From an uncultured Bacteroidota bacterium (GTDB taxonomy: Bacteria; Bacteroidota; Bacteroidia; Flavobacteriales; Flavobacteriaceae), in assembly GCA_902608795.1 (NCBI GenBank), contig CACLPI010000009.1:1-45070 (forward strand): DNA of 45,070 bases. Reading direction: 5' to 3'. The notes below the pieces were generated by a model that was not told where the DNA came from, did no database searches, and worked only from the letters and a program-made list of their open reading frames with translations. This document shows positions 1 to 45,070 of the stretch, in pieces. Numbering within the stretch: position 1 is the first letter of the stretch; the number at the start of each line of letters is the position of its first letter. The position numbers and the translations under genes are program-made.

Positions 1-189
1 GAATATATGAAGACAAGCGATCATGTTGAGTATATGGTTTTCCCTAGAATATTCGCATTATCTGAAGTAGTTTGGGCTGAAAATAAACCCTCGTTTAATG
101 ACTTTGAAAAAAAAGTAATTGGTATGTATTCAATCTTAGATAAAATGGATATTAATTATTCAAAACATCTTGAAAGATTAGAAGAATGA
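1..189 (+). CDS. Beta-N-acetylhexosaminidase (GH20), C-terminal fragment
   Basis: The frame is open from the first base and stops at 187-189, so this is the 3' end of a gene that begins outside the window. The visible 62 residues include EYMVFPRIFALSEVVW, which matches the end of the GH20 catalytic barrel, where a Trp-Thr-Glu-Tyr strand is followed by 'PR..AL.E..W'. The family releases terminal N-acetylglucosamine or N-acetylgalactosamine from chitin-type and glycoprotein glycans, usually in the periplasm or at the cell surface. The stop overlaps the start of the next gene by four bases (ATGA), so the two are probably translated together. The active-site residues lie upstream and cannot be checked. 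The family call is fairly safe; substrate is unknown. Confidence 0.8.
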   Translation, partial: EYMKTSDHVEYMVFPRIFALSEVVWAENKPSFNDFEKKVIGMYSILDKMDINYSKHLERLEE

Positions 190-815
190 TAATTGAGGTT
201 TGTGCAGAATCATATGAATATGCAGTAAAAGCTGAGAAAGCTGGAGCAGATCGAATTGAGCTATGTAAAGATTTACATTTAGATGGTCTTACCCCCGACT
301 ATGAATCCGCTAAAAGAACAATTAATACATTAAAAATTCCCGTATTTATCTTAATTAGACCTAGAGAAGGTGATTTCACCTATTCAGATGAAGAATTTGA
401 GTTAATGAAGCAGGATATTGTAAAATTCAAAGAAATGGGCTGTAAAGGCATTGTTTCGGGTGTTTTAAATAGTAATTATTCGATAGATATCAAAAGAACA
501 AAGGAACTTGTTGAATTATCAAGACCCTTAGAGTTTACTTTTCATAGAGCATTTGATATAGTAAAAAATCCAATTGAAGAAATAGAAAACCTGATTAATA
601 TGGGTATTGATAGATTATTAACATCTGGACAAAAAGAAAAGGCAACAGATGGTTTAGTTCAACTTGAACAATTAAATAATATTACAAAAAACAGAATTGT
701 AATTATGCCTGGGAGTGGTATTTCTAAAAATAATCTTAGAAATTTTGAATCATTTAACGAGGTTCATGGTTCTTTTAAAGATGAAATTAATTCAAATGGT
801 TTCAAATTATGCTAA
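186..815 (+). CDS. cutC: CutC family TIM-barrel protein
   Basis: A 209-residue protein that opens with the typical CutC pattern: IEVCAESYEYA, then AGADRIELC, DGLTPDY, and IRPREGDFTYSDEE near residue 60, followed by the 'FHRAFD' strand and a late 'IMPGSGI' loop. These are the conserved strands of the CutC TIM barrel. The family was named for copper tolerance in E. coli, but a direct copper role is weakly supported. Here the start codon overlaps the stop of a GH20 hexosaminidase, which fits a part in glycan breakdown better than metal handling (inference). It is a little shorter than the usual 240 residues because the C-terminus is short. The family call is sure; the biochemical role is open. 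Confidence 0.88.
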   Translation: MIIEVCAESYEYAVKAEKAGADRIELCKDLHLDGLTPDYESAKRTINTLKIPVFILIRPREGDFTYSDEEFELMKQDIVKFKEMGCKGIVSGVLNSNYSIDIKRTKELVELSRPLEFTFHRAFDIVKNPIEEIENLINMGIDRLLTSGQKEKATDGLVQLEQLNNITKNRIVIMPGSGISKNNLRNFESFNEVHGSFKDEINSNGFKLC

Positions 816-1153
816 AAGTTATCAAATACAAAAATCACGGAATTTGTATGATTGGCGGAGAGAAGAATGAAGATCATCAAAAATTCCTTTTTTCTTTTTT
901 TGAGCTAAGTAATAAGAAAGTTATTAGCTTGATGATTGCAGAATATTGGGATAATGGGAAACTAATAAATGATGAATATGATTCGTTTTTCACTATTCAT
1001 CAATTAGATCAACCATGGGATGAATGGTGGGAAAGTACATTTAAGGATAATCTCAAATCAACTGATTCTGAGACACACAAATACATTAAAAGTTTTTTTA
1101 ATAAAAACCTTTATTCAAATAGATATGATAAAACGAATATTATAGAATATTAA
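809..1153 (+). CDS. Hypothetical protein, 114 residues
   Basis: The ATG lies inside the last codons of cutC (7-base overlap), suggesting translational coupling. The protein is soluble, with no signal peptide or membrane segment, and is rich in aromatic and charged residues, including a 'QPWDEWWEST' stretch near residue 70. I do not recognise a family. The reading frame and codon use (AGA arginines, AT-rich third positions) look like ordinary chromosomal genes, so it is likely real and belongs to the GH20-cutC transcript. It stops shortly before the NUDIX/helicase cassette and might also be a remnant at the edge of that insertion. Function is unknown. Confidence 0.6.
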   Translation: MLKVIKYKNHGICMIGGEKNEDHQKFLFSFFELSNKKVISLMIAEYWDNGKLINDEYDSFFTIHQLDQPWDEWWESTFKDNLKSTDSETHKYIKSFFNKNLYSNRYDKTNIIEY

Positions 1154-1250
1154 TCTTCACTATCATTATCATCGTCAATAAAAGTTAAAGTAAAAATTTA
1201 TCAAAAATACTTAGCTTGATTAATTATTGGGGAAATATCTGGGAAATAAT

Positions 1251-1258
1251 TATCTTCG
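1251..1258 (+). promoter_or_regulatory. Candidate -7 promoter element for the NUDIX/helicase pair
   Basis: TATCTTCG is one base from the Bacteroidota -7 consensus TAnnTTTG. A TTG 21 bases upstream (1227-1229) fits the -33 element. The start codon at 1264 follows after only five bases, so the transcript may be leaderless. This is a prediction from sequence only. Confidence 0.35.
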
Positions 1259-1263
1259 TTCTG

Positions 1264-1668
1264 ATGCAAAAAGAGAAGAAAAAAGTTGAAGTTGTTGCAG
1301 CTATAATCAAGTACAACAATAAGATTCTATGTGTTCAAAGAGGCGAGAATAAACTTGATTATATTTCGAAGAAATACGAGTTTCCAGGAGGAAAAATTGA
1401 AGAAGGAGAGTCACATGAACAGACAATAGTTCGTGAGATACAGGAGGAATTAAAAATGGATATTTTTACACACGATCATTTCCTAACAGTTGAGCATGAG
1501 TACCCAGACTTCTTTTTGACGATGCATAGCTTTATTTGTTCTTGTGATGAGCCTATAGTTCATTTAACGGATCATATAGACTACAAATGGCTAACTGTTT
1601 ATGAATTAGAAGAATTAGATTGGGCTGAAGCAGATGTTCCAATTGTAAAGAAATTAATGCTTTTATAA
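1264..1668 (+). CDS. NUDIX hydrolase, MutT-like nucleoside triphosphate pyrophosphohydrolase
   Basis: Length is 134 residues from ATG 1264. A TTG at 1216 would add 16 residues unlike the family, so ATG 1264 is preferred. The Nudix box is clear: FPGGKIEEGE at about residues 39-48, then REIQEEL, with the metal-binding REXXEE glutamates present. The last glycine of the canonical box is replaced by lysine. The family hydrolyses (d)NTPs or damaged nucleotides to the monophosphate and pyrophosphate. The stop TAA is followed with no gap by the ATG of the helicase gene, so the two are certainly one transcription unit and probably one functional system. In such pairs the NUDIX may act on nucleotides linked to helicase or nuclease activity (inference). 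The family is certain; substrate is not. Confidence 0.85.
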   Translation: MQKEKKKVEVVAAIIKYNNKILCVQRGENKLDYISKKYEFPGGKIEEGESHEQTIVREIQEELKMDIFTHDHFLTVEHEYPDFFLTMHSFICSCDEPIVHLTDHIDYKWLTVYELEELDWAEADVPIVKKLMLL

Positions 1669-4515
1669 ATGAAGCTTGAAGAACTTTCTAAAAGTGTTCA
1701 GACAGGGTTTATTAACCACTTAGTTGAATCTGGAAAACAGTATCGCCCGGAGTTATTGATTAATGATCATAAGCAGGGAAAAAAAGTTCTCACGACCATA
1801 CTTCGAGAATTAGAATCGTGTGAGGAGTTTTGGTTCTCTGTGGCATTTATTACCACTAGCGGAATTGCTACACTAATGAATACTCTTATAGAATTAGAAA
1901 AGAAAAATATCAAGGGTAAAATCCTGGCATCAGAGTATTTAAACTTTACTCAGCCGCAAGCACTTAAACAACTAAAGCTATTCTCTAACATTGAGTTACG
2001 AATTGCTACAAAAGGCTCATTCCACTCTAAAGGATACTTGTTCAAGAAGGAAGGGATTTATGACCTCATCATTGGCTCTAGTAATTTAACACAATCGGCA
2101 CTTTCTTCGAATAAAGAATGGAATCTAAAAATATCTGCTGCTGAAGAAAGTGAGCTTATAGATCAAGTGAAAAAGGAGTTTCAAAAAGAATTTGAAGATG
2201 CGATAATCGTAACGGAAGAATACATATTAGACTATTCAGTTCTATGGAAAACTAATAGGAATTTTGAACGTGAAATAAAAAAAACACGAAATACTATTAG
2301 TAAGGTTGTTATACATCCTAACTTGATGCAAAGAGAGGCATTGGAAAACATTAGTCACCTGCGTAATGAAGGAAAGGATAAAGCTTTGCTAATTTCCGCT
2401 ACAGGGACGGGCAAAACCTACCTATCTGCATTTGATGTACAAAAATTTAAGCCAAAAAAGTTTTTGTTCATCGTACATCGAAGAACTATTGCTGAGGAGG
2501 CTATGAAAACTTTTAAAAGATTGTTGGGTGATCATATCAACATGGGCATCTACTCAGGTTCTGATAGAGATGTGGAGGCTGATTATCTTTTCTCTACTGT
2601 TCAAACTATTTCGAAACAGGAACATTTAGATATATTTGGTTCTGACCATTTTGATTACATCGTAATTGATGAAACACATCGTGCAGGTGCAACCTCTTAT
2701 GTTCGAATTATGGATTTCTTCACACCTAAATTTATGTTGGGAATGACAGCAACTCCAGAACGAACAGATGGTACTGACATCTTTAAAATGTTTGATTATA
2801 ACATTGCCTACGAAATTCGATTACACCAGGCGCTTGAGGAAGAAATGTTGTGCCCGTTCCATTATTATGGTTTAACGGATTTAACCATAAATGGTGAGGA
2901 GATTGATGACCAAACAGAATTCAATAAGCTTTTCGCAAAAGAACGTGTGGATCACATTCTAGTAAATGCAAAGCGATACGGATGTGACAATGGTGAAGTA
3001 AGAGGATTGATTTTCTGTTCTCGAAATGAAATTGCGAAAGAACTATCGAATCTATTTAATCTGAAAGGATTTCAAACAATTGCTTTAACAGGTGATGATT
3101 CAGAAGATAAACGACAAGATGCAATTAAAAGGTTAGAGGCTATTAACAAATCAGATAAGCTGGATTATATTTTTTCGGTTGACATTTTCAATGAAGGAAT
3201 TGATATTCCGAGTGTGAATCAGATTATTATGCTACGTCCTACTCAGTCTGCTATAATATTTGTGCAACAATTGGGACGTGGATTGCGTAAAAATATTGCT
3301 AAAGATTACTTAACAGTAATTGACTTTATTGGAAATTATAGCAATAATTATTTGGTGCCAATTGCCTTGTACGGAGATAAATCCTACAACAAAGACAACC
3401 TTCGTAAATTGATGGCGAGCGGAAGCAATTTGATACCGGGATCTTCTACCATTAATTTTGATGAAATAACAAAAGGAAAAATCTTTGAAGCAATTAATAA
3501 GGCTAACATGTCTAAGTTTGTTGATTTAAAAAAAGATTACTACAGCTTAAAAAACAAAATAGGACGTGTTCCTATGATGCTTGATTTCTTGGAATATGGT
3601 TCTCGTGATCCTTGGTTATATGTGACTTATAAAAAGTCATACCTGAATTTCATTAACAAGATTGAAGAAAGATACCGTGGTGCTTTGAATAATCAAGAGC
3701 TTAAACTTTTGGAGAATTTCAATTTAGAAATTAATAATGCAAAACGTGTTGAAGAAAGCATAATCTTATTGTCATTAATCAAGGATGGAGAGATAAGTAC
3801 TATTCAATTAAAGCAAACAATACAAAAGAGTTTTGATTACCAAGTGAGCGATAAAACTATTGCTTCTTGTCTTATAAATCTAAACTTTCAATTTGTAAGG
3901 CAAGACTCTAAGATAGTTAAGAAGGTAGGTGACAGATTAGTAATTGATACTGACCTATCAACCGCCTTATCCAATCCAATATTCAAAAAGTTCTTATTGG
4001 ATAATACCAACTACTCTATTCAATCGTTCGATAATTTGTTTGAAAAAGAGAAGTTTATTGGTGGATTAATCCGTTACAATAAGTACGGAAGAAAAGATGT
4101 TTGCCGTGTTTTGAATTGGAATAAAGATATTAGTTCTACAGTTTATGGTTATAGAACAAGGAATAATGTTACGCCTTGCTTTGTGACCTATAATAAATCT
4201 GAAGAGATTGATGCGAGCATTAATTACAATGATCACTTTATTGACCAAACTACCTTTGCTTGGGAATCACGTTCACAGCGTAAAATTGAAAGTGCTGAAA
4301 TACAGGATGTAATTAATTCTGATAGGATTCTACTCTTCGTGAAAAAACAAGATGGAGAAGGAACAGACTTTTACTTTATTGGAGATTGCTCAATCATCAA
4401 CGGAAGTATAAAACAAGATACCATGGATGATGGAGAAACACCTGTAGTACATTTTAGTTTTGAACTAGACCAAAGTGTTGAAGACGATATTTATAAATAT
4501 TTGACTGAAAACTAA
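1669..4515 (+). CDS. PLD-like nuclease / SF2 helicase / DUF3427 protein
   Basis: A 948-residue multidomain protein. Residues about 1-190 form a phospholipase-D-like nuclease domain, with an HSK signature (His119, Lys121) and GSSNLT at 136-141; the aspartate of a classical HKD motif is not evident. Residues about 215-560 are a superfamily 2 helicase: Walker A ATGTGKT ending at 250, DETH at 334-337, TAT at 360-362, and QQLGRGLRKN at 533-542 (motif VI). The rest (about 590-948) matches the DUF3427 region that accompanies such helicases. The layout suggests an ATP-driven DNA translocase with a nuclease head, as in phage-defence islands (inference). Arginine codons are mostly CGT/CGA, unlike neighbours that prefer AGA, which supports acquisition by transfer. 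Only 12 bases separate it from the convergent prmC. Confidence 0.85.
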   Translation: MKLEELSKSVQTGFINHLVESGKQYRPELLINDHKQGKKVLTTILRELESCEEFWFSVAFITTSGIATLMNTLIELEKKNIKGKILASEYLNFTQPQALKQLKLFSNIELRIATKGSFHSKGYLFKKEGIYDLIIGSSNLTQSALSSNKEWNLKISAAEESELIDQVKKEFQKEFEDAIIVTEEYILDYSVLWKTNRNFEREIKKTRNTISKVVIHPNLMQREALENISHLRNEGKDKALLISATGTGKTYLSAFDVQKFKPKKFLFIVHRRTIAEEAMKTFKRLLGDHINMGIYSGSDRDVEADYLFSTVQTISKQEHLDIFGSDHFDYIVIDETHRAGATSYVRIMDFFTPKFMLGMTATPERTDGTDIFKMFDYNIAYEIRLHQALEEEMLCPFHYYGLTDLTINGEEIDDQTEFNKLFAKERVDHILVNAKRYGCDNGEVRGLIFCSRNEIAKELSNLFNLKGFQTIALTGDDSEDKRQDAIKRLEAINKSDKLDYIFSVDIFNEGIDIPSVNQIIMLRPTQSAIIFVQQLGRGLRKNIAKDYLTVIDFIGNYSNNYLVPIALYGDKSYNKDNLRKLMASGSNLIPGSSTINFDEITKGKIFEAINKANMSKFVDLKKDYYSLKNKIGRVPMMLDFLEYGSRDPWLYVTYKKSYLNFINKIEERYRGALNNQELKLLENFNLEINNAKRVEESIILLSLIKDGEISTIQLKQTIQKSFDYQVSDKTIASCLINLNFQFVRQDSKIVKKVGDRLVIDTDLSTALSNPIFKKFLLDNTNYSIQSFDNLFEKEKFIGGLIRYNKYGRKDVCRVLNWNKDISSTVYGYRTRNNVTPCFVTYNKSEEIDASINYNDHFIDQTTFAWESRSQRKIESAEIQDVINSDRILLFVKKQDGEGTDFYFIGDCSIINGSIKQDTMDDGETPVVHFSFELDQSVEDDIYKYLTEN

Positions 4516-4527
4516 AAATATCAAAGT

Positions 4528-5373
4528 CTAAAAGGAGGGCATATTTATTAATAAAAACCTGTTTTTTCTATTAACATCTGATTTAAATCTAATATTATAA
4601 AAAGCATTTAATTTGCAAATATTTTCTAATTCAGTGGAATAATTTTCGTTAATCTCGAAAAATAAAAATCCGTTATTAATTAGGGTTTTAGATGCAAATT
4701 TTAATATTGACGTATAATATATTAATGATTTATCATTCTCAACAAACAAAGCTGACATAGGCTCAAAATCCAGTACATTTTTTTTCATTAATGACTTTTC
4801 AGATTCGCAAACATAAGGCGGATTTGAAACAATAACATCATATTTTTTTTCAGATTGATATTCAAAAATATCTGCATGAATAAATTCGATATTCACATTG
4901 TTCATTTTTGCATTTTGTTTCGCAATTTCAAGTGCATCTTCAGAAACATCAAGTGCAGTAACTTTTGCATTAGCAAGATTTTTAGCAAGGCTGATTGCAA
5001 TGCAACCACTCCCCGTCCCAATATCCAAAATTTCTTTTCCGTCTAAATCTTCTTTTAACATTAATCTAACCAACTCTTCAGTTTCAGGTCTAGGTATTAA
5101 CACAGAATTATTAACCTTAAATTCCAAATCCATGAAGCTTGTTTTTCCTAAAACATATTGTATTGGCTCATGTGTTTTTAATCTTTCTAGTGCACTTAAA
5201 AAAAGTGTTTGATTTAATTCATCCAAATGAATTTCATCAGCTAATAAGATTTTTGATCTAGGTATTTTTAAATAATCTTCAGAAAGTAAATTAAAAATGG
5301 AATTCAACTCATCCATTTCGTAAATCGATGAAAGCTCTGAAATCATTTTTAATTTAAAATCTCGTAATGTCAT
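4528..5373 (-). CDS. prmC: Peptide chain release factor N5-glutamine methyltransferase
   Basis: PrmC (HemK) methylates the glutamine of the GGQ motif in release factors RF1 and RF2, which raises termination efficiency. The 281-residue protein has a helical N-terminal domain, then the conserved IPRPETEEL segment (about 93-101), a SAM-binding DIGTGSGCIAISLA loop (117-130) and the signature catalytic NPPY at 184-187, which binds the glutamine side chain. Length matches the family. The ATG overlaps the stop of the upstream acetyltransferase by four bases. In related genomes prmC commonly sits near ribD, as here. High confidence. Confidence 0.95.
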   Translation of the reverse strand: MTLRDFKLKMISELSSIYEMDELNSIFNLLSEDYLKIPRSKILLADEIHLDELNQTLFLSALERLKTHEPIQYVLGKTSFMDLEFKVNNSVLIPRPETEELVRLMLKEDLDGKEILDIGTGSGCIAISLAKNLANAKVTALDVSEDALEIAKQNAKMNNVNIEFIHADIFEYQSEKKYDVIVSNPPYVCESEKSLMKKNVLDFEPMSALFVENDKSLIYYTSILKFASKTLINNGFLFFEINENYSTELENICKLNAFYNIRFKSDVNRKNRFLLINMPSF

Positions 5374-5867
5374 TGAAGCTTCTTAGTCATATGCACATCA
5401 CAATTGTGATGACTAGTATTACCCATTGGCCCTTTTAAATTTTCAAAACCAAAGATATTATATAAATGGTGTGATGTTTTAAGAGCTGAAGTTGACTCTA
5501 AATAACAAAAATCATACTTAACCTCTTTCGCAAAATCTAGACATAATTTTAAAAGATGTTTTCCTAATCCTTTTCCTCTAAGTGATTTATGGAAATAAAA
5601 CTTTTGCAGCTCACATATGTTTTCATGGGTACCACTAAGCTGCTTAATTCCACAGCCTCCGAAAATACCCCCCTCCTTTTCAACCACATAATATATAGAT
5701 CTTGAGTCTTGGTATGCTTCATACATACTTAAGGTGTCTTTGTCGGCATATGCTGTTCCAACTAATGGTAATCCCAACTCATAAAACACCCCCTTAATAA
5801 CAGCACATACTTGATTGTTATCTTTCTTCTCAATAACCCTAATATTATATCCATTATATTGAAGCAT
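5370..5867 (-). CDS. GNAT family N-acetyltransferase
   Basis: A 165-residue GNAT protein. The acetyl-CoA pyrophosphate-binding loop is RGKGLGKHLL near residue 95-104, preceded by the 'ELQKFYF' beta-4 strand. The family moves an acetyl group from acetyl-CoA to an amine on a small molecule, peptide or protein; the acceptor cannot be deduced. Its stop overlaps the start of prmC by four bases, so both are made from one mRNA. It is divergent from ribD, with only 19 bases between the two starts. Confidence 0.88.
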   Translation of the reverse strand: MLQYNGYNIRVIEKKDNNQVCAVIKGVFYELGLPLVGTAYADKDTLSMYEAYQDSRSIYYVVEKEGGIFGGCGIKQLSGTHENICELQKFYFHKSLRGKGLGKHLLKLCLDFAKEVKYDFCYLESTSALKTSHHLYNIFGFENLKGPMGNTSHHNCDVHMTKKLQ

Positions 5868-5874
5868 TTTATAC

Positions 5875-5882
5875 TATTTTTG
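5875..5882 (+). promoter_or_regulatory. ribD promoter -7 element, abutting the start codon
   Basis: TATTTTTG matches TAnnTTTG exactly. A TTG at 5859-5861 (13 bases upstream) is too close for an ideal -33 element. Only four bases separate the element from the GTG start at 5887, so transcription should begin at or within the start codon, giving a leaderless mRNA. Confidence 0.45.
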
Positions 5883-5886
5883 TATT

Positions 5887-6909
5887 GTGAATATACACGA
5901 AAAATATATTAGTAGATGTATTGAGCTTGGTAAATTAGGAATAGGAAACACCTATCCAAATCCAAGTGTTGGGTGTTGCCTAGTAGTTGATGATAAAATA
6001 ATCGGAGAGGGTTATACTTCGATAGCTGGAGGAAATCATGCGGAGGTTAATGCAATTAATTCAGTTGAAAATAAATCATTAATAAAAGATTCAACAATCT
6101 ATGTAACATTAGAACCATGTTGTCACTATGGAAAAACACCGCCATGTGTAGATAAAATTATCGCCTCTGGAATTAAAGCAGTAGTAATCGGAATTAAAGA
6201 TCCTAACCCGCTTGTATGCGGAAAAGGAATTGAAAAACTAAAGGAAAATGGAGTTGAAGTAATTTCTGGTGTTTTAAAAAATGAGTGTATTGAACATCAC
6301 AAAAGATTTCTAAGCTACATTATAAACAAAAGACCGTATATAATTCTTAAGTGGGCTGAAAGTGCTGATGGATTTATTGCACCCAAAGAAAAAGATATTA
6401 ATGAGCCTTATTGGATATCAAATATAAAATCTAGACAATTAGTTCACAAATGGCGTAGTGAAGAGCAGGCTATTTTAGTTGGAGCTAAAACTATTCGTGA
6501 GGATGATCCAAGACTTACAACTAGAGATTGGGAAGGTGAAAATTGTGACATATATATATTGTCAAAAAATGGTGTTCAAAAGGATTATAAAATTTTCAAA
6601 CAAGACTCTAAAGTTACTATGCTTGATAGCCAAGAAATTGACTATGACAAAGACATTGTTAAACAAATATGTGACAAATTATATAGCGATAAAATTCTTT
6701 CAATTATAGTTGAAGGAGGTACAAAAACTTTGTTGAATTTTATAGATTCTGGTGTGTGGGATGAGATGAGAGTTTTTAAAACAAAAGAGAAATTAGGTGA
6801 TGGGATTAAAGGTCCTGAAATAAAACACAAGTCATCAAAGAAATTTGATATTGGAGATAATAAACTTGAGTACTATTTAAATAAAGGTGTAACTTTTTCT
6901 AACATATAA
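5887..6909 (+). CDS. ribD: Bifunctional riboflavin biosynthesis deaminase/reductase
   Basis: RibD carries out two successive steps of riboflavin synthesis: deamination of the pyrimidine intermediate and NADPH-dependent reduction of its ribosyl side chain. The 340-residue protein has an N-terminal cytidine-deaminase-like domain with zinc ligands HAE at 51-53 and PCCHYGKTPPC at 77-87, followed by a reductase domain from about 150 to the end (KWAESADGFIA, and GGTKTLLN near 276). The start is GTG, fixed by the conserved NPSVGCCLV close behind it. The 3' end overlaps the convergent thioesterase gene by 37 bases. High confidence. Confidence 0.95.
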   Translation: MNIHEKYISRCIELGKLGIGNTYPNPSVGCCLVVDDKIIGEGYTSIAGGNHAEVNAINSVENKSLIKDSTIYVTLEPCCHYGKTPPCVDKIIASGIKAVVIGIKDPNPLVCGKGIEKLKENGVEVISGVLKNECIEHHKRFLSYIINKRPYIILKWAESADGFIAPKEKDINEPYWISNIKSRQLVHKWRSEEQAILVGAKTIREDDPRLTTRDWEGENCDIYILSKNGVQKDYKIFKQDSKVTMLDSQEIDYDKDIVKQICDKLYSDKILSIIVEGGTKTLLNFIDSGVWDEMRVFKTKEKLGDGIKGPEIKHKSSKKFDIGDNKLEYYLNKGVTFSNI

Positions 6910-7277
6910 CCTGGACATCTGACAGGCTTCTTGGTTTCTTTATTTAAAAATGCTAAAACAGTAGCTCCTTTTACAACAACTTCGTCTTTATTTTTTATTG
7001 TATAATTAAAAATTAATCTTGATGTGGGCAGCTCAGCGAGTTCTACATTAACCACTAGATCATCGTCAAAGTATGCAGGCCTTAAATAGCTTACATTAAG
7101 TTTTGAAACAGGAAGTATAATCCCAGACTTTTCCATCTCACTATAGGAAAAACCTAAATTTGATATCCATGAAATACGTGCCTCTTCAAAATAATTAATA
7201 TAGCTTGCGTGGTGTACCAAACCCATTTGATCCGTTTCACAATAACGTACTTTGATTTTAATAGAAAAAATTTTCAT
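6873..7277 (-). CDS. 4-hydroxybenzoyl-CoA-thioesterase-type acyl-CoA thioesterase (YbgC/FadM-like)
   Basis: A 134-residue single hotdog domain. The N-terminal YCETDQMGLVHHASYINYFE contains the catalytic Asp of the 4HBT family in the 'ETDxMGxVHHxxY' motif, followed by the long hotdog helix. Such enzymes hydrolyse acyl-CoA thioesters, often short or medium chain; the natural substrate is unknown. It lies next to dnaA but is transcribed away from it, an arrangement I recall from other Flavobacteriia. Its last codons overlap the end of ribD on the other strand. Confidence 0.88.
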   Translation of the reverse strand: MKIFSIKIKVRYCETDQMGLVHHASYINYFEEARISWISNLGFSYSEMEKSGIILPVSKLNVSYLRPAYFDDDLVVNVELAELPTSRLIFNYTIKNKDEVVVKGATVLAFLNKETKKPVRCPGYMLEKVTPLFK

Positions 7278-7460
7278 AATTCACAAAAAAACAAATTAAA
7301 AAACTTACAATTTTTTATACTTTAAAACCTGCAAAAAAAAAAATTAAAAAACAACCCCTTTTAATTTTTTTTTTAAAAAATTTGTTTACATATTTGTTAC
7401 ACACGTTTTGGATTTGATATTATTCAATGTTAAACCAAGATTGGACCAATTTCAAAAATT

Positions 7461-7468
7461 TAATTTTT
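7461..7468 (+). promoter_or_regulatory. Weak dnaA promoter candidate
   Basis: TAATTTTT differs from TAnnTTTG in the last base. TTG at 7441-7443 lies 17 bases upstream. The region 7278-7474 is extremely A/T-rich (long A and T runs), as expected before dnaA, but I found no convincing DnaA boxes in it. Confidence 0.25.
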
Positions 7469-7474
7469 ATATAA

Positions 7475-8902
7475 ATGAATCTAAATGCTAATTCTGTGTG
7501 GTCTGACTGTCTTAGGTTTATAAAAGACAACATACAACCACAGGCTTACAAAACATGGTTTGAACCAATAAAAGCAGTCAAGCTAGCAGATAAAGTAATT
7601 AGCATTGAGGTCCCTAGCAAATTCTTTTATGAGTGGCTTGAGGAACATTATGTGAAAATATTAAAAGTTGCTTTACAAAAAACTTTGGGTGATGATGCGA
7701 AGCTTGTATACATAATCAAAATGGAAAATACTTTTGGCAACTCACAACCATTCACAGAAAAAATTCCAAGCTCAAATACATCATCTATCTTAACTCAAAA
7801 TGCAACAACGCCGATTAATAGGTCTGTTCCGGAATTAAAAAATCCTTTTGTAATTCCTGGAATTAAAAATGTCAAAATTGAATCCCAGTTAAATCCTAAT
7901 TATACATTTGAAAATTTCCTTGAGGGTGATTCAAATAGACTTGCCAGAAATGCTGGAATAGCTGTTGCAAATAAGCCTGGCGGAACATCCTTCAATCCCT
8001 TTTTGATATTTGGAGGTGTTGGATTAGGAAAAACACATTTAGCTACTGCTATAGGAATTGATATTAAGAAAAGCTATCCTGAAAAAACAGTTCTTTACAC
8101 AACTGCAGAAAAGTTTACACAACAATACATTGAGGCTGTAAAAAAGAATAACAGAAATGATTTCATTTATTTTTATCAAATTATTGATGTTTTGATTATT
8201 GATGATATTCAATTCTTTTCTGGAAAACCTGGAACACAAGACGTCTTCTTTCACATATTTAATCACCTCCACCAAAATGGTAAACAAGTAGTACTTACAA
8301 GTGACAAACCCCCGGTCGATATGCAGGATATCGAACTAAGACTTTTATCAAGATTTAAATGGGGATTATCAGCTGAATTGCAAAAGCCTGATTTTGAAAC
8401 TAGGGTTTCAATATTGAAAAATAAACTGTACCGTGATGGGATCGATATGAATGAAGAAGTAATTCATTATGTTGCAAAAAATATCAAAAGTAATGTTCGT
8501 GAATTAGAGGGGGCAATCATATCACTGATAGCTCAAGCTTCATTCAATAGAAAAGAGATTAACATTTCTCTAGCCAAAGAAATAATAGAAAAATTTGTTA
8601 AGAATACCAAACGTGAAGTATCAATTGATTATATCCAAAAAATAGTTTCAGATTACTTCCAAATGGATATACCAACACTACAGTCCAAAACAAGAAAAAG
8701 ACACATTGTTCAAGCAAGGCAATTAGCAATGTTCTTCGCAAAGAAATACACTAAAGCATCCCTTGCTAGTATTGGATCTCAAATTGGAAAAAGAGATCAT
8801 GCAACTGTATTACACGCTTGTAAAACAGTTGATAACCTTTCTTCTACTGATAAACAATTCAGAAAATTTGTTGAAGACTTAGGTAAAAAACTCTCTGTAT
8901 AA
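7475..8902 (+). CDS. dnaA: Chromosomal replication initiator protein DnaA
   Basis: DnaA binds DnaA boxes at the origin and melts the DNA to load the replicative helicase. The 475-residue protein shows all four domains: an N-terminal oligomerisation domain with WxxCL..I (about 1-80), a short variable linker, the AAA+ ATPase with LNPNYTFENF at 139-148, Walker A GGVGLGKT at 180-187 and Walker B VLIIDDIQF at 239-247, and a C-terminal helix-turn-helix with GKRDHATVLHACKTV, the DnaA-box reader. The start ATG is 6 bases after a weak -7 element. The replicative helicase DnaB is also in the window. Very high confidence. Confidence 0.98.
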   Translation: MNLNANSVWSDCLRFIKDNIQPQAYKTWFEPIKAVKLADKVISIEVPSKFFYEWLEEHYVKILKVALQKTLGDDAKLVYIIKMENTFGNSQPFTEKIPSSNTSSILTQNATTPINRSVPELKNPFVIPGIKNVKIESQLNPNYTFENFLEGDSNRLARNAGIAVANKPGGTSFNPFLIFGGVGLGKTHLATAIGIDIKKSYPEKTVLYTTAEKFTQQYIEAVKKNNRNDFIYFYQIIDVLIIDDIQFFSGKPGTQDVFFHIFNHLHQNGKQVVLTSDKPPVDMQDIELRLLSRFKWGLSAELQKPDFETRVSILKNKLYRDGIDMNEEVIHYVAKNIKSNVRELEGAIISLIAQASFNRKEINISLAKEIIEKFVKNTKREVSIDYIQKIVSDYFQMDIPTLQSKTRKRHIVQARQLAMFFAKKYTKASLASIGSQIGKRDHATVLHACKTVDNLSSTDKQFRKFVEDLGKKLSV

Positions 8903-8913
8903 ACCTATTTAAA

Positions 8914-9621
8914 ATCAAAGGAGATCTTTACATAATCCCTAGCTCAATTAGTGAAGGAAATCTTTTTCCTGAGAATAATAAAGTCATCATAAAATCAATC
9001 AATCATTTTGTTGCTGAAAACATCAAAGTTTCATTAAGTTTTGTAAAACGTATTTGTCCAGAAAAAAAAATCAGTTATGAAAATTTTGTTGTGCTAGACG
9101 AAGACAATCCAATAGTCACTTCAAAACAATTGGAGCCCTGTATTAGAGGAAAAAATGTTGGACTATTGACCGATGCTGGTTGTCCAAATATTGCTGATCC
9201 GGGAGCTAAGATAATCTTACAAGCTCACGAAAATAATATAAATGTAATTCCACTTGTAGGACCCTCCTCTATTTTATTAGCAATGATGGGCTCTGGATTA
9301 AACGGAAATAATTTTAGCTTTAATGGGTATTTACCTATTGATAAAAATGAACGGTCGATAAAAATTAAAAACCTAGAAAGACTCTCTAAAAAAAATAACC
9401 AATCACAAATTTTTATAGAGACTCCCTACAGAAATCAATCACTATTTGATGAATTGAAAAAAAATTTAAATAACGATACTTTTTTATGTATTGCAAAAAA
9501 TATTGGATCTAAAAATCAAAAGATAAAAACAATGCAAATAAGAGATTGGAAGTCAAAAAAAGGAAAACTTGAAAAAGAACCTACGATTTTTATTTTTCAC
9601 TCAGATTTAATTATTTTTTAA
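8914..9621 (+). CDS. RsmI-like tetrapyrrole-methylase-fold SAM methyltransferase with a non-AUG start
   Basis: The reading frame codes for a 235-residue protein beginning KGDLYIIPSSISEGNLFP, the N-terminal strand and loop of the YabC/RsmI family, then GLLTDAGCPNIADPG (SAM site) and the PLVGPSSILLAMMGSGLNG loop. Family members of this type next to dnaA in Bacteroidota are about 235 residues, so the gene looks complete. RsmI itself methylates C1402 of 16S rRNA; this shorter branch may differ. No ATG, GTG or TTG occurs in frame between the stop at 8884-8886 and GTG 9091, which would delete the conserved first 59 residues. The likely start is ATC at 8914, or ATA at 8899, which overlaps the dnaA stop. 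The 3' end overlaps mltG by 11 bases. Confidence 0.75.
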   Translation: MKGDLYIIPSSISEGNLFPENNKVIIKSINHFVAENIKVSLSFVKRICPEKKISYENFVVLDEDNPIVTSKQLEPCIRGKNVGLLTDAGCPNIADPGAKIILQAHENNINVIPLVGPSSILLAMMGSGLNGNNFSFNGYLPIDKNERSIKIKNLERLSKKNNQSQIFIETPYRNQSLFDELKKNLNNDTFLCIAKNIGSKNQKIKTMQIRDWKSKKGKLEKEPTIFIFHSDLIIF

Positions 9622-10648
9622 TTCCTCTAGTATTCAAATATCTGTGAAACTTTCTAGCATTTCTTTTATGCTCTGATAATGATCTTGCAAAACTGTGATA
9701 CCCTGGATTGCTAGGGTCAGCTGCAAAAAAATAATAATTATGTTTTTCAGAATTTAAAACTGCGTCAATTGCTTGAATTGATGGCATTGAAATAATTCCA
9801 GGGGGCAAACCATCATATTTATAAGTATTATAAGGTGAATCTATTTTAAGATGCTTATTTAATACCCTTCTTATAACTGTGTTTTTATATTCGTCTAGCT
9901 GATATGCAGCAAATTTTACCGTTGGATCTGCTTGCAACTTCCAATTACTTTTTAGTCTATTTAAATAGACACCTGCAATTTTAGGAAGCTCTATATTTGC
10001 TTTGGATTCTTCATATACAATTGAAGCAAGTATCATTACTTCTTTTTTTGATAAACCAATTTTGTTGGCTTTTTCAACCCGGTTGTTTTTTTGCCAAAAT
10101 TTGGTATATTCTTCAAATATCTTATCATTAAACTTTTCAGCACTAGTATTCCAAAAAAAATTGTAGCTATTAGGAATATACATTGATAAAATATTTTTTT
10201 TATCAAACCCTTTTTCATTGAAAAAATCTGATTTGAATGAATTCAAAAATGAAATACTATCGGCTTCAATTTGATTTGAAATTTTTCCTGCTAAATCATT
10301 TAAATCGTTTATATTGTTATAAATCACATTAACAGTAATATTATTTGATCTCAGTGAGTTTATAATATCATTATTACTCATCCCCTTATTTATTTTATAC
10401 TTACCTGGTCTAACAGTATATTTTTTTCTTTTGGCTAAAACACTGAAATCATCAATATTTAACAAAAATGGGTCTACCTGATTAAGAAACAGATTAAATG
10501 TTGTTTCAGATTTAATGAATATATGTACATAATCAGTTTCAAAAGAAGTATTTGACATAAACATTATTTTGTAAACATAAAAGGCAAATGAGCCCATAAA
10601 AATAAGACCAATTGTCACCGTAAGCATTAATATCCTTCTTAAATACAT
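9611..10648 (-). CDS. mltG: Endolytic murein transglycosylase MltG
   Basis: MltG cuts nascent peptidoglycan strands in the inner membrane and thereby sets glycan chain length. The 345-residue protein has one N-terminal membrane anchor (residues about 5-28), a LysM-like region with 'RPGKYKINKG' near 80-89, and the catalytic YceG domain with ASIVYEESK at 208-216, holding the catalytic glutamate, then LQADPTVKFA and DSPYNTYKYDGLPPGI, all family hallmarks. The start could also be Met8. It ends the dapF-GNAT-mltG operon, overlapping the GNAT gene by 10 bases. High confidence. Confidence 0.95.
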   Translation of the reverse strand: MYLRRILMLTVTIGLIFMGSFAFYVYKIMFMSNTSFETDYVHIFIKSETTFNLFLNQVDPFLLNIDDFSVLAKRKKYTVRPGKYKINKGMSNNDIINSLRSNNITVNVIYNNINDLNDLAGKISNQIEADSISFLNSFKSDFFNEKGFDKKNILSMYIPNSYNFFWNTSAEKFNDKIFEEYTKFWQKNNRVEKANKIGLSKKEVMILASIVYEESKANIELPKIAGVYLNRLKSNWKLQADPTVKFAAYQLDEYKNTVIRRVLNKHLKIDSPYNTYKYDGLPPGIISMPSIQAIDAVLNSEKHNYYFFAADPSNPGYHSFARSLSEHKRNARKFHRYLNTRGIKK

Positions 10649-11145
10649 TGCATTTGAATTACAGATTCATGATTATTGTCAGTTGAAGATACATATTGAT
10701 TACTATTTTTGGAAATTTCTTTAAAACCAACTGATTTGAAAAAATATAAGCTATACATATTGTCTTTTGAAATATTACAATAAAGATTTTTAATCTTCAA
10801 TTCTTTACTTGCATATTCAATTATCTTTTTCACTGATAATTTCCCATAACCTTTTGATCTATTTTCAGAATTTGAAATTAATATTGAAATTCCGGCTTGA
10901 GATTTTATAAAATTAATTTCAAATAAATCAACAAAACCCAATGGTTCATCTGTTTCCGTTTTACAAATTACAAATCTAATTTGTTTTGTTTTTTCTAATG
11001 GAAGCTGAGAATCATATATAAATTGAATAAGTTCATCTTTGGAATATTGTTTCTTTTGAAAAGAGTATTTCCAAAGAGACTTGTTGTTTTCAACAGAGTT
11101 TAAATAATCGAAATCATCAATAGATAAGTTTCTTAAATAAATCAT
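10639..11145 (-). CDS. GNAT family N-acetyltransferase (RimJ/RimL-like)
   Basis: A 168-residue GNAT protein of the RimJ/RimL type: LRNLSIDDFDYL at the N-terminus, FVDLFEIN strand, and the acetyl-CoA loop RSKGYGKLSVKKIIEY near residue 95. It overlaps dapF by one base (TAATG) and mltG by 10 bases, forming a tight three-gene operon. The same order is found in many Flavobacteriia, which suggests a link with cell-wall precursors or a ribosomal protein target, but the acceptor is unknown. Confidence 0.87.
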   Translation of the reverse strand: MIYLRNLSIDDFDYLNSVENNKSLWKYSFQKKQYSKDELIQFIYDSQLPLEKTKQIRFVICKTETDEPLGFVDLFEINFIKSQAGISILISNSENRSKGYGKLSVKKIIEYASKELKIKNLYCNISKDNMYSLYFFKSVGFKEISKNSNQYVSSTDNNHESVIQMQCI

Positions 11146-11942
11146 TAATCAAATTTGTTATATACTCCTTTGAAAACCATTTTCACAGATCCAGTAAGCC
11201 AAATTTCATAATATGTAGTTTCATCATTTTTAATTTCAACAGAAAGCATACCACCTTTCATCACAATTTCAATTTTATCGATATCTACTAAACCTAAATC
11301 ACTTAAAAAAATTGCAGAAGCAACCGCACCCGTGCCACAAGAAAGAGTTTCGTCTTCCACCCCTCTTTCATAAGTTCTTAATTTAAATTTAGACTTTGAA
11401 ATCTCACAGAAATTAATATTTAAACCTTGCGTATATTCTAAATATTTTAGCTTTAACACTCTAGCTTCTTTGACTATATCTATATCGTCGATATTTTCGT
11501 AATTTCTGATTAAATGAGGTGATCCAGTGTCTATAAATGTAGTATTAAAACTATCGTTGTATCTAAATATGTTAGATTTTGAAATATCATTCATTTTTAC
11601 ACTAATGTTTCCATTTATAATTCTTGACTCATGAACTCCATCAATCGCATTAAAAACAGCATTTTCCTTAATCAAATCTATATTGTTTGCCAGATGAGTT
11701 ATGCATCTTGAACCATTACCACAAAAGCCTGACTCTGAACCATCAGCGTTAAAATAAATCATAGAAAAATCTAACTCATGATGATTTTCTAATAAAATTA
11801 ATCCATCAGCTCCAACTCCTTTTTTTCTATCGCAAATATTTTGAATTAATGTTATATTATTTTTTTGAAAAGTTAATTCTCTATTATCTATAATTACAAA
11901 ATCATTACCAGTACCTTCGTATTTGTAAAAATCGATTTGCAT
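11145..11942 (-). CDS. dapF: Diaminopimelate epimerase
   Basis: DapF converts LL- to meso-diaminopimelate, needed for lysine and for the peptidoglycan cross-bridge. The 265-residue protein contains both active-site cysteines in their usual settings: CGNGSRC (Cys74) and ETLSCGTGAVAS (Cys202). The N-terminal 'KYEGTGNDFVIID' is also diagnostic. A TATATTTG promoter element ends five bases before the ATG, so the mRNA may be leaderless. First gene of the dapF-GNAT-mltG operon; divergent from the HtrA protease gene. High confidence. Confidence 0.97.
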   Translation of the reverse strand: MQIDFYKYEGTGNDFVIIDNRELTFQKNNITLIQNICDRKKGVGADGLILLENHHELDFSMIYFNADGSESGFCGNGSRCITHLANNIDLIKENAVFNAIDGVHESRIINGNISVKMNDISKSNIFRYNDSFNTTFIDTGSPHLIRNYENIDDIDIVKEARVLKLKYLEYTQGLNINFCEISKSKFKLRTYERGVEDETLSCGTGAVASAIFLSDLGLVDIDKIEIVMKGGMLSVEIKNDETTYYEIWLTGSVKMVFKGVYNKFD

Positions 11943-11947
11943 ATGCG

Positions 11948-11955
11948 CAAATATA
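11948..11955 (-). promoter_or_regulatory. dapF promoter -7 element, abutting the start codon
   Basis: On the minus strand this reads TATATTTG, a perfect TAnnTTTG. Five bases separate it from the ATG at 11942-11940, so the predicted transcription start coincides with the start codon. Confidence 0.5.
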
Positions 11956-12008
11956 GGAATAAATGAAGCATATTAAATTGTTAAATATGAGTTAAAAAAA
12001 ATAGCATG

Positions 12009-12044
12009 AAAATTGATATTATTTAAATTTAATTATCAATTTTG
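12009..12044 (+). promoter_or_regulatory. htrA promoter within a 10-bp inverted repeat
   Basis: AAAATTGATA (12009-12018) and its exact complement TATCAATTTT (12034-12043) are separated by 15 bases. The left arm contains a TTG (12013-12015) suited to a -33 element; the right arm carries CAATTTTG (12037-12044), one base from TAnnTTTG, 21 bases downstream. The ATG follows after three bases. The symmetry suggests a dimeric regulator site laid over the promoter, perhaps for envelope stress; this is inference. Confidence 0.4.
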
Positions 12045-12047
12045 GTT

Positions 12048-13475
12048 ATGAAAAAATTTATTTTTTACTTTTTTATTTATGTAATTACAATTCTTTCTCT
12101 TTTACTTGTTTCAAATATTATAAAAAATAACATTCAAGAGGAAATAAGTAAATCAAATGAGGAGCAAAGCAAAGACTTAGTTTTAAAAAGCCTTAAAACG
12201 CAGGCAAAAAATACAAATTTCGATTATTTAAATGTTCAAAGACCTGATTTTGTTGAAATTGCTAAAAAATCCATAAATACAGTTGTTCATGTTAAAAGCT
12301 CATCATCGGGAGGTGATTACAGCATCGAAGATTTTATTTTTGGCAGATCACAAAGAAGACCTCAAATGGGTTCTGGTTCTGGAGTTATAATTTCATCTGA
12401 CGGATATATTGTGACCAATCATCATGTAATTGAAAAAGCAGAAGATATACAAATAACCACAAATAACAACCAATCATATGACGCTAAAATTATTGGCAGC
12501 GATGAACAAAATGACATTGCTCTTCTGAAAATAGAAACTAATGATGAACTTCCATATGCAGTTTTTGGAGATAGTGATACGACTCAAATTGGAGAATGGG
12601 TTTTAGCTGTTGGTAACCCATTTAATCTAACTTCAACAGTGACAGCAGGAATCATTTCTGCAAAATCAAGAAATTTAGATCCAACTGGCAGAACAACTCA
12701 ATCATATATTCAAACTGATGCTGCAGTAAATCCAGGAAATTCAGGTGGGGCATTAATTAACGATAAAGGGGATTTAATAGGAATAAATACAGCAATTCAA
12801 ACGCAAACAGGCTCATATGTGGGTTACTCCTTTGCTGTTCCAAGTAACATAGCCAAAAAGGTTATTGAAGATATTTTAGAGTACGGAAATGTACAATATG
12901 GATTTCTTGGTGTTACCGGTACTTCACTAAATAGCTTCAGAGCCAAAGAATTAGATGTACAAGATACTGAGGGATTTTTTATAAATGGTATAGATAAAGA
13001 ATCTGGAGCTAATTCAGCTGGTATAAAAATTGGGGATATAATTAAAGATATTGATGGTATAAAAATTTCTAAGTTTTCAGATTTAAAAGGATATTTAAAC
13101 ACTAAAAGACCCAACGATATTGTAGAGGTCAATCTCAAAAGAGATAATCAATCCAAGAAGGTTAAGGTTCGATTAAACAGAAATGAAAGAATAAATTTTT
13201 ATTTAATCGGTATACTCAAAAATATGAGTCCTGGTGAACTCTTGGCAAGAAATTTAGATGATGGTGTAAAGATTTCAGAATTTAACTCCGACTACAAATC
13301 CTATTGGGAAGATTCTGGTGTCAAAGAAAATGATGTTATTAAAAAAATAAACGGAGAAGATATTAATTCCATCTCAGACATAGATAAAATTGTAACATCT
13401 AGAAAATATTATGATCCTATAAGTATTGAAATATTAACCCAGGAAAATAAATTAGAAAGATTTAACTTTAGATAA
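12048..13475 (+). CDS. Deg/HtrA family serine protease with PDZ domains
   Basis: A periplasmic protease-chaperone that removes misfolded envelope proteins. ATG 12048 is chosen over the upstream TTG 12042 and gives 475 residues. An N-terminal membrane segment (about 4-23) anchors or exports it. The trypsin-like domain has the catalytic triad: His126 in TNHHVI, Asp156 in NDIALLKI, Ser232 in NPGNSGGAL. Two PDZ domains follow (about 275-370 and 385-475), the second more diverged. Four bases separate the stop from trmD. High confidence for the family; DegP versus DegQ cannot be told. Confidence 0.95.
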
Positions 13476-13479
13476 TTCA

Positions 13480-14151
13480 ATGCGAATAGATATAATTTCA
13501 GCTGTACCCGAACTACTTTCTGGGCCATTCAACTCATCTATTATAAAGAAGAGTATTGAAAATAATATTACTGAAATACATATACATAACTTAAGAGAAT
13601 ACGCAAAAAATAATTATAAGTCTGTTGATGACTATCAATATGGTGGTGGAGCAGGTATGGTAATGCTTATTGAACCAATTGACAAATGTATCTCCAAACT
13701 AAAAATTGAAAGAGATTATGATGAAATCATATTTATGACACCTGATGGATCAAAATTAAACCAATCCGTTAGCAATAAACTGTCATGTATGACAAACATT
13801 ATAATTTTATGCGGTCACTACAAGGGTATTGACCAAAGAATCAGAGATAACTTAATTACAATGGAAATTTCAATTGGTGATTATGTTCTTACTGGCGGTG
13901 AACTCCCAGCTGCAATACTTACTGACAGCATTGTTCGACTAATTCCAGGAGCTTTGGGTGATGAAACATCAGCACTTACAGATTCATTTCAAGACAATCT
14001 TTTGTCCTACCCCTTATATACAAGACCTAAAGAATATAAATCATGGCAGGTTCCTGATATTTTATTTTCAGGAGATCATAAAAGAATTGAAAAATGGCGA
14101 ATGGAAAAATCTGTAGAAATAACCAGAAAAAAAAGACCTGATTTGCTATAA
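13480..14151 (+). CDS. trmD: tRNA (guanine37-N1)-methyltransferase
   Basis: TrmD methylates G37 next to the anticodon, which prevents frameshifting. The 223-residue SPOUT protein shows [13 protein letters not shown] at the start, the [13 protein letters not shown] loop at about 49-61, and the trefoil-knot SAM site '[13 protein letters not shown]' and '[14 protein letters not shown]'. The shortened C-terminal domain is normal for Bacteroidota. It sits four bases after htrA and upstream of rplS, the usual trmD-rplS neighbourhood. High confidence. Confidence 0.97.
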
Positions 14152-14193
14152 ATTAAAGTTTATTTTATTTATAATATAAATTATTTTTTTAAT

Positions 14194-14201
14194 TATATTT
14201 G
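14194..14201 (+). promoter_or_regulatory. rplS promoter -7 element
   Basis: TATATTTG matches TAnnTTTG. The ATG lies about 68 bases downstream, so rplS has a real 5' leader, unlike most neighbours, and could be controlled separately from trmD. No clear -33 TTG is seen. Confidence 0.45.
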
Positions 14202-14269
14202 CACGCGTTTCTATTCAACCTCTTAGTTATAGTAATTTACGTTGTGTAGGACTAATAAAAAAATCATAC

Positions 14270-14620
14270 ATGAGCTCATTAGTTAAATTTGTAGAAGAAC
14301 AATTAGTTGAGGCGAAAAATCACCCATCCTTCAGTTCTGGTGATACAATTACTGTTTATTATGAAATTAGAGAAGGTGATAAAAAAAGAACTCAGTTTTT
14401 TAAAGGAGTTGTATTACAAAAAAGAGGTTCAGGTTCAACAGAAACATTTACCATCAGGAAAATGTCTGGTTCAATCGGGGTTGAAAGAATATTTCCAATA
14501 AACTCTCCTACCATACAAAAAATCGAAGTCAATAAGAAAGGTAAAGTAAGAAGATCACGCATATTCTATTTTAGGAATTTGACCGGTAAAAAAGCAAAAA
14601 TTAAAGAAAAAAGAAATTGA
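14270..14620 (+). CDS. rplS: Large ribosomal subunit protein bL19
   Basis: A 116-residue basic protein with the L19 features: F.SGDTITVYYEIREG, 'RTQFFKGVVLQKRGSG', 'ETFTIRKMSGSIGVERIFPINSP' region and RRSRIFYFRNLTGK near the end. L19 sits at the 30S-50S interface. It follows trmD as in most bacteria but has its own promoter and leader. The downstream region holds a structured RNA candidate. Very high confidence. Confidence 0.97.
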   Translation: MSSLVKFVEEQLVEAKNHPSFSSGDTITVYYEIREGDKKRTQFFKGVVLQKRGSGSTETFTIRKMSGSIGVERIFPINSPTIQKIEVNKKGKVRRSRIFYFRNLTGKKAKIKEKRN

Positions 14621-14829
14621 TTTTTAGTTCTTAACAATTGTTAATAACAGTAGTTTACAACCGGTGAACATCTTTTTTTTTAAATTTTATTTGAATTCTA
14701 AACTTTTATTTTAAATTAGTATCAGGATTTGTTTTAGTGGATCTTTTGGGATTAACTTAACATCTTTTTAGATGAAACAAATTCAAGAACGTTCTTTGAC
14801 AAATTACTTACAAGTTTTGGATAAAACCA

Positions 14830-15240
14830 AAACTAAAAATTTAGAAAGAAACTAATTTTTAAAATGTGTGCCTGCACAATTTTAAAAAAAAAGACTTTCT
14901 CACCTAATGGTTCATTCCAATGGTGTCCTTAAAGACTAATCCCGATAAGGAAAAACCTTATTTAATGTAAAGTAGCCTAGTGTGAAATTAGTAGCCTAGA
15001 GTAAAATATATAAATAAATAAGGTATAGTTTATCGAAAGATATTCTGTGGAAGTAAGTAATTAGGAATCAGTTGTGAAAAGTTCCTTGGAATAGAGTAAC
15101 AAAACGATTCCAAGAATAGCGATAATGTTTAACAACTTAATTCTTAGGAAAAAAGTAATTCGGAAACGATAGTCAAACATAATCGATATTTGGAAAGCCG
15201 TACAATAGTAGAAATACTGTCAGTGCGGCTTTCATTTTTT
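14830..15240 (+). ncRNA. Candidate structured non-coding RNA, unidentified
   Basis: The 698 bases from 14621 to 15318 hold no coding frame, yet contain many good hairpins. They include AAAAT/ATTTT plus TGTG/CACA (14861-14883), CACC..TGG/CCA..GGTG (14901-14925), ATAAGG/CCTTAT (14945-14961), TATC-GAAA-GATA (15031-15042, GNRA loop), CTTGGAAT/ATTCCAAG (15085-15114), and the terminator at 15193-15240. Two copies of GTAGCCTAG (14972-14980 and 14991-14999) lie between them. The 5' end is not resolved; a TTTGAC at 14795-14800 may belong to the promoter. I looked for and did not find the conserved cores of tmRNA, RNase P RNA, SRP RNA or rRNA. The class is unknown; it could also include a long 3' UTR of rplS. 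Confidence 0.5.
15193..15240 (+). terminator. Strong intrinsic terminator
   Basis: GAAAGCCGTAC (15193-15203) pairs with GTGCGGCTTTC (15223-15233) over 11 base pairs with one wobble. Inside is a second 6-bp stem (15205-15210 with 15215-15220) capped by a GAAA tetraloop. Six T residues follow at 15235-15240. It ends the candidate RNA and isolates icd from upstream transcription. Confidence 0.8.
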
Positions 15241-15283
15241 AATAACTATTCATCATTTATTCTTTTATTTTATAGTCATTTTT

Positions 15284-15291
15284 TATATTTG
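15284..15291 (+). promoter_or_regulatory. icd promoter -7 element
   Basis: TATATTTG matches TAnnTTTG and lies 27 bases before the icd ATG, giving a short leader of about 20 bases. It follows the terminator directly, so icd begins a new transcription unit that probably continues into murQ. Confidence 0.45.
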
Positions 15292-15318
15292 ATTCACTAA
15301 CTATTCAGAAGATAATTA

Positions 15319-17529
15319 ATGTCGAAAATCATATACACAATGACAGATGAAGCACCCGCTTTAGCTACTGTTTCACTATTACCAATACTACAAGCTTTTT
15401 CTAAATCATCAGGTGTCAAATTTGAAAGTAGAGATATATCATTATCATCCAGAATCCTCGCTACTTTTAATGATTTTTTAGGTACTAAAGTTAAATATGA
15501 AAATGATTTAGAGTTTTTGAGTAAACTTGTAAAAGATCCCAACGCTAAAATTATCAAATTACCAAATATTAGTGCATCAATTCCGCAGCTTAAAAAGGCT
15601 ATAACTGAACTTCAAAGTCAAGGATATAATATTCCTAATTATCCAGAGAAAGTAGAAAATGATAATGACTTGATTATCAAATCAATATATGACAAGATTA
15701 AGGGGAGTGCAGTTAATCCAGTATTAAGAGAAGGGAACTCTGACAGAAGAGTCCCAAAAGCTATTAAAAATTATATAAAATCCAATCCACACAAGCTTGG
15801 AAAATGGAATAAAGATTCTAGAACTCACGTTTCATCAATGCATAAAGGTGATTTTAGAAATAACGAAACTTCCTTAACCAGTGATAAACACGAACTTTTA
15901 AATATATATCACTATAATAAAAATAAAAAGAAGAGCATACTCAAAGAAAATATAACTGTACATAAGAAAGCTATTATAGATTGTAGTTACATGAGTATTT
16001 CTGCATTGCAAGATTTTATTGATAATCAGATTCTAGAGTGCAAAGAAGAAAATATGCTTTTATCATTACATCTTAAGGCATCAATGATGAAAGTAAGTGA
16101 TCCGATAATTTTTGGTCATGTTTTGAAAGTATTTTTCAAAAATTTTATAAGAAATAATAACACAGTTCTTAATGAAATTAATGTGAATTTTAATAGTGGT
16201 TTATCTAACGTATTTGAAAAATTGAATCAGCTAGATATAGTAAGGAAGGAAAAATTAGTTAATGAAATACAATTAGATATTGAAAATGGACCTGATTTAG
16301 CGATGGTAAATACTGAAAAAAATATAACAAATTTTCATATTCCTAGTGATGTTATAATAGATGCATCGATGCCTGCTATGATAAAAAGTTCTGGAAAGAT
16401 GTGGGATAAAAGTGGTGAATTAAGAGATACTAAAGCTATAATTCCTGATAGTAGCTACTCTACAATATATCAAGCAACAATAGATTTCTGTAGAGAAAAT
16501 GGACAATTTGATCCTGCACTGATGGGAACAGTTCAAAATGTTGGGCTTATGGCTAAAAAAGCTGAGGAATATGGCTCTCATGATAAAACCTTTGAAATTA
16601 AAGACGATGGTAAGATATGTGTAGAAACTAAAGATGGTAAAATTTTATTTACTCACAATGTTAAGAAGGGTGATATTTGGAGAATGTGCCTTGTTAGAAA
16701 TGAAGCAACTAAAGACTGGGTAAAATTAGCAGTCGAAAGAGCAAAATCTACAAGCTACCCTACTGTTTTCTGGTTGGATGAAAATAGATCACATGATAAG
16801 CAGCTTATAAAAGTAGTTAAAGAAGAACTTAAAAAATTTGATACTTCTGAGTTAAATATCCAAATACTTTCTCCTTATAAAGCAACTTTGTTCACACTTA
16901 AGGAAATTAAGAAAGGGAATAATGTAATTTCAGTTTCTGGAAATGTTCTTAGGGATTATTTAACCGATCTATTTCCGATTTTGGAATTAGGTACTAGTGC
17001 TAAAATGTTATCAATTGTTCCTTTAATGAACGGAGGTAAGCTTTTTGAAACAGGTGCTGGTGGATCTGCACCGAAACATGTACAACAATTAATTGATGAA
17101 AATCATTTAAGATGGGATTCTTTGGGTGAGTTTTTAGCAATTTCTGTTGCATTGGAAAATATTGGTAGAACAAATATTAAAAGTAAAATCCTTTCAAAAT
17201 GCCTTTCAAAAGCAATTGAAAAATTATTGTTAGAAGAAAAATCCCCATCAAGAAAAGTAGGTGAAATTGACAATAGAGGTAGTCATTTTTACCTTGCATT
17301 GTATTGGGCTGAATATTTATCAAAACAAAACGAAAATATTGAACTAAAAGATGAATTTGAAATGGTATATAATCTACTTTCAAAAAGTGAGAATCAAATA
17401 ATTAACGAGATTGATTCTACTCAGGGTTGCAAGGTTGATCTGGAAGGATATTATAATACTAATGATGAAATTACTAAACAAATAATGAGACCATCCCACT
17501 TATTTAATGAGATTATTGATAATATATAA
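15319..17529 (+). CDS. icd: NADP-dependent isocitrate dehydrogenase, monomeric type
   Basis: The enzyme oxidises isocitrate to 2-oxoglutarate and CO2 in the citric acid cycle, producing NADPH. The 736-residue length is that of the large single-chain type. Typical motifs are LPNISASIPQLKKAI at 81-95, GSAVNPVLREGNSDRR at 129-144 (isocitrate and metal site), and FDPALMGTVQNVGLMA and FWLDENRSHDKQLIK further on. The N-terminal 'IIYTMTDEAPALAT' confirms the start. The stop is only 8 to 11 bases before the proposed start of murQ. High confidence. Confidence 0.96.
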   Translation: MSKIIYTMTDEAPALATVSLLPILQAFSKSSGVKFESRDISLSSRILATFNDFLGTKVKYENDLEFLSKLVKDPNAKIIKLPNISASIPQLKKAITELQSQGYNIPNYPEKVENDNDLIIKSIYDKIKGSAVNPVLREGNSDRRVPKAIKNYIKSNPHKLGKWNKDSRTHVSSMHKGDFRNNETSLTSDKHELLNIYHYNKNKKKSILKENITVHKKAIIDCSYMSISALQDFIDNQILECKEENMLLSLHLKASMMKVSDPIIFGHVLKVFFKNFIRNNNTVLNEINVNFNSGLSNVFEKLNQLDIVRKEKLVNEIQLDIENGPDLAMVNTEKNITNFHIPSDVIIDASMPAMIKSSGKMWDKSGELRDTKAIIPDSSYSTIYQATIDFCRENGQFDPALMGTVQNVGLMAKKAEEYGSHDKTFEIKDDGKICVETKDGKILFTHNVKKGDIWRMCLVRNEATKDWVKLAVERAKSTSYPTVFWLDENRSHDKQLIKVVKEELKKFDTSELNIQILSPYKATLFTLKEIKKGNNVISVSGNVLRDYLTDLFPILELGTSAKMLSIVPLMNGGKLFETGAGGSAPKHVQQLIDENHLRWDSLGEFLAISVALENIGRTNIKSKILSKCLSKAIEKLLLEEKSPSRKVGEIDNRGSHFYLALYWAEYLSKQNENIELKDEFEMVYNLLSKSENQIINEIDSTQGCKVDLEGYYNTNDEITKQIMRPSHLFNEIIDNI

Positions 17530-17537
17530 ACTTACAG

Positions 17538-18347
17538 ATTATAAAAACTACAGAAAAAGATTCAAAGTATTCAAATCTTGAAAAAAAATCAGTTCAAGAA
17601 ATTTTATCAGATATAAATTTAGAGGATTCAACCATCTCCGATTCTGTAAAAAATTGTTTACCTCAAATTAATGATCTAATATCTAAGGCTGTTGATTTAG
17701 TTATTTCAAAGGGCAGAATTTTTTACATAGGTTCTGGAACTAGTGGAAGATTAGGAATTGTTGATGCATCTGAATGTCTACCTACTTTTGGCATTGGAGA
17801 TAAAATCATCGGCATAATTGCCGGAGGAGATAAAGCTATTAGGATTTCTCAAGAATTTGCTGAAGATTCAACCTCTACAGCATGGTTAGATTTAACCAAA
17901 CACAATGTAAGTAAAAATGATATGGTTATTGGTATTTCTGCTTCGGGATCAACTCCATATGTGATCGGAGGACTAGAAATGAGTAAAAAAAATAAAATTA
18001 CCACTGGTTGTATTTCTTGTAACCTGCATACTAAAATTGCTGAAATTTCAGATTTTCCAATTGAAGTCATTGTTGGACCTGAATATGTTACTGGTAGCTC
18101 AAGAATGAAAGCAGGTACGGCCCAAAAAATGATTCTTAATATGATATCAACAACTATTATGATAAAATTGGGTAGGATTCATGACAACAAGATGATTGAT
18201 ATGAAATTATCAAATAACAAACTTTATGATAGAGCCATTAGAATCTTAAAAACAATTCTTGATATAGATACAGAAACTGCAAAAAAATTGATTGAAGAAC
18301 ATAAAAATATTAGAACTGCTGTTGAAAATTTCAAAAAAAATAAATGA
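17538..18347 (+). CDS. murQ: N-acetylmuramic acid 6-phosphate etherase with a non-AUG start
   Basis: MurQ removes the lactyl ether of MurNAc-6-phosphate to give GlcNAc-6-phosphate during peptidoglycan recycling. The complete frame, 269 residues, begins IIKTTEKDSKYSNLEKKS, the expected first residues of the family. The SIS domain has GSGTSGR at about 65-71, DASE at 76-79 and FAED at 107-110, carrying the two catalytic glutamates, plus SASGSTPYVIGGL and GSSRMKAGTAQKM. No ATG, GTG or TTG precedes the ATG at 17922, which would remove the first 128 residues and both catalytic glutamates. The start must be ATT 17538 or ATA 17541, just after the icd stop. It overlaps the next gene by four bases. Confidence 0.85.
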   Translation: MIKTTEKDSKYSNLEKKSVQEILSDINLEDSTISDSVKNCLPQINDLISKAVDLVISKGRIFYIGSGTSGRLGIVDASECLPTFGIGDKIIGIIAGGDKAIRISQEFAEDSTSTAWLDLTKHNVSKNDMVIGISASGSTPYVIGGLEMSKKNKITTGCISCNLHTKIAEISDFPIEVIVGPEYVTGSSRMKAGTAQKMILNMISTTIMIKLGRIHDNKMIDMKLSNNKLYDRAIRILKTILDIDTETAKKLIEEHKNIRTAVENFKKNK

Positions 18348-18544
18348 ATAGAAAAATTGCTGATTACATTAAACTTTTAATTTCATCTCTGATTCCAATA
18401 TTTATTGGACCAATATTAATTCATTTTGGAGGACTAAAGAATACATATGATTTGACAATTTTAGGTGTAATAGTTTGTATTTCTGCTGTAGTAATGATAT
18501 TTATGTCATTATTTGGAATAATAAATGAACTATTTAAAAAATGA
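18344..18544 (+). CDS. DUF6095 family small membrane protein
   Basis: A 66-residue protein with two hydrophobic segments (about 10-28 and 37-60) joined by a short loop, so a small inner-membrane hairpin protein. The pattern 'PIFIGPILIHFG' followed by a second membrane segment resembles the DUF6095 family of Flavobacteriia, which I recall as a neighbour of murQ. Its ATG overlaps the murQ stop by four bases. Function is unknown; the tight link suggests it serves the same transcript. Identification is from memory of the pattern only. Confidence 0.65.
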   Translation: MNRKIADYIKLLISSLIPIFIGPILIHFGGLKNTYDLTILGVIVCISAVVMIFMSLFGIINELFKK

Positions 18545-18573
18545 TTCATAATTTTAGCAATTAATTCTCATCA

Positions 18574-20499
18574 ATGATAAATATTACTTTAAAGGATGGT
18601 TCTGTTAAAAAATACAGTGAAGAAACTTCTGTAATATCTATCGCAAAAGACATTAGCGAAGGTCTAGCAAGAAATGTAATATCTGCAAACTTCAATAACA
18701 AGGTTATTGAAATAAATAGTATGATTCGTGAAGATGGAAAATTAGAATTTTACACATGGGATAATGATGAAGGAAAAAAAGCCTTTTGGCATTCATCTTC
18801 TCATGTAATGGCACAATCAATAAAAGAACTGTTTCCTGAAGTTAAGCTTACAATAGGACCTGCGATTAATAGTGGTTTTTATTATGATGTTGATTTAGGC
18901 AATCATAAGATTTCTGAGTCAGATTTTGAAAAAATTGAAACAAGGATGCTTGAAATAAGCAGAGAAAAGCATGATTTTAAACTAAGACCTGTTTCAAAAA
19001 AAGAAGCCTTAGAATTTTATAAACAGGAAAGTAATAATTATAAAATTGAATTAATAAATGATTTAAATGATGGAGAAATAACTTTCTGCGATCATTCAAG
19101 TTTTACTGATTTATGTAAGGGTGGACATATCCCAAATACATCTATAATTAAAGCAGTTAAAATATTAAATATTTCAGGGGCGTTTTGGAGAGCTGACCAA
19201 AATAACAAACAGCTTACAAGAATTTATGGTATTTCTTTCCCAAAACAGAAGCTTTTAAAAGAGTACTTGGATAATATTGAGCAAGCTAAACTTAGGGATC
19301 ACAGAAAAATTGGGAAAAATCTAAAACTTTTTTCATTCTCCAATAAGGTTGGCCTAGGATTACCATTATGGCTTCCAAAAGGTGTTGAGTTAAGGGAAAG
19401 ACTTGAAGGTTTTTTAAAAAAAGCACAAAAAAAAGCTGGTTATGAAATGGTAATTACTCCACATATCGGAAATAAGGATCTTTATGTCACATCAGGTCAT
19501 TATGAGAAATATGGTGATGATAGTTTTCAACCAATAAAGACTCCTAAAGAAAATGAGGAGTTTTATCTAAAACCTATGAATTGCCCCCATCATTGTGAAA
19601 TTTATAATTCTCAAAAATTTAGTTATAAAGATTTACCTGTAAGATATGCAGAATTTGGAACTGTATACAGATATGAGCAAAGTGGCGAACTCCATGGATT
19701 AACAAGAGTAAGAGGATTTACACAAGATGATGCGCATATATTCTGTTCGGAAGACCAGTTAGATAGTGAATTTAAGAATGTTATAGATTTAACGCTTTAT
19801 GTATTTGAATCTTTAGAATTAAGTGATTTCAGTGCTCAAATATCGATTAGAGATCCAAAAAATATGGAAAAATATATTGGAGATGTAAAAGCTTGGGAAA
19901 AATCTGAAAAAGCTATTATTAAGGCTGTTCAAGATAAAAATCTTGATTATAAAATTGAAGAGGGAGAAGCTGCATTTTATGGTCCAAAGCTAGATTTTAT
20001 GGTAAAAGATGCTATAGGTAGAAAATGGCAGCTTGGAACCATTCAAGTGGACTACAATTTACCTGATAGATTTGATTTGACTTATATTGATAGAAATAAT
20101 GAATCCAAAAGACCGGTGATGATTCATCGTGCACCTTTTGGAAGTCTTGAAAGATTCATAGCTATTTTACTTGAAAATACTGCTGGAAATTTACCACTAT
20201 GGTTAACACCTAACCAATTTATTATTCTTCCAATCAGTGAAAAGCATAAAAAATACTGTGAAAATGTTTTAAATTTGTTAGAAAATGACGAAATTCGCGG
20301 CCTGATTGATAACAGAAGTGAGACAATTGGAAGAAAAATCAGAGATGCTGAAGTCGAAAAAATCCCTTATATGTTGGTAATAGGGGAAAAAGAATCTGAA
20401 CAGAAAGTCATTTCTGTGAGAAGTCATGGAGGAAATGATTATGGTAAAATGAAAGTTGAAGATTTTATTAAAATCATAAAGGAAAAAACAAAAATTTAA
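18574..20499 (+). CDS. thrS: Threonine--tRNA ligase
   Basis: A class II synthetase charging tRNA-Thr. The 641 residues contain the N-terminal TGS domain (1-60), the editing domain with HSSSHVMAQ (about 72-80) and 'CDHSSFTDLCKGGHIP', the catalytic core with LPKGVELRERLE, the zinc ligands in MNCPHHCEIYN, motif 2 'ELHGLTRVRGFTQDD', motif 3 'MIHRAPFGSLERF', and a C-terminal anticodon-binding domain. Length is standard. It heads the conserved thrS-infC-rpmI-rplT group. Very high confidence. Confidence 0.98.
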   Translation: MINITLKDGSVKKYSEETSVISIAKDISEGLARNVISANFNNKVIEINSMIREDGKLEFYTWDNDEGKKAFWHSSSHVMAQSIKELFPEVKLTIGPAINSGFYYDVDLGNHKISESDFEKIETRMLEISREKHDFKLRPVSKKEALEFYKQESNNYKIELINDLNDGEITFCDHSSFTDLCKGGHIPNTSIIKAVKILNISGAFWRADQNNKQLTRIYGISFPKQKLLKEYLDNIEQAKLRDHRKIGKNLKLFSFSNKVGLGLPLWLPKGVELRERLEGFLKKAQKKAGYEMVITPHIGNKDLYVTSGHYEKYGDDSFQPIKTPKENEEFYLKPMNCPHHCEIYNSQKFSYKDLPVRYAEFGTVYRYEQSGELHGLTRVRGFTQDDAHIFCSEDQLDSEFKNVIDLTLYVFESLELSDFSAQISIRDPKNMEKYIGDVKAWEKSEKAIIKAVQDKNLDYKIEEGEAAFYGPKLDFMVKDAIGRKWQLGTIQVDYNLPDRFDLTYIDRNNESKRPVMIHRAPFGSLERFIAILLENTAGNLPLWLTPNQFIILPISEKHKKYCENVLNLLENDEIRGLIDNRSETIGRKIRDAEVEKIPYMLVIGEKESEQKVISVRSHGGNDYGKMKVEDFIKIIKEKTKI

Positions 20500-20520
20500 G
20501 TTTAATAAAAACAATTAATT

Positions 20521-21081
20521 ATAGCTATAAGAAGAACAGGTAGAGGAAGAAGACCATGGAGAGTCATAAAAACTAATCCACATCAAATTAACGGTGAAAT
20601 TACTGCATCTGAAGTTAGATTAGTTGGAGATAATGTTGAGATTGGTGTTTATCCAATTCAGAAGGCATTAGAAAAGTCAAATTATCTTGAGTTGGATTTG
20701 GTTCAAATTTCCCCTAATGCTGTTCCACCTGTTTGTAAAATAATGGACTACAAGAAGTTCCTTTACGAACAGAAAAAAAGAGAAAAACAACTTAAATCTA
20801 AAGCAACCAAGGTAGTTGTAAAAGAAATTAGGTTTGGACCTCAAACAGATGAACATGATTATGCGTTTAAAAAGAAACATGCTGAAAAATTTTTAAGAGA
20901 CGGTGCAAAACTAAAAGCCTTTGTTTTTTTTAAGGGAAGATCAATCATTTATAAAGACCAAGGTGAAATATTATTATTAAAACTAGCTCAAGAGCTAGAG
21001 GAGTTAGGGAAGGTTGAACAGCTTCCAAAACTAGAAAGTAAAAAAATGATAATGATAATGTCACCAAAAAAAAGTAAATAA
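20521..21081 (+). CDS. infC: Translation initiation factor IF-3, starting at ATA or ATT
   Basis: IF-3 binds the 30S subunit, keeps subunits apart and rejects wrong start codons. The frame gives 186 residues: an N-terminal domain with [28 protein letters not shown] and [21 protein letters not shown], then the linker and the C-terminal domain with [20 protein letters not shown]. No ATG, GTG or TTG precedes the TTG at 20692, which would cut off the N-terminal domain. ATA 20521 (or ATT 20518) gives the usual flavobacterial start. Non-AUG starts of infC are well known and allow IF-3 to repress its own synthesis. The stop is two bases before rpmI. Confidence 0.95.
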
Positions 21082-21083
21082 TT

Positions 21084-21281
21084 ATGCCAAAAATGAAAAC
21101 TAAATCCAGTGCAAAGAAAAGATTCAAAGTAACTGGTACAGGAAAAATTAAAAGAAAGCATGCTTTCAAAAATCATATTCTGACAAAAAAATCAAAGAAG
21201 AGAAAATTAGCACTAACTCATTCGGGTTTAGTTCATGACAGTGATATGAATAGTGTTAAACAACAATTAAGATTAAAATAA
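21084..21281 (+). CDS. rpmI: Large ribosomal subunit protein bL35
   Basis: A 65-residue very basic protein beginning [20 protein letters not shown], followed by the [19 protein letters not shown] stretch typical of L35. It lies two bases after infC in the conserved infC-rpmI-rplT order and is probably co-translated with it. Very high confidence. Confidence 0.97.
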
Positions 21282-21308
21282 TTCGGGGGAATTTATCCCA
21301 TAAATCTA

Positions 21309-21334
21309 GGTAAATAAAGAGTAAATATTTTACC
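21309..21334 (+). promoter_or_regulatory. Hairpin in the rpmI-rplT spacer
   Basis: GGTAAA (21309-21314) can pair with TTTACC (21329-21334) in the 75-base gap before rplT; a GGGG..CCC pair lies just upstream. Ribosomal protein L20 represses its own operon in other bacteria by binding an mRNA structure near this place. Whether this weak stem does so is speculation. Confidence 0.25.
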
Positions 21335-21356
21335 ACCTAATTTAAAATTATAAATT

Positions 21357-21701
21357 ATGCCAAGATCAGTAAATTCAGTTGCTAAAAGAGCAAGGAGAAA
21401 AAAAGTTTTAAAACAAGCCAAAGGTTATTTTGGAAGAAGAAAAAATGTATGGACAATTGCAAAAAATGCAGTTGAAAAAGGATTACAATATGCCTACAGA
21501 GATAGAAGAACTAAAAAGAGAAACTTTAGAGCATTATGGATCATGAGAATCAACGCTGCAGCAAGACTTCACGGAATGACATACTCACAGCTAATAAATA
21601 AACTAAAGTCAAACAAAATTGAAATAAATAGAAAGGTTTTAGCGGACTTGGCTGTAAACAATCCTGATGGATTTAAAGCTATTGTTGAAAAAGTAAAATA
21701 A
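21357..21701 (+). CDS. rplT: Large ribosomal subunit protein bL20
   Basis: A 114-residue basic protein: [20 protein letters not shown] start, [21 protein letters not shown], '[20 protein letters not shown]' and the C-terminal 'YSQLINKLK' helices. L20 is essential for early 50S assembly. It ends four bases before the convergent dnaB stop. Very high confidence. Confidence 0.98.
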
Positions 21702-21705
21702 ATTC

Positions 21706-23223
21706 TTAGAAAGGCAAATCACTCTCATCATTGGAATCATCATTAGCATTCCCAAGATCAGACTTAAATGTATCATCATTTGCTGCAGCATTCATTTTTG
21801 AATGAAACTCATATGGTGAATCATACTGCTCAATATCCTCAAACTTACCAAGAGTTGGGATAAATCTAAGTCTAATGTTGTCCAATCCTCCATTCCTGTG
21901 TTTTGATACAATAAATTCAGCTTCACCTTCAGTAGATGATCTTTCATTATCATCCCAAGTATCAATTTTATAATACTCAGGTCTATATATAAATGATACA
22001 ATATCAGCATCTTGCTCAATTGCTCCTGATTCTCTTAAATCCGACAACAATGGTCTTTTAGATGTTCTTCCTTCAACCATTCTTGATAGCTGTGAAAGTG
22101 CAATCACCGGGATACTCAGCTCTTTTGCCAATGCTTTAAGATTTCTGGAAATTGTGGAAATCTCCTGTTCTCTGTTACCAGTTTTTATATTTCCCCCTGT
22201 TGTCATCAGCTGCAAATAATCAACAACAATTATTTTTACACCTTTTTGAGAGACCATTCTTCTTGCTTTAGCTCTTAGATCAAAAATTGAAAGGGATGGG
22301 GTATCATCGATAAAAAGTGGTGCATTTTCTAAATCTTTAACTCTGATGTTTAGCTGTTCCCACTCATGCTTTTCAAGTTTTCCAGTCCTAAGTTTATTGG
22401 AGTCTAGTCCTGTTTCAGATGATATCATCCTAGTTATAAGTTGAATTGATGACATTTCCAAAGAAAAAAATGCAAGCGGCACTTTATTGGCTATAGCAAT
22501 GTTACTTGCCATGGAAAGAGACAATGCGGTCTTACCCATTCCTGGTCTACCAGCAATTATAACGAGATCACTTTCTTGCCATCCTGCAGTAAGTTTATCA
22601 ATATTTTTAAATCCAGAGGTAATCCCGCTTAATCCTTTTTTATTTGAAATGGCCTCAATCTTAGATTTTGCTTGAATTACAAGATTTTGTGCTGATTCTG
22701 ATGATTTTTTAATGTTACCTTGGGTTATATCATAAAGTTTGGATTCAGCATCATCCAATAAATCAAAGACATCCATTGATTCATCATATGAATCAGATAT
22801 TATTTCATTTGAGATTTTAATAAGACTTCTTTGAATAAACTTTTGCAGAATTATTCTAGCATGAAATTCTATATGCGCTGATGAGGAAACTTTTTGAGTT
22901 AATGATATTAAATAAAAGTCTCCGCCTATTTTTTCATGATTATTGTCTTTTTTTAATTGATTTGAGACCGTTAATAAATCGATTGGTTCGCTTTTTTGAA
23001 ATAATGTAAAAATTGATTGGAATATCAATTGGTGAGTTTCTTTGTAAAAGGCCTCAGGCGTCAATATATCAATTACCTCATCAACCCCCTTTTTATCAAT
23101 CATCATTGCACCAATAACAACTTCTTCAAGATCAATTGCCTGTGGAGGTAATTTTCCTTTTTCTAAGTTAATTATCGAACTCTTGTTTAAATTTATATCT
23201 CTGTATGGTGCTGGTTGTTTCAT
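21706..23223 (-). CDS. dnaB: Replicative DNA helicase DnaB
   Basis: The hexameric helicase that unwinds the replication fork. The 505 residues consist of an N-terminal helical domain ('PPQAIDLEEVVIGAMMID', about 26-43), a linker, and a RecA-like domain with Walker A GRPGMGKT at 225-232, 'LAFFSLEMSS', Walker B 'IIVVDYLQLM' and a 'LSQLSRMVEGR' loop, then 'LRESGAIEQDAD'. An acidic tail (DDSNDESDLPF) ends the protein. There is no intein. Very high confidence. Confidence 0.98.
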   Translation of the reverse strand: MKQPAPYRDINLNKSSIINLEKGKLPPQAIDLEEVVIGAMMIDKKGVDEVIDILTPEAFYKETHQLIFQSIFTLFQKSEPIDLLTVSNQLKKDNNHEKIGGDFYLISLTQKVSSSAHIEFHARIILQKFIQRSLIKISNEIISDSYDESMDVFDLLDDAESKLYDITQGNIKKSSESAQNLVIQAKSKIEAISNKKGLSGITSGFKNIDKLTAGWQESDLVIIAGRPGMGKTALSLSMASNIAIANKVPLAFFSLEMSSIQLITRMISSETGLDSNKLRTGKLEKHEWEQLNIRVKDLENAPLFIDDTPSLSIFDLRAKARRMVSQKGVKIIVVDYLQLMTTGGNIKTGNREQEISTISRNLKALAKELSIPVIALSQLSRMVEGRTSKRPLLSDLRESGAIEQDADIVSFIYRPEYYKIDTWDDNERSSTEGEAEFIVSKHRNGGLDNIRLRFIPTLGKFEDIEQYDSPYEFHSKMNAAANDDTFKSDLGNANDDSNDESDLPF

Positions 23224-23328
23224 AATTAACTAATGTAATTAAATAAGATATATAATTAAAAAATATATTTTTTAATTAATCAACATTAAATATGTTAATA
23301 AGTATTTTTTATTGTTGATAGGCCTAAA

Positions 23329-24282
23329 CTAGGTAGAATAAATTCCCATATTTGAGTATTTTTCCATCCTTTGTTCAATTAGTTTTTTTGGTGATAAATT
23401 TTTTAACACTTCGAATGAATTTAGGATATTTGATTTAACTATTTCAAAAATCTTATTTTTATCTCTGTGTGCACCACCAAGTGGCTCCTTTATTACCTTA
23501 TCTACCAGTTTCATTTTTTTCATGTCCTTTGCAGTAAGTTTTAGTGATGACGCTGCTACTTCTTTATATTCCCAACTCCTCCAAAGAATTGAGGAGCAAG
23601 ACTCTGGTGATATTACTGAATACCAGGTATTTTCTAACATTAAAACCCTATCACCAACTCCAATACCTAATGCACCACCCGAGGCACCTTCCCCAATTAT
23701 AACTGTTATTATTGGTACAGCCAATCTGGTCATTTCTATAATGTTTTTAGCAATTGCTTCTCCTTGACCTCTTTCCTCTGCCTCTAATCCAGGGTAAGCT
23801 CCGGGTGTATCAATAAGTGTAACCACAGGAATATTGAACTTTTCGGCCATCTTCATTAATCTCAAAGCCTTTCTATATCCTTCAGGGTTTGCCATACCGA
23901 AATTTCTATATTGCCTATCCTTAGTGTTGTGACCTTTTTGCTGACCAATAAACATGAATGTTTGATCATCAATTTTACCTAGACCCCCAACCATTGCTTT
24001 ATCATCTCTGAAGTTTCTATCCCCATGTAGCTCTAAAAATGTTTGACCAAAAATATTATTAATATAATCAAGAGTATATGGCCTGTCTGGATGTCTTGAA
24101 ATTTGCACCTTTTGCCATGGTGTCAAATTGTTGTAAATATCTTTTATAGTTTCATTTAGTTTTGAACGTATTTTATCACTAGTTTCGGAAACATCAATAT
24201 CTGACTTCTCACCAAGTTCAAGACACTCTTTTAACTGTATATCCAATAGTTTAATTGGTTCTTCAAAATCAAGATAATTCAT
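23329..24282 (-). CDS. accA: Acetyl-CoA carboxylase carboxyltransferase subunit alpha
   Basis: With AccD it transfers the carboxyl group from biotin to acetyl-CoA, the first step in fatty acid synthesis. The 317-residue protein has '[19 protein letters not shown]' near 57-75, [17 protein letters not shown], '[24 protein letters not shown]' region, [18 protein letters not shown] and the oxyanion-hole '[17 protein letters not shown]'. Length matches the family. High confidence. Confidence 0.97.
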
Positions 24283-24314
24283 GAAAAATATTTGATATAA
24301 ATATAAAAAAGTTA

Positions 24315-25205
24315 CTAATTATATTCTTTATTATTTCTTTTTTTTATATACATATTGCATATTACTGAGAATAAAATTAAAAAAAGACCAATGTAAAATG
24401 AAAAGCTCATTTTTTCTTTATTACCAAAAAACATTACCGCCATAATTATCCCATATACGGGCTCTAGGTTGTACGTCAAAACAACCGAATATGGTGAAAT
24501 AAATTTAAGTAAATATACCGATGCCATAAATGCATATGCGGTACAAATACTTCCCAATAAAAAAATATAAAAATAATTAATCGAAAATATATCATCAATT
24601 ATTAACAATTTCAAATCATTATTTAATAAGAGGAAAATTGTAATAAAAAACATTCCTGAAAGAAATTCGTAAAATGATATTGAAATAGCGCTATTTGATT
24701 TTATCATTAATCCATTAAGTACTGAAAAAAGAGAAGCAAAAAATGCTGAAAATAATCCAAGAATTATCCCAGTCATATACTGAAACTCAGCATTAAATAT
24801 TAAATAAACCCCCAACACAACAATAAAACCCAAAATTACCTCATAAAAAATCAGCTTTCTTTTAAATAGATAAGGTTCAATAAATGATGTAAAAAAAGCT
24901 GCTGTGGAGAACATTGCTAATGTTACCGAAATATTAGATTGTTCGATAGCTTCAAAAAATGTAAACCAATGTAAAGCAATTATTAACCCTAAAAAAGAGT
25001 ATTTAAAAAATAGTTTTATGTCAATTCTAAAGCTCTTTTTACGAAAAAGCATGTACAATCCTAACAAAATTGAACCTATAAACATTCTATGCCAAACAAT
25101 AACCTCGGAAGAATTAATTATTAGTTCACCAAGAATAGCAGTAAAACCTGCAATGAATACCAGAAAATGCAGATGGATAAAGTGCTTAAAGTTATTTTTT
25201 TGCAT
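24315..25205 (-). CDS. EamA/DMT family transporter
   Basis: A 296-residue integral membrane protein with about ten hydrophobic segments arranged as two EamA repeats: [21 protein letters not shown] at the start, and '[20 protein letters not shown]' in the second half, the usual EamA signature. ATG 25205 is preferred to the upstream Met at 25262, which would overlap the LptF/G gene by 71 bases and add an unlikely tail. With ATG 25205 the overlap is 14 bases. Substrates of this family are mostly metabolites or amino acids and cannot be named here. Confidence 0.88.
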
Positions 25206-26268
25206 TATAAAAAAGATATACTGATAAAATTCCAAATAAAATATTTGGAAGCCATACAGCAATTAAAGGAGATAAATCAGATTGTTGTGCTAGGACACCA
25301 AAAATTTTATCAAAAAATACATAAATCATTGCAACACATATTCCAAAAGCTAAATTAACCCCCGTACCTCCTCTTCTTTTTTCAGCAGAGACTGAAAATC
25401 CTATTAACGTTAAAATAAAAATCGAAAATGGGATACTCCATTTTTTATATTTCACAACTAGGTATCTGTCAATATTTGTTGAACCTCTGCTTTTTTCTGT
25501 CTCTATAAAATTGATAAGCTCATCATAATTAAGTGATTCAGCAACATAATTTAATGGAGTTAAATCACTAACATCAAAAGAAAAGATTGTATCAAAAGTC
25601 CTTCTATTTTGTAAAATGTCAATTGAGTCAGTAACTGTTCGTTTACTGTAGTTATTTAAGCGAAACTTCTTTATATCAGTAATATATCTAATACTGGTTG
25701 AACTAATTTTAAAATTCAACTTTTCACCTCTAAAGTTTTCTAAGGTGAAATTAGTTCCAACATTATTATTTTGATTAAACTGAGTTAAAAAAATATATTC
25801 ATTTTCATTTATCTTTCTAAAAATATTTTTATTATCAACAGCTTTCCTATTTCCTTTTAAATACTTGTAGGAAAAGTCATTATATTTTTTTGTTGATTCA
25901 GGAACAACAAACATCCCTGTTAATAGTGAAAAAACAGCAATAATTAATGATCCTAACATGTAGGGCTGAAGAATTCTTCTTACGGAAACACCTGAAGAAT
26001 ACAAAGCAATAATCTCAGAATTTGAAGATAATTTTGATGTGAACCAAGTTATAGCAAGAAATAAAAACAGAGGAAGTAAGCTGGAAGAAAAATAAATACT
26101 GAAATTATAGTAATGATCAAGAATTTCGTTAACTGGAACCTGCTTAGCTAACAGCTTATCAATATTATCAGCCAGGTTTACAACTATTGCTATTGGAACA
26201 AACAATGCTTGAATTAACACATAGGTTAATAAAAACTTTTTTAATATGTAACTATCAATTTTATTCAA
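25192..26268 (-). CDS. LptF/LptG family lipopolysaccharide export permease
   Basis: A 358-residue YjgP/YjgQ-type permease. There are three membrane segments at each end (about 12-32, 55-80, 98-120 and 268-288, 300-318, 335-353) around a periplasmic beta-jellyroll domain. The 'SEIIALYSSGVSVRRILQP' loop after the second segment is the coupling region that contacts the ATPase LptB. It moves LPS from the inner membrane to the Lpt bridge. The start is TTG, immediately after the tgt stop, fixed by the conserved 'IDSYILKKFL'. LptF versus LptG is not decided. Confidence 0.9.
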   Translation of the reverse strand: MNKIDSYILKKFLLTYVLIQALFVPIAIVVNLADNIDKLLAKQVPVNEILDHYYNFSIYFSSSLLPLFLFLAITWFTSKLSSNSEIIALYSSGVSVRRILQPYMLGSLIIAVFSLLTGMFVVPESTKKYNDFSYKYLKGNRKAVDNKNIFRKINENEYIFLTQFNQNNNVGTNFTLENFRGEKLNFKISSTSIRYITDIKKFRLNNYSKRTVTDSIDILQNRRTFDTIFSFDVSDLTPLNYVAESLNYDELINFIETEKSRGSTNIDRYLVVKYKKWSIPFSIFILTLIGFSVSAEKRRGGTGVNLAFGICVAMIYVFFDKIFGVLAQQSDLSPLIAVWLPNILFGILSVYLFYNAKK

Positions 26269-27405
26269 TTATAATCTGTTGTTTAATTTTTTTACCATTT
26301 TATCTTTCCAATTTAAAAAATCTCCTTCAATTATTTTTTTTCTTGCTTCACTCATTAAAAAACAATAGAAACCCAAATTATGTATTGACGCAATTTGTCT
26401 TCCCAACATTTCATTTACCGAAAATAAATGTCTCAAATAAGATTTTGAATATGTTTTATCAACCCATGTTTTACCATTATCATCCAATAATGAATAATCA
26501 AACTCCCATTTCTTATTCTTTATATTTATTATGCCTTCAGAAGTAAACAACATACCATTTCTTCCATTCCTTGATGGCATTACACAGTCAAACATATCGA
26601 TTCCTAAAGCAATATTCTCAAGTAAATTAACTGGAGTTCCTACACCCATTAAATACCTTGGTTTATCTTCAGGTAGAATATCACAAACAACAGAACTCAT
26701 TTCATACATTTCATCATGTGGTTCTCCAACAGAGAGACCGCCAATCGCATTTCCAAAGCAATTTTTTGATGAAATATAATCAGCTGAAGTTTTTCTTAAT
26801 TCCTTATATGTACTTCCTTGAACAATCGGGAAAAACATTTGTTTGTAGTTATATTTGTTAGGAGTGTTATTAAACCTACTTATACACCTATCAAGCCACC
26901 TATGGGTAAGATTCATAGAGTTTTTTGCATAACTATAATCACATGGATATGGAGGGCATTCATCAAAAGCCATTATTATATCAGCTCCAATAGATTTTTG
27001 AATATCAATTGCTTCTTCAGGTGAAAAAAAATGTTTACTTCCGTCAATATGACTTTTAAACTGAACACCTTCCTCTGTTATCTTCCTGTTTGAAGCTAAA
27101 GAATATACCTGATAACCTCCAGAATCTGTTAAAATGTTTTTTTTCCAATTTATAAATTTATGTATACCCCCTGCTTTTTCAATAATTTCAATACCAGGTC
27201 TTAAATAAAGATGATATGTATTACCTAATATGATATCAGCTTTTATCTCATCTTCAAGCTCTTTTTGGTGAACTCCTTTAACCGTTCCTTGTGTACCAAC
27301 AGGCATAAAAACAGGTGTATTAATTTCACCATGAATGGTTTTGATTTTACAGGCTCTTGCTTTTGTTAAACTATCCTTATGTTCTAATTCAAAAGTCGGA
27401 TTCAT
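26269..27405 (-). CDS. tgt: tRNA-guanine(34) transglycosylase
   Basis: Tgt exchanges guanine 34 for preQ1 in tRNAs with GUN anticodons, leading to queuosine. The 378 residues include TDSGGYQVYSL at 93-103, 'AFDECPPYP' near 146-154, 'IGGLSVGEP', and FDCVMPSRNGRNG at 272-284 with the nucleophile Asp273. The zinc-binding region is odd: where E. coli has three cysteines before 'YSRAYLHHL', this protein has DDNGKTWVDKTYSKSYLRHL with none, although the fourth ligand, His342 in SIHNL, is kept. I recall the same loss in other Flavobacteriia. A promoter element ends seven bases before the ATG. Confidence 0.95.
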   Translation of the reverse strand: MNPTFELEHKDSLTKARACKIKTIHGEINTPVFMPVGTQGTVKGVHQKELEDEIKADIILGNTYHLYLRPGIEIIEKAGGIHKFINWKKNILTDSGGYQVYSLASNRKITEEGVQFKSHIDGSKHFFSPEEAIDIQKSIGADIIMAFDECPPYPCDYSYAKNSMNLTHRWLDRCISRFNNTPNKYNYKQMFFPIVQGSTYKELRKTSADYISSKNCFGNAIGGLSVGEPHDEMYEMSSVVCDILPEDKPRYLMGVGTPVNLLENIALGIDMFDCVMPSRNGRNGMLFTSEGIINIKNKKWEFDYSLLDDNGKTWVDKTYSKSYLRHLFSVNEMLGRQIASIHNLGFYCFLMSEARKKIIEGDFLNWKDKMVKKLNNRL

Positions 27406-27412
27406 ATATTGA

Positions 27413-27420
27413 CAAATATA
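27413..27420 (-). promoter_or_regulatory. tgt promoter -7 element, close to the start codon
   Basis: On the minus strand this is TATATTTG, a perfect TAnnTTTG, seven bases before the tgt ATG. Transcription probably starts at the first base of the gene. It should drive tgt, the LptF/G gene and the EamA gene. Confidence 0.5.
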
Positions 27421-27541
27421 ATTAAGTTAGTCTCACAAAAGATTCATGTTACTAAAAAAGTCTAATTGTTAATAAATGCATATTAAATAATTTTATTAAT
27501 GAAACACATTAAATTAAATTGCCAACTCATAGATATTCACA

Positions 27542-28387
27542 ATGTCTGACATAAAAACTCTTGAAAAAATAGCTGTTCAAACCAGAAGAGATATTCTTAG
27601 AATGGTTCATAAAGTTAACTCTGGTCATCCTGGTGGCTCTCTTGGTTGCACAGAGTTTATGGTTACTCTATTCAATTCTGAAATGAAAAGAAATAAAAAC
27701 TTTTCTATGGATGGTATTGATGAAGATATATTTTTTTTGAGTAACGGTCATATATCTCCAGTATTTTACAGTGTTTTAGCTAGATGTGGATACTTTGATG
27801 TAAATGAACTTAACACATTTAGATTAATTAATTCAAGACTTCAAGGGCATCCTACAACACACGAAGGTCTTCCAGGAGTGAGAATTGCCTCAGGTTCATT
27901 AGGTCAAGGTTTGTCAGTAGCAATTGGTGCTGCATTATCAAAAAAATTAAATCATGATAATAATTTGGTTTATTGCCTGATGGGCGATGGCGAATTACAA
28001 GAAGGGCAAAACTGGGAAGCTATAATGTTTGCATCTTCCAATAAGGTTGATAATATTATTGCCACTGTTGATTTAAACGGACAACAAATTGATGGTTCTA
28101 CAAATGATGTATTAAACTTAGGAGATATCAAAAATAAGTTTACCGCTTTTGGCTGGGAAGTAATTGAATGTGTTGATGGAAATAATATTTGTGAAATTAA
28201 GGACAAACTAGAATCAGCTAAAATGAAATGTTTTAATGGCAAACCCATATGTATTTTGTTAAAGACAGTTATGGGTAATGGAGTTGATTTCATGATGCAT
28301 ACTCATGAATGGCATGGAAAAGCTCCAAATGATGAACAATTGAAAATAGGTCTAAGTCAAAATGAGGAAACACTTGGCGACTACTAA
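27542..28387 (+). CDS. Transketolase, N-terminal subunit
   Basis: A 281-residue thiamine-diphosphate enzyme subunit. 'MVHKVNSGHPGGSLGCTEFM' near 22-41 and the cofactor motif GDGELQEGQNWEA followed by DLNGQQIDG mark the pyrimidine/diphosphate-binding half. It is followed after one base by the C-terminal subunit, so the enzyme is split into two chains, as in many Bacteroidota and Archaea. Together they shuttle two-carbon units in the non-oxidative pentose phosphate pathway. The 136 bases upstream show no clear promoter. High confidence. Confidence 0.95.
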   Translation: MSDIKTLEKIAVQTRRDILRMVHKVNSGHPGGSLGCTEFMVTLFNSEMKRNKNFSMDGIDEDIFFLSNGHISPVFYSVLARCGYFDVNELNTFRLINSRLQGHPTTHEGLPGVRIASGSLGQGLSVAIGAALSKKLNHDNNLVYCLMGDGELQEGQNWEAIMFASSNKVDNIIATVDLNGQQIDGSTNDVLNLGDIKNKFTAFGWEVIECVDGNNICEIKDKLESAKMKCFNGKPICILLKTVMGNGVDFMMHTHEWHGKAPNDEQLKIGLSQNEETLGDY

Positions 28388-28388
28388 T

Positions 28389-29348
28389 ATGAAAGAGTAC
28401 ACTTACATAGAAAAAAAAGATACAAGAAGTGGTTTTGGCGATGGTCTTACTGAACTAGGGCAAAAAAATAAAAATGTAGTGGCTTTATGTGCTGACTTGA
28501 CCGGTTCTCTTAAAATGAATGAGTTCAAAAATAATCATCCCGATAGGTTTTTTCAGGTAGGGATAGCTGAAGCTAATATGATGGGCATAGCCGCAGGTCT
28601 AACAATTGGTGGAAAAATTCCTTTCACAGGAACTTTTGCTAATTTTTCAACTGGAAGAGTTTATGACCAGATAAGGCAATCAATAGCATATTCTAGTAAA
28701 AATGTAAAAATTTGTGCATCACATGCTGGAATAACTCTAGGTGAAGATGGTGCAACACATCAAATTCTTGAAGATATAGGTATGATGAAAATGCTTCCAG
28801 GCATGACCGTAATAAATACATGTGATTACAACCAAACAAAAGCTGCTACAATTGCTATTGCTGATCATAAAGGACCAGTTTATTTAAGGTTTGGTAGACC
28901 AAAAGTTCCTGTTTTTACCGATTCAACTCAAAAGTTTGAAATAGGAAAAGGAATTAAATTGATCGACGGATCAGATGTAACTATAGCTGCAACAGGTCAT
29001 CTTGTTTGGGAATCTTTAGAAGCTGCTAAAATTTTAAATAAATACGGAATTGATGTTGAAGTAATTAATATTCACACTATTAAACCTTTAGACGAAACAA
29101 TAATCCTAGAATCAGTTGAAAAAACCAGATGTATTGTTTCAGCTGAAGAACACAATTTTCTTGGTGGTCTAGGAGAAAGTATTTCTAGAGTATTATCAAA
29201 AAATTTTCCCTTACCCCAAGAATTTGTTGCTACAAAAGATACTTTTGGTGAGTCTGGAACACCAGCTCAATTAATGGAGAAATATGGATTGAACGCTAGT
29301 TCAATTGTAGAAAAGGCTAAAAAAGTTATTTCTAGGAAAGAGTCTTAG
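28389..29348 (+). CDS. Transketolase, C-terminal subunit
   Basis: The 319-residue partner of the preceding gene. ATG 28389 is chosen because the conserved 'TRSGFGDGLTELGQKNKNVV' follows at once; an earlier ATG at 28362 lies inside the upstream gene. 'RFFQVGIAEANMMGIAAGL' (about 60-78) carries the glutamate that activates the thiamine ring, and 'HAGITLGEDGATHQ' the substrate loop. The last four bases overlap the convergent FKBP lipoprotein gene. High confidence. Confidence 0.95.
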   Translation: MKEYTYIEKKDTRSGFGDGLTELGQKNKNVVALCADLTGSLKMNEFKNNHPDRFFQVGIAEANMMGIAAGLTIGGKIPFTGTFANFSTGRVYDQIRQSIAYSSKNVKICASHAGITLGEDGATHQILEDIGMMKMLPGMTVINTCDYNQTKAATIAIADHKGPVYLRFGRPKVPVFTDSTQKFEIGKGIKLIDGSDVTIAATGHLVWESLEAAKILNKYGIDVEVINIHTIKPLDETIILESVEKTRCIVSAEEHNFLGGLGESISRVLSKNFPLPQEFVATKDTFGESGTPAQLMEKYGLNASSIVEKAKKVISRKES

Positions 29349-30319
29349 TCGTCCCTTGATGCTGTATCATCTGGATCTAGATAGTTGGGAATTCCATCTC
29401 CGTCTGTGTCATCATTTGTTGGGTCTCCATCTCCAATGTCATTTGTTGGGTCTCCATCTCCATCTCTATCAACTGTTAAATCAGAGTCGGGTTCTAAATC
29501 CTCGTCAATTGTCAAAGTTCCATCATTATCATCATCAGAATCAACAAAATCAGCAAAAGTGTCATCATCAGAGTTATCATTAGTAAGATCATAATCTCCA
29601 TTAATATCCTCTAAATTAGACGGTACATTATCAAAATCGTGATCATTTACTTCTGATTGAAATACTTTGAACTTAAAAATTAAATTAGAGTATACAGGAA
29701 CAGATCCTGCGGCAGCAGAATAATATCCCAACCCTGAAGGCAAAAACATTATACCAATTCCAGGATTATTATATGTTACAGTTCCATCAGAATTTATGTC
29801 AAAATTCTCAGCGTTGTTAAACTCAGGTAAAACCCTTCCCCAACCAGCAATAGTTGACGTTAAATCAAAATCAACAGGTGTTATAGAACTGTCAAAAATA
29901 GTGTCATCCATTAAACTTCCTTCATATGATACCCTGACTTTATCGGAAAAATTAGGTGAATTATCTGAACCACCTTGATTGATTTTTAAAATATAATATT
30001 CATATTCAACATCGAAATACGTGGTTGTTAATGTTTCAACTAAATCTATAAGTAATGTGTTTTGGTTTGGATCAGGAAGTTCTCCATCTTCTGGTAATGT
30101 ATTAATTTCAATGTCATTAAAAGAAATTATTGAATTATTTGTCAATAGGGACTCGTCAACATAATGTGACTGAAAAAAACTAACTAGAGAGTCATTGTCA
30201 ATAACCTGCTGTTCAGTTCTATCGGCTTCTGGAATTTCTACAATATCATTATCATCATCACCACATGAAAGAATAATAATTAATAATACAATTAATGTGA
30301 TATATGTTTTTAGATTCAT
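29345..30319 (-). CDS. FKBP-type peptidyl-prolyl isomerase lipoprotein with calcium-binding repeats
   Basis: A 324-residue lipoprotein. Residues 1-19 form a signal peptide ending in the lipobox ILSC, followed by GDDDND, the acidic tag that sends Flavobacteriia lipoproteins to the surface. Residues about 100-225 are an FKBP domain (VRVSYEGSLMDDTIFDSS, 'STIAGWGRVLPEF', 'FLPSGLGYYSAA', 'LIFKFKVF'). The C-terminal 90 residues are Asp-rich DxDxDG repeats of thrombospondin type-3 kind (DVDSDDDNDG-like, DGDGDPTND twice), expected to bind calcium. A 22-bp DNA direct repeat underlies two of them. A TATTTTTG promoter lies 21 bases upstream. It may fold exported proteins. Confidence 0.85.
   Translation of the reverse strand: MNLKTYITLIVLLIIILSCGDDDNDIVEIPEADRTEQQVIDNDSLVSFFQSHYVDESLLTNNSIISFNDIEINTLPEDGELPDPNQNTLLIDLVETLTTTYFDVEYEYYILKINQGGSDNSPNFSDKVRVSYEGSLMDDTIFDSSITPVDFDLTSTIAGWGRVLPEFNNAENFDINSDGTVTYNNPGIGIMFLPSGLGYYSAAAGSVPVYSNLIFKFKVFQSEVNDHDFDNVPSNLEDINGDYDLTNDNSDDDTFADFVDSDDDNDGTLTIDEDLEPDSDLTVDRDGDGDPTNDIGDGDPTNDDTDGDGIPNYLDPDDTASRDD
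29413..29461 (-). repeat. Tandem DNA repeat coding for DPTND calcium motifs
   Basis: Two identical 22-base copies (29413-29434 and 29440-29461) with a 27-base period lie in the FKBP lipoprotein gene. They code for consecutive GDGDPTND units. Copy number could change by slippage without breaking the frame, since 27 is a multiple of three. Confidence 0.7.
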
Positions 30320-30340
30320 AGATTAATATAACTTTGTCAG

Positions 30341-30348
30341 CAAAAATA
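30341..30348 (-). promoter_or_regulatory. Promoter -7 element of the FKBP lipoprotein gene
   Basis: On the minus strand this reads TATTTTTG, matching TAnnTTTG, 21 bases before the ATG at 30319. The leader would be about 14 bases long. Confidence 0.4.
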
Positions 30349-30388
30349 CAATTATAAAGGATAAATTTAATTTATTTAACAATCTTTT

Positions 30389-30886
30389 ATGGACAAGAAA
30401 AAAATTTTAGACTATGAGTCTATCACAAAAAAAATACGAAGAATTTCTCTTCAGATAATTGAATCGTATATCGATCAAGATGAAATTATAATTGCTGGAA
30501 TAGATTTAAATGGATTCATTATTGCAAAAGAAATATCTAAGGAAATAAGTAAAATTTCTGATATCCATATTAAATTATGCAAAGTAAAGATTGATAAAAA
30601 AAAGCCTCTAAATGATGTGTCAATATCACTAAATCCTCAAGATTACCAAAATAAATCTGTAGTTGTAATTGACGATGTATTGAACTCTGGAGCCACATTA
30701 ATGTATACAGTTAAAAACTTTTTAAATACTAAAATAAAAGTCTTAAAAACAGCTGTTTTAGTAGATAGAAACCATAAAAAATATCCAATCAAAGTAGATT
30801 TTAAAGGATTATCACTATCAACTTCAATTCAAAGTAAAGTTGAGGTAGTTATAGATGAAAAAAAAATTGAAGCCTTCTTAGTCTAG
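30389..30886 (+). CDS. PyrR-like phosphoribosyltransferase
   Basis: A 165-residue type I phosphoribosyltransferase. The PRPP-binding signature is VVVIDDVLNSGATLMYT at about 91-107, and 'LVDRNHKKYPIKVDFKGLSLST' follows, which closely resembles the PyrR family. PyrR regulates pyrimidine genes and has uracil phosphoribosyltransferase activity, but whether this copy binds RNA is not evident, and no pyr genes are nearby. Its 3' end overlaps aroK by nine bases on the other strand, an arrangement I recall from other Flavobacteriia. Confidence 0.85.
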   Translation: MDKKKILDYESITKKIRRISLQIIESYIDQDEIIIAGIDLNGFIIAKEISKEISKISDIHIKLCKVKIDKKKPLNDVSISLNPQDYQNKSVVVIDDVLNSGATLMYTVKNFLNTKIKVLKTAVLVDRNHKKYPIKVDFKGLSLSTSIQSKVEVVIDEKKIEAFLV

Positions 30887-31396
30887 ATTTGAAATTATAA
30901 GATTACAAATAGCATCAATATCCTTTTTGTAGCAATCAATAGTAACATTTGCCTTATTGTAAAAAAACTCTCGCTCAAATAGATGTTTTGACACGAATTC
31001 AATCATTTTTTTTTCAGATTTAATGGCTGAAATAAGAGGTCTATTATTATTGTTTTTGTAGAGTCTTTTAGAAAGTTCAACATTATTGTTCTTTAAATAA
31101 ATTGAGATATTATTAGCTGAATTAATGTGTGTTAAATTATAATTATAACATGGTGTGCCGCCTCCAAGAGAAAGAACAATACTATTGTTTTCAGAAAGAC
31201 ATTTAATTAAATACTTAGTTTCTATCTTTCTGAAATATATATCACCTAAATCATCAAATATGTTAGAAATAGAACATCCTTCGTTTGTTTCTATATATTG
31301 ATCTAAATCAATGAATTTATAGTCAATTTTTTTAGCTAAATTAGAGCCTATTAAAGATTTTCCAGACCCCATATATCCGATTAAAACTATATTCAT
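30878..31396 (-). CDS. aroK: Shikimate kinase
   Basis: Phosphorylates shikimate on the way to chorismate and aromatic amino acids. ATG 31396 is preferred over the ATG at 31435 because MNIVLIGYMGSGKS then begins the protein as in the family; length is 172 residues. Walker A GYMGSGKS lies at 7-14, the shikimate-binding 'DLD' and 'FRKIE' follow, and LSLGGGTPC is the substrate loop. 'NNNNRPLI' corresponds to the lid. High confidence. Confidence 0.94.
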   Translation of the reverse strand: MNIVLIGYMGSGKSLIGSNLAKKIDYKFIDLDQYIETNEGCSISNIFDDLGDIYFRKIETKYLIKCLSENNSIVLSLGGGTPCYNYNLTHINSANNISIYLKNNNVELSKRLYKNNNNRPLISAIKSEKKMIEFVSKHLFEREFFYNKANVTIDCYKKDIDAICNLIISNLD

Positions 31397-31415
31397 TAAT
31401 TCTTTCTTAAAAGCA

Positions 31416-31445
31416 TTGTAATATAAATTAAACATTTTATATTTG
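31416..31445 (+). promoter_or_regulatory. tRNA-Lys promoter
   Basis: TTG at 31416-31418, a 19-base spacer and TATATTTG at 31438-31445 form the best match in the window to the Bacteroidota promoter (TTG, N19, TAnnTTTG). The tRNA begins 22 bases after the element. Confidence 0.6.
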
Positions 31446-31467
31446 CAGCCTTAAAGTAATTAAATTT

Positions 31468-31540
31468 GACCTGGTAGCTCAGTTGGTAGAGCATCTCCCT
31501 TTTAAGGAGAGGGTCCTGGGTTCGAGCCCCAGCCAGGTCA
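31468..31540 (+). tRNA. tRNA-Lys (anticodon UUU)
   Basis: A full cloverleaf of 73 bases: acceptor GACCTGG pairs with CCAGGTC, D arm GCTC/GAGC with AGTTGGTA loop, anticodon stem TCTCC/GGAGA with loop CTTTTAA (anticodon TTT), variable loop, and T arm CTGGG/CCCAG with TTCGAGC. The discriminator base is A; CCA is not encoded. A run of seven T residues follows at 31542-31548 and may end transcription. Confidence 0.97.
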
Positions 31541-31579
31541 CTTTTTTTATCCATCTTCTATCGATACTTTAACATCTAC

Positions 31580-31606
31580 TTAAATTCAATAACAGATTGA
31601 ACTTAA
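31580..31606. promoter_or_regulatory. Inverted repeat upstream of the heme receptor, shared with hemA
   Basis: Arms TTAAATTCAAT (31580-31590) and ATTGAACTTAA (31596-31606) match in 10 of 11 pairs around a 5-base centre; the core TTCAAT/ATTGAA is perfect. The word AACAGATTGAACT (31591-31603) recurs exactly upstream of hemA at 41137-41149. A site for a heme or iron regulator is plausible. Confidence 0.4.
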
Positions 31607-31678
31607 TTCTATATAAATGAACTTTATTCGTTGTTTTTAATTAAATTATGCTAGTTATATTTATCTAAAATTTTAATT

Positions 31679-33751
31679 TTGATCAAAAAATCGATTATTT
31701 ATTTTATTTTAATTTTTTGCTCAAAATTTACAATGGGTCAACCAACCAACTCCAAATTTGACTCCACCAAAAATAATCTTGACGAAATTATTATAACTGC
31801 TACAAAAACAGAAAGAATTCTTTCATCTCTTCCTCTAAATGTCTCTATCATAAAAAAAAGTGATATAGAAAAAACAAATGCAACCAGGTTGTCTGACGTT
31901 ATTAACGAAGAGCTAGGGTTAATAACTGTTTCTGATTTTGGCGGCGGCGAAGGAATCCAGATGCAAGGACTTGACTCAGAATATACTTTAGTCCTTATTG
32001 ACAATCAACCTCTGATAGGTAGATCAGCTGGTACTTTAGACTTAAATAGAATTTCTGTTGGAAATATAAAGCAAATAGAAATTGTTCGCGGACCATCATC
32101 CAGTCTTTATGGAAATAATGCATTTGCTGGTGTTATAAATATTATTACGGAAGAACCAAAAACTGGGTTAAAAGGTAATTTGATATCCTCTTACGAGACA
32201 CATAATACTTTTGATAATAATATCCTTTTTAGCTACAAAAAGAATAATTTTTATAGCTCATTTTTTTTCAATAATTATTCCAGTGATGGGTATGATTTAA
32301 TTGAAGATGATGGATTAAATACGGTAAATAAATTCAAAACAAACACTTTTCAAATTAAGCTAGGACATAATTTAGGTGAAAATTTAAAAATTAAAATTAA
32401 TGCCAGATACTATACTCAACTAATTGATAACATAGCCCCCAACTCATTAACTGGAGAAACTTTTTCATCTGAGGATAATATAAATTTTACAATAAGTCAC
32501 AAATCAGAGAAAATCAGAACTGATTTTGAAGTATATTTTACATCTTATTTTGGGGATGAATTTTTAGATGATGAACAAGGTAATAGATTCAGTGAAAGTT
32601 TTTATGATCAGATATTTTTAAAACCCGAAATTAAGACAGTTTATAAGATTAGTAATAAAAAAGAATTTGTCTTTGGTTTGGGTAATGAATATGAAACTTT
32701 AAACAGAACATATTTTGAAATCGAACCAAAACAAAATTCACCATTTATTTATTTTCAATACGATTATAATCCGAATGAAAAGATTAACTTAATGTTAGGT
32801 GGAAGATTTGACAAGTACAAAGAATATAAATCACAGTTAAGTCCAAAATTCTCAGGTATTTACAAAATACAAAATAACGAATCTATAAAGATTTCCACAG
32901 GTTATGGTTATAAAACACCTGACTTTAGACAACTATATTTCAATTTCTCCAATTCAACTGTTGGCTACACCGTAATTGGCTATAACGTAGTTGAAGATGT
33001 CTTAAATCAACTGATTGATGAGGGTCAAATTGCAAATATTATTGTTCCTATTGATGAATTTGAAGACCCACTAAGTCCAGAAAGTTCTTTTGGAGTAAAT
33101 ATTGGATATGACAGAGATATAGATGAAAAAATTAGTTTATCCGCCAATCTTTTTAGTAATTCAGCCAAAAACCTAATTGATTATCGTGTAATCGCAAATA
33201 AAACAAACGGTCAAAATGTATTTTCATACTATAATGTAAATAATGTTTCAACTTTTGGTTTTGATATTAATACAAAATATAAAGCTGATAACTATTTTAG
33301 CTTTTCTATTGGATATCAGCTATTATATGCATACGACTTAGACGCTAGAAAAGCATTTGAAAATGGTGAAGTATATGCAAGATTAACACCTACATCTCCT
33401 GCTTTCAGACTGAATAAAAAAGACTATTTTGGTTTATATAACAGATCAAGACACATGGGTGTAATTAAGATTAATTACAATAATCTTGACAAAAATTTCA
33501 GTGCAAACCTTAGATTTAAATACAGAAGCAAATATGGTTTGTATGATAGTAATTCGAATAACTATTTAGATAAATATGACAAGTTTGTAAATGGACATCT
33601 TACTGCAAATGTAAATATAAATAAGATTATAAATTCGAAATTAACTTTGTCGGCCGGAATAGAAAATATTTTTAATTATTTAGATTCAGAAAATATTTCA
33701 AATTTAAGTGGAAGAATTTACTTTTGCCGAGTTGGTTATAATATAAATTAA
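31679..33751 (+). CDS. TonB-dependent receptor, probable heme receptor
   Basis: A 690-residue outer-membrane receptor. Residues 1-20 look like a signal peptide (KKSIIYFILIFCSKF, then MGQ). The plug domain spans about 30-160 ('DEIIITATKTERILSSLPLNVSII', 'GLDSEYTLVLIDNQPL', 'EIVRGPSSSLYGNNAFAGVINIIT'), and the rest is a 22-strand barrel with alternating hydrophobic residues. The start is TTG 31679, the only common start codon upstream of the signal peptide. It is followed after five bases by an HmuY gene, so heme or a heme-protein complex is the likely substrate, as for HmuR-HmuY. Energy comes from TonB-ExbBD, absent from this window. Confidence 0.9.
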   Translation: MIKKSIIYFILIFCSKFTMGQPTNSKFDSTKNNLDEIIITATKTERILSSLPLNVSIIKKSDIEKTNATRLSDVINEELGLITVSDFGGGEGIQMQGLDSEYTLVLIDNQPLIGRSAGTLDLNRISVGNIKQIEIVRGPSSSLYGNNAFAGVINIITEEPKTGLKGNLISSYETHNTFDNNILFSYKKNNFYSSFFFNNYSSDGYDLIEDDGLNTVNKFKTNTFQIKLGHNLGENLKIKINARYYTQLIDNIAPNSLTGETFSSEDNINFTISHKSEKIRTDFEVYFTSYFGDEFLDDEQGNRFSESFYDQIFLKPEIKTVYKISNKKEFVFGLGNEYETLNRTYFEIEPKQNSPFIYFQYDYNPNEKINLMLGGRFDKYKEYKSQLSPKFSGIYKIQNNESIKISTGYGYKTPDFRQLYFNFSNSTVGYTVIGYNVVEDVLNQLIDEGQIANIIVPIDEFEDPLSPESSFGVNIGYDRDIDEKISLSANLFSNSAKNLIDYRVIANKTNGQNVFSYYNVNNVSTFGFDINTKYKADNYFSFSIGYQLLYAYDLDARKAFENGEVYARLTPTSPAFRLNKKDYFGLYNRSRHMGVIKINYNNLDKNFSANLRFKYRSKYGLYDSNSNNYLDKYDKFVNGHLTANVNINKIINSKLTLSAGIENIFNYLDSENISNLSGRIYFCRVGYNIN

Positions 33752-33756
33752 CAATT

Positions 33757-34380
33757 ATGAAAAAACTCAAATTTTTTACTGTCTATATTATTTTATTACT
33801 CACTTTTAGCTGTGAAGATGATAATAATATTGGAATCAATACTGTAAGTATAACTGTTGAAGACCTTTATGCACCCCAAGAAGGAAGTCAGGGTCAATCA
33901 ATTTCTGGACCATTCACAAAATTTAATTTTGAAGATGGAGTACAAACAGAAAGTGAAACTAATTGGGATGTTGGATTCAGAGGAACATCAATTATTGTTA
34001 ATGGAGGTGTTTCGTTAGGAACAGATGATGAGCCAGAAAGAAATGGTAATGCAGCTGCCTATATTTTTGAAGGAACAATGGGTGAAATGCAAATTGTTGA
34101 TACCTCATTATTAGCACAAGATTCAGAGAGTGGCTATGCTATTCCAACTGGAAGTGGAAATGGGTGGTATACTTATTCAGGTTCACCAACTTTTCTAATT
34201 AGTCCAACACCTGGAAAAATCTTGGTATTTAGAACTCATGACAACAGGTATGCAAAAGTAGAAATTTTAAGTTATTATTTAGGTGCTCCTGAAAATCCTG
34301 ATGCATTTACTGACCCAAGCAGGTACTATACCTTTAATTATGTATATCAGCCAAACGAAGGAGCCACAACATTTGATTAA
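33757..34380 (+). CDS. HmuY family heme-binding lipoprotein
   Basis: A 207-residue lipoprotein: signal peptide with lipobox LTFSC (Cys19) followed by the acidic tag EDDNN, suggesting display on the cell surface. The middle 'NWDVGFRGTSIIVNGG' and 'TPGKILVFRTHDNRYAKVEILSYY' are typical of the HmuY all-beta fold, which binds heme and hands it to a TonB receptor. Here the receptor is encoded five bases upstream. The iron-coordinating residues vary in this family and cannot be assigned. Its stop overlaps the convergent DCC gene by four bases. Confidence 0.85.
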   Translation: MKKLKFFTVYIILLLTFSCEDDNNIGINTVSITVEDLYAPQEGSQGQSISGPFTKFNFEDGVQTESETNWDVGFRGTSIIVNGGVSLGTDDEPERNGNAAAYIFEGTMGEMQIVDTSLLAQDSESGYAIPTGSGNGWYTYSGSPTFLISPTPGKILVFRTHDNRYAKVEILSYYLGAPENPDAFTDPSRYYTFNYVYQPNEGATTFD

Positions 34381-34766
34381 AACAAGATATTTTCTTGATT
34401 TACATCATTCGGAGTTGAGCAAACTTCTAGTTTACCAAATAAAAAGTATCTATTACTCGCTATAAGTCGGTAAAATATATCTAATAGAGAGTTTGGTGAT
34501 ATTCTAATTAAAGTTTTTAAAAAATAATTAAGTCTAATATATTTAAAGGAGTATTTAATTGCTTCAGATCTATGTAATATTTTATTATCCTCTGTAATAA
34601 TGAATATAGTATCTCCCAGCTTTAATTTTGGGTAGTTATTTTTTATATAGTTACTGTCAAAATTGGTAAAATATATATTTTTTGATGGATTTCTTTTTGA
34701 AACCCATCTTACATAATTGTTACACAACACACAAAAACCATCAAAAACAACTATAACTTTTTCCAT
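34377..34766 (-). CDS. DCC family thiol-disulfide oxidoreductase (DUF393)
   Basis: A 129-residue protein with the DCC motif VVFDGFCVLCNNYVRWV near the N-terminus, containing the CxxC pair Cys12 and Cys15 (thioredoxin-like). Proteins of this family are small redox proteins of unknown partner. It is the last gene of the DUF4856-imelysin-HTTM-receptor operon and is one base from the receptor gene. DCC proteins are often encoded beside HTTM proteins in bacteria, which suggests a joint redox role (inference). Confidence 0.85.
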   Translation of the reverse strand: MEKVIVVFDGFCVLCNNYVRWVSKRNPSKNIYFTNFDSNYIKNNYPKLKLGDTIFIITEDNKILHRSEAIKYSFKYIRLNYFLKTLIRISPNSLLDIFYRLIASNRYFLFGKLEVCSTPNDVNQENILF

Positions 34767-34767
34767 T

Positions 34768-37182
34768 CTAAAATTTGTATTGAATGGTTAAGTAATAATT
34801 TCTTGGTGGGGAGGGTATAATTCCTGGACCTGGATATCCTGTTGCCCTTCTTGTGAAATATGAAGTATCTAAAATATTATTCACACCCGTTTCTAGCTTA
34901 ATTTTACCCAATTTATAGTTCATAGACAAATCCAATATATCATAAGCCGGTATTTGGCCTATTACACCACTTAAATTAGATTCTACTGAATTTGACGAAT
35001 CAGAGAACTGACTTGCTAAATATGAATATTGAAGGTAGGATGTGAAATTTTTATAACCAAATTTTATTCCATACTTAATATTATATTTTGGTACAAACTC
35101 AACTTCCTTACCCTCTACACCAGGTTCGTCAGATTTTACATATTTAGAATCAATTATTGAAAGATTTAAAAATGTATTAAATATGTATGCAGAATCAAGC
35201 CCAAATACTTTTTTTAGATTGATATCCAATAAACTTTCCAAACCGTAAATATTAGCATCACCCGTATTTGTTCTGTAGGCCTTAACATTACCATCATCAA
35301 ATAACCTTTGAACAAAACCTATCCTGTTATTGTAAGCTAAGTGAAAGATGTTGGCATCAAAACTAAAAAGATTATCATAATTACCTCTTAAACCCAAGTC
35401 TATAGTATAACCATTTTCATCTGATATTTCGTGATCTATAGCGTATGCTGGATTAACAGTACTAATATCCGCAAAGGTAACAGAGCGATAATTTTGAGAG
35501 TAATTAGCATACAATTCTATGTCATTTTTCAGTTTTTGAGAAACACCAACTCCGGTCAACAAAAACAATCTTTCATTCTTTCGATTTTCCAAAATAGTAT
35601 CATGCTGAATAACATTTTGTGCAGCATCCAGAATAATCCTCTCAAATTGACCTCGAGCTTGAGTATTTATATATTCTAATCTGAATCCTGGAGTTATTGT
35701 AAGTTCATTATTGATATTAATTATATTTTCGCCGAAAACGGAAATATTCTTGTTTGGATACTTGTAGTTAGATTGGTTGGAATATGCAGGAAAATTATCA
35801 TTATAAAAACCAAAATCTGGATCTGATAAGTCTGATCCGGGCCCTTGTTTACTGTGATTAGTAGCATAATATAATTTTGAACCTAAAACAAAAATTGATT
35901 CTTTATTAAATAGATTATAATTATTTAAAAACTTAGCCTCCAAGCCAAAATTATTAAAATCTCCACTTATCAAGTCACGTGGGCCATTACTATCAACTTG
36001 ATCAACTCTATTTACTCTAAACCCAAGGGCATTTCTTATTGCATTCAGCCCAAACAAACTGATAGATAATGATTTCTTTGTATCAAATTCATGATCAAAT
36101 CTCAAATTATATAAAAGCCAGTCAACATTAAACCAGTTTCTCGCTCTATTGCTTTGAAAAGGATTGTTTGAAAACATTTGATCATTTAATCCTCCTGCTT
36201 GTTGCGTTAAGTATGTAAAATAGGTTAGGTCAAATGATAATTTTGATTCCTGATTGATATCATAAATAGTTTTAATAAAAAAGTTTTTTGAATTAAAATA
36301 AGAGTTGTCTCTAAAACCATCACCTTGCTTAAAATTGAAATAGGCATAGTATCTAAATTTATTTTTAGAGCCTATATAGCTTGTAAAATTTGTATACAGG
36401 TTATTGCTTCCAACAGAGTTTCTTATTATAAATTCTTCTCTTTGATTTTTTTTGGGCTCTTTCATCACAAAATTAACTAAGCCACCAAACTGTGTACCAT
36501 ATTGCAAAGAAGCCGCTCCCCTAACAATTTGTATATTACTCAAACCCTCTGAAGGCGGAGTATAGTAACTCTCAGGATATCCCAAAACATCGGCACTTAT
36601 ATCATATCCATTTTGTCTAGTATTGAAATTTGATGTTCTATTTGGGTCCAAGCCTCTACCCCCAATGTTTAGTTGTAAACCCGCATCATCATTTTGAAAA
36701 ATATTTAAACCTGCCACCTGTGAGTAAATCTGTCTTGAATTATTACTCGCTAGGTTTGCCATACTTTGATCAACCAATACAACTTCACTTTTCTTTCCTT
36801 CGAATATACTAGTACCTTCAACTGCATTTAATCTTTGTAGTGAAAAAATCTTTTCATTTCTAACAATAATTTCAATTTCATCTAAATTTTCCACAAGTGG
36901 TTTGAGATATATGGTTTCATTCTTATCTAATTTTTTTTCATTTAACTCATAGTTTTCCAAATAAAAACTGATTAGATCAATCTTATAAGCTTCAAATGAA
37001 TAAAACCCTTGTTCATCTGAAATTTCCAAAAGACCATCAGATTTTGAGTATATTTTTACTCCACTGAGAGCTTCATTGGTCTCTTGATCAATTATATACC
37101 CTGAGAAAATTTGCTGAGATATAATTGTCTCTGAAAAGAGTAGAAAAACAAGTAATATTTTAAAGTAAACTTTTGATGTCAT
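34768..37182 (-). CDS. FecA-like TonB-dependent receptor with carboxypeptidase-like regulatory domain
   Basis: An 804-residue outer-membrane receptor. Signal peptide about 1-22; residues 25-95 form a carboxypeptidase-regulatory-like beta sandwich (FSGYIIDQETNEALSGVKIY); the plug follows with 'IGGRGLDPNRTSNFNTRQNG', 'GYPESYYTPPSEGLSNIQIVRGAASLQYGTQFGG'-type sequence, characteristic of the FecA branch, and then the barrel ending in 'RNYYLTIQYKF' with terminal Phe. Likely takes up an iron(III) complex or another metal chelate. It overlaps the HTTM gene by 23 bases, so coupling is strong. Substrate is inferred from the imelysin neighbour. Confidence 0.88.
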   Translation of the reverse strand: MTSKVYFKILLVFLLFSETIISQQIFSGYIIDQETNEALSGVKIYSKSDGLLEISDEQGFYSFEAYKIDLISFYLENYELNEKKLDKNETIYLKPLVENLDEIEIIVRNEKIFSLQRLNAVEGTSIFEGKKSEVVLVDQSMANLASNNSRQIYSQVAGLNIFQNDDAGLQLNIGGRGLDPNRTSNFNTRQNGYDISADVLGYPESYYTPPSEGLSNIQIVRGAASLQYGTQFGGLVNFVMKEPKKNQREEFIIRNSVGSNNLYTNFTSYIGSKNKFRYYAYFNFKQGDGFRDNSYFNSKNFFIKTIYDINQESKLSFDLTYFTYLTQQAGGLNDQMFSNNPFQSNRARNWFNVDWLLYNLRFDHEFDTKKSLSISLFGLNAIRNALGFRVNRVDQVDSNGPRDLISGDFNNFGLEAKFLNNYNLFNKESIFVLGSKLYYATNHSKQGPGSDLSDPDFGFYNDNFPAYSNQSNYKYPNKNISVFGENIININNELTITPGFRLEYINTQARGQFERIILDAAQNVIQHDTILENRKNERLFLLTGVGVSQKLKNDIELYANYSQNYRSVTFADISTVNPAYAIDHEISDENGYTIDLGLRGNYDNLFSFDANIFHLAYNNRIGFVQRLFDDGNVKAYRTNTGDANIYGLESLLDINLKKVFGLDSAYIFNTFLNLSIIDSKYVKSDEPGVEGKEVEFVPKYNIKYGIKFGYKNFTSYLQYSYLASQFSDSSNSVESNLSGVIGQIPAYDILDLSMNYKLGKIKLETGVNNILDTSYFTRRATGYPGPGIIPSPPRNYYLTIQYKF

Positions 37183-38518
37183 CTTTTATTGGAATAATCC
37201 ATGTTTTATGTTTTAAATCATTTTTTTGTTTATATAAATCAACATTAGGATCAATAAATCTTTTACTGGGTCTACCATTAAGGGTTACATAACTATCTGC
37301 ATATACAGAAACATCATTAAAACCTCTTTTTTTAAATGCATCTCCAAGATAATGTGCATACTCCAGAATCATATCAGGCTGAAAACTCATCTGCTTTTCT
37401 TGAAAAGGAGTAAGAAATTCCATATTATCTATTAGCTGAAATTTATTTGAACTATTATCTACAACTTTGAATGTTGTATAACCTGTTTTTTCGATAAGCA
37501 TAACCCTCCATGAAAATCTATATCCCTGCTCATTCCAAAGTAGTTCACCTGGATATAAGATGCTTCTTAATGGTGATATGATCTGAAAAAGAAAAAATAC
37601 TGATAATACTGGAATAACTAGCTTATTTCTCGTAAAGCTTTTAGGGTCAGAATTGAATTTTTCATTATTTATAATTTTTAATCCAAAAATAGACCCTATA
37701 AAGTCAAGAATTTTTTTATGAAGACCATTGTCAAAAAATATTATACAGCTAAATATCATTATATAAGGGAACATTCCAATCGGTGGAAATAAAATTCTTG
37801 TCATTATATGAAAAACTATGACCATAAAAAATGCAAAATATCGAGTTCTCTTATACAATAATAAGAAAGGAATTATACAGTCATAAATCATACCGCCCCA
37901 GCTAAATAAATAGTATGAAAAGTTTTTTTGCAGGAAAGTTTCACCAATTATTGGAATAGTATATTTTGCTCTTAACCATATTTTTAATGGCTGAGCATGA
38001 ATCAACCAATCAGAGTTTATTTTTGCAAGACCAGCATAGATATAAACTATTATTATCAAAAATTTTAATGAGTCAATAGACCATTGAGGAATTTTAACAT
38101 TCTTCCCATCATCTACAGCAAAATAGGTTGAGCAAGGTAGGAAGATCATTAAAAAAGAAATACAACTTACTAAATAATAATGATTTAGATAAGTTGTCTT
38201 ATCCATCAATTCTATATAAGTAAAACTTAAAAAAAGTATTATTATGGCATACCTATATCTATATCCAATTGTAACAAATAATGCCGAACAAAAGCATATC
38301 AAAAAAATAAGATAAGTATAAACACCAATTGGTTTTATCCATGAAAAACCATAATAAGAAAAATGAAAATCTGGTTCTAAATATAAAGACTCAATCCATC
38401 CATTAAGGGCAAATCTAGCAAGACTAAACATTACAAGAATACCAAAACCAATTCTGTATAATGCAAGAGAGTAAGGTAATGATTCCTGTTTAAAATACCT
38501 TGATAAATTATTTATCAT
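37160..38518 (-). CDS. HTTM domain integral membrane protein (vitamin K gamma-carboxylase-like)
   Basis: A 452-residue protein with several membrane helices in the first 300 residues, beginning 'SLALYRIGFGILVMFSLARFALNG', which matches the HTTM (horizontally transferred transmembrane) family related to vitamin-K-dependent gamma-carboxylase. The soluble C-terminus has 'PDMILEYAHYLGD', 'SVYADSYVTLNGRPSKRFIDPNVDL' and 'KTWIIP', conserved in bacterial HTTM proteins. Chemistry in bacteria is unknown. In this operon with imelysin, a FecA-like receptor and a DCC redox protein, it may modify or handle an imported ligand. It lies 11 bases after imelysin. Confidence 0.85.
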   Translation of the reverse strand: MINNLSRYFKQESLPYSLALYRIGFGILVMFSLARFALNGWIESLYLEPDFHFSYYGFSWIKPIGVYTYLIFLICFCSALFVTIGYRYRYAIIILFLSFTYIELMDKTTYLNHYYLVSCISFLMIFLPCSTYFAVDDGKNVKIPQWSIDSLKFLIIIVYIYAGLAKINSDWLIHAQPLKIWLRAKYTIPIIGETFLQKNFSYYLFSWGGMIYDCIIPFLLLYKRTRYFAFFMVIVFHIMTRILFPPIGMFPYIMIFSCIIFFDNGLHKKILDFIGSIFGLKIINNEKFNSDPKSFTRNKLVIPVLSVFFLFQIISPLRSILYPGELLWNEQGYRFSWRVMLIEKTGYTTFKVVDNSSNKFQLIDNMEFLTPFQEKQMSFQPDMILEYAHYLGDAFKKRGFNDVSVYADSYVTLNGRPSKRFIDPNVDLYKQKNDLKHKTWIIPIKDDIKSLL

Positions 38519-38529
38519 CTTGTCTTTAT

Positions 38530-39651
38530 CTAGTCTCCGTCCGCATCGTAATAATCGACAGCGATACCTAGAATGGATAACATATTTGTTTTAAGCCTTA
38601 CTACCCCCTGCTGGATGGCATCATATGCTTCAAGCATTTTCATATTATCAGTTTCAATTTGTAAAGCAAAGTTATCGTTTAAAACATTGATTTTAATCAT
38701 TGAGCTATCAAAAGAATCAACTATGTCGTCTTCAAGTCCAATAAACATTGAAGAATCTGAATAATTGGTGTCATCTAAATAAGCTAAATAATCATAAAGA
38801 CTTTCCCCGTTAGTTTGAGAGTCTTCAAAATGAATTCCGTTAAAAAAATCTGCACTAGCTTGCAATGCTTCAATTGCTAATATTTTAGAAATATCAGACT
38901 TGTAGTATGCCTCAACATTTTGTGGTAATTCGCCGGACCAAACACCAGCAGGTATTCCGATTTTATTAGCCCGAAGACCCTTTTCATAAAAGTATACAAA
39001 ATCATTAGCTAGTTTATTTAAACTAGAAGTAGAAGTATTACCCGTTGAATTTATAAAAGACTGTCTGTTTGTTTCCCAGTAACTGATAACAGAATCTGTA
39101 TTATTTACCATCTTTGAAACTAAAAGGTTTAAATATCCAAATGTTAAGTTATTATCAGTAACATAAACATTTAGAATTTGATCATTAGTTTCACCTAGTC
39201 CAAACAATAAATAATCAACCGCAGGAAAACCTTGGGCTGAAAACTGATTTGAATTACCATCCAAATCAACATTGTCAGAATTAATATTTTGGGTTATTCT
39301 TGTAATATTAGCTGGATAAATATTCATTTTTGATGCGTAAAATATTTCTTCTGCATAACCGATATTAAACATTTCTATGTGTTGCCATGCTTTGTAGGCT
39401 TCTATAAATTGATCTTGCATCAGTTCTAGATTTGATATAGATCTATCTTGACCAAAAGAATTAACAGCTGATTCGAATAGCTCTAATTGGCTGTCAAAAT
39501 TCTGATGTGCAGGAATCATTATGTTATCAACCATATTACTAAGTAGTGATGATCTGTCATAGCCGTCTGTTGATGAATTATTGTCATTTTCAGTACAAGA
39601 AATTGATAGAAGCGTGATAAAAAATAAAATAATTAAATAATTAAATCTCAT
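38530..39651 (-). CDS. Imelysin family lipoprotein (peptidase M75-like)
   Basis: A 373-residue lipoprotein: lipobox SISC (Cys19), then TENDNN, an acidic export tag. The imelysin fold is shown by 'IPAHQNFDSQLELFESAV', 'AYKAWQHIEMFNIG' with the HxxE motif, 'FPAVDYLLFG', and 'GIPAGVWSGELPQNVEAYYKSD' late in the chain. Imelysin proteins (IrpA, EfeO relatives) are iron-regulated and linked with iron uptake. The protein probably sits at the outer membrane beside the FecA-like receptor. Two hairpins separate it from the DUF4856 gene. Confidence 0.9.
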   Translation of the reverse strand: MRFNYLIILFFITLLSISCTENDNNSSTDGYDRSSLLSNMVDNIMIPAHQNFDSQLELFESAVNSFGQDRSISNLELMQDQFIEAYKAWQHIEMFNIGYAEEIFYASKMNIYPANITRITQNINSDNVDLDGNSNQFSAQGFPAVDYLLFGLGETNDQILNVYVTDNNLTFGYLNLLVSKMVNNTDSVISYWETNRQSFINSTGNTSTSSLNKLANDFVYFYEKGLRANKIGIPAGVWSGELPQNVEAYYKSDISKILAIEALQASADFFNGIHFEDSQTNGESLYDYLAYLDDTNYSDSSMFIGLEDDIVDSFDSSMIKINVLNDNFALQIETDNMKMLEAYDAIQQGVVRLKTNMLSILGIAVDYYDADGD

Positions 39652-39667
39652 AACTTTATATTATACA

Positions 39668-39748
39668 GAGAGGAAACAGCAATAAATGCTGTTTCCATCT
39701 CAAAATTTAGAAAACAAAAAAAATAAATTGGCAAAACTTTTACCAATT
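39668..39748 (-). terminator. Two hairpins between the DUF4856 and imelysin genes, one a partial terminator
   Basis: Reading on the minus strand, the first hairpin (39748-39726) has a 10-bp stem beginning AATTGG, with one wobble, and is followed by a T-rich run (39725-39711), as in an intrinsic terminator. The second (39701-39668) has a GGAAACAGCA/TGCTGTTTCC stem plus GAGA/TCTC, without a T run. They may reduce downstream expression or protect the DUF4856 mRNA. Confidence 0.55.
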
Positions 39749-39758
39749 CATCAAGTTT

Positions 39759-40988
39759 TTAGTCAATGTTTAAAGTAACACCATTAGCCTCGAATGCTTG
39801 TTTTACTAAAGCAATCATTCCAGGATACTGTGATGATGCAGGTGCAGTCAACACAGCTGGATTCATATTATGGAAATCACCCATATAATTTGCTAAAAAG
39901 TACTCTACAGTAGCTTTGTCCATAAATGGCTCATCATTTCCATTATTAGTAAACTGTAAACTTAAAAGGAATCCCCATCCCTCAGAAAGAGAGTGATGTG
40001 CCTTGGCTACATTATCGGCATCTAGCTTCGCTATATAGTCATTCATATAGTGAATTGCATAGTAACCAATAACTTTTGATAACTCAACCTTGATAATGGC
40101 AGCTTGTTGATCTCTAAGATCATAATCTTTATTAACAATAGCTGTTCTACCCATGATGAATGCGTCATATACAACTTGACCAATTCCTGGCTCGTACCCA
40201 CCTTCATCATTTACTTTCTTGAAATATTTCATTAATAAACTTCCAGAACCAGATGGACTAGCTCCAGCGTTTTGTAAATTATCACCTTCAAGTCCATATA
40301 AGTATCCAAAACCTTCATCCCACTTATGCTCCATATCAGTATAATTATTATCACCAGAAAGAACATCATTGTCGTTATCATCAATTCTAGTTCCAGAATC
40401 TAATTGATTAGGGTGTATGTAGTTGTTCACGATTTGATCTAATGTGAAGGCACCAATTAATCCCTTAAAAAATAGCTGATCAATTTCCTGACCTGCACCA
40501 TTTAAGTGATAAGTTGAAGCACCATCAGGTGTAGAAATTGCACCTGGCTGTTCCGGTCCTGCATCACTTGTCCAATTCGGAACTACATTATTTGCATAAT
40601 CAACAATCATATCATCAAACATTTGTTTAGTTGTAGCACTACCAGCTAAAGTTGATGCAGCAGTTTTACTTCCAATGATTTTTGATGTACCGTTTAAAGA
40701 TTCATCTGCAAAACCAGCTGAACTATTTGCATCTCCATTAAACATTAAGTCTAAACCACTTTCAGTAGCTTCACTTGAATTTAATGCAGCGTATAATTCT
40801 TCGGCTTGAGTTAATCTTGTTGTTTGACCTGAGAAACTAACAGAAGATTCTCCATCTCTTGTAAATTCGTATGACATAGGCGCAACTATATTATTACCAC
40901 CGTTATCATTATCGTTGTCATCATTGTCACATGAGAAAACAAAAATTGCCAGTGACAATAACATTGATTTATAAATTAAATTTTTCAT
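39759..40988 (-). CDS. DUF4856 domain lipoprotein
   Basis: A 409-residue lipoprotein with lipobox VFSC (Cys20) followed by DNDDNDNDN, a strong acidic surface-export tag. 'YEFTRDGESSVSFSGQTTRL' near 40-60 and 'GFGYLYGLEGDN' later agree with DUF4856, a family usually encoded beside imelysin in Bacteroidota. No enzymatic motif is seen. It heads the operon and has the best-defined operator. It probably takes part in surface capture of an iron compound together with imelysin and the receptor (inference from context). Codon use is smoother and less AT-rich than its neighbours, consistent with high expression. Confidence 0.82.
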   Translation of the reverse strand: MKNLIYKSMLLSLAIFVFSCDNDDNDNDNGGNNIVAPMSYEFTRDGESSVSFSGQTTRLTQAEELYAALNSSEATESGLDLMFNGDANSSAGFADESLNGTSKIIGSKTAASTLAGSATTKQMFDDMIVDYANNVVPNWTSDAGPEQPGAISTPDGASTYHLNGAGQEIDQLFFKGLIGAFTLDQIVNNYIHPNQLDSGTRIDDNDNDVLSGDNNYTDMEHKWDEGFGYLYGLEGDNLQNAGASPSGSGSLLMKYFKKVNDEGGYEPGIGQVVYDAFIMGRTAIVNKDYDLRDQQAAIIKVELSKVIGYYAIHYMNDYIAKLDADNVAKAHHSLSEGWGFLLSLQFTNNGNDEPFMDKATVEYFLANYMGDFHNMNPAVLTAPASSQYPGMIALVKQAFEANGVTLNID

Positions 40989-41018
40989 AGTTTGATTAAA
41001 TTTTTAAATTTCAAGATG

Positions 41019-41052
41019 CAAATATATACATTAATTTAGATTCAATCTAAAT
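41019..41052 (-). promoter_or_regulatory. DUF4856 operon promoter with overlapping palindromic operator
   Basis: On the minus strand a TATATTTG element (41026-41019) lies 30 bases before the ATG. Just upstream is the perfect 9-1-9 palindrome ATTTAGATTCAATCTAAAT (41034-41052), which contains the TTG nearest to the -33 position. A dimeric repressor bound there would block the promoter. The sequence resembles sites of Fur/DtxR-type metal regulators. Confidence 0.6.
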
Positions 41053-41130
41053 AAAAATTAGGAAAAAAATAAAAAAAATTAATATGTGTTACAAACATAT
41101 CTGTAAACGATATATTATTTAGAATCAAAA

Positions 41131-41149
41131 TCAATTAACAGATTGAACT
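41131..41149. promoter_or_regulatory. Shared motif upstream of hemA
   Basis: TCAAT (41131-41135) and ATTGA (41142-41146) frame a six-base centre, and AACAGATTGAACT (41137-41149) is identical to the word upstream of the heme receptor at 31591-31603. It precedes the hemA -7 element by about 53 bases. Confidence 0.4.
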
Positions 41150-41201
41150 CTTAACAAAACAAAAGAACTTCTAGCGTTACTTTAAATTTAAAATTTGCAT
41201 T

Positions 41202-41209
41202 TATCTTTG
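41202..41209 (+). promoter_or_regulatory. hemA promoter -7 element
   Basis: TATCTTTG matches TAnnTTTG. The ATG at 41228 is 18 bases downstream, giving a leader of about 12 bases. No clear -33 TTG is visible. Confidence 0.45.
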
Positions 41210-41227
41210 CAAACTCATATACGTTTT

Positions 41228-42451
41228 ATGTTAGGATTAATAAGCTTAAATTTCAAAATAGCACCGGTAAAAATCCGCGAACTATTTTACATATATCCTG
41301 AGGAGTATCAAAAAATATTTAACGAAATCAATGAAAGAGTAACGCTCAAAGGCCTCTTTATCATCTCAACTTGTAATAGAACCGAGCTTTATTTTGAAAC
41401 AGCTAAAAATCAAGCAAGTCATAACAAAACATATCATTCAGTTATTATGACTTTAAGCAAGCTAAAAAGGTTTAATGATGGATTGAGGCCATACATCAAG
41501 AAAAAAGAGGGTTCTTTTGAAATTTCAGAACATCTATTCAGGCTGTCAAGTGGACTTGAATCAATGATAATTGGTGAATTCCAAATTGTGGAACAAATAA
41601 AAGCTTCCTACAGTATTTGTAAAGACAACAAAATGCTAAGCCCAGCTATTGAAAGAATGATTCAAAAGTCATTAGAAGCTAGCAAATTTATAAGAACAAA
41701 TACCGAAATTGATAAAGGCGGAATTTCTGTGAGTTCAGCTGCTATTGATCAAATAGGAAATATTAACAACTCTGATAATTTATCAATATTATGTGTTGGA
41801 GCAGGTAGAACTTCAAAGCTTTCAATCAAGCAACTTTTCTCAAAAAATTTTGGAAAAATATACATAACCAATAGAACTGAAGCGAATACCACTCACCTAG
41901 TTGAAAAGTTTGACTTAAATCTGGTAAAATTCTCAGAATGGAAAAGCAAATTAGAATCTGTAGATATTATTATTTTTAGTACATCATCCAAAAAACCTCT
42001 TCTTACCGATAAAGATTTGTTACATATTGATTCAAAAAGAAATAAAAAAATAATATTAGTTGATTTATCTGTTCCAAGAAATATTATTATAAACAACAAT
42101 TACATTAATGTAGAACTGGTTGATCTTGATAAACTCAAGGATAAGGTAAACGAAAATTACAACAGAAGAATTTCTGAAGTTGAAAAAGCCGAAAAGTTGA
42201 TTGAAAAATATGTCATTGAATATAACCAATGGTTAGATTCTAGAGAATTAAGACCAAGTATAATTTCTATAAAAAAGGAAATTAAAAACTTAATGTCTAA
42301 TACTGAGAATTTAGAAAATAATAATAGAGAAATACAGGAAATTTATGATAAATTTTCAGATAGATTGGTGAAAAAGATTATAAGTGTTAGTGAAAATGGT
42401 AAGAATACTAATGCTTTAAAAATTATAAACAAAATTTTCACTGATGATTAA
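41228..42451 (+). CDS. hemA: Glutamyl-tRNA reductase
   Basis: First committed enzyme of the C5 heme pathway; it reduces glutamyl-tRNA to glutamate-1-semialdehyde. ATG 41228 gives 407 residues starting MLGLISLNFKIAPVKIREL, the family start; a TTG at 41195 precedes the promoter element. The nucleophile Cys49 lies in ISTCNRTELY, 'GLESMIIGEFQIVEQIK' follows, and the NADPH domain has 'ILCVGAGRTSKL' and 'ITNRTEAN'. The stop overlaps hemCD by eight bases. It is divergent from the DUF4856 operon. High confidence. Confidence 0.95.
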   Translation: MLGLISLNFKIAPVKIRELFYIYPEEYQKIFNEINERVTLKGLFIISTCNRTELYFETAKNQASHNKTYHSVIMTLSKLKRFNDGLRPYIKKKEGSFEISEHLFRLSSGLESMIIGEFQIVEQIKASYSICKDNKMLSPAIERMIQKSLEASKFIRTNTEIDKGGISVSSAAIDQIGNINNSDNLSILCVGAGRTSKLSIKQLFSKNFGKIYITNRTEANTTHLVEKFDLNLVKFSEWKSKLESVDIIIFSTSSKKPLLTDKDLLHIDSKRNKKIILVDLSVPRNIIINNNYINVELVDLDKLKDKVNENYNRRISEVEKAEKLIEKYVIEYNQWLDSRELRPSIISIKKEIKNLMSNTENLENNNREIQEIYDKFSDRLVKKIISVSENGKNTNALKIINKIFTDD

Positions 42452-44042
42452 TAAGTTAATTGTTGGTACTAGATCAAGTAATCTAGCTATTACCCAAACA
42501 AATTATGTTATCAAAAAATTAAAAGAAAAAAACCCTTCTACGGACTTTATCTTAAAAAAAATTAAAACTAAAGGTGATATATTATTGAATAAAGACTTAA
42601 CTAAAATTTTAGACAAAGGTTTTTTTGTTTCTGAAATTCAAAATGAATTAGAAAAAAAAACTATTGATTTTGCTATTCATAGTTTAAAAGATTTACCATC
42701 AGATGGAAATGATAATCTTAGCTCTTTCACTGTAACTAAAAGAGAAGACCCGATGGATGTACTTGTATTAAAAAAAGGACTTGAGAATAAGAAAATCCAT
42801 AATATTAAAATAATCGGAACTTCATCAATTAGAAGAAAGGAACAAATTAAAAAAATTTACAATGGGGTTAAAGTAAAAAGTATTAGAGGAAATGTGGAGA
42901 CTAGAATTAAAAAACTAGACAATGGTGAGTTCGAGGCAATTATACTCGCTGCTGCTGGTTTGAAAAGATTAGGGTTAGAACACAGGATTTCCAAATATTT
43001 CAAATCTGATGAAATAACTCCTGCTGCAGGCCAGGGAGCTTTAGCTGTTGAATTCAGAAAGGATGACAAAAAAACATTTTCAATTCTAAAAAAAATACAA
43101 GATGAATCAACCCAAATTTGTATTAATGAAGAAAGGAAATTTTTAAAAACCGTAGGTGGAGGCTGCTCATCCCCTGATGCTGCTTTATGTATTTTAAATG
43201 GTGACAAGGTTGAAATTAAGGGCAGAGTATTTGATGCAAAAGAAAAAAAATACATTTCAGGGAAAATGATTAAGGAAATCGGTAATCATATTGATATAGG
43301 GGAAAAACTAGCAAAAAAATTGATATCTAAAATTTCTATCAAAATATCATCTCAAATAATTTTGACTAATGAGGGTGATATAAGGGGTTTTAATGAACTG
43401 TCCAAGAGTGATATAATCACTCATCATTTTCCATTAATAGAGATTAGTCCACTAGATTTTACAGTGAATAATATTGAAAAATATGATTATATAATTTTTA
43501 CCTCCAAAAATGGAATAAAAAATTTTTTTAGTAGGGTTAAAGTTTCTTCAGATATGAAATTCATTTGTATTGGCAATAAAACAAACCAAGTTTTAAATGA
43601 ATATGGATATGATTCAGCCTATATTTCAAAAAGAAACTATTCTAATATTATGGCAGAAGAAATCAAAAATAATAAGTTGCTTAACGGAAAAAAAACTCTT
43701 CTAATTCAAGGCAAAATTGCGAAGGATGATTTTAAAATAAAACTTCAAGACTTTTGCGAAATAGAAAGGGTAAATGTCTATGAGACAAATTTAAAGAATA
43801 AAGTAAACAAAGAATTATTAAAAATTATAGAAACTAAAGAGACATATACTGTTTTTACCAGTCCATCGGCATTTGACTCATTTATTCAATTTTATAATCC
43901 TGAGGACACTAAAATAATAAGTATTGGAAAGACCACAACAGACTATGTTAATAGTAAAGGCTTTGATTGTATGCTAACCTCTAAGATGCAATCTTATGAA
44001 GGTATTTCTGAATCATTAATTAAATATTTCTATCAAAAATGA
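42444..44042 (+). CDS. Fused porphobilinogen deaminase / uroporphyrinogen-III synthase
   Basis: A 532-residue fusion. Residues 1-300 are HemC: KLIVGTRSSNLAITQT, IHSLKDLPS with the catalytic Asp83, 'GTSSIRRKEQI', and VGGGCSSPDAALC with Cys241 that carries the dipyrromethane cofactor. Residues about 304-532 are a HemD-like domain ('IILTNEGDIRGF', 'YDYIIFTSKNGIKNFF', 'YTVFTSPSAFDSF'). It builds the linear tetrapyrrole and closes it to uroporphyrinogen III. HemD is poorly conserved, so that half rests on fold-type motifs. Overlaps hemA and hemB by eight and four bases. There is no frameshift or stop between the parts, so the fusion is genuine. Confidence 0.92.
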   Translation: MINKLIVGTRSSNLAITQTNYVIKKLKEKNPSTDFILKKIKTKGDILLNKDLTKILDKGFFVSEIQNELEKKTIDFAIHSLKDLPSDGNDNLSSFTVTKREDPMDVLVLKKGLENKKIHNIKIIGTSSIRRKEQIKKIYNGVKVKSIRGNVETRIKKLDNGEFEAIILAAAGLKRLGLEHRISKYFKSDEITPAAGQGALAVEFRKDDKKTFSILKKIQDESTQICINEERKFLKTVGGGCSSPDAALCILNGDKVEIKGRVFDAKEKKYISGKMIKEIGNHIDIGEKLAKKLISKISIKISSQIILTNEGDIRGFNELSKSDIITHHFPLIEISPLDFTVNNIEKYDYIIFTSKNGIKNFFSRVKVSSDMKFICIGNKTNQVLNEYGYDSAYISKRNYSNIMAEEIKNNKLLNGKKTLLIQGKIAKDDFKIKLQDFCEIERVNVYETNLKNKVNKELLKIIETKETYTVFTSPSAFDSFIQFYNPEDTKIISIGKTTTDYVNSKGFDCMLTSKMQSYEGISESLIKYFYQK

Positions 44043-45025
44043 AATTTCCATTGAGTAGATTAAGAAGACTCAGGTATAATAAAATTCTGAGAAACATGAT
44101 TGAAGATGTTAGCATTAATGCTGCAGACCTAATATGTCCAGTATTTATAACCGAAGGCCAAAACATAAAAGAACCTATTGAATCTATGCCAGGACAATTT
44201 AGATATTCAATTGATCGCACAATAGAATTTTGCAATGAACTAATTCAAAACAAAATAAATTCTATAATAGTATTCGGAATTCCAAATAAAAAAGATGAAA
44301 CAGGTGAAATTTCCTGTAGCTCCAATAGTATAGTACCTAAGGCAATATCTGAATTAAAAAAAGTATTTGAAGATAAACTTTTTGTAATTGCTGATGTTTG
44401 TAATTGTGAATATACAACTCATGGACACTGTGGAACTATAATTGACAATGATGTTGATAACGACATGACCCTTAAGACACTTTCAAGTCAATCTTTGGTT
44501 TTAGCTAAAAGCGGTGCTGATGCATTAGCTCCGTCAGATATGATGGACGGAAGAGTTAAAGTAATTAGAGAAATACTAGATAATAACAAGTTTGAAAAGA
44601 TTCCTATTTTCCCCTACTCTGTAAAATATAACTCGGCATTTTATGGTCCCTTTAGAGAAGCTGCAAAAAGTACCCCAAATTTTGGTGACAGAAAAACCTA
44701 CCAAATGAATTTTAAAAATTCTGAAGAAGCTATTAATGAAGTCAAAATGGACATAAATGAGGGTGCAGATGTGATAATAATTAAACCAGCAATTTCATAT
44801 CTGGATATCATATATAGAATCAAACAAAAATTTAATGTTCCGATAATTGCATATAATGTTAGTGGTGAATATACAATGGTGAAAAGTGCTTCAGAAAATA
44901 ACTTTATTAACGACATTGAAACAATTTTGGAGATATTACATTCAATTAAAAGATCTGGAGCAAATGCTATAATAAGTTACCATGCACTAGAAGTCGCAAA
45001 ATATTTAAAAGCTAATGATTTATAA
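44039..45025 (+). CDS. hemB: Delta-aminolevulinic acid dehydratase (porphobilinogen synthase)
   Basis: Condenses two 5-aminolevulinate molecules to porphobilinogen. The 328 residues show 'RLRRLRYNKILRNM', the zinc-binding cysteines in DVCNCEYTTHGHCG (Cys121, Cys123, Cys131), 'DALAPSDMMDGRV', the Schiff-base region 'PYSVKYNSAFYGPFREAA' and the second lysine in 'IIIKPAISYLDII'. The zinc cysteines indicate the zinc-dependent type. It overlaps hemCD by four bases and the next gene by 11. Very high confidence. Confidence 0.97.
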   Translation: MKFPLSRLRRLRYNKILRNMIEDVSINAADLICPVFITEGQNIKEPIESMPGQFRYSIDRTIEFCNELIQNKINSIIVFGIPNKKDETGEISCSSNSIVPKAISELKKVFEDKLFVIADVCNCEYTTHGHCGTIIDNDVDNDMTLKTLSSQSLVLAKSGADALAPSDMMDGRVKVIREILDNNKFEKIPIFPYSVKYNSAFYGPFREAAKSTPNFGDRKTYQMNFKNSEEAINEVKMDINEGADVIIIKPAISYLDIIYRIKQKFNVPIIAYNVSGEYTMVKSASENNFINDIETILEILHSIKRSGANAIISYHALEVAKYLKANDL

Positions 45026-45070
45026 TAAAAGTATTAAAGCATTTAAAGAGTCAAGAGGATTAATTCCCGG
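45015..45070 (+). CDS. hemL: Glutamate-1-semialdehyde aminotransferase, N-terminal fragment
   Basis: ATG 45015 opens a frame to the end of the window: 18 residues, MIYNKSIKAFKESRGLIP. They match the usual HemL start, in which a short helix is followed by 'IPGGVNSP'; the next bases, gg, begin the glycine. HemL makes 5-aminolevulinate from the product of HemA. It overlaps hemB by 11 bases and completes the hemA-hemCD-hemB-hemL order. The fragment is short, so confidence rests partly on context. Confidence 0.8.
   Translation, partial: MIYNKSIKAFKESRGLIP

Follow-up and report, generated by a model that had tools for sequence, protein, structure and literature searches.

A structured RNA gene with a boxA-like signal between rplS and icd in Flavobacteriaceae

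The rplS-icd gap and its elements

The window, the whole 45,070-nt stretch of flavobacterial DNA analyzed here, carries a 698-nt gap (14621-15318) between rplS and icd, which the initial annotation had singled out as the only long one; a comparison with the window's ORF list agrees. That annotation placed in the gap a structured transcript of about 400 nt, with a 5' end near 14830 and a terminator of its own. Among ORFs of ≥20 amino acids (aa) the longest in the gap has 39 aa, except for an 86-aa frame that runs antisense to icd and overlaps the gap edge; two ATG-started + strand ORFs (22 and 27 aa) exist in the window. The features of the locus are as follows.

14270-14620, + strand: rplS (ribosomal protein L19), the upstream neighbor (Pfam PF01245, E 3.2e-42)
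14631-14672, + strand: upstream element, a perfect palindrome TTAACAATTGTTAA (14631-14644) followed by GTTAATAAC / GTTTACAAC / GGTGAACATC repeats (genus and family conservation)
14690-14719, + strand: putative promoter, TTTG (14690-14693), an 18-nt spacer and TAAATTAG (14712-14719), a variant TAnnTTTG -7 box (from sequence)
14724-15240, + strand: structured noncoding RNA, a predicted transcript of ~517 nt (covariation; fold z -6.33)
14725-14784, + strand: 5' hairpin before boxA, GGATTTGT / ACAAATTC with inner hairpins (covariation analysis and fold)
14790-14801, + strand: boxA-like antitermination signal CGTTCTTTGACA, core GTTCTTT at 14791-14797 (sequence and position)
14802-15062, + strand: long-range helix P1, AATTACTTAC (14802-14811) with GTAAGTAATT (15053-15062) (pairing in every cell; changes on both sides in 2 of 10 pairs)
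14843-14900, 14901-14925 and 15026-15047, + strand: stems of domain I, closed by P1
15064-15111, + strand: P6 domain, GGAATC / GATTCC with an inner hairpin (compensatory changes)
15115-15190, + strand: P7 domain, AATAGCGATAATGT / ACATAATCGATATT with inner stems (compensatory changes; weak match to covariance model R1 at 15113-15240, 31.2 bits)
15193-15240, + strand: terminator hairpin GAAAGCCGTAC / GTGCGGCTTTC with an inner stem, then a T run (fold and covariation analysis)
15284-15291, + strand: -7 box TATATTTG of a probable separate icd promoter (frequency of TAnnTTTG before icd)
15319-17529, + strand: icd (monomeric isocitrate dehydrogenase), the downstream neighbor (Pfam PF03971, 1131.6 bits)

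From 5' to 3', palindromic and promoter-like elements are followed by the 5' hairpin, boxA, a multibranched domain of ~240 nt closed by P1, P6, P7, and the terminator. The minimum-energy fold of 14724-15240 reaches -130.5 kcal/mol, compared with a mean of -92.0 for shuffled sequences (z -6.33, 0 of 100 shuffles), and a shorter stretch, 14830-15245, has a z of -5.86. The opposite strand also folds well (z -5.1), as expected because the sequence is strongly paired; we assign the RNA to the + strand from its promoter-like boxes, its boxA and the T run that follows the terminator. Since the promoter-like boxes and the 5' hairpin place the predicted 5' end at ~14724, the RNA would begin about 100 nt earlier than had been supposed, and its predicted length grows from ~400 to ~517 nt.

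The hairpins noted earlier are borne out by the comparison of the minimum-energy fold with shuffles, and the two GAAA loops are located in TATCGAAAGATA (15031-15042) and TCGGAAACGA (15160-15169). The double-stem terminator is likewise real (15193-15233 plus the T run); a fixed-rule terminator scan omitted it, presumably because its outer loop exceeds the 8 bases that the rule allows. A direct repeat of GTAGCCTAG does exist (copies at 14971-14988 and 14990-15007, 19 nt from start to start), but has not been kept in this version: at the site relatives carry GTAACCCAG, GTAACCTGG or similar words, and alignment A3 has a deletion there in five loci (L010-L014). Because relatives alter or lose the repeat, we set aside a functional role for it. 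The initial annotation had overlooked boxA, the long-range helix and the elements upstream of the RNA.

Within the genus, AACAATTGTTAATA of the upstream element occurs in 15 of 16 loci and, with one change, in the other (L004). Beyond the genus, we picked 103 candidate RNAs by boxA similarity (8 of 12 positions or better) plus a terminator, and 67 of these selected loci contain a palindrome-like match, as against 0.0005 per shuffled upstream sequence. The palindrome-like element was also seen in six of eight loci examined for a displaced RNA, the sequence shown for the other two being too short to judge. The -7 consensus TAnnTTTG is taken from PMC9723704, and a box of the form TAnnTTAG, TTTA, TTTG or TTGG lies 60-130 nt 5' of boxA in 85 of the 103 selected loci, compared with 28% in shuffles.

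The palindrome TTAACAATTGTTAATA (14631-14646) is rare, with 1 to 5 matches per genome at ≤1 mismatch in the five genomes searched, both strands of one site being counted. By eye, a second site stands just 3' of rpmH (L34), beside a carB-like ORF, in three genomes (G000:C1:48997, L310; G078:C1:1587636, L311; G209:C1:2539846, L312), and the palindrome is therefore common to the ends of two ribosomal-protein genes. A replication origin at the upstream repeats was considered and dropped: the skew of the window shows no clear turn there, and 12 of the 21 searched relatives with complete genomes have, by eye, an rRNA operon 8-35 kb downstream of rplS that faces it, which was also counted against this reading. 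Several draft contigs end near the rRNA operon downstream of rplS.

Covariation and distribution of the RNA

A DNA search over 149 relatives found the genus locus in 16 of 21 same-genus genomes, including the window's own; the five misses are drafts of 57-68% completeness, one of which (G019) gave a 36-nt match only. In every one of the 16, rplS precedes the RNA, and icd follows it in 15, L005 being cut off by a contig end. Across 14 of these loci the consensus structure comprises 110 pairs, 28 of them with changes on both sides, compared with 15.1 in shuffled alignments. Paired cells amount to 97.1%, whereas shuffled alignments give 92.5% and slid partners 35-41%, and none of the shuffles attained the observed figures. 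Insertions and deletions among the genus sequences keep no reading frame (by eye).

The same organization recurs across the family. In an alignment of 39 sequences, 86 of 124 pairs changed on both sides (49.6 in shuffles), both-side-changed cells numbered 585 (173 in shuffles), and 92.1% of cells were paired, compared with 82.5 in shuffles and 39-43% with partners slid. The layout is that of the window (boxA, P1 with its multibranched domain, P6, P7 and terminator, ~440 nt from boxA to terminator). This alignment (A4), anchored on boxA, holds 39 of the 43 class-1 sequences; L034, L069, L188 and L196 were omitted from it, and L210 in addition from A5, as outlying by the analyst's eye. Family covariation refers to class 1 only, a slightly shorter class 2 (31 sequences) standing outside it. 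The both-side changes and the slid control weigh more than the shuffle test, because related sequences inflate the latter, and the slid control itself favors a structure derived from the same alignment. Compensatory changes at both genus and family level make a structured RNA gene in the rplS-icd gap close to certain, and they strongly support the initial annotation's view of a structured RNA with a terminator of its own.

Individual elements differ in how they vary. Covariation within the genus says little about the 5' hairpin, because seven of its eight outer pairs never vary. The 5' strand of P1 begins directly after boxA in both the window-genus and the family forms; in the window its partner strand follows 241 nt further on, and an equivalent helix of different sequence is present across the family. 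P1 itself varies little (changes on both sides in 2 of 12 pairs in the family and 2 of 10 in the genus), and a search for its complement is weak at any one locus, shuffles reaching the score in 0 to 45 of 60 cases; its support comes from the recurring offset and the pair counts. The body of the RNA changes fast, and the terminator stem AAAGCCATrTCA is nearly invariant across genera (A4 columns 474-520; 11 of 13 pairs never vary), an oddity that exceeds the needs of a plain terminator.

To follow the RNA further we used R1, a covariance model of P7 plus the terminator. It matches 94 of 149 Flavobacteriaceae genomes, nearly always in one copy, and the predicted RNA length across carriers in the family is roughly 400-550 nt. 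A class-wide draw that included some Flavobacteriaceae yielded 3 of 149: one Flavobacteriaceae genome and two marginal matches at 37-38 bits, comparable to the false positives L173 and L203 (38-40 bits, both picked by hairpin pattern). Under strict genome filters R1 reports neither the window genome nor G007, and the window copy scores 31.2 bits in a local search, below the false positives. Because R1 misses the window genome, we assign the window RNA to the family by its position, upstream elements, boxA, P1, layout and a bridging locus, L034 (genome G214; R1 67.7 bits), which by eye combines a genus-type GTGTGCCTGCACAA hairpin with a family-type P1 and terminator.

Regular expressions alone found a boxA-like word plus a terminator hairpin 3' of rplS in 66 of 90 rplS-anchored loci, some of them fetched twice. 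Nine Flavobacteriaceae loci have an rplS-icd gap of 175-290 nt, with no room for the RNA; R1, run on eight of these nine genomes, gave no match below E 0.059. No such RNA is present at 15 rplS loci from other families of the order, of which L150 and L154 could be read for 563 and 123 nt only. In one of these other families, at L147 (G091), a dimeric-type isocitrate dehydrogenase seems by eye to start ~810 nt after rplS.

A pattern scan of named genomes gave at least 119 stretches, including ones from Gelidibacter, Algibacter, Maribacter, Zobellia, Cellulophaga, Polaribacter, Tenacibaculum and Kordia; none of the matches listed has Flavobacterium in its record title. With stretch ends not discounted, rplS lies upstream in 94 of the 119 matches listed, icd lies downstream in 90, and a boxA word is present in 80 (60, 62 and 51, respectively, among the first 80). 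Four (L167, L182, L223 and L233) are hits to the reverse strand of a nearly palindromic hairpin next to icd, and in three (L178, L247 and L259) neither gene is shown and the match lies 6-575 nt from the stretch end. Matches in Clostridium (L173), Ruminococcus (L190), Halalkalibacter (L203) and Corynebacterium (L212) have none of the three features and were taken as chance hairpins. As far as sampled, the RNA gene is restricted to Flavobacteriaceae.

Relation to neighboring genes and known RNA classes

The RNA is separable from either neighbor, which argues for a separate gene and not for an icd leader or an rplS tail. By eye, rplS is no more than ~1 kb from it in 86 of 94 carriers, 2.1 kb away in G175, and on another contig in seven. 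That closeness, and the lack of a clear rplS terminator before the RNA in the window, would suit a 3' extension of the rplS mRNA, for example an L19-binding feedback element. We consider such an extension very improbable: in six of the seven carriers with the RNA on another contig, more than 2 kb upstream of it was read and contained no rplS (a mere contig break is possible in G071, because the match starts 495 nt from the contig end); relatives such as L017, L018, L027, L029, L036, L037 and L040 show an rplS terminator hairpin ahead of the RNA (by eye); and the known L19-Flavobacteria leader (RF03130) sits upstream of rplS in four of the seven loci scanned (L017, L018, L027 and L029). The window's own rplS gave no RF03130 match at gathering score. 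A very long cis-regulatory leader of icd, in which boxA and alternative folding would decide whether polymerase passes through the terminator into icd, has more in its favor and is still rather unlikely. The gene is downstream of the RNA in most carriers, including all eight loci examined for a displaced RNA and G265, where rplS is 0.8 Mb away; the RNA thus stays beside icd wherever it has clearly gone from rplS (6 of 6, plus G265), which leaves room for a link to icd, and the suhB mRNA leader offers a precedent for a regulatory boxA (PMC5725501). A leader, however, would always stand directly upstream on the same strand, and in G060 and G203 the RNA adjoins rplS with icd 6.0 and 5.4 kb away behind two opposite-strand genes, while in G078 a 190-aa ORF intervenes. 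Moreover, icd has a promoter-like box of its own after the terminator: of 63 loci called RNA-bearing, 48 have TAnnTTTG ≤150 nt from icd, and so do 13 of the 16 others, some of which do carry the RNA, as against 11% in shuffles (repeated loci and L005 having been excluded beforehand). The near-invariance of the terminator stem also speaks against a leader. An ORF of 187-190 aa, pentapeptide-repeat-like by eye, stands just before icd in L303 (1113-1685, G078) and L300 (6276-6839, G060).

Nor does the RNA match a known class in Rfam. An Rfam search found no family at gathering score in the gap and no match at E up to 5, with OLE, GOLLD, ROOL and the other Rfam 15 families included. In seven related loci no family reached threshold in the gap, and the six matches below threshold (E 0.6-4.9; HrrF, 26.7 of 77 bits; Thr_leader, 22.7-24.1 of 55; mir-392, 21.9 of 62) map to the rplS terminator or to the 3' end of the RNA. 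The size of the RNA and its single copy per genome are of the order expected of a housekeeping RNA, and a diverged 6S, tmRNA, RNase P RNA or SRP RNA is nevertheless scarcely credible. RNase P RNA (RF00010), tmRNA (RF00023) and 6S-Flavo RNA (RF01685) gave no match in the gap and have their own copies elsewhere in the same genome (G000:C8:38056-38354, G000:C10:16538-16928 and G000:C5:972-1082, respectively), so that the initial annotation was right to discount the first two, whose genes are on other contigs; SRP RNA gave no match in the gap in the Rfam scans. Among 25 genomes, carriers and non-carriers alike, the tmRNA and 6S-Flavo models match all 25 (6S-Flavo over cut-off in 19), and the 6S model RF00013 matches none, nor does it match a Bacteroides control. 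A second tmRNA-like match, over cut-off at 49.3 bits, was seen in G203 (G203:C1:772761-773172), and a Flavo-1 RNA (RF01705) adjoins rplS in L027 (864-945). We judge it unlikely that the locus makes a base-pairing regulatory sRNA or a small-protein mRNA whose structure serves stability only. The fast-changing sequence and the 22- and 27-aa ORFs would be compatible with such a product; the absence of any longer gap ORF than 39 aa (the icd antisense frame aside) and of a frame preserved by the genus indels goes against a small protein, and a conserved multi-domain fold would be unusual for a base-pairing sRNA.

The boxA-like signal and a model for synthesis of the RNA

The core consensus of boxA is a GYTCTTTRA-like sequence in nascent RNA, and the window's CGTTCTTTGACA agrees with it and resembles the rRNA leader box of the same family. 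GTTCTTT is invariant in 16 of 16 genus loci, which were chosen without regard to boxA, and all 8 loci that R1 located, again without use of boxA, contain it as well; boxA percentages from the 103 candidates are biased, because boxA similarity was a selection criterion. Several other carriers have variants, such as ACGTTCTATCG and ACGTTATTTG. In 29 of 30 Flavobacteriaceae rRNA leaders (several of them from one genome, repeated loci and L005 again excluded beforehand) GTTC[A/T]T[A/T] lies 114-184 nt before the 16S start motif. These leaders carry AAGTTCATTRACATATTG-like words, the copy in L124 reading AGTTCTTTAACATATTGG, and the RNA's ACGTTCTTTATATAATTG is built like the rRNA-leader box. Sequence and position together suggest a boxA function for this box of 7-12 bases.

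In rrn operons the layout is boxB-boxA-boxC, with boxA and boxC spaced by 18-19 nt in Enterobacteriaceae, and for E. coli a boxA-bound antitermination complex has been proposed to hold boxC until the trailer emerges (PMC10250234). Compared with the boxA-bearing rRNA leader described there, our RNA is alike in having a hairpin and a GTTC[A/T]TT box, with the 5' strand of a closing helix of long range starting immediately after the box; unlike it, no rRNA follows, the RNA has its own terminator, and the spacing from box to helix is shorter than 18-19 nt. That the 5' strand of P1 directly follows boxA suggests that an antitermination complex may hold this strand as proposed for boxC.

We favor, at a probability of roughly 0.6, a new, family-restricted class of trans-acting RNA whose transcription and folding borrow the rRNA antitermination machinery. 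A single-copy noncoding RNA gene would be transcribed from its own promoter after rplS, and the hairpin and boxA in the nascent RNA would be read by the rRNA antitermination complex (NusB/S10 and partners). This complex would keep RNA polymerase going through an untranslated, Rho-sensitive transcript, and it would retain the P1 strand next to boxA until the other strand, ~240 nt downstream, had been made, in the way suggested for the helix between 16S leader and trailer. The finished RNA would end at the intrinsic terminator and, once folded, would work in trans, probably as part of a ribonucleoprotein. We regard a trans role as likely and boxA-dependent biogenesis as plausible. More tentatively, and with somewhat less than even odds in our estimation, the RNA could be a family-specific RNA machine, possibly a ribozyme or a ribonucleoprotein scaffold, made like a miniature pre-rRNA in that a boxA-recruited Nus-factor complex would both protect its transcription and chaperone the closing of P1.

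Large structured RNAs common to much of a bacterial family tend toward important roles and are seldom newly discovered; R1 detects this one in 94 of the 149 Flavobacteriaceae genomes sampled, yet no Rfam 15 family matches it. Our literature search, made mostly without subscription papers, found no published description of the RNA or the locus. Its boxA provides a direct handle, making it testable whether the rRNA antitermination complex aids the transcription and folding of another long noncoding RNA. BoxA is also known in CRISPR leaders. If the more tentative RNA-machine reading is true, this would be, to our knowledge, the first stand-alone noncoding RNA, rRNA and CRISPR transcripts aside, to depend on the Nus-factor antitermination machinery.

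Other systems share single traits with the RNA. The suhB leader, in which boxA has a regulatory effect (PMC5725501), and other mRNA boxA sites likewise place boxA outside rRNA; here, in contrast, a noncoding RNA ends before the next gene. OLE, GOLLD and ROOL are also large multi-domain RNAs with an elaborate fold (PMC12286853), and differ from the gap RNA in that it has no Rfam match, was found in Flavobacteriaceae only, carries boxA at its 5' side and changes quickly in sequence. 6S-Flavo RNA (RF01685) is likewise flavobacterial, noncoding and present in one copy per genome, but has 108 model positions and lies elsewhere in the genomes. Finally, the Rfp RNAs of Flavobacterium psychrophilum, compared here by description only (including Rfp18) as the main text of PMC9723704 gives no sequence, resemble our RNA in lacking an Rfam match and in that some of them are structured and conserved outside that species (PMC9723704).
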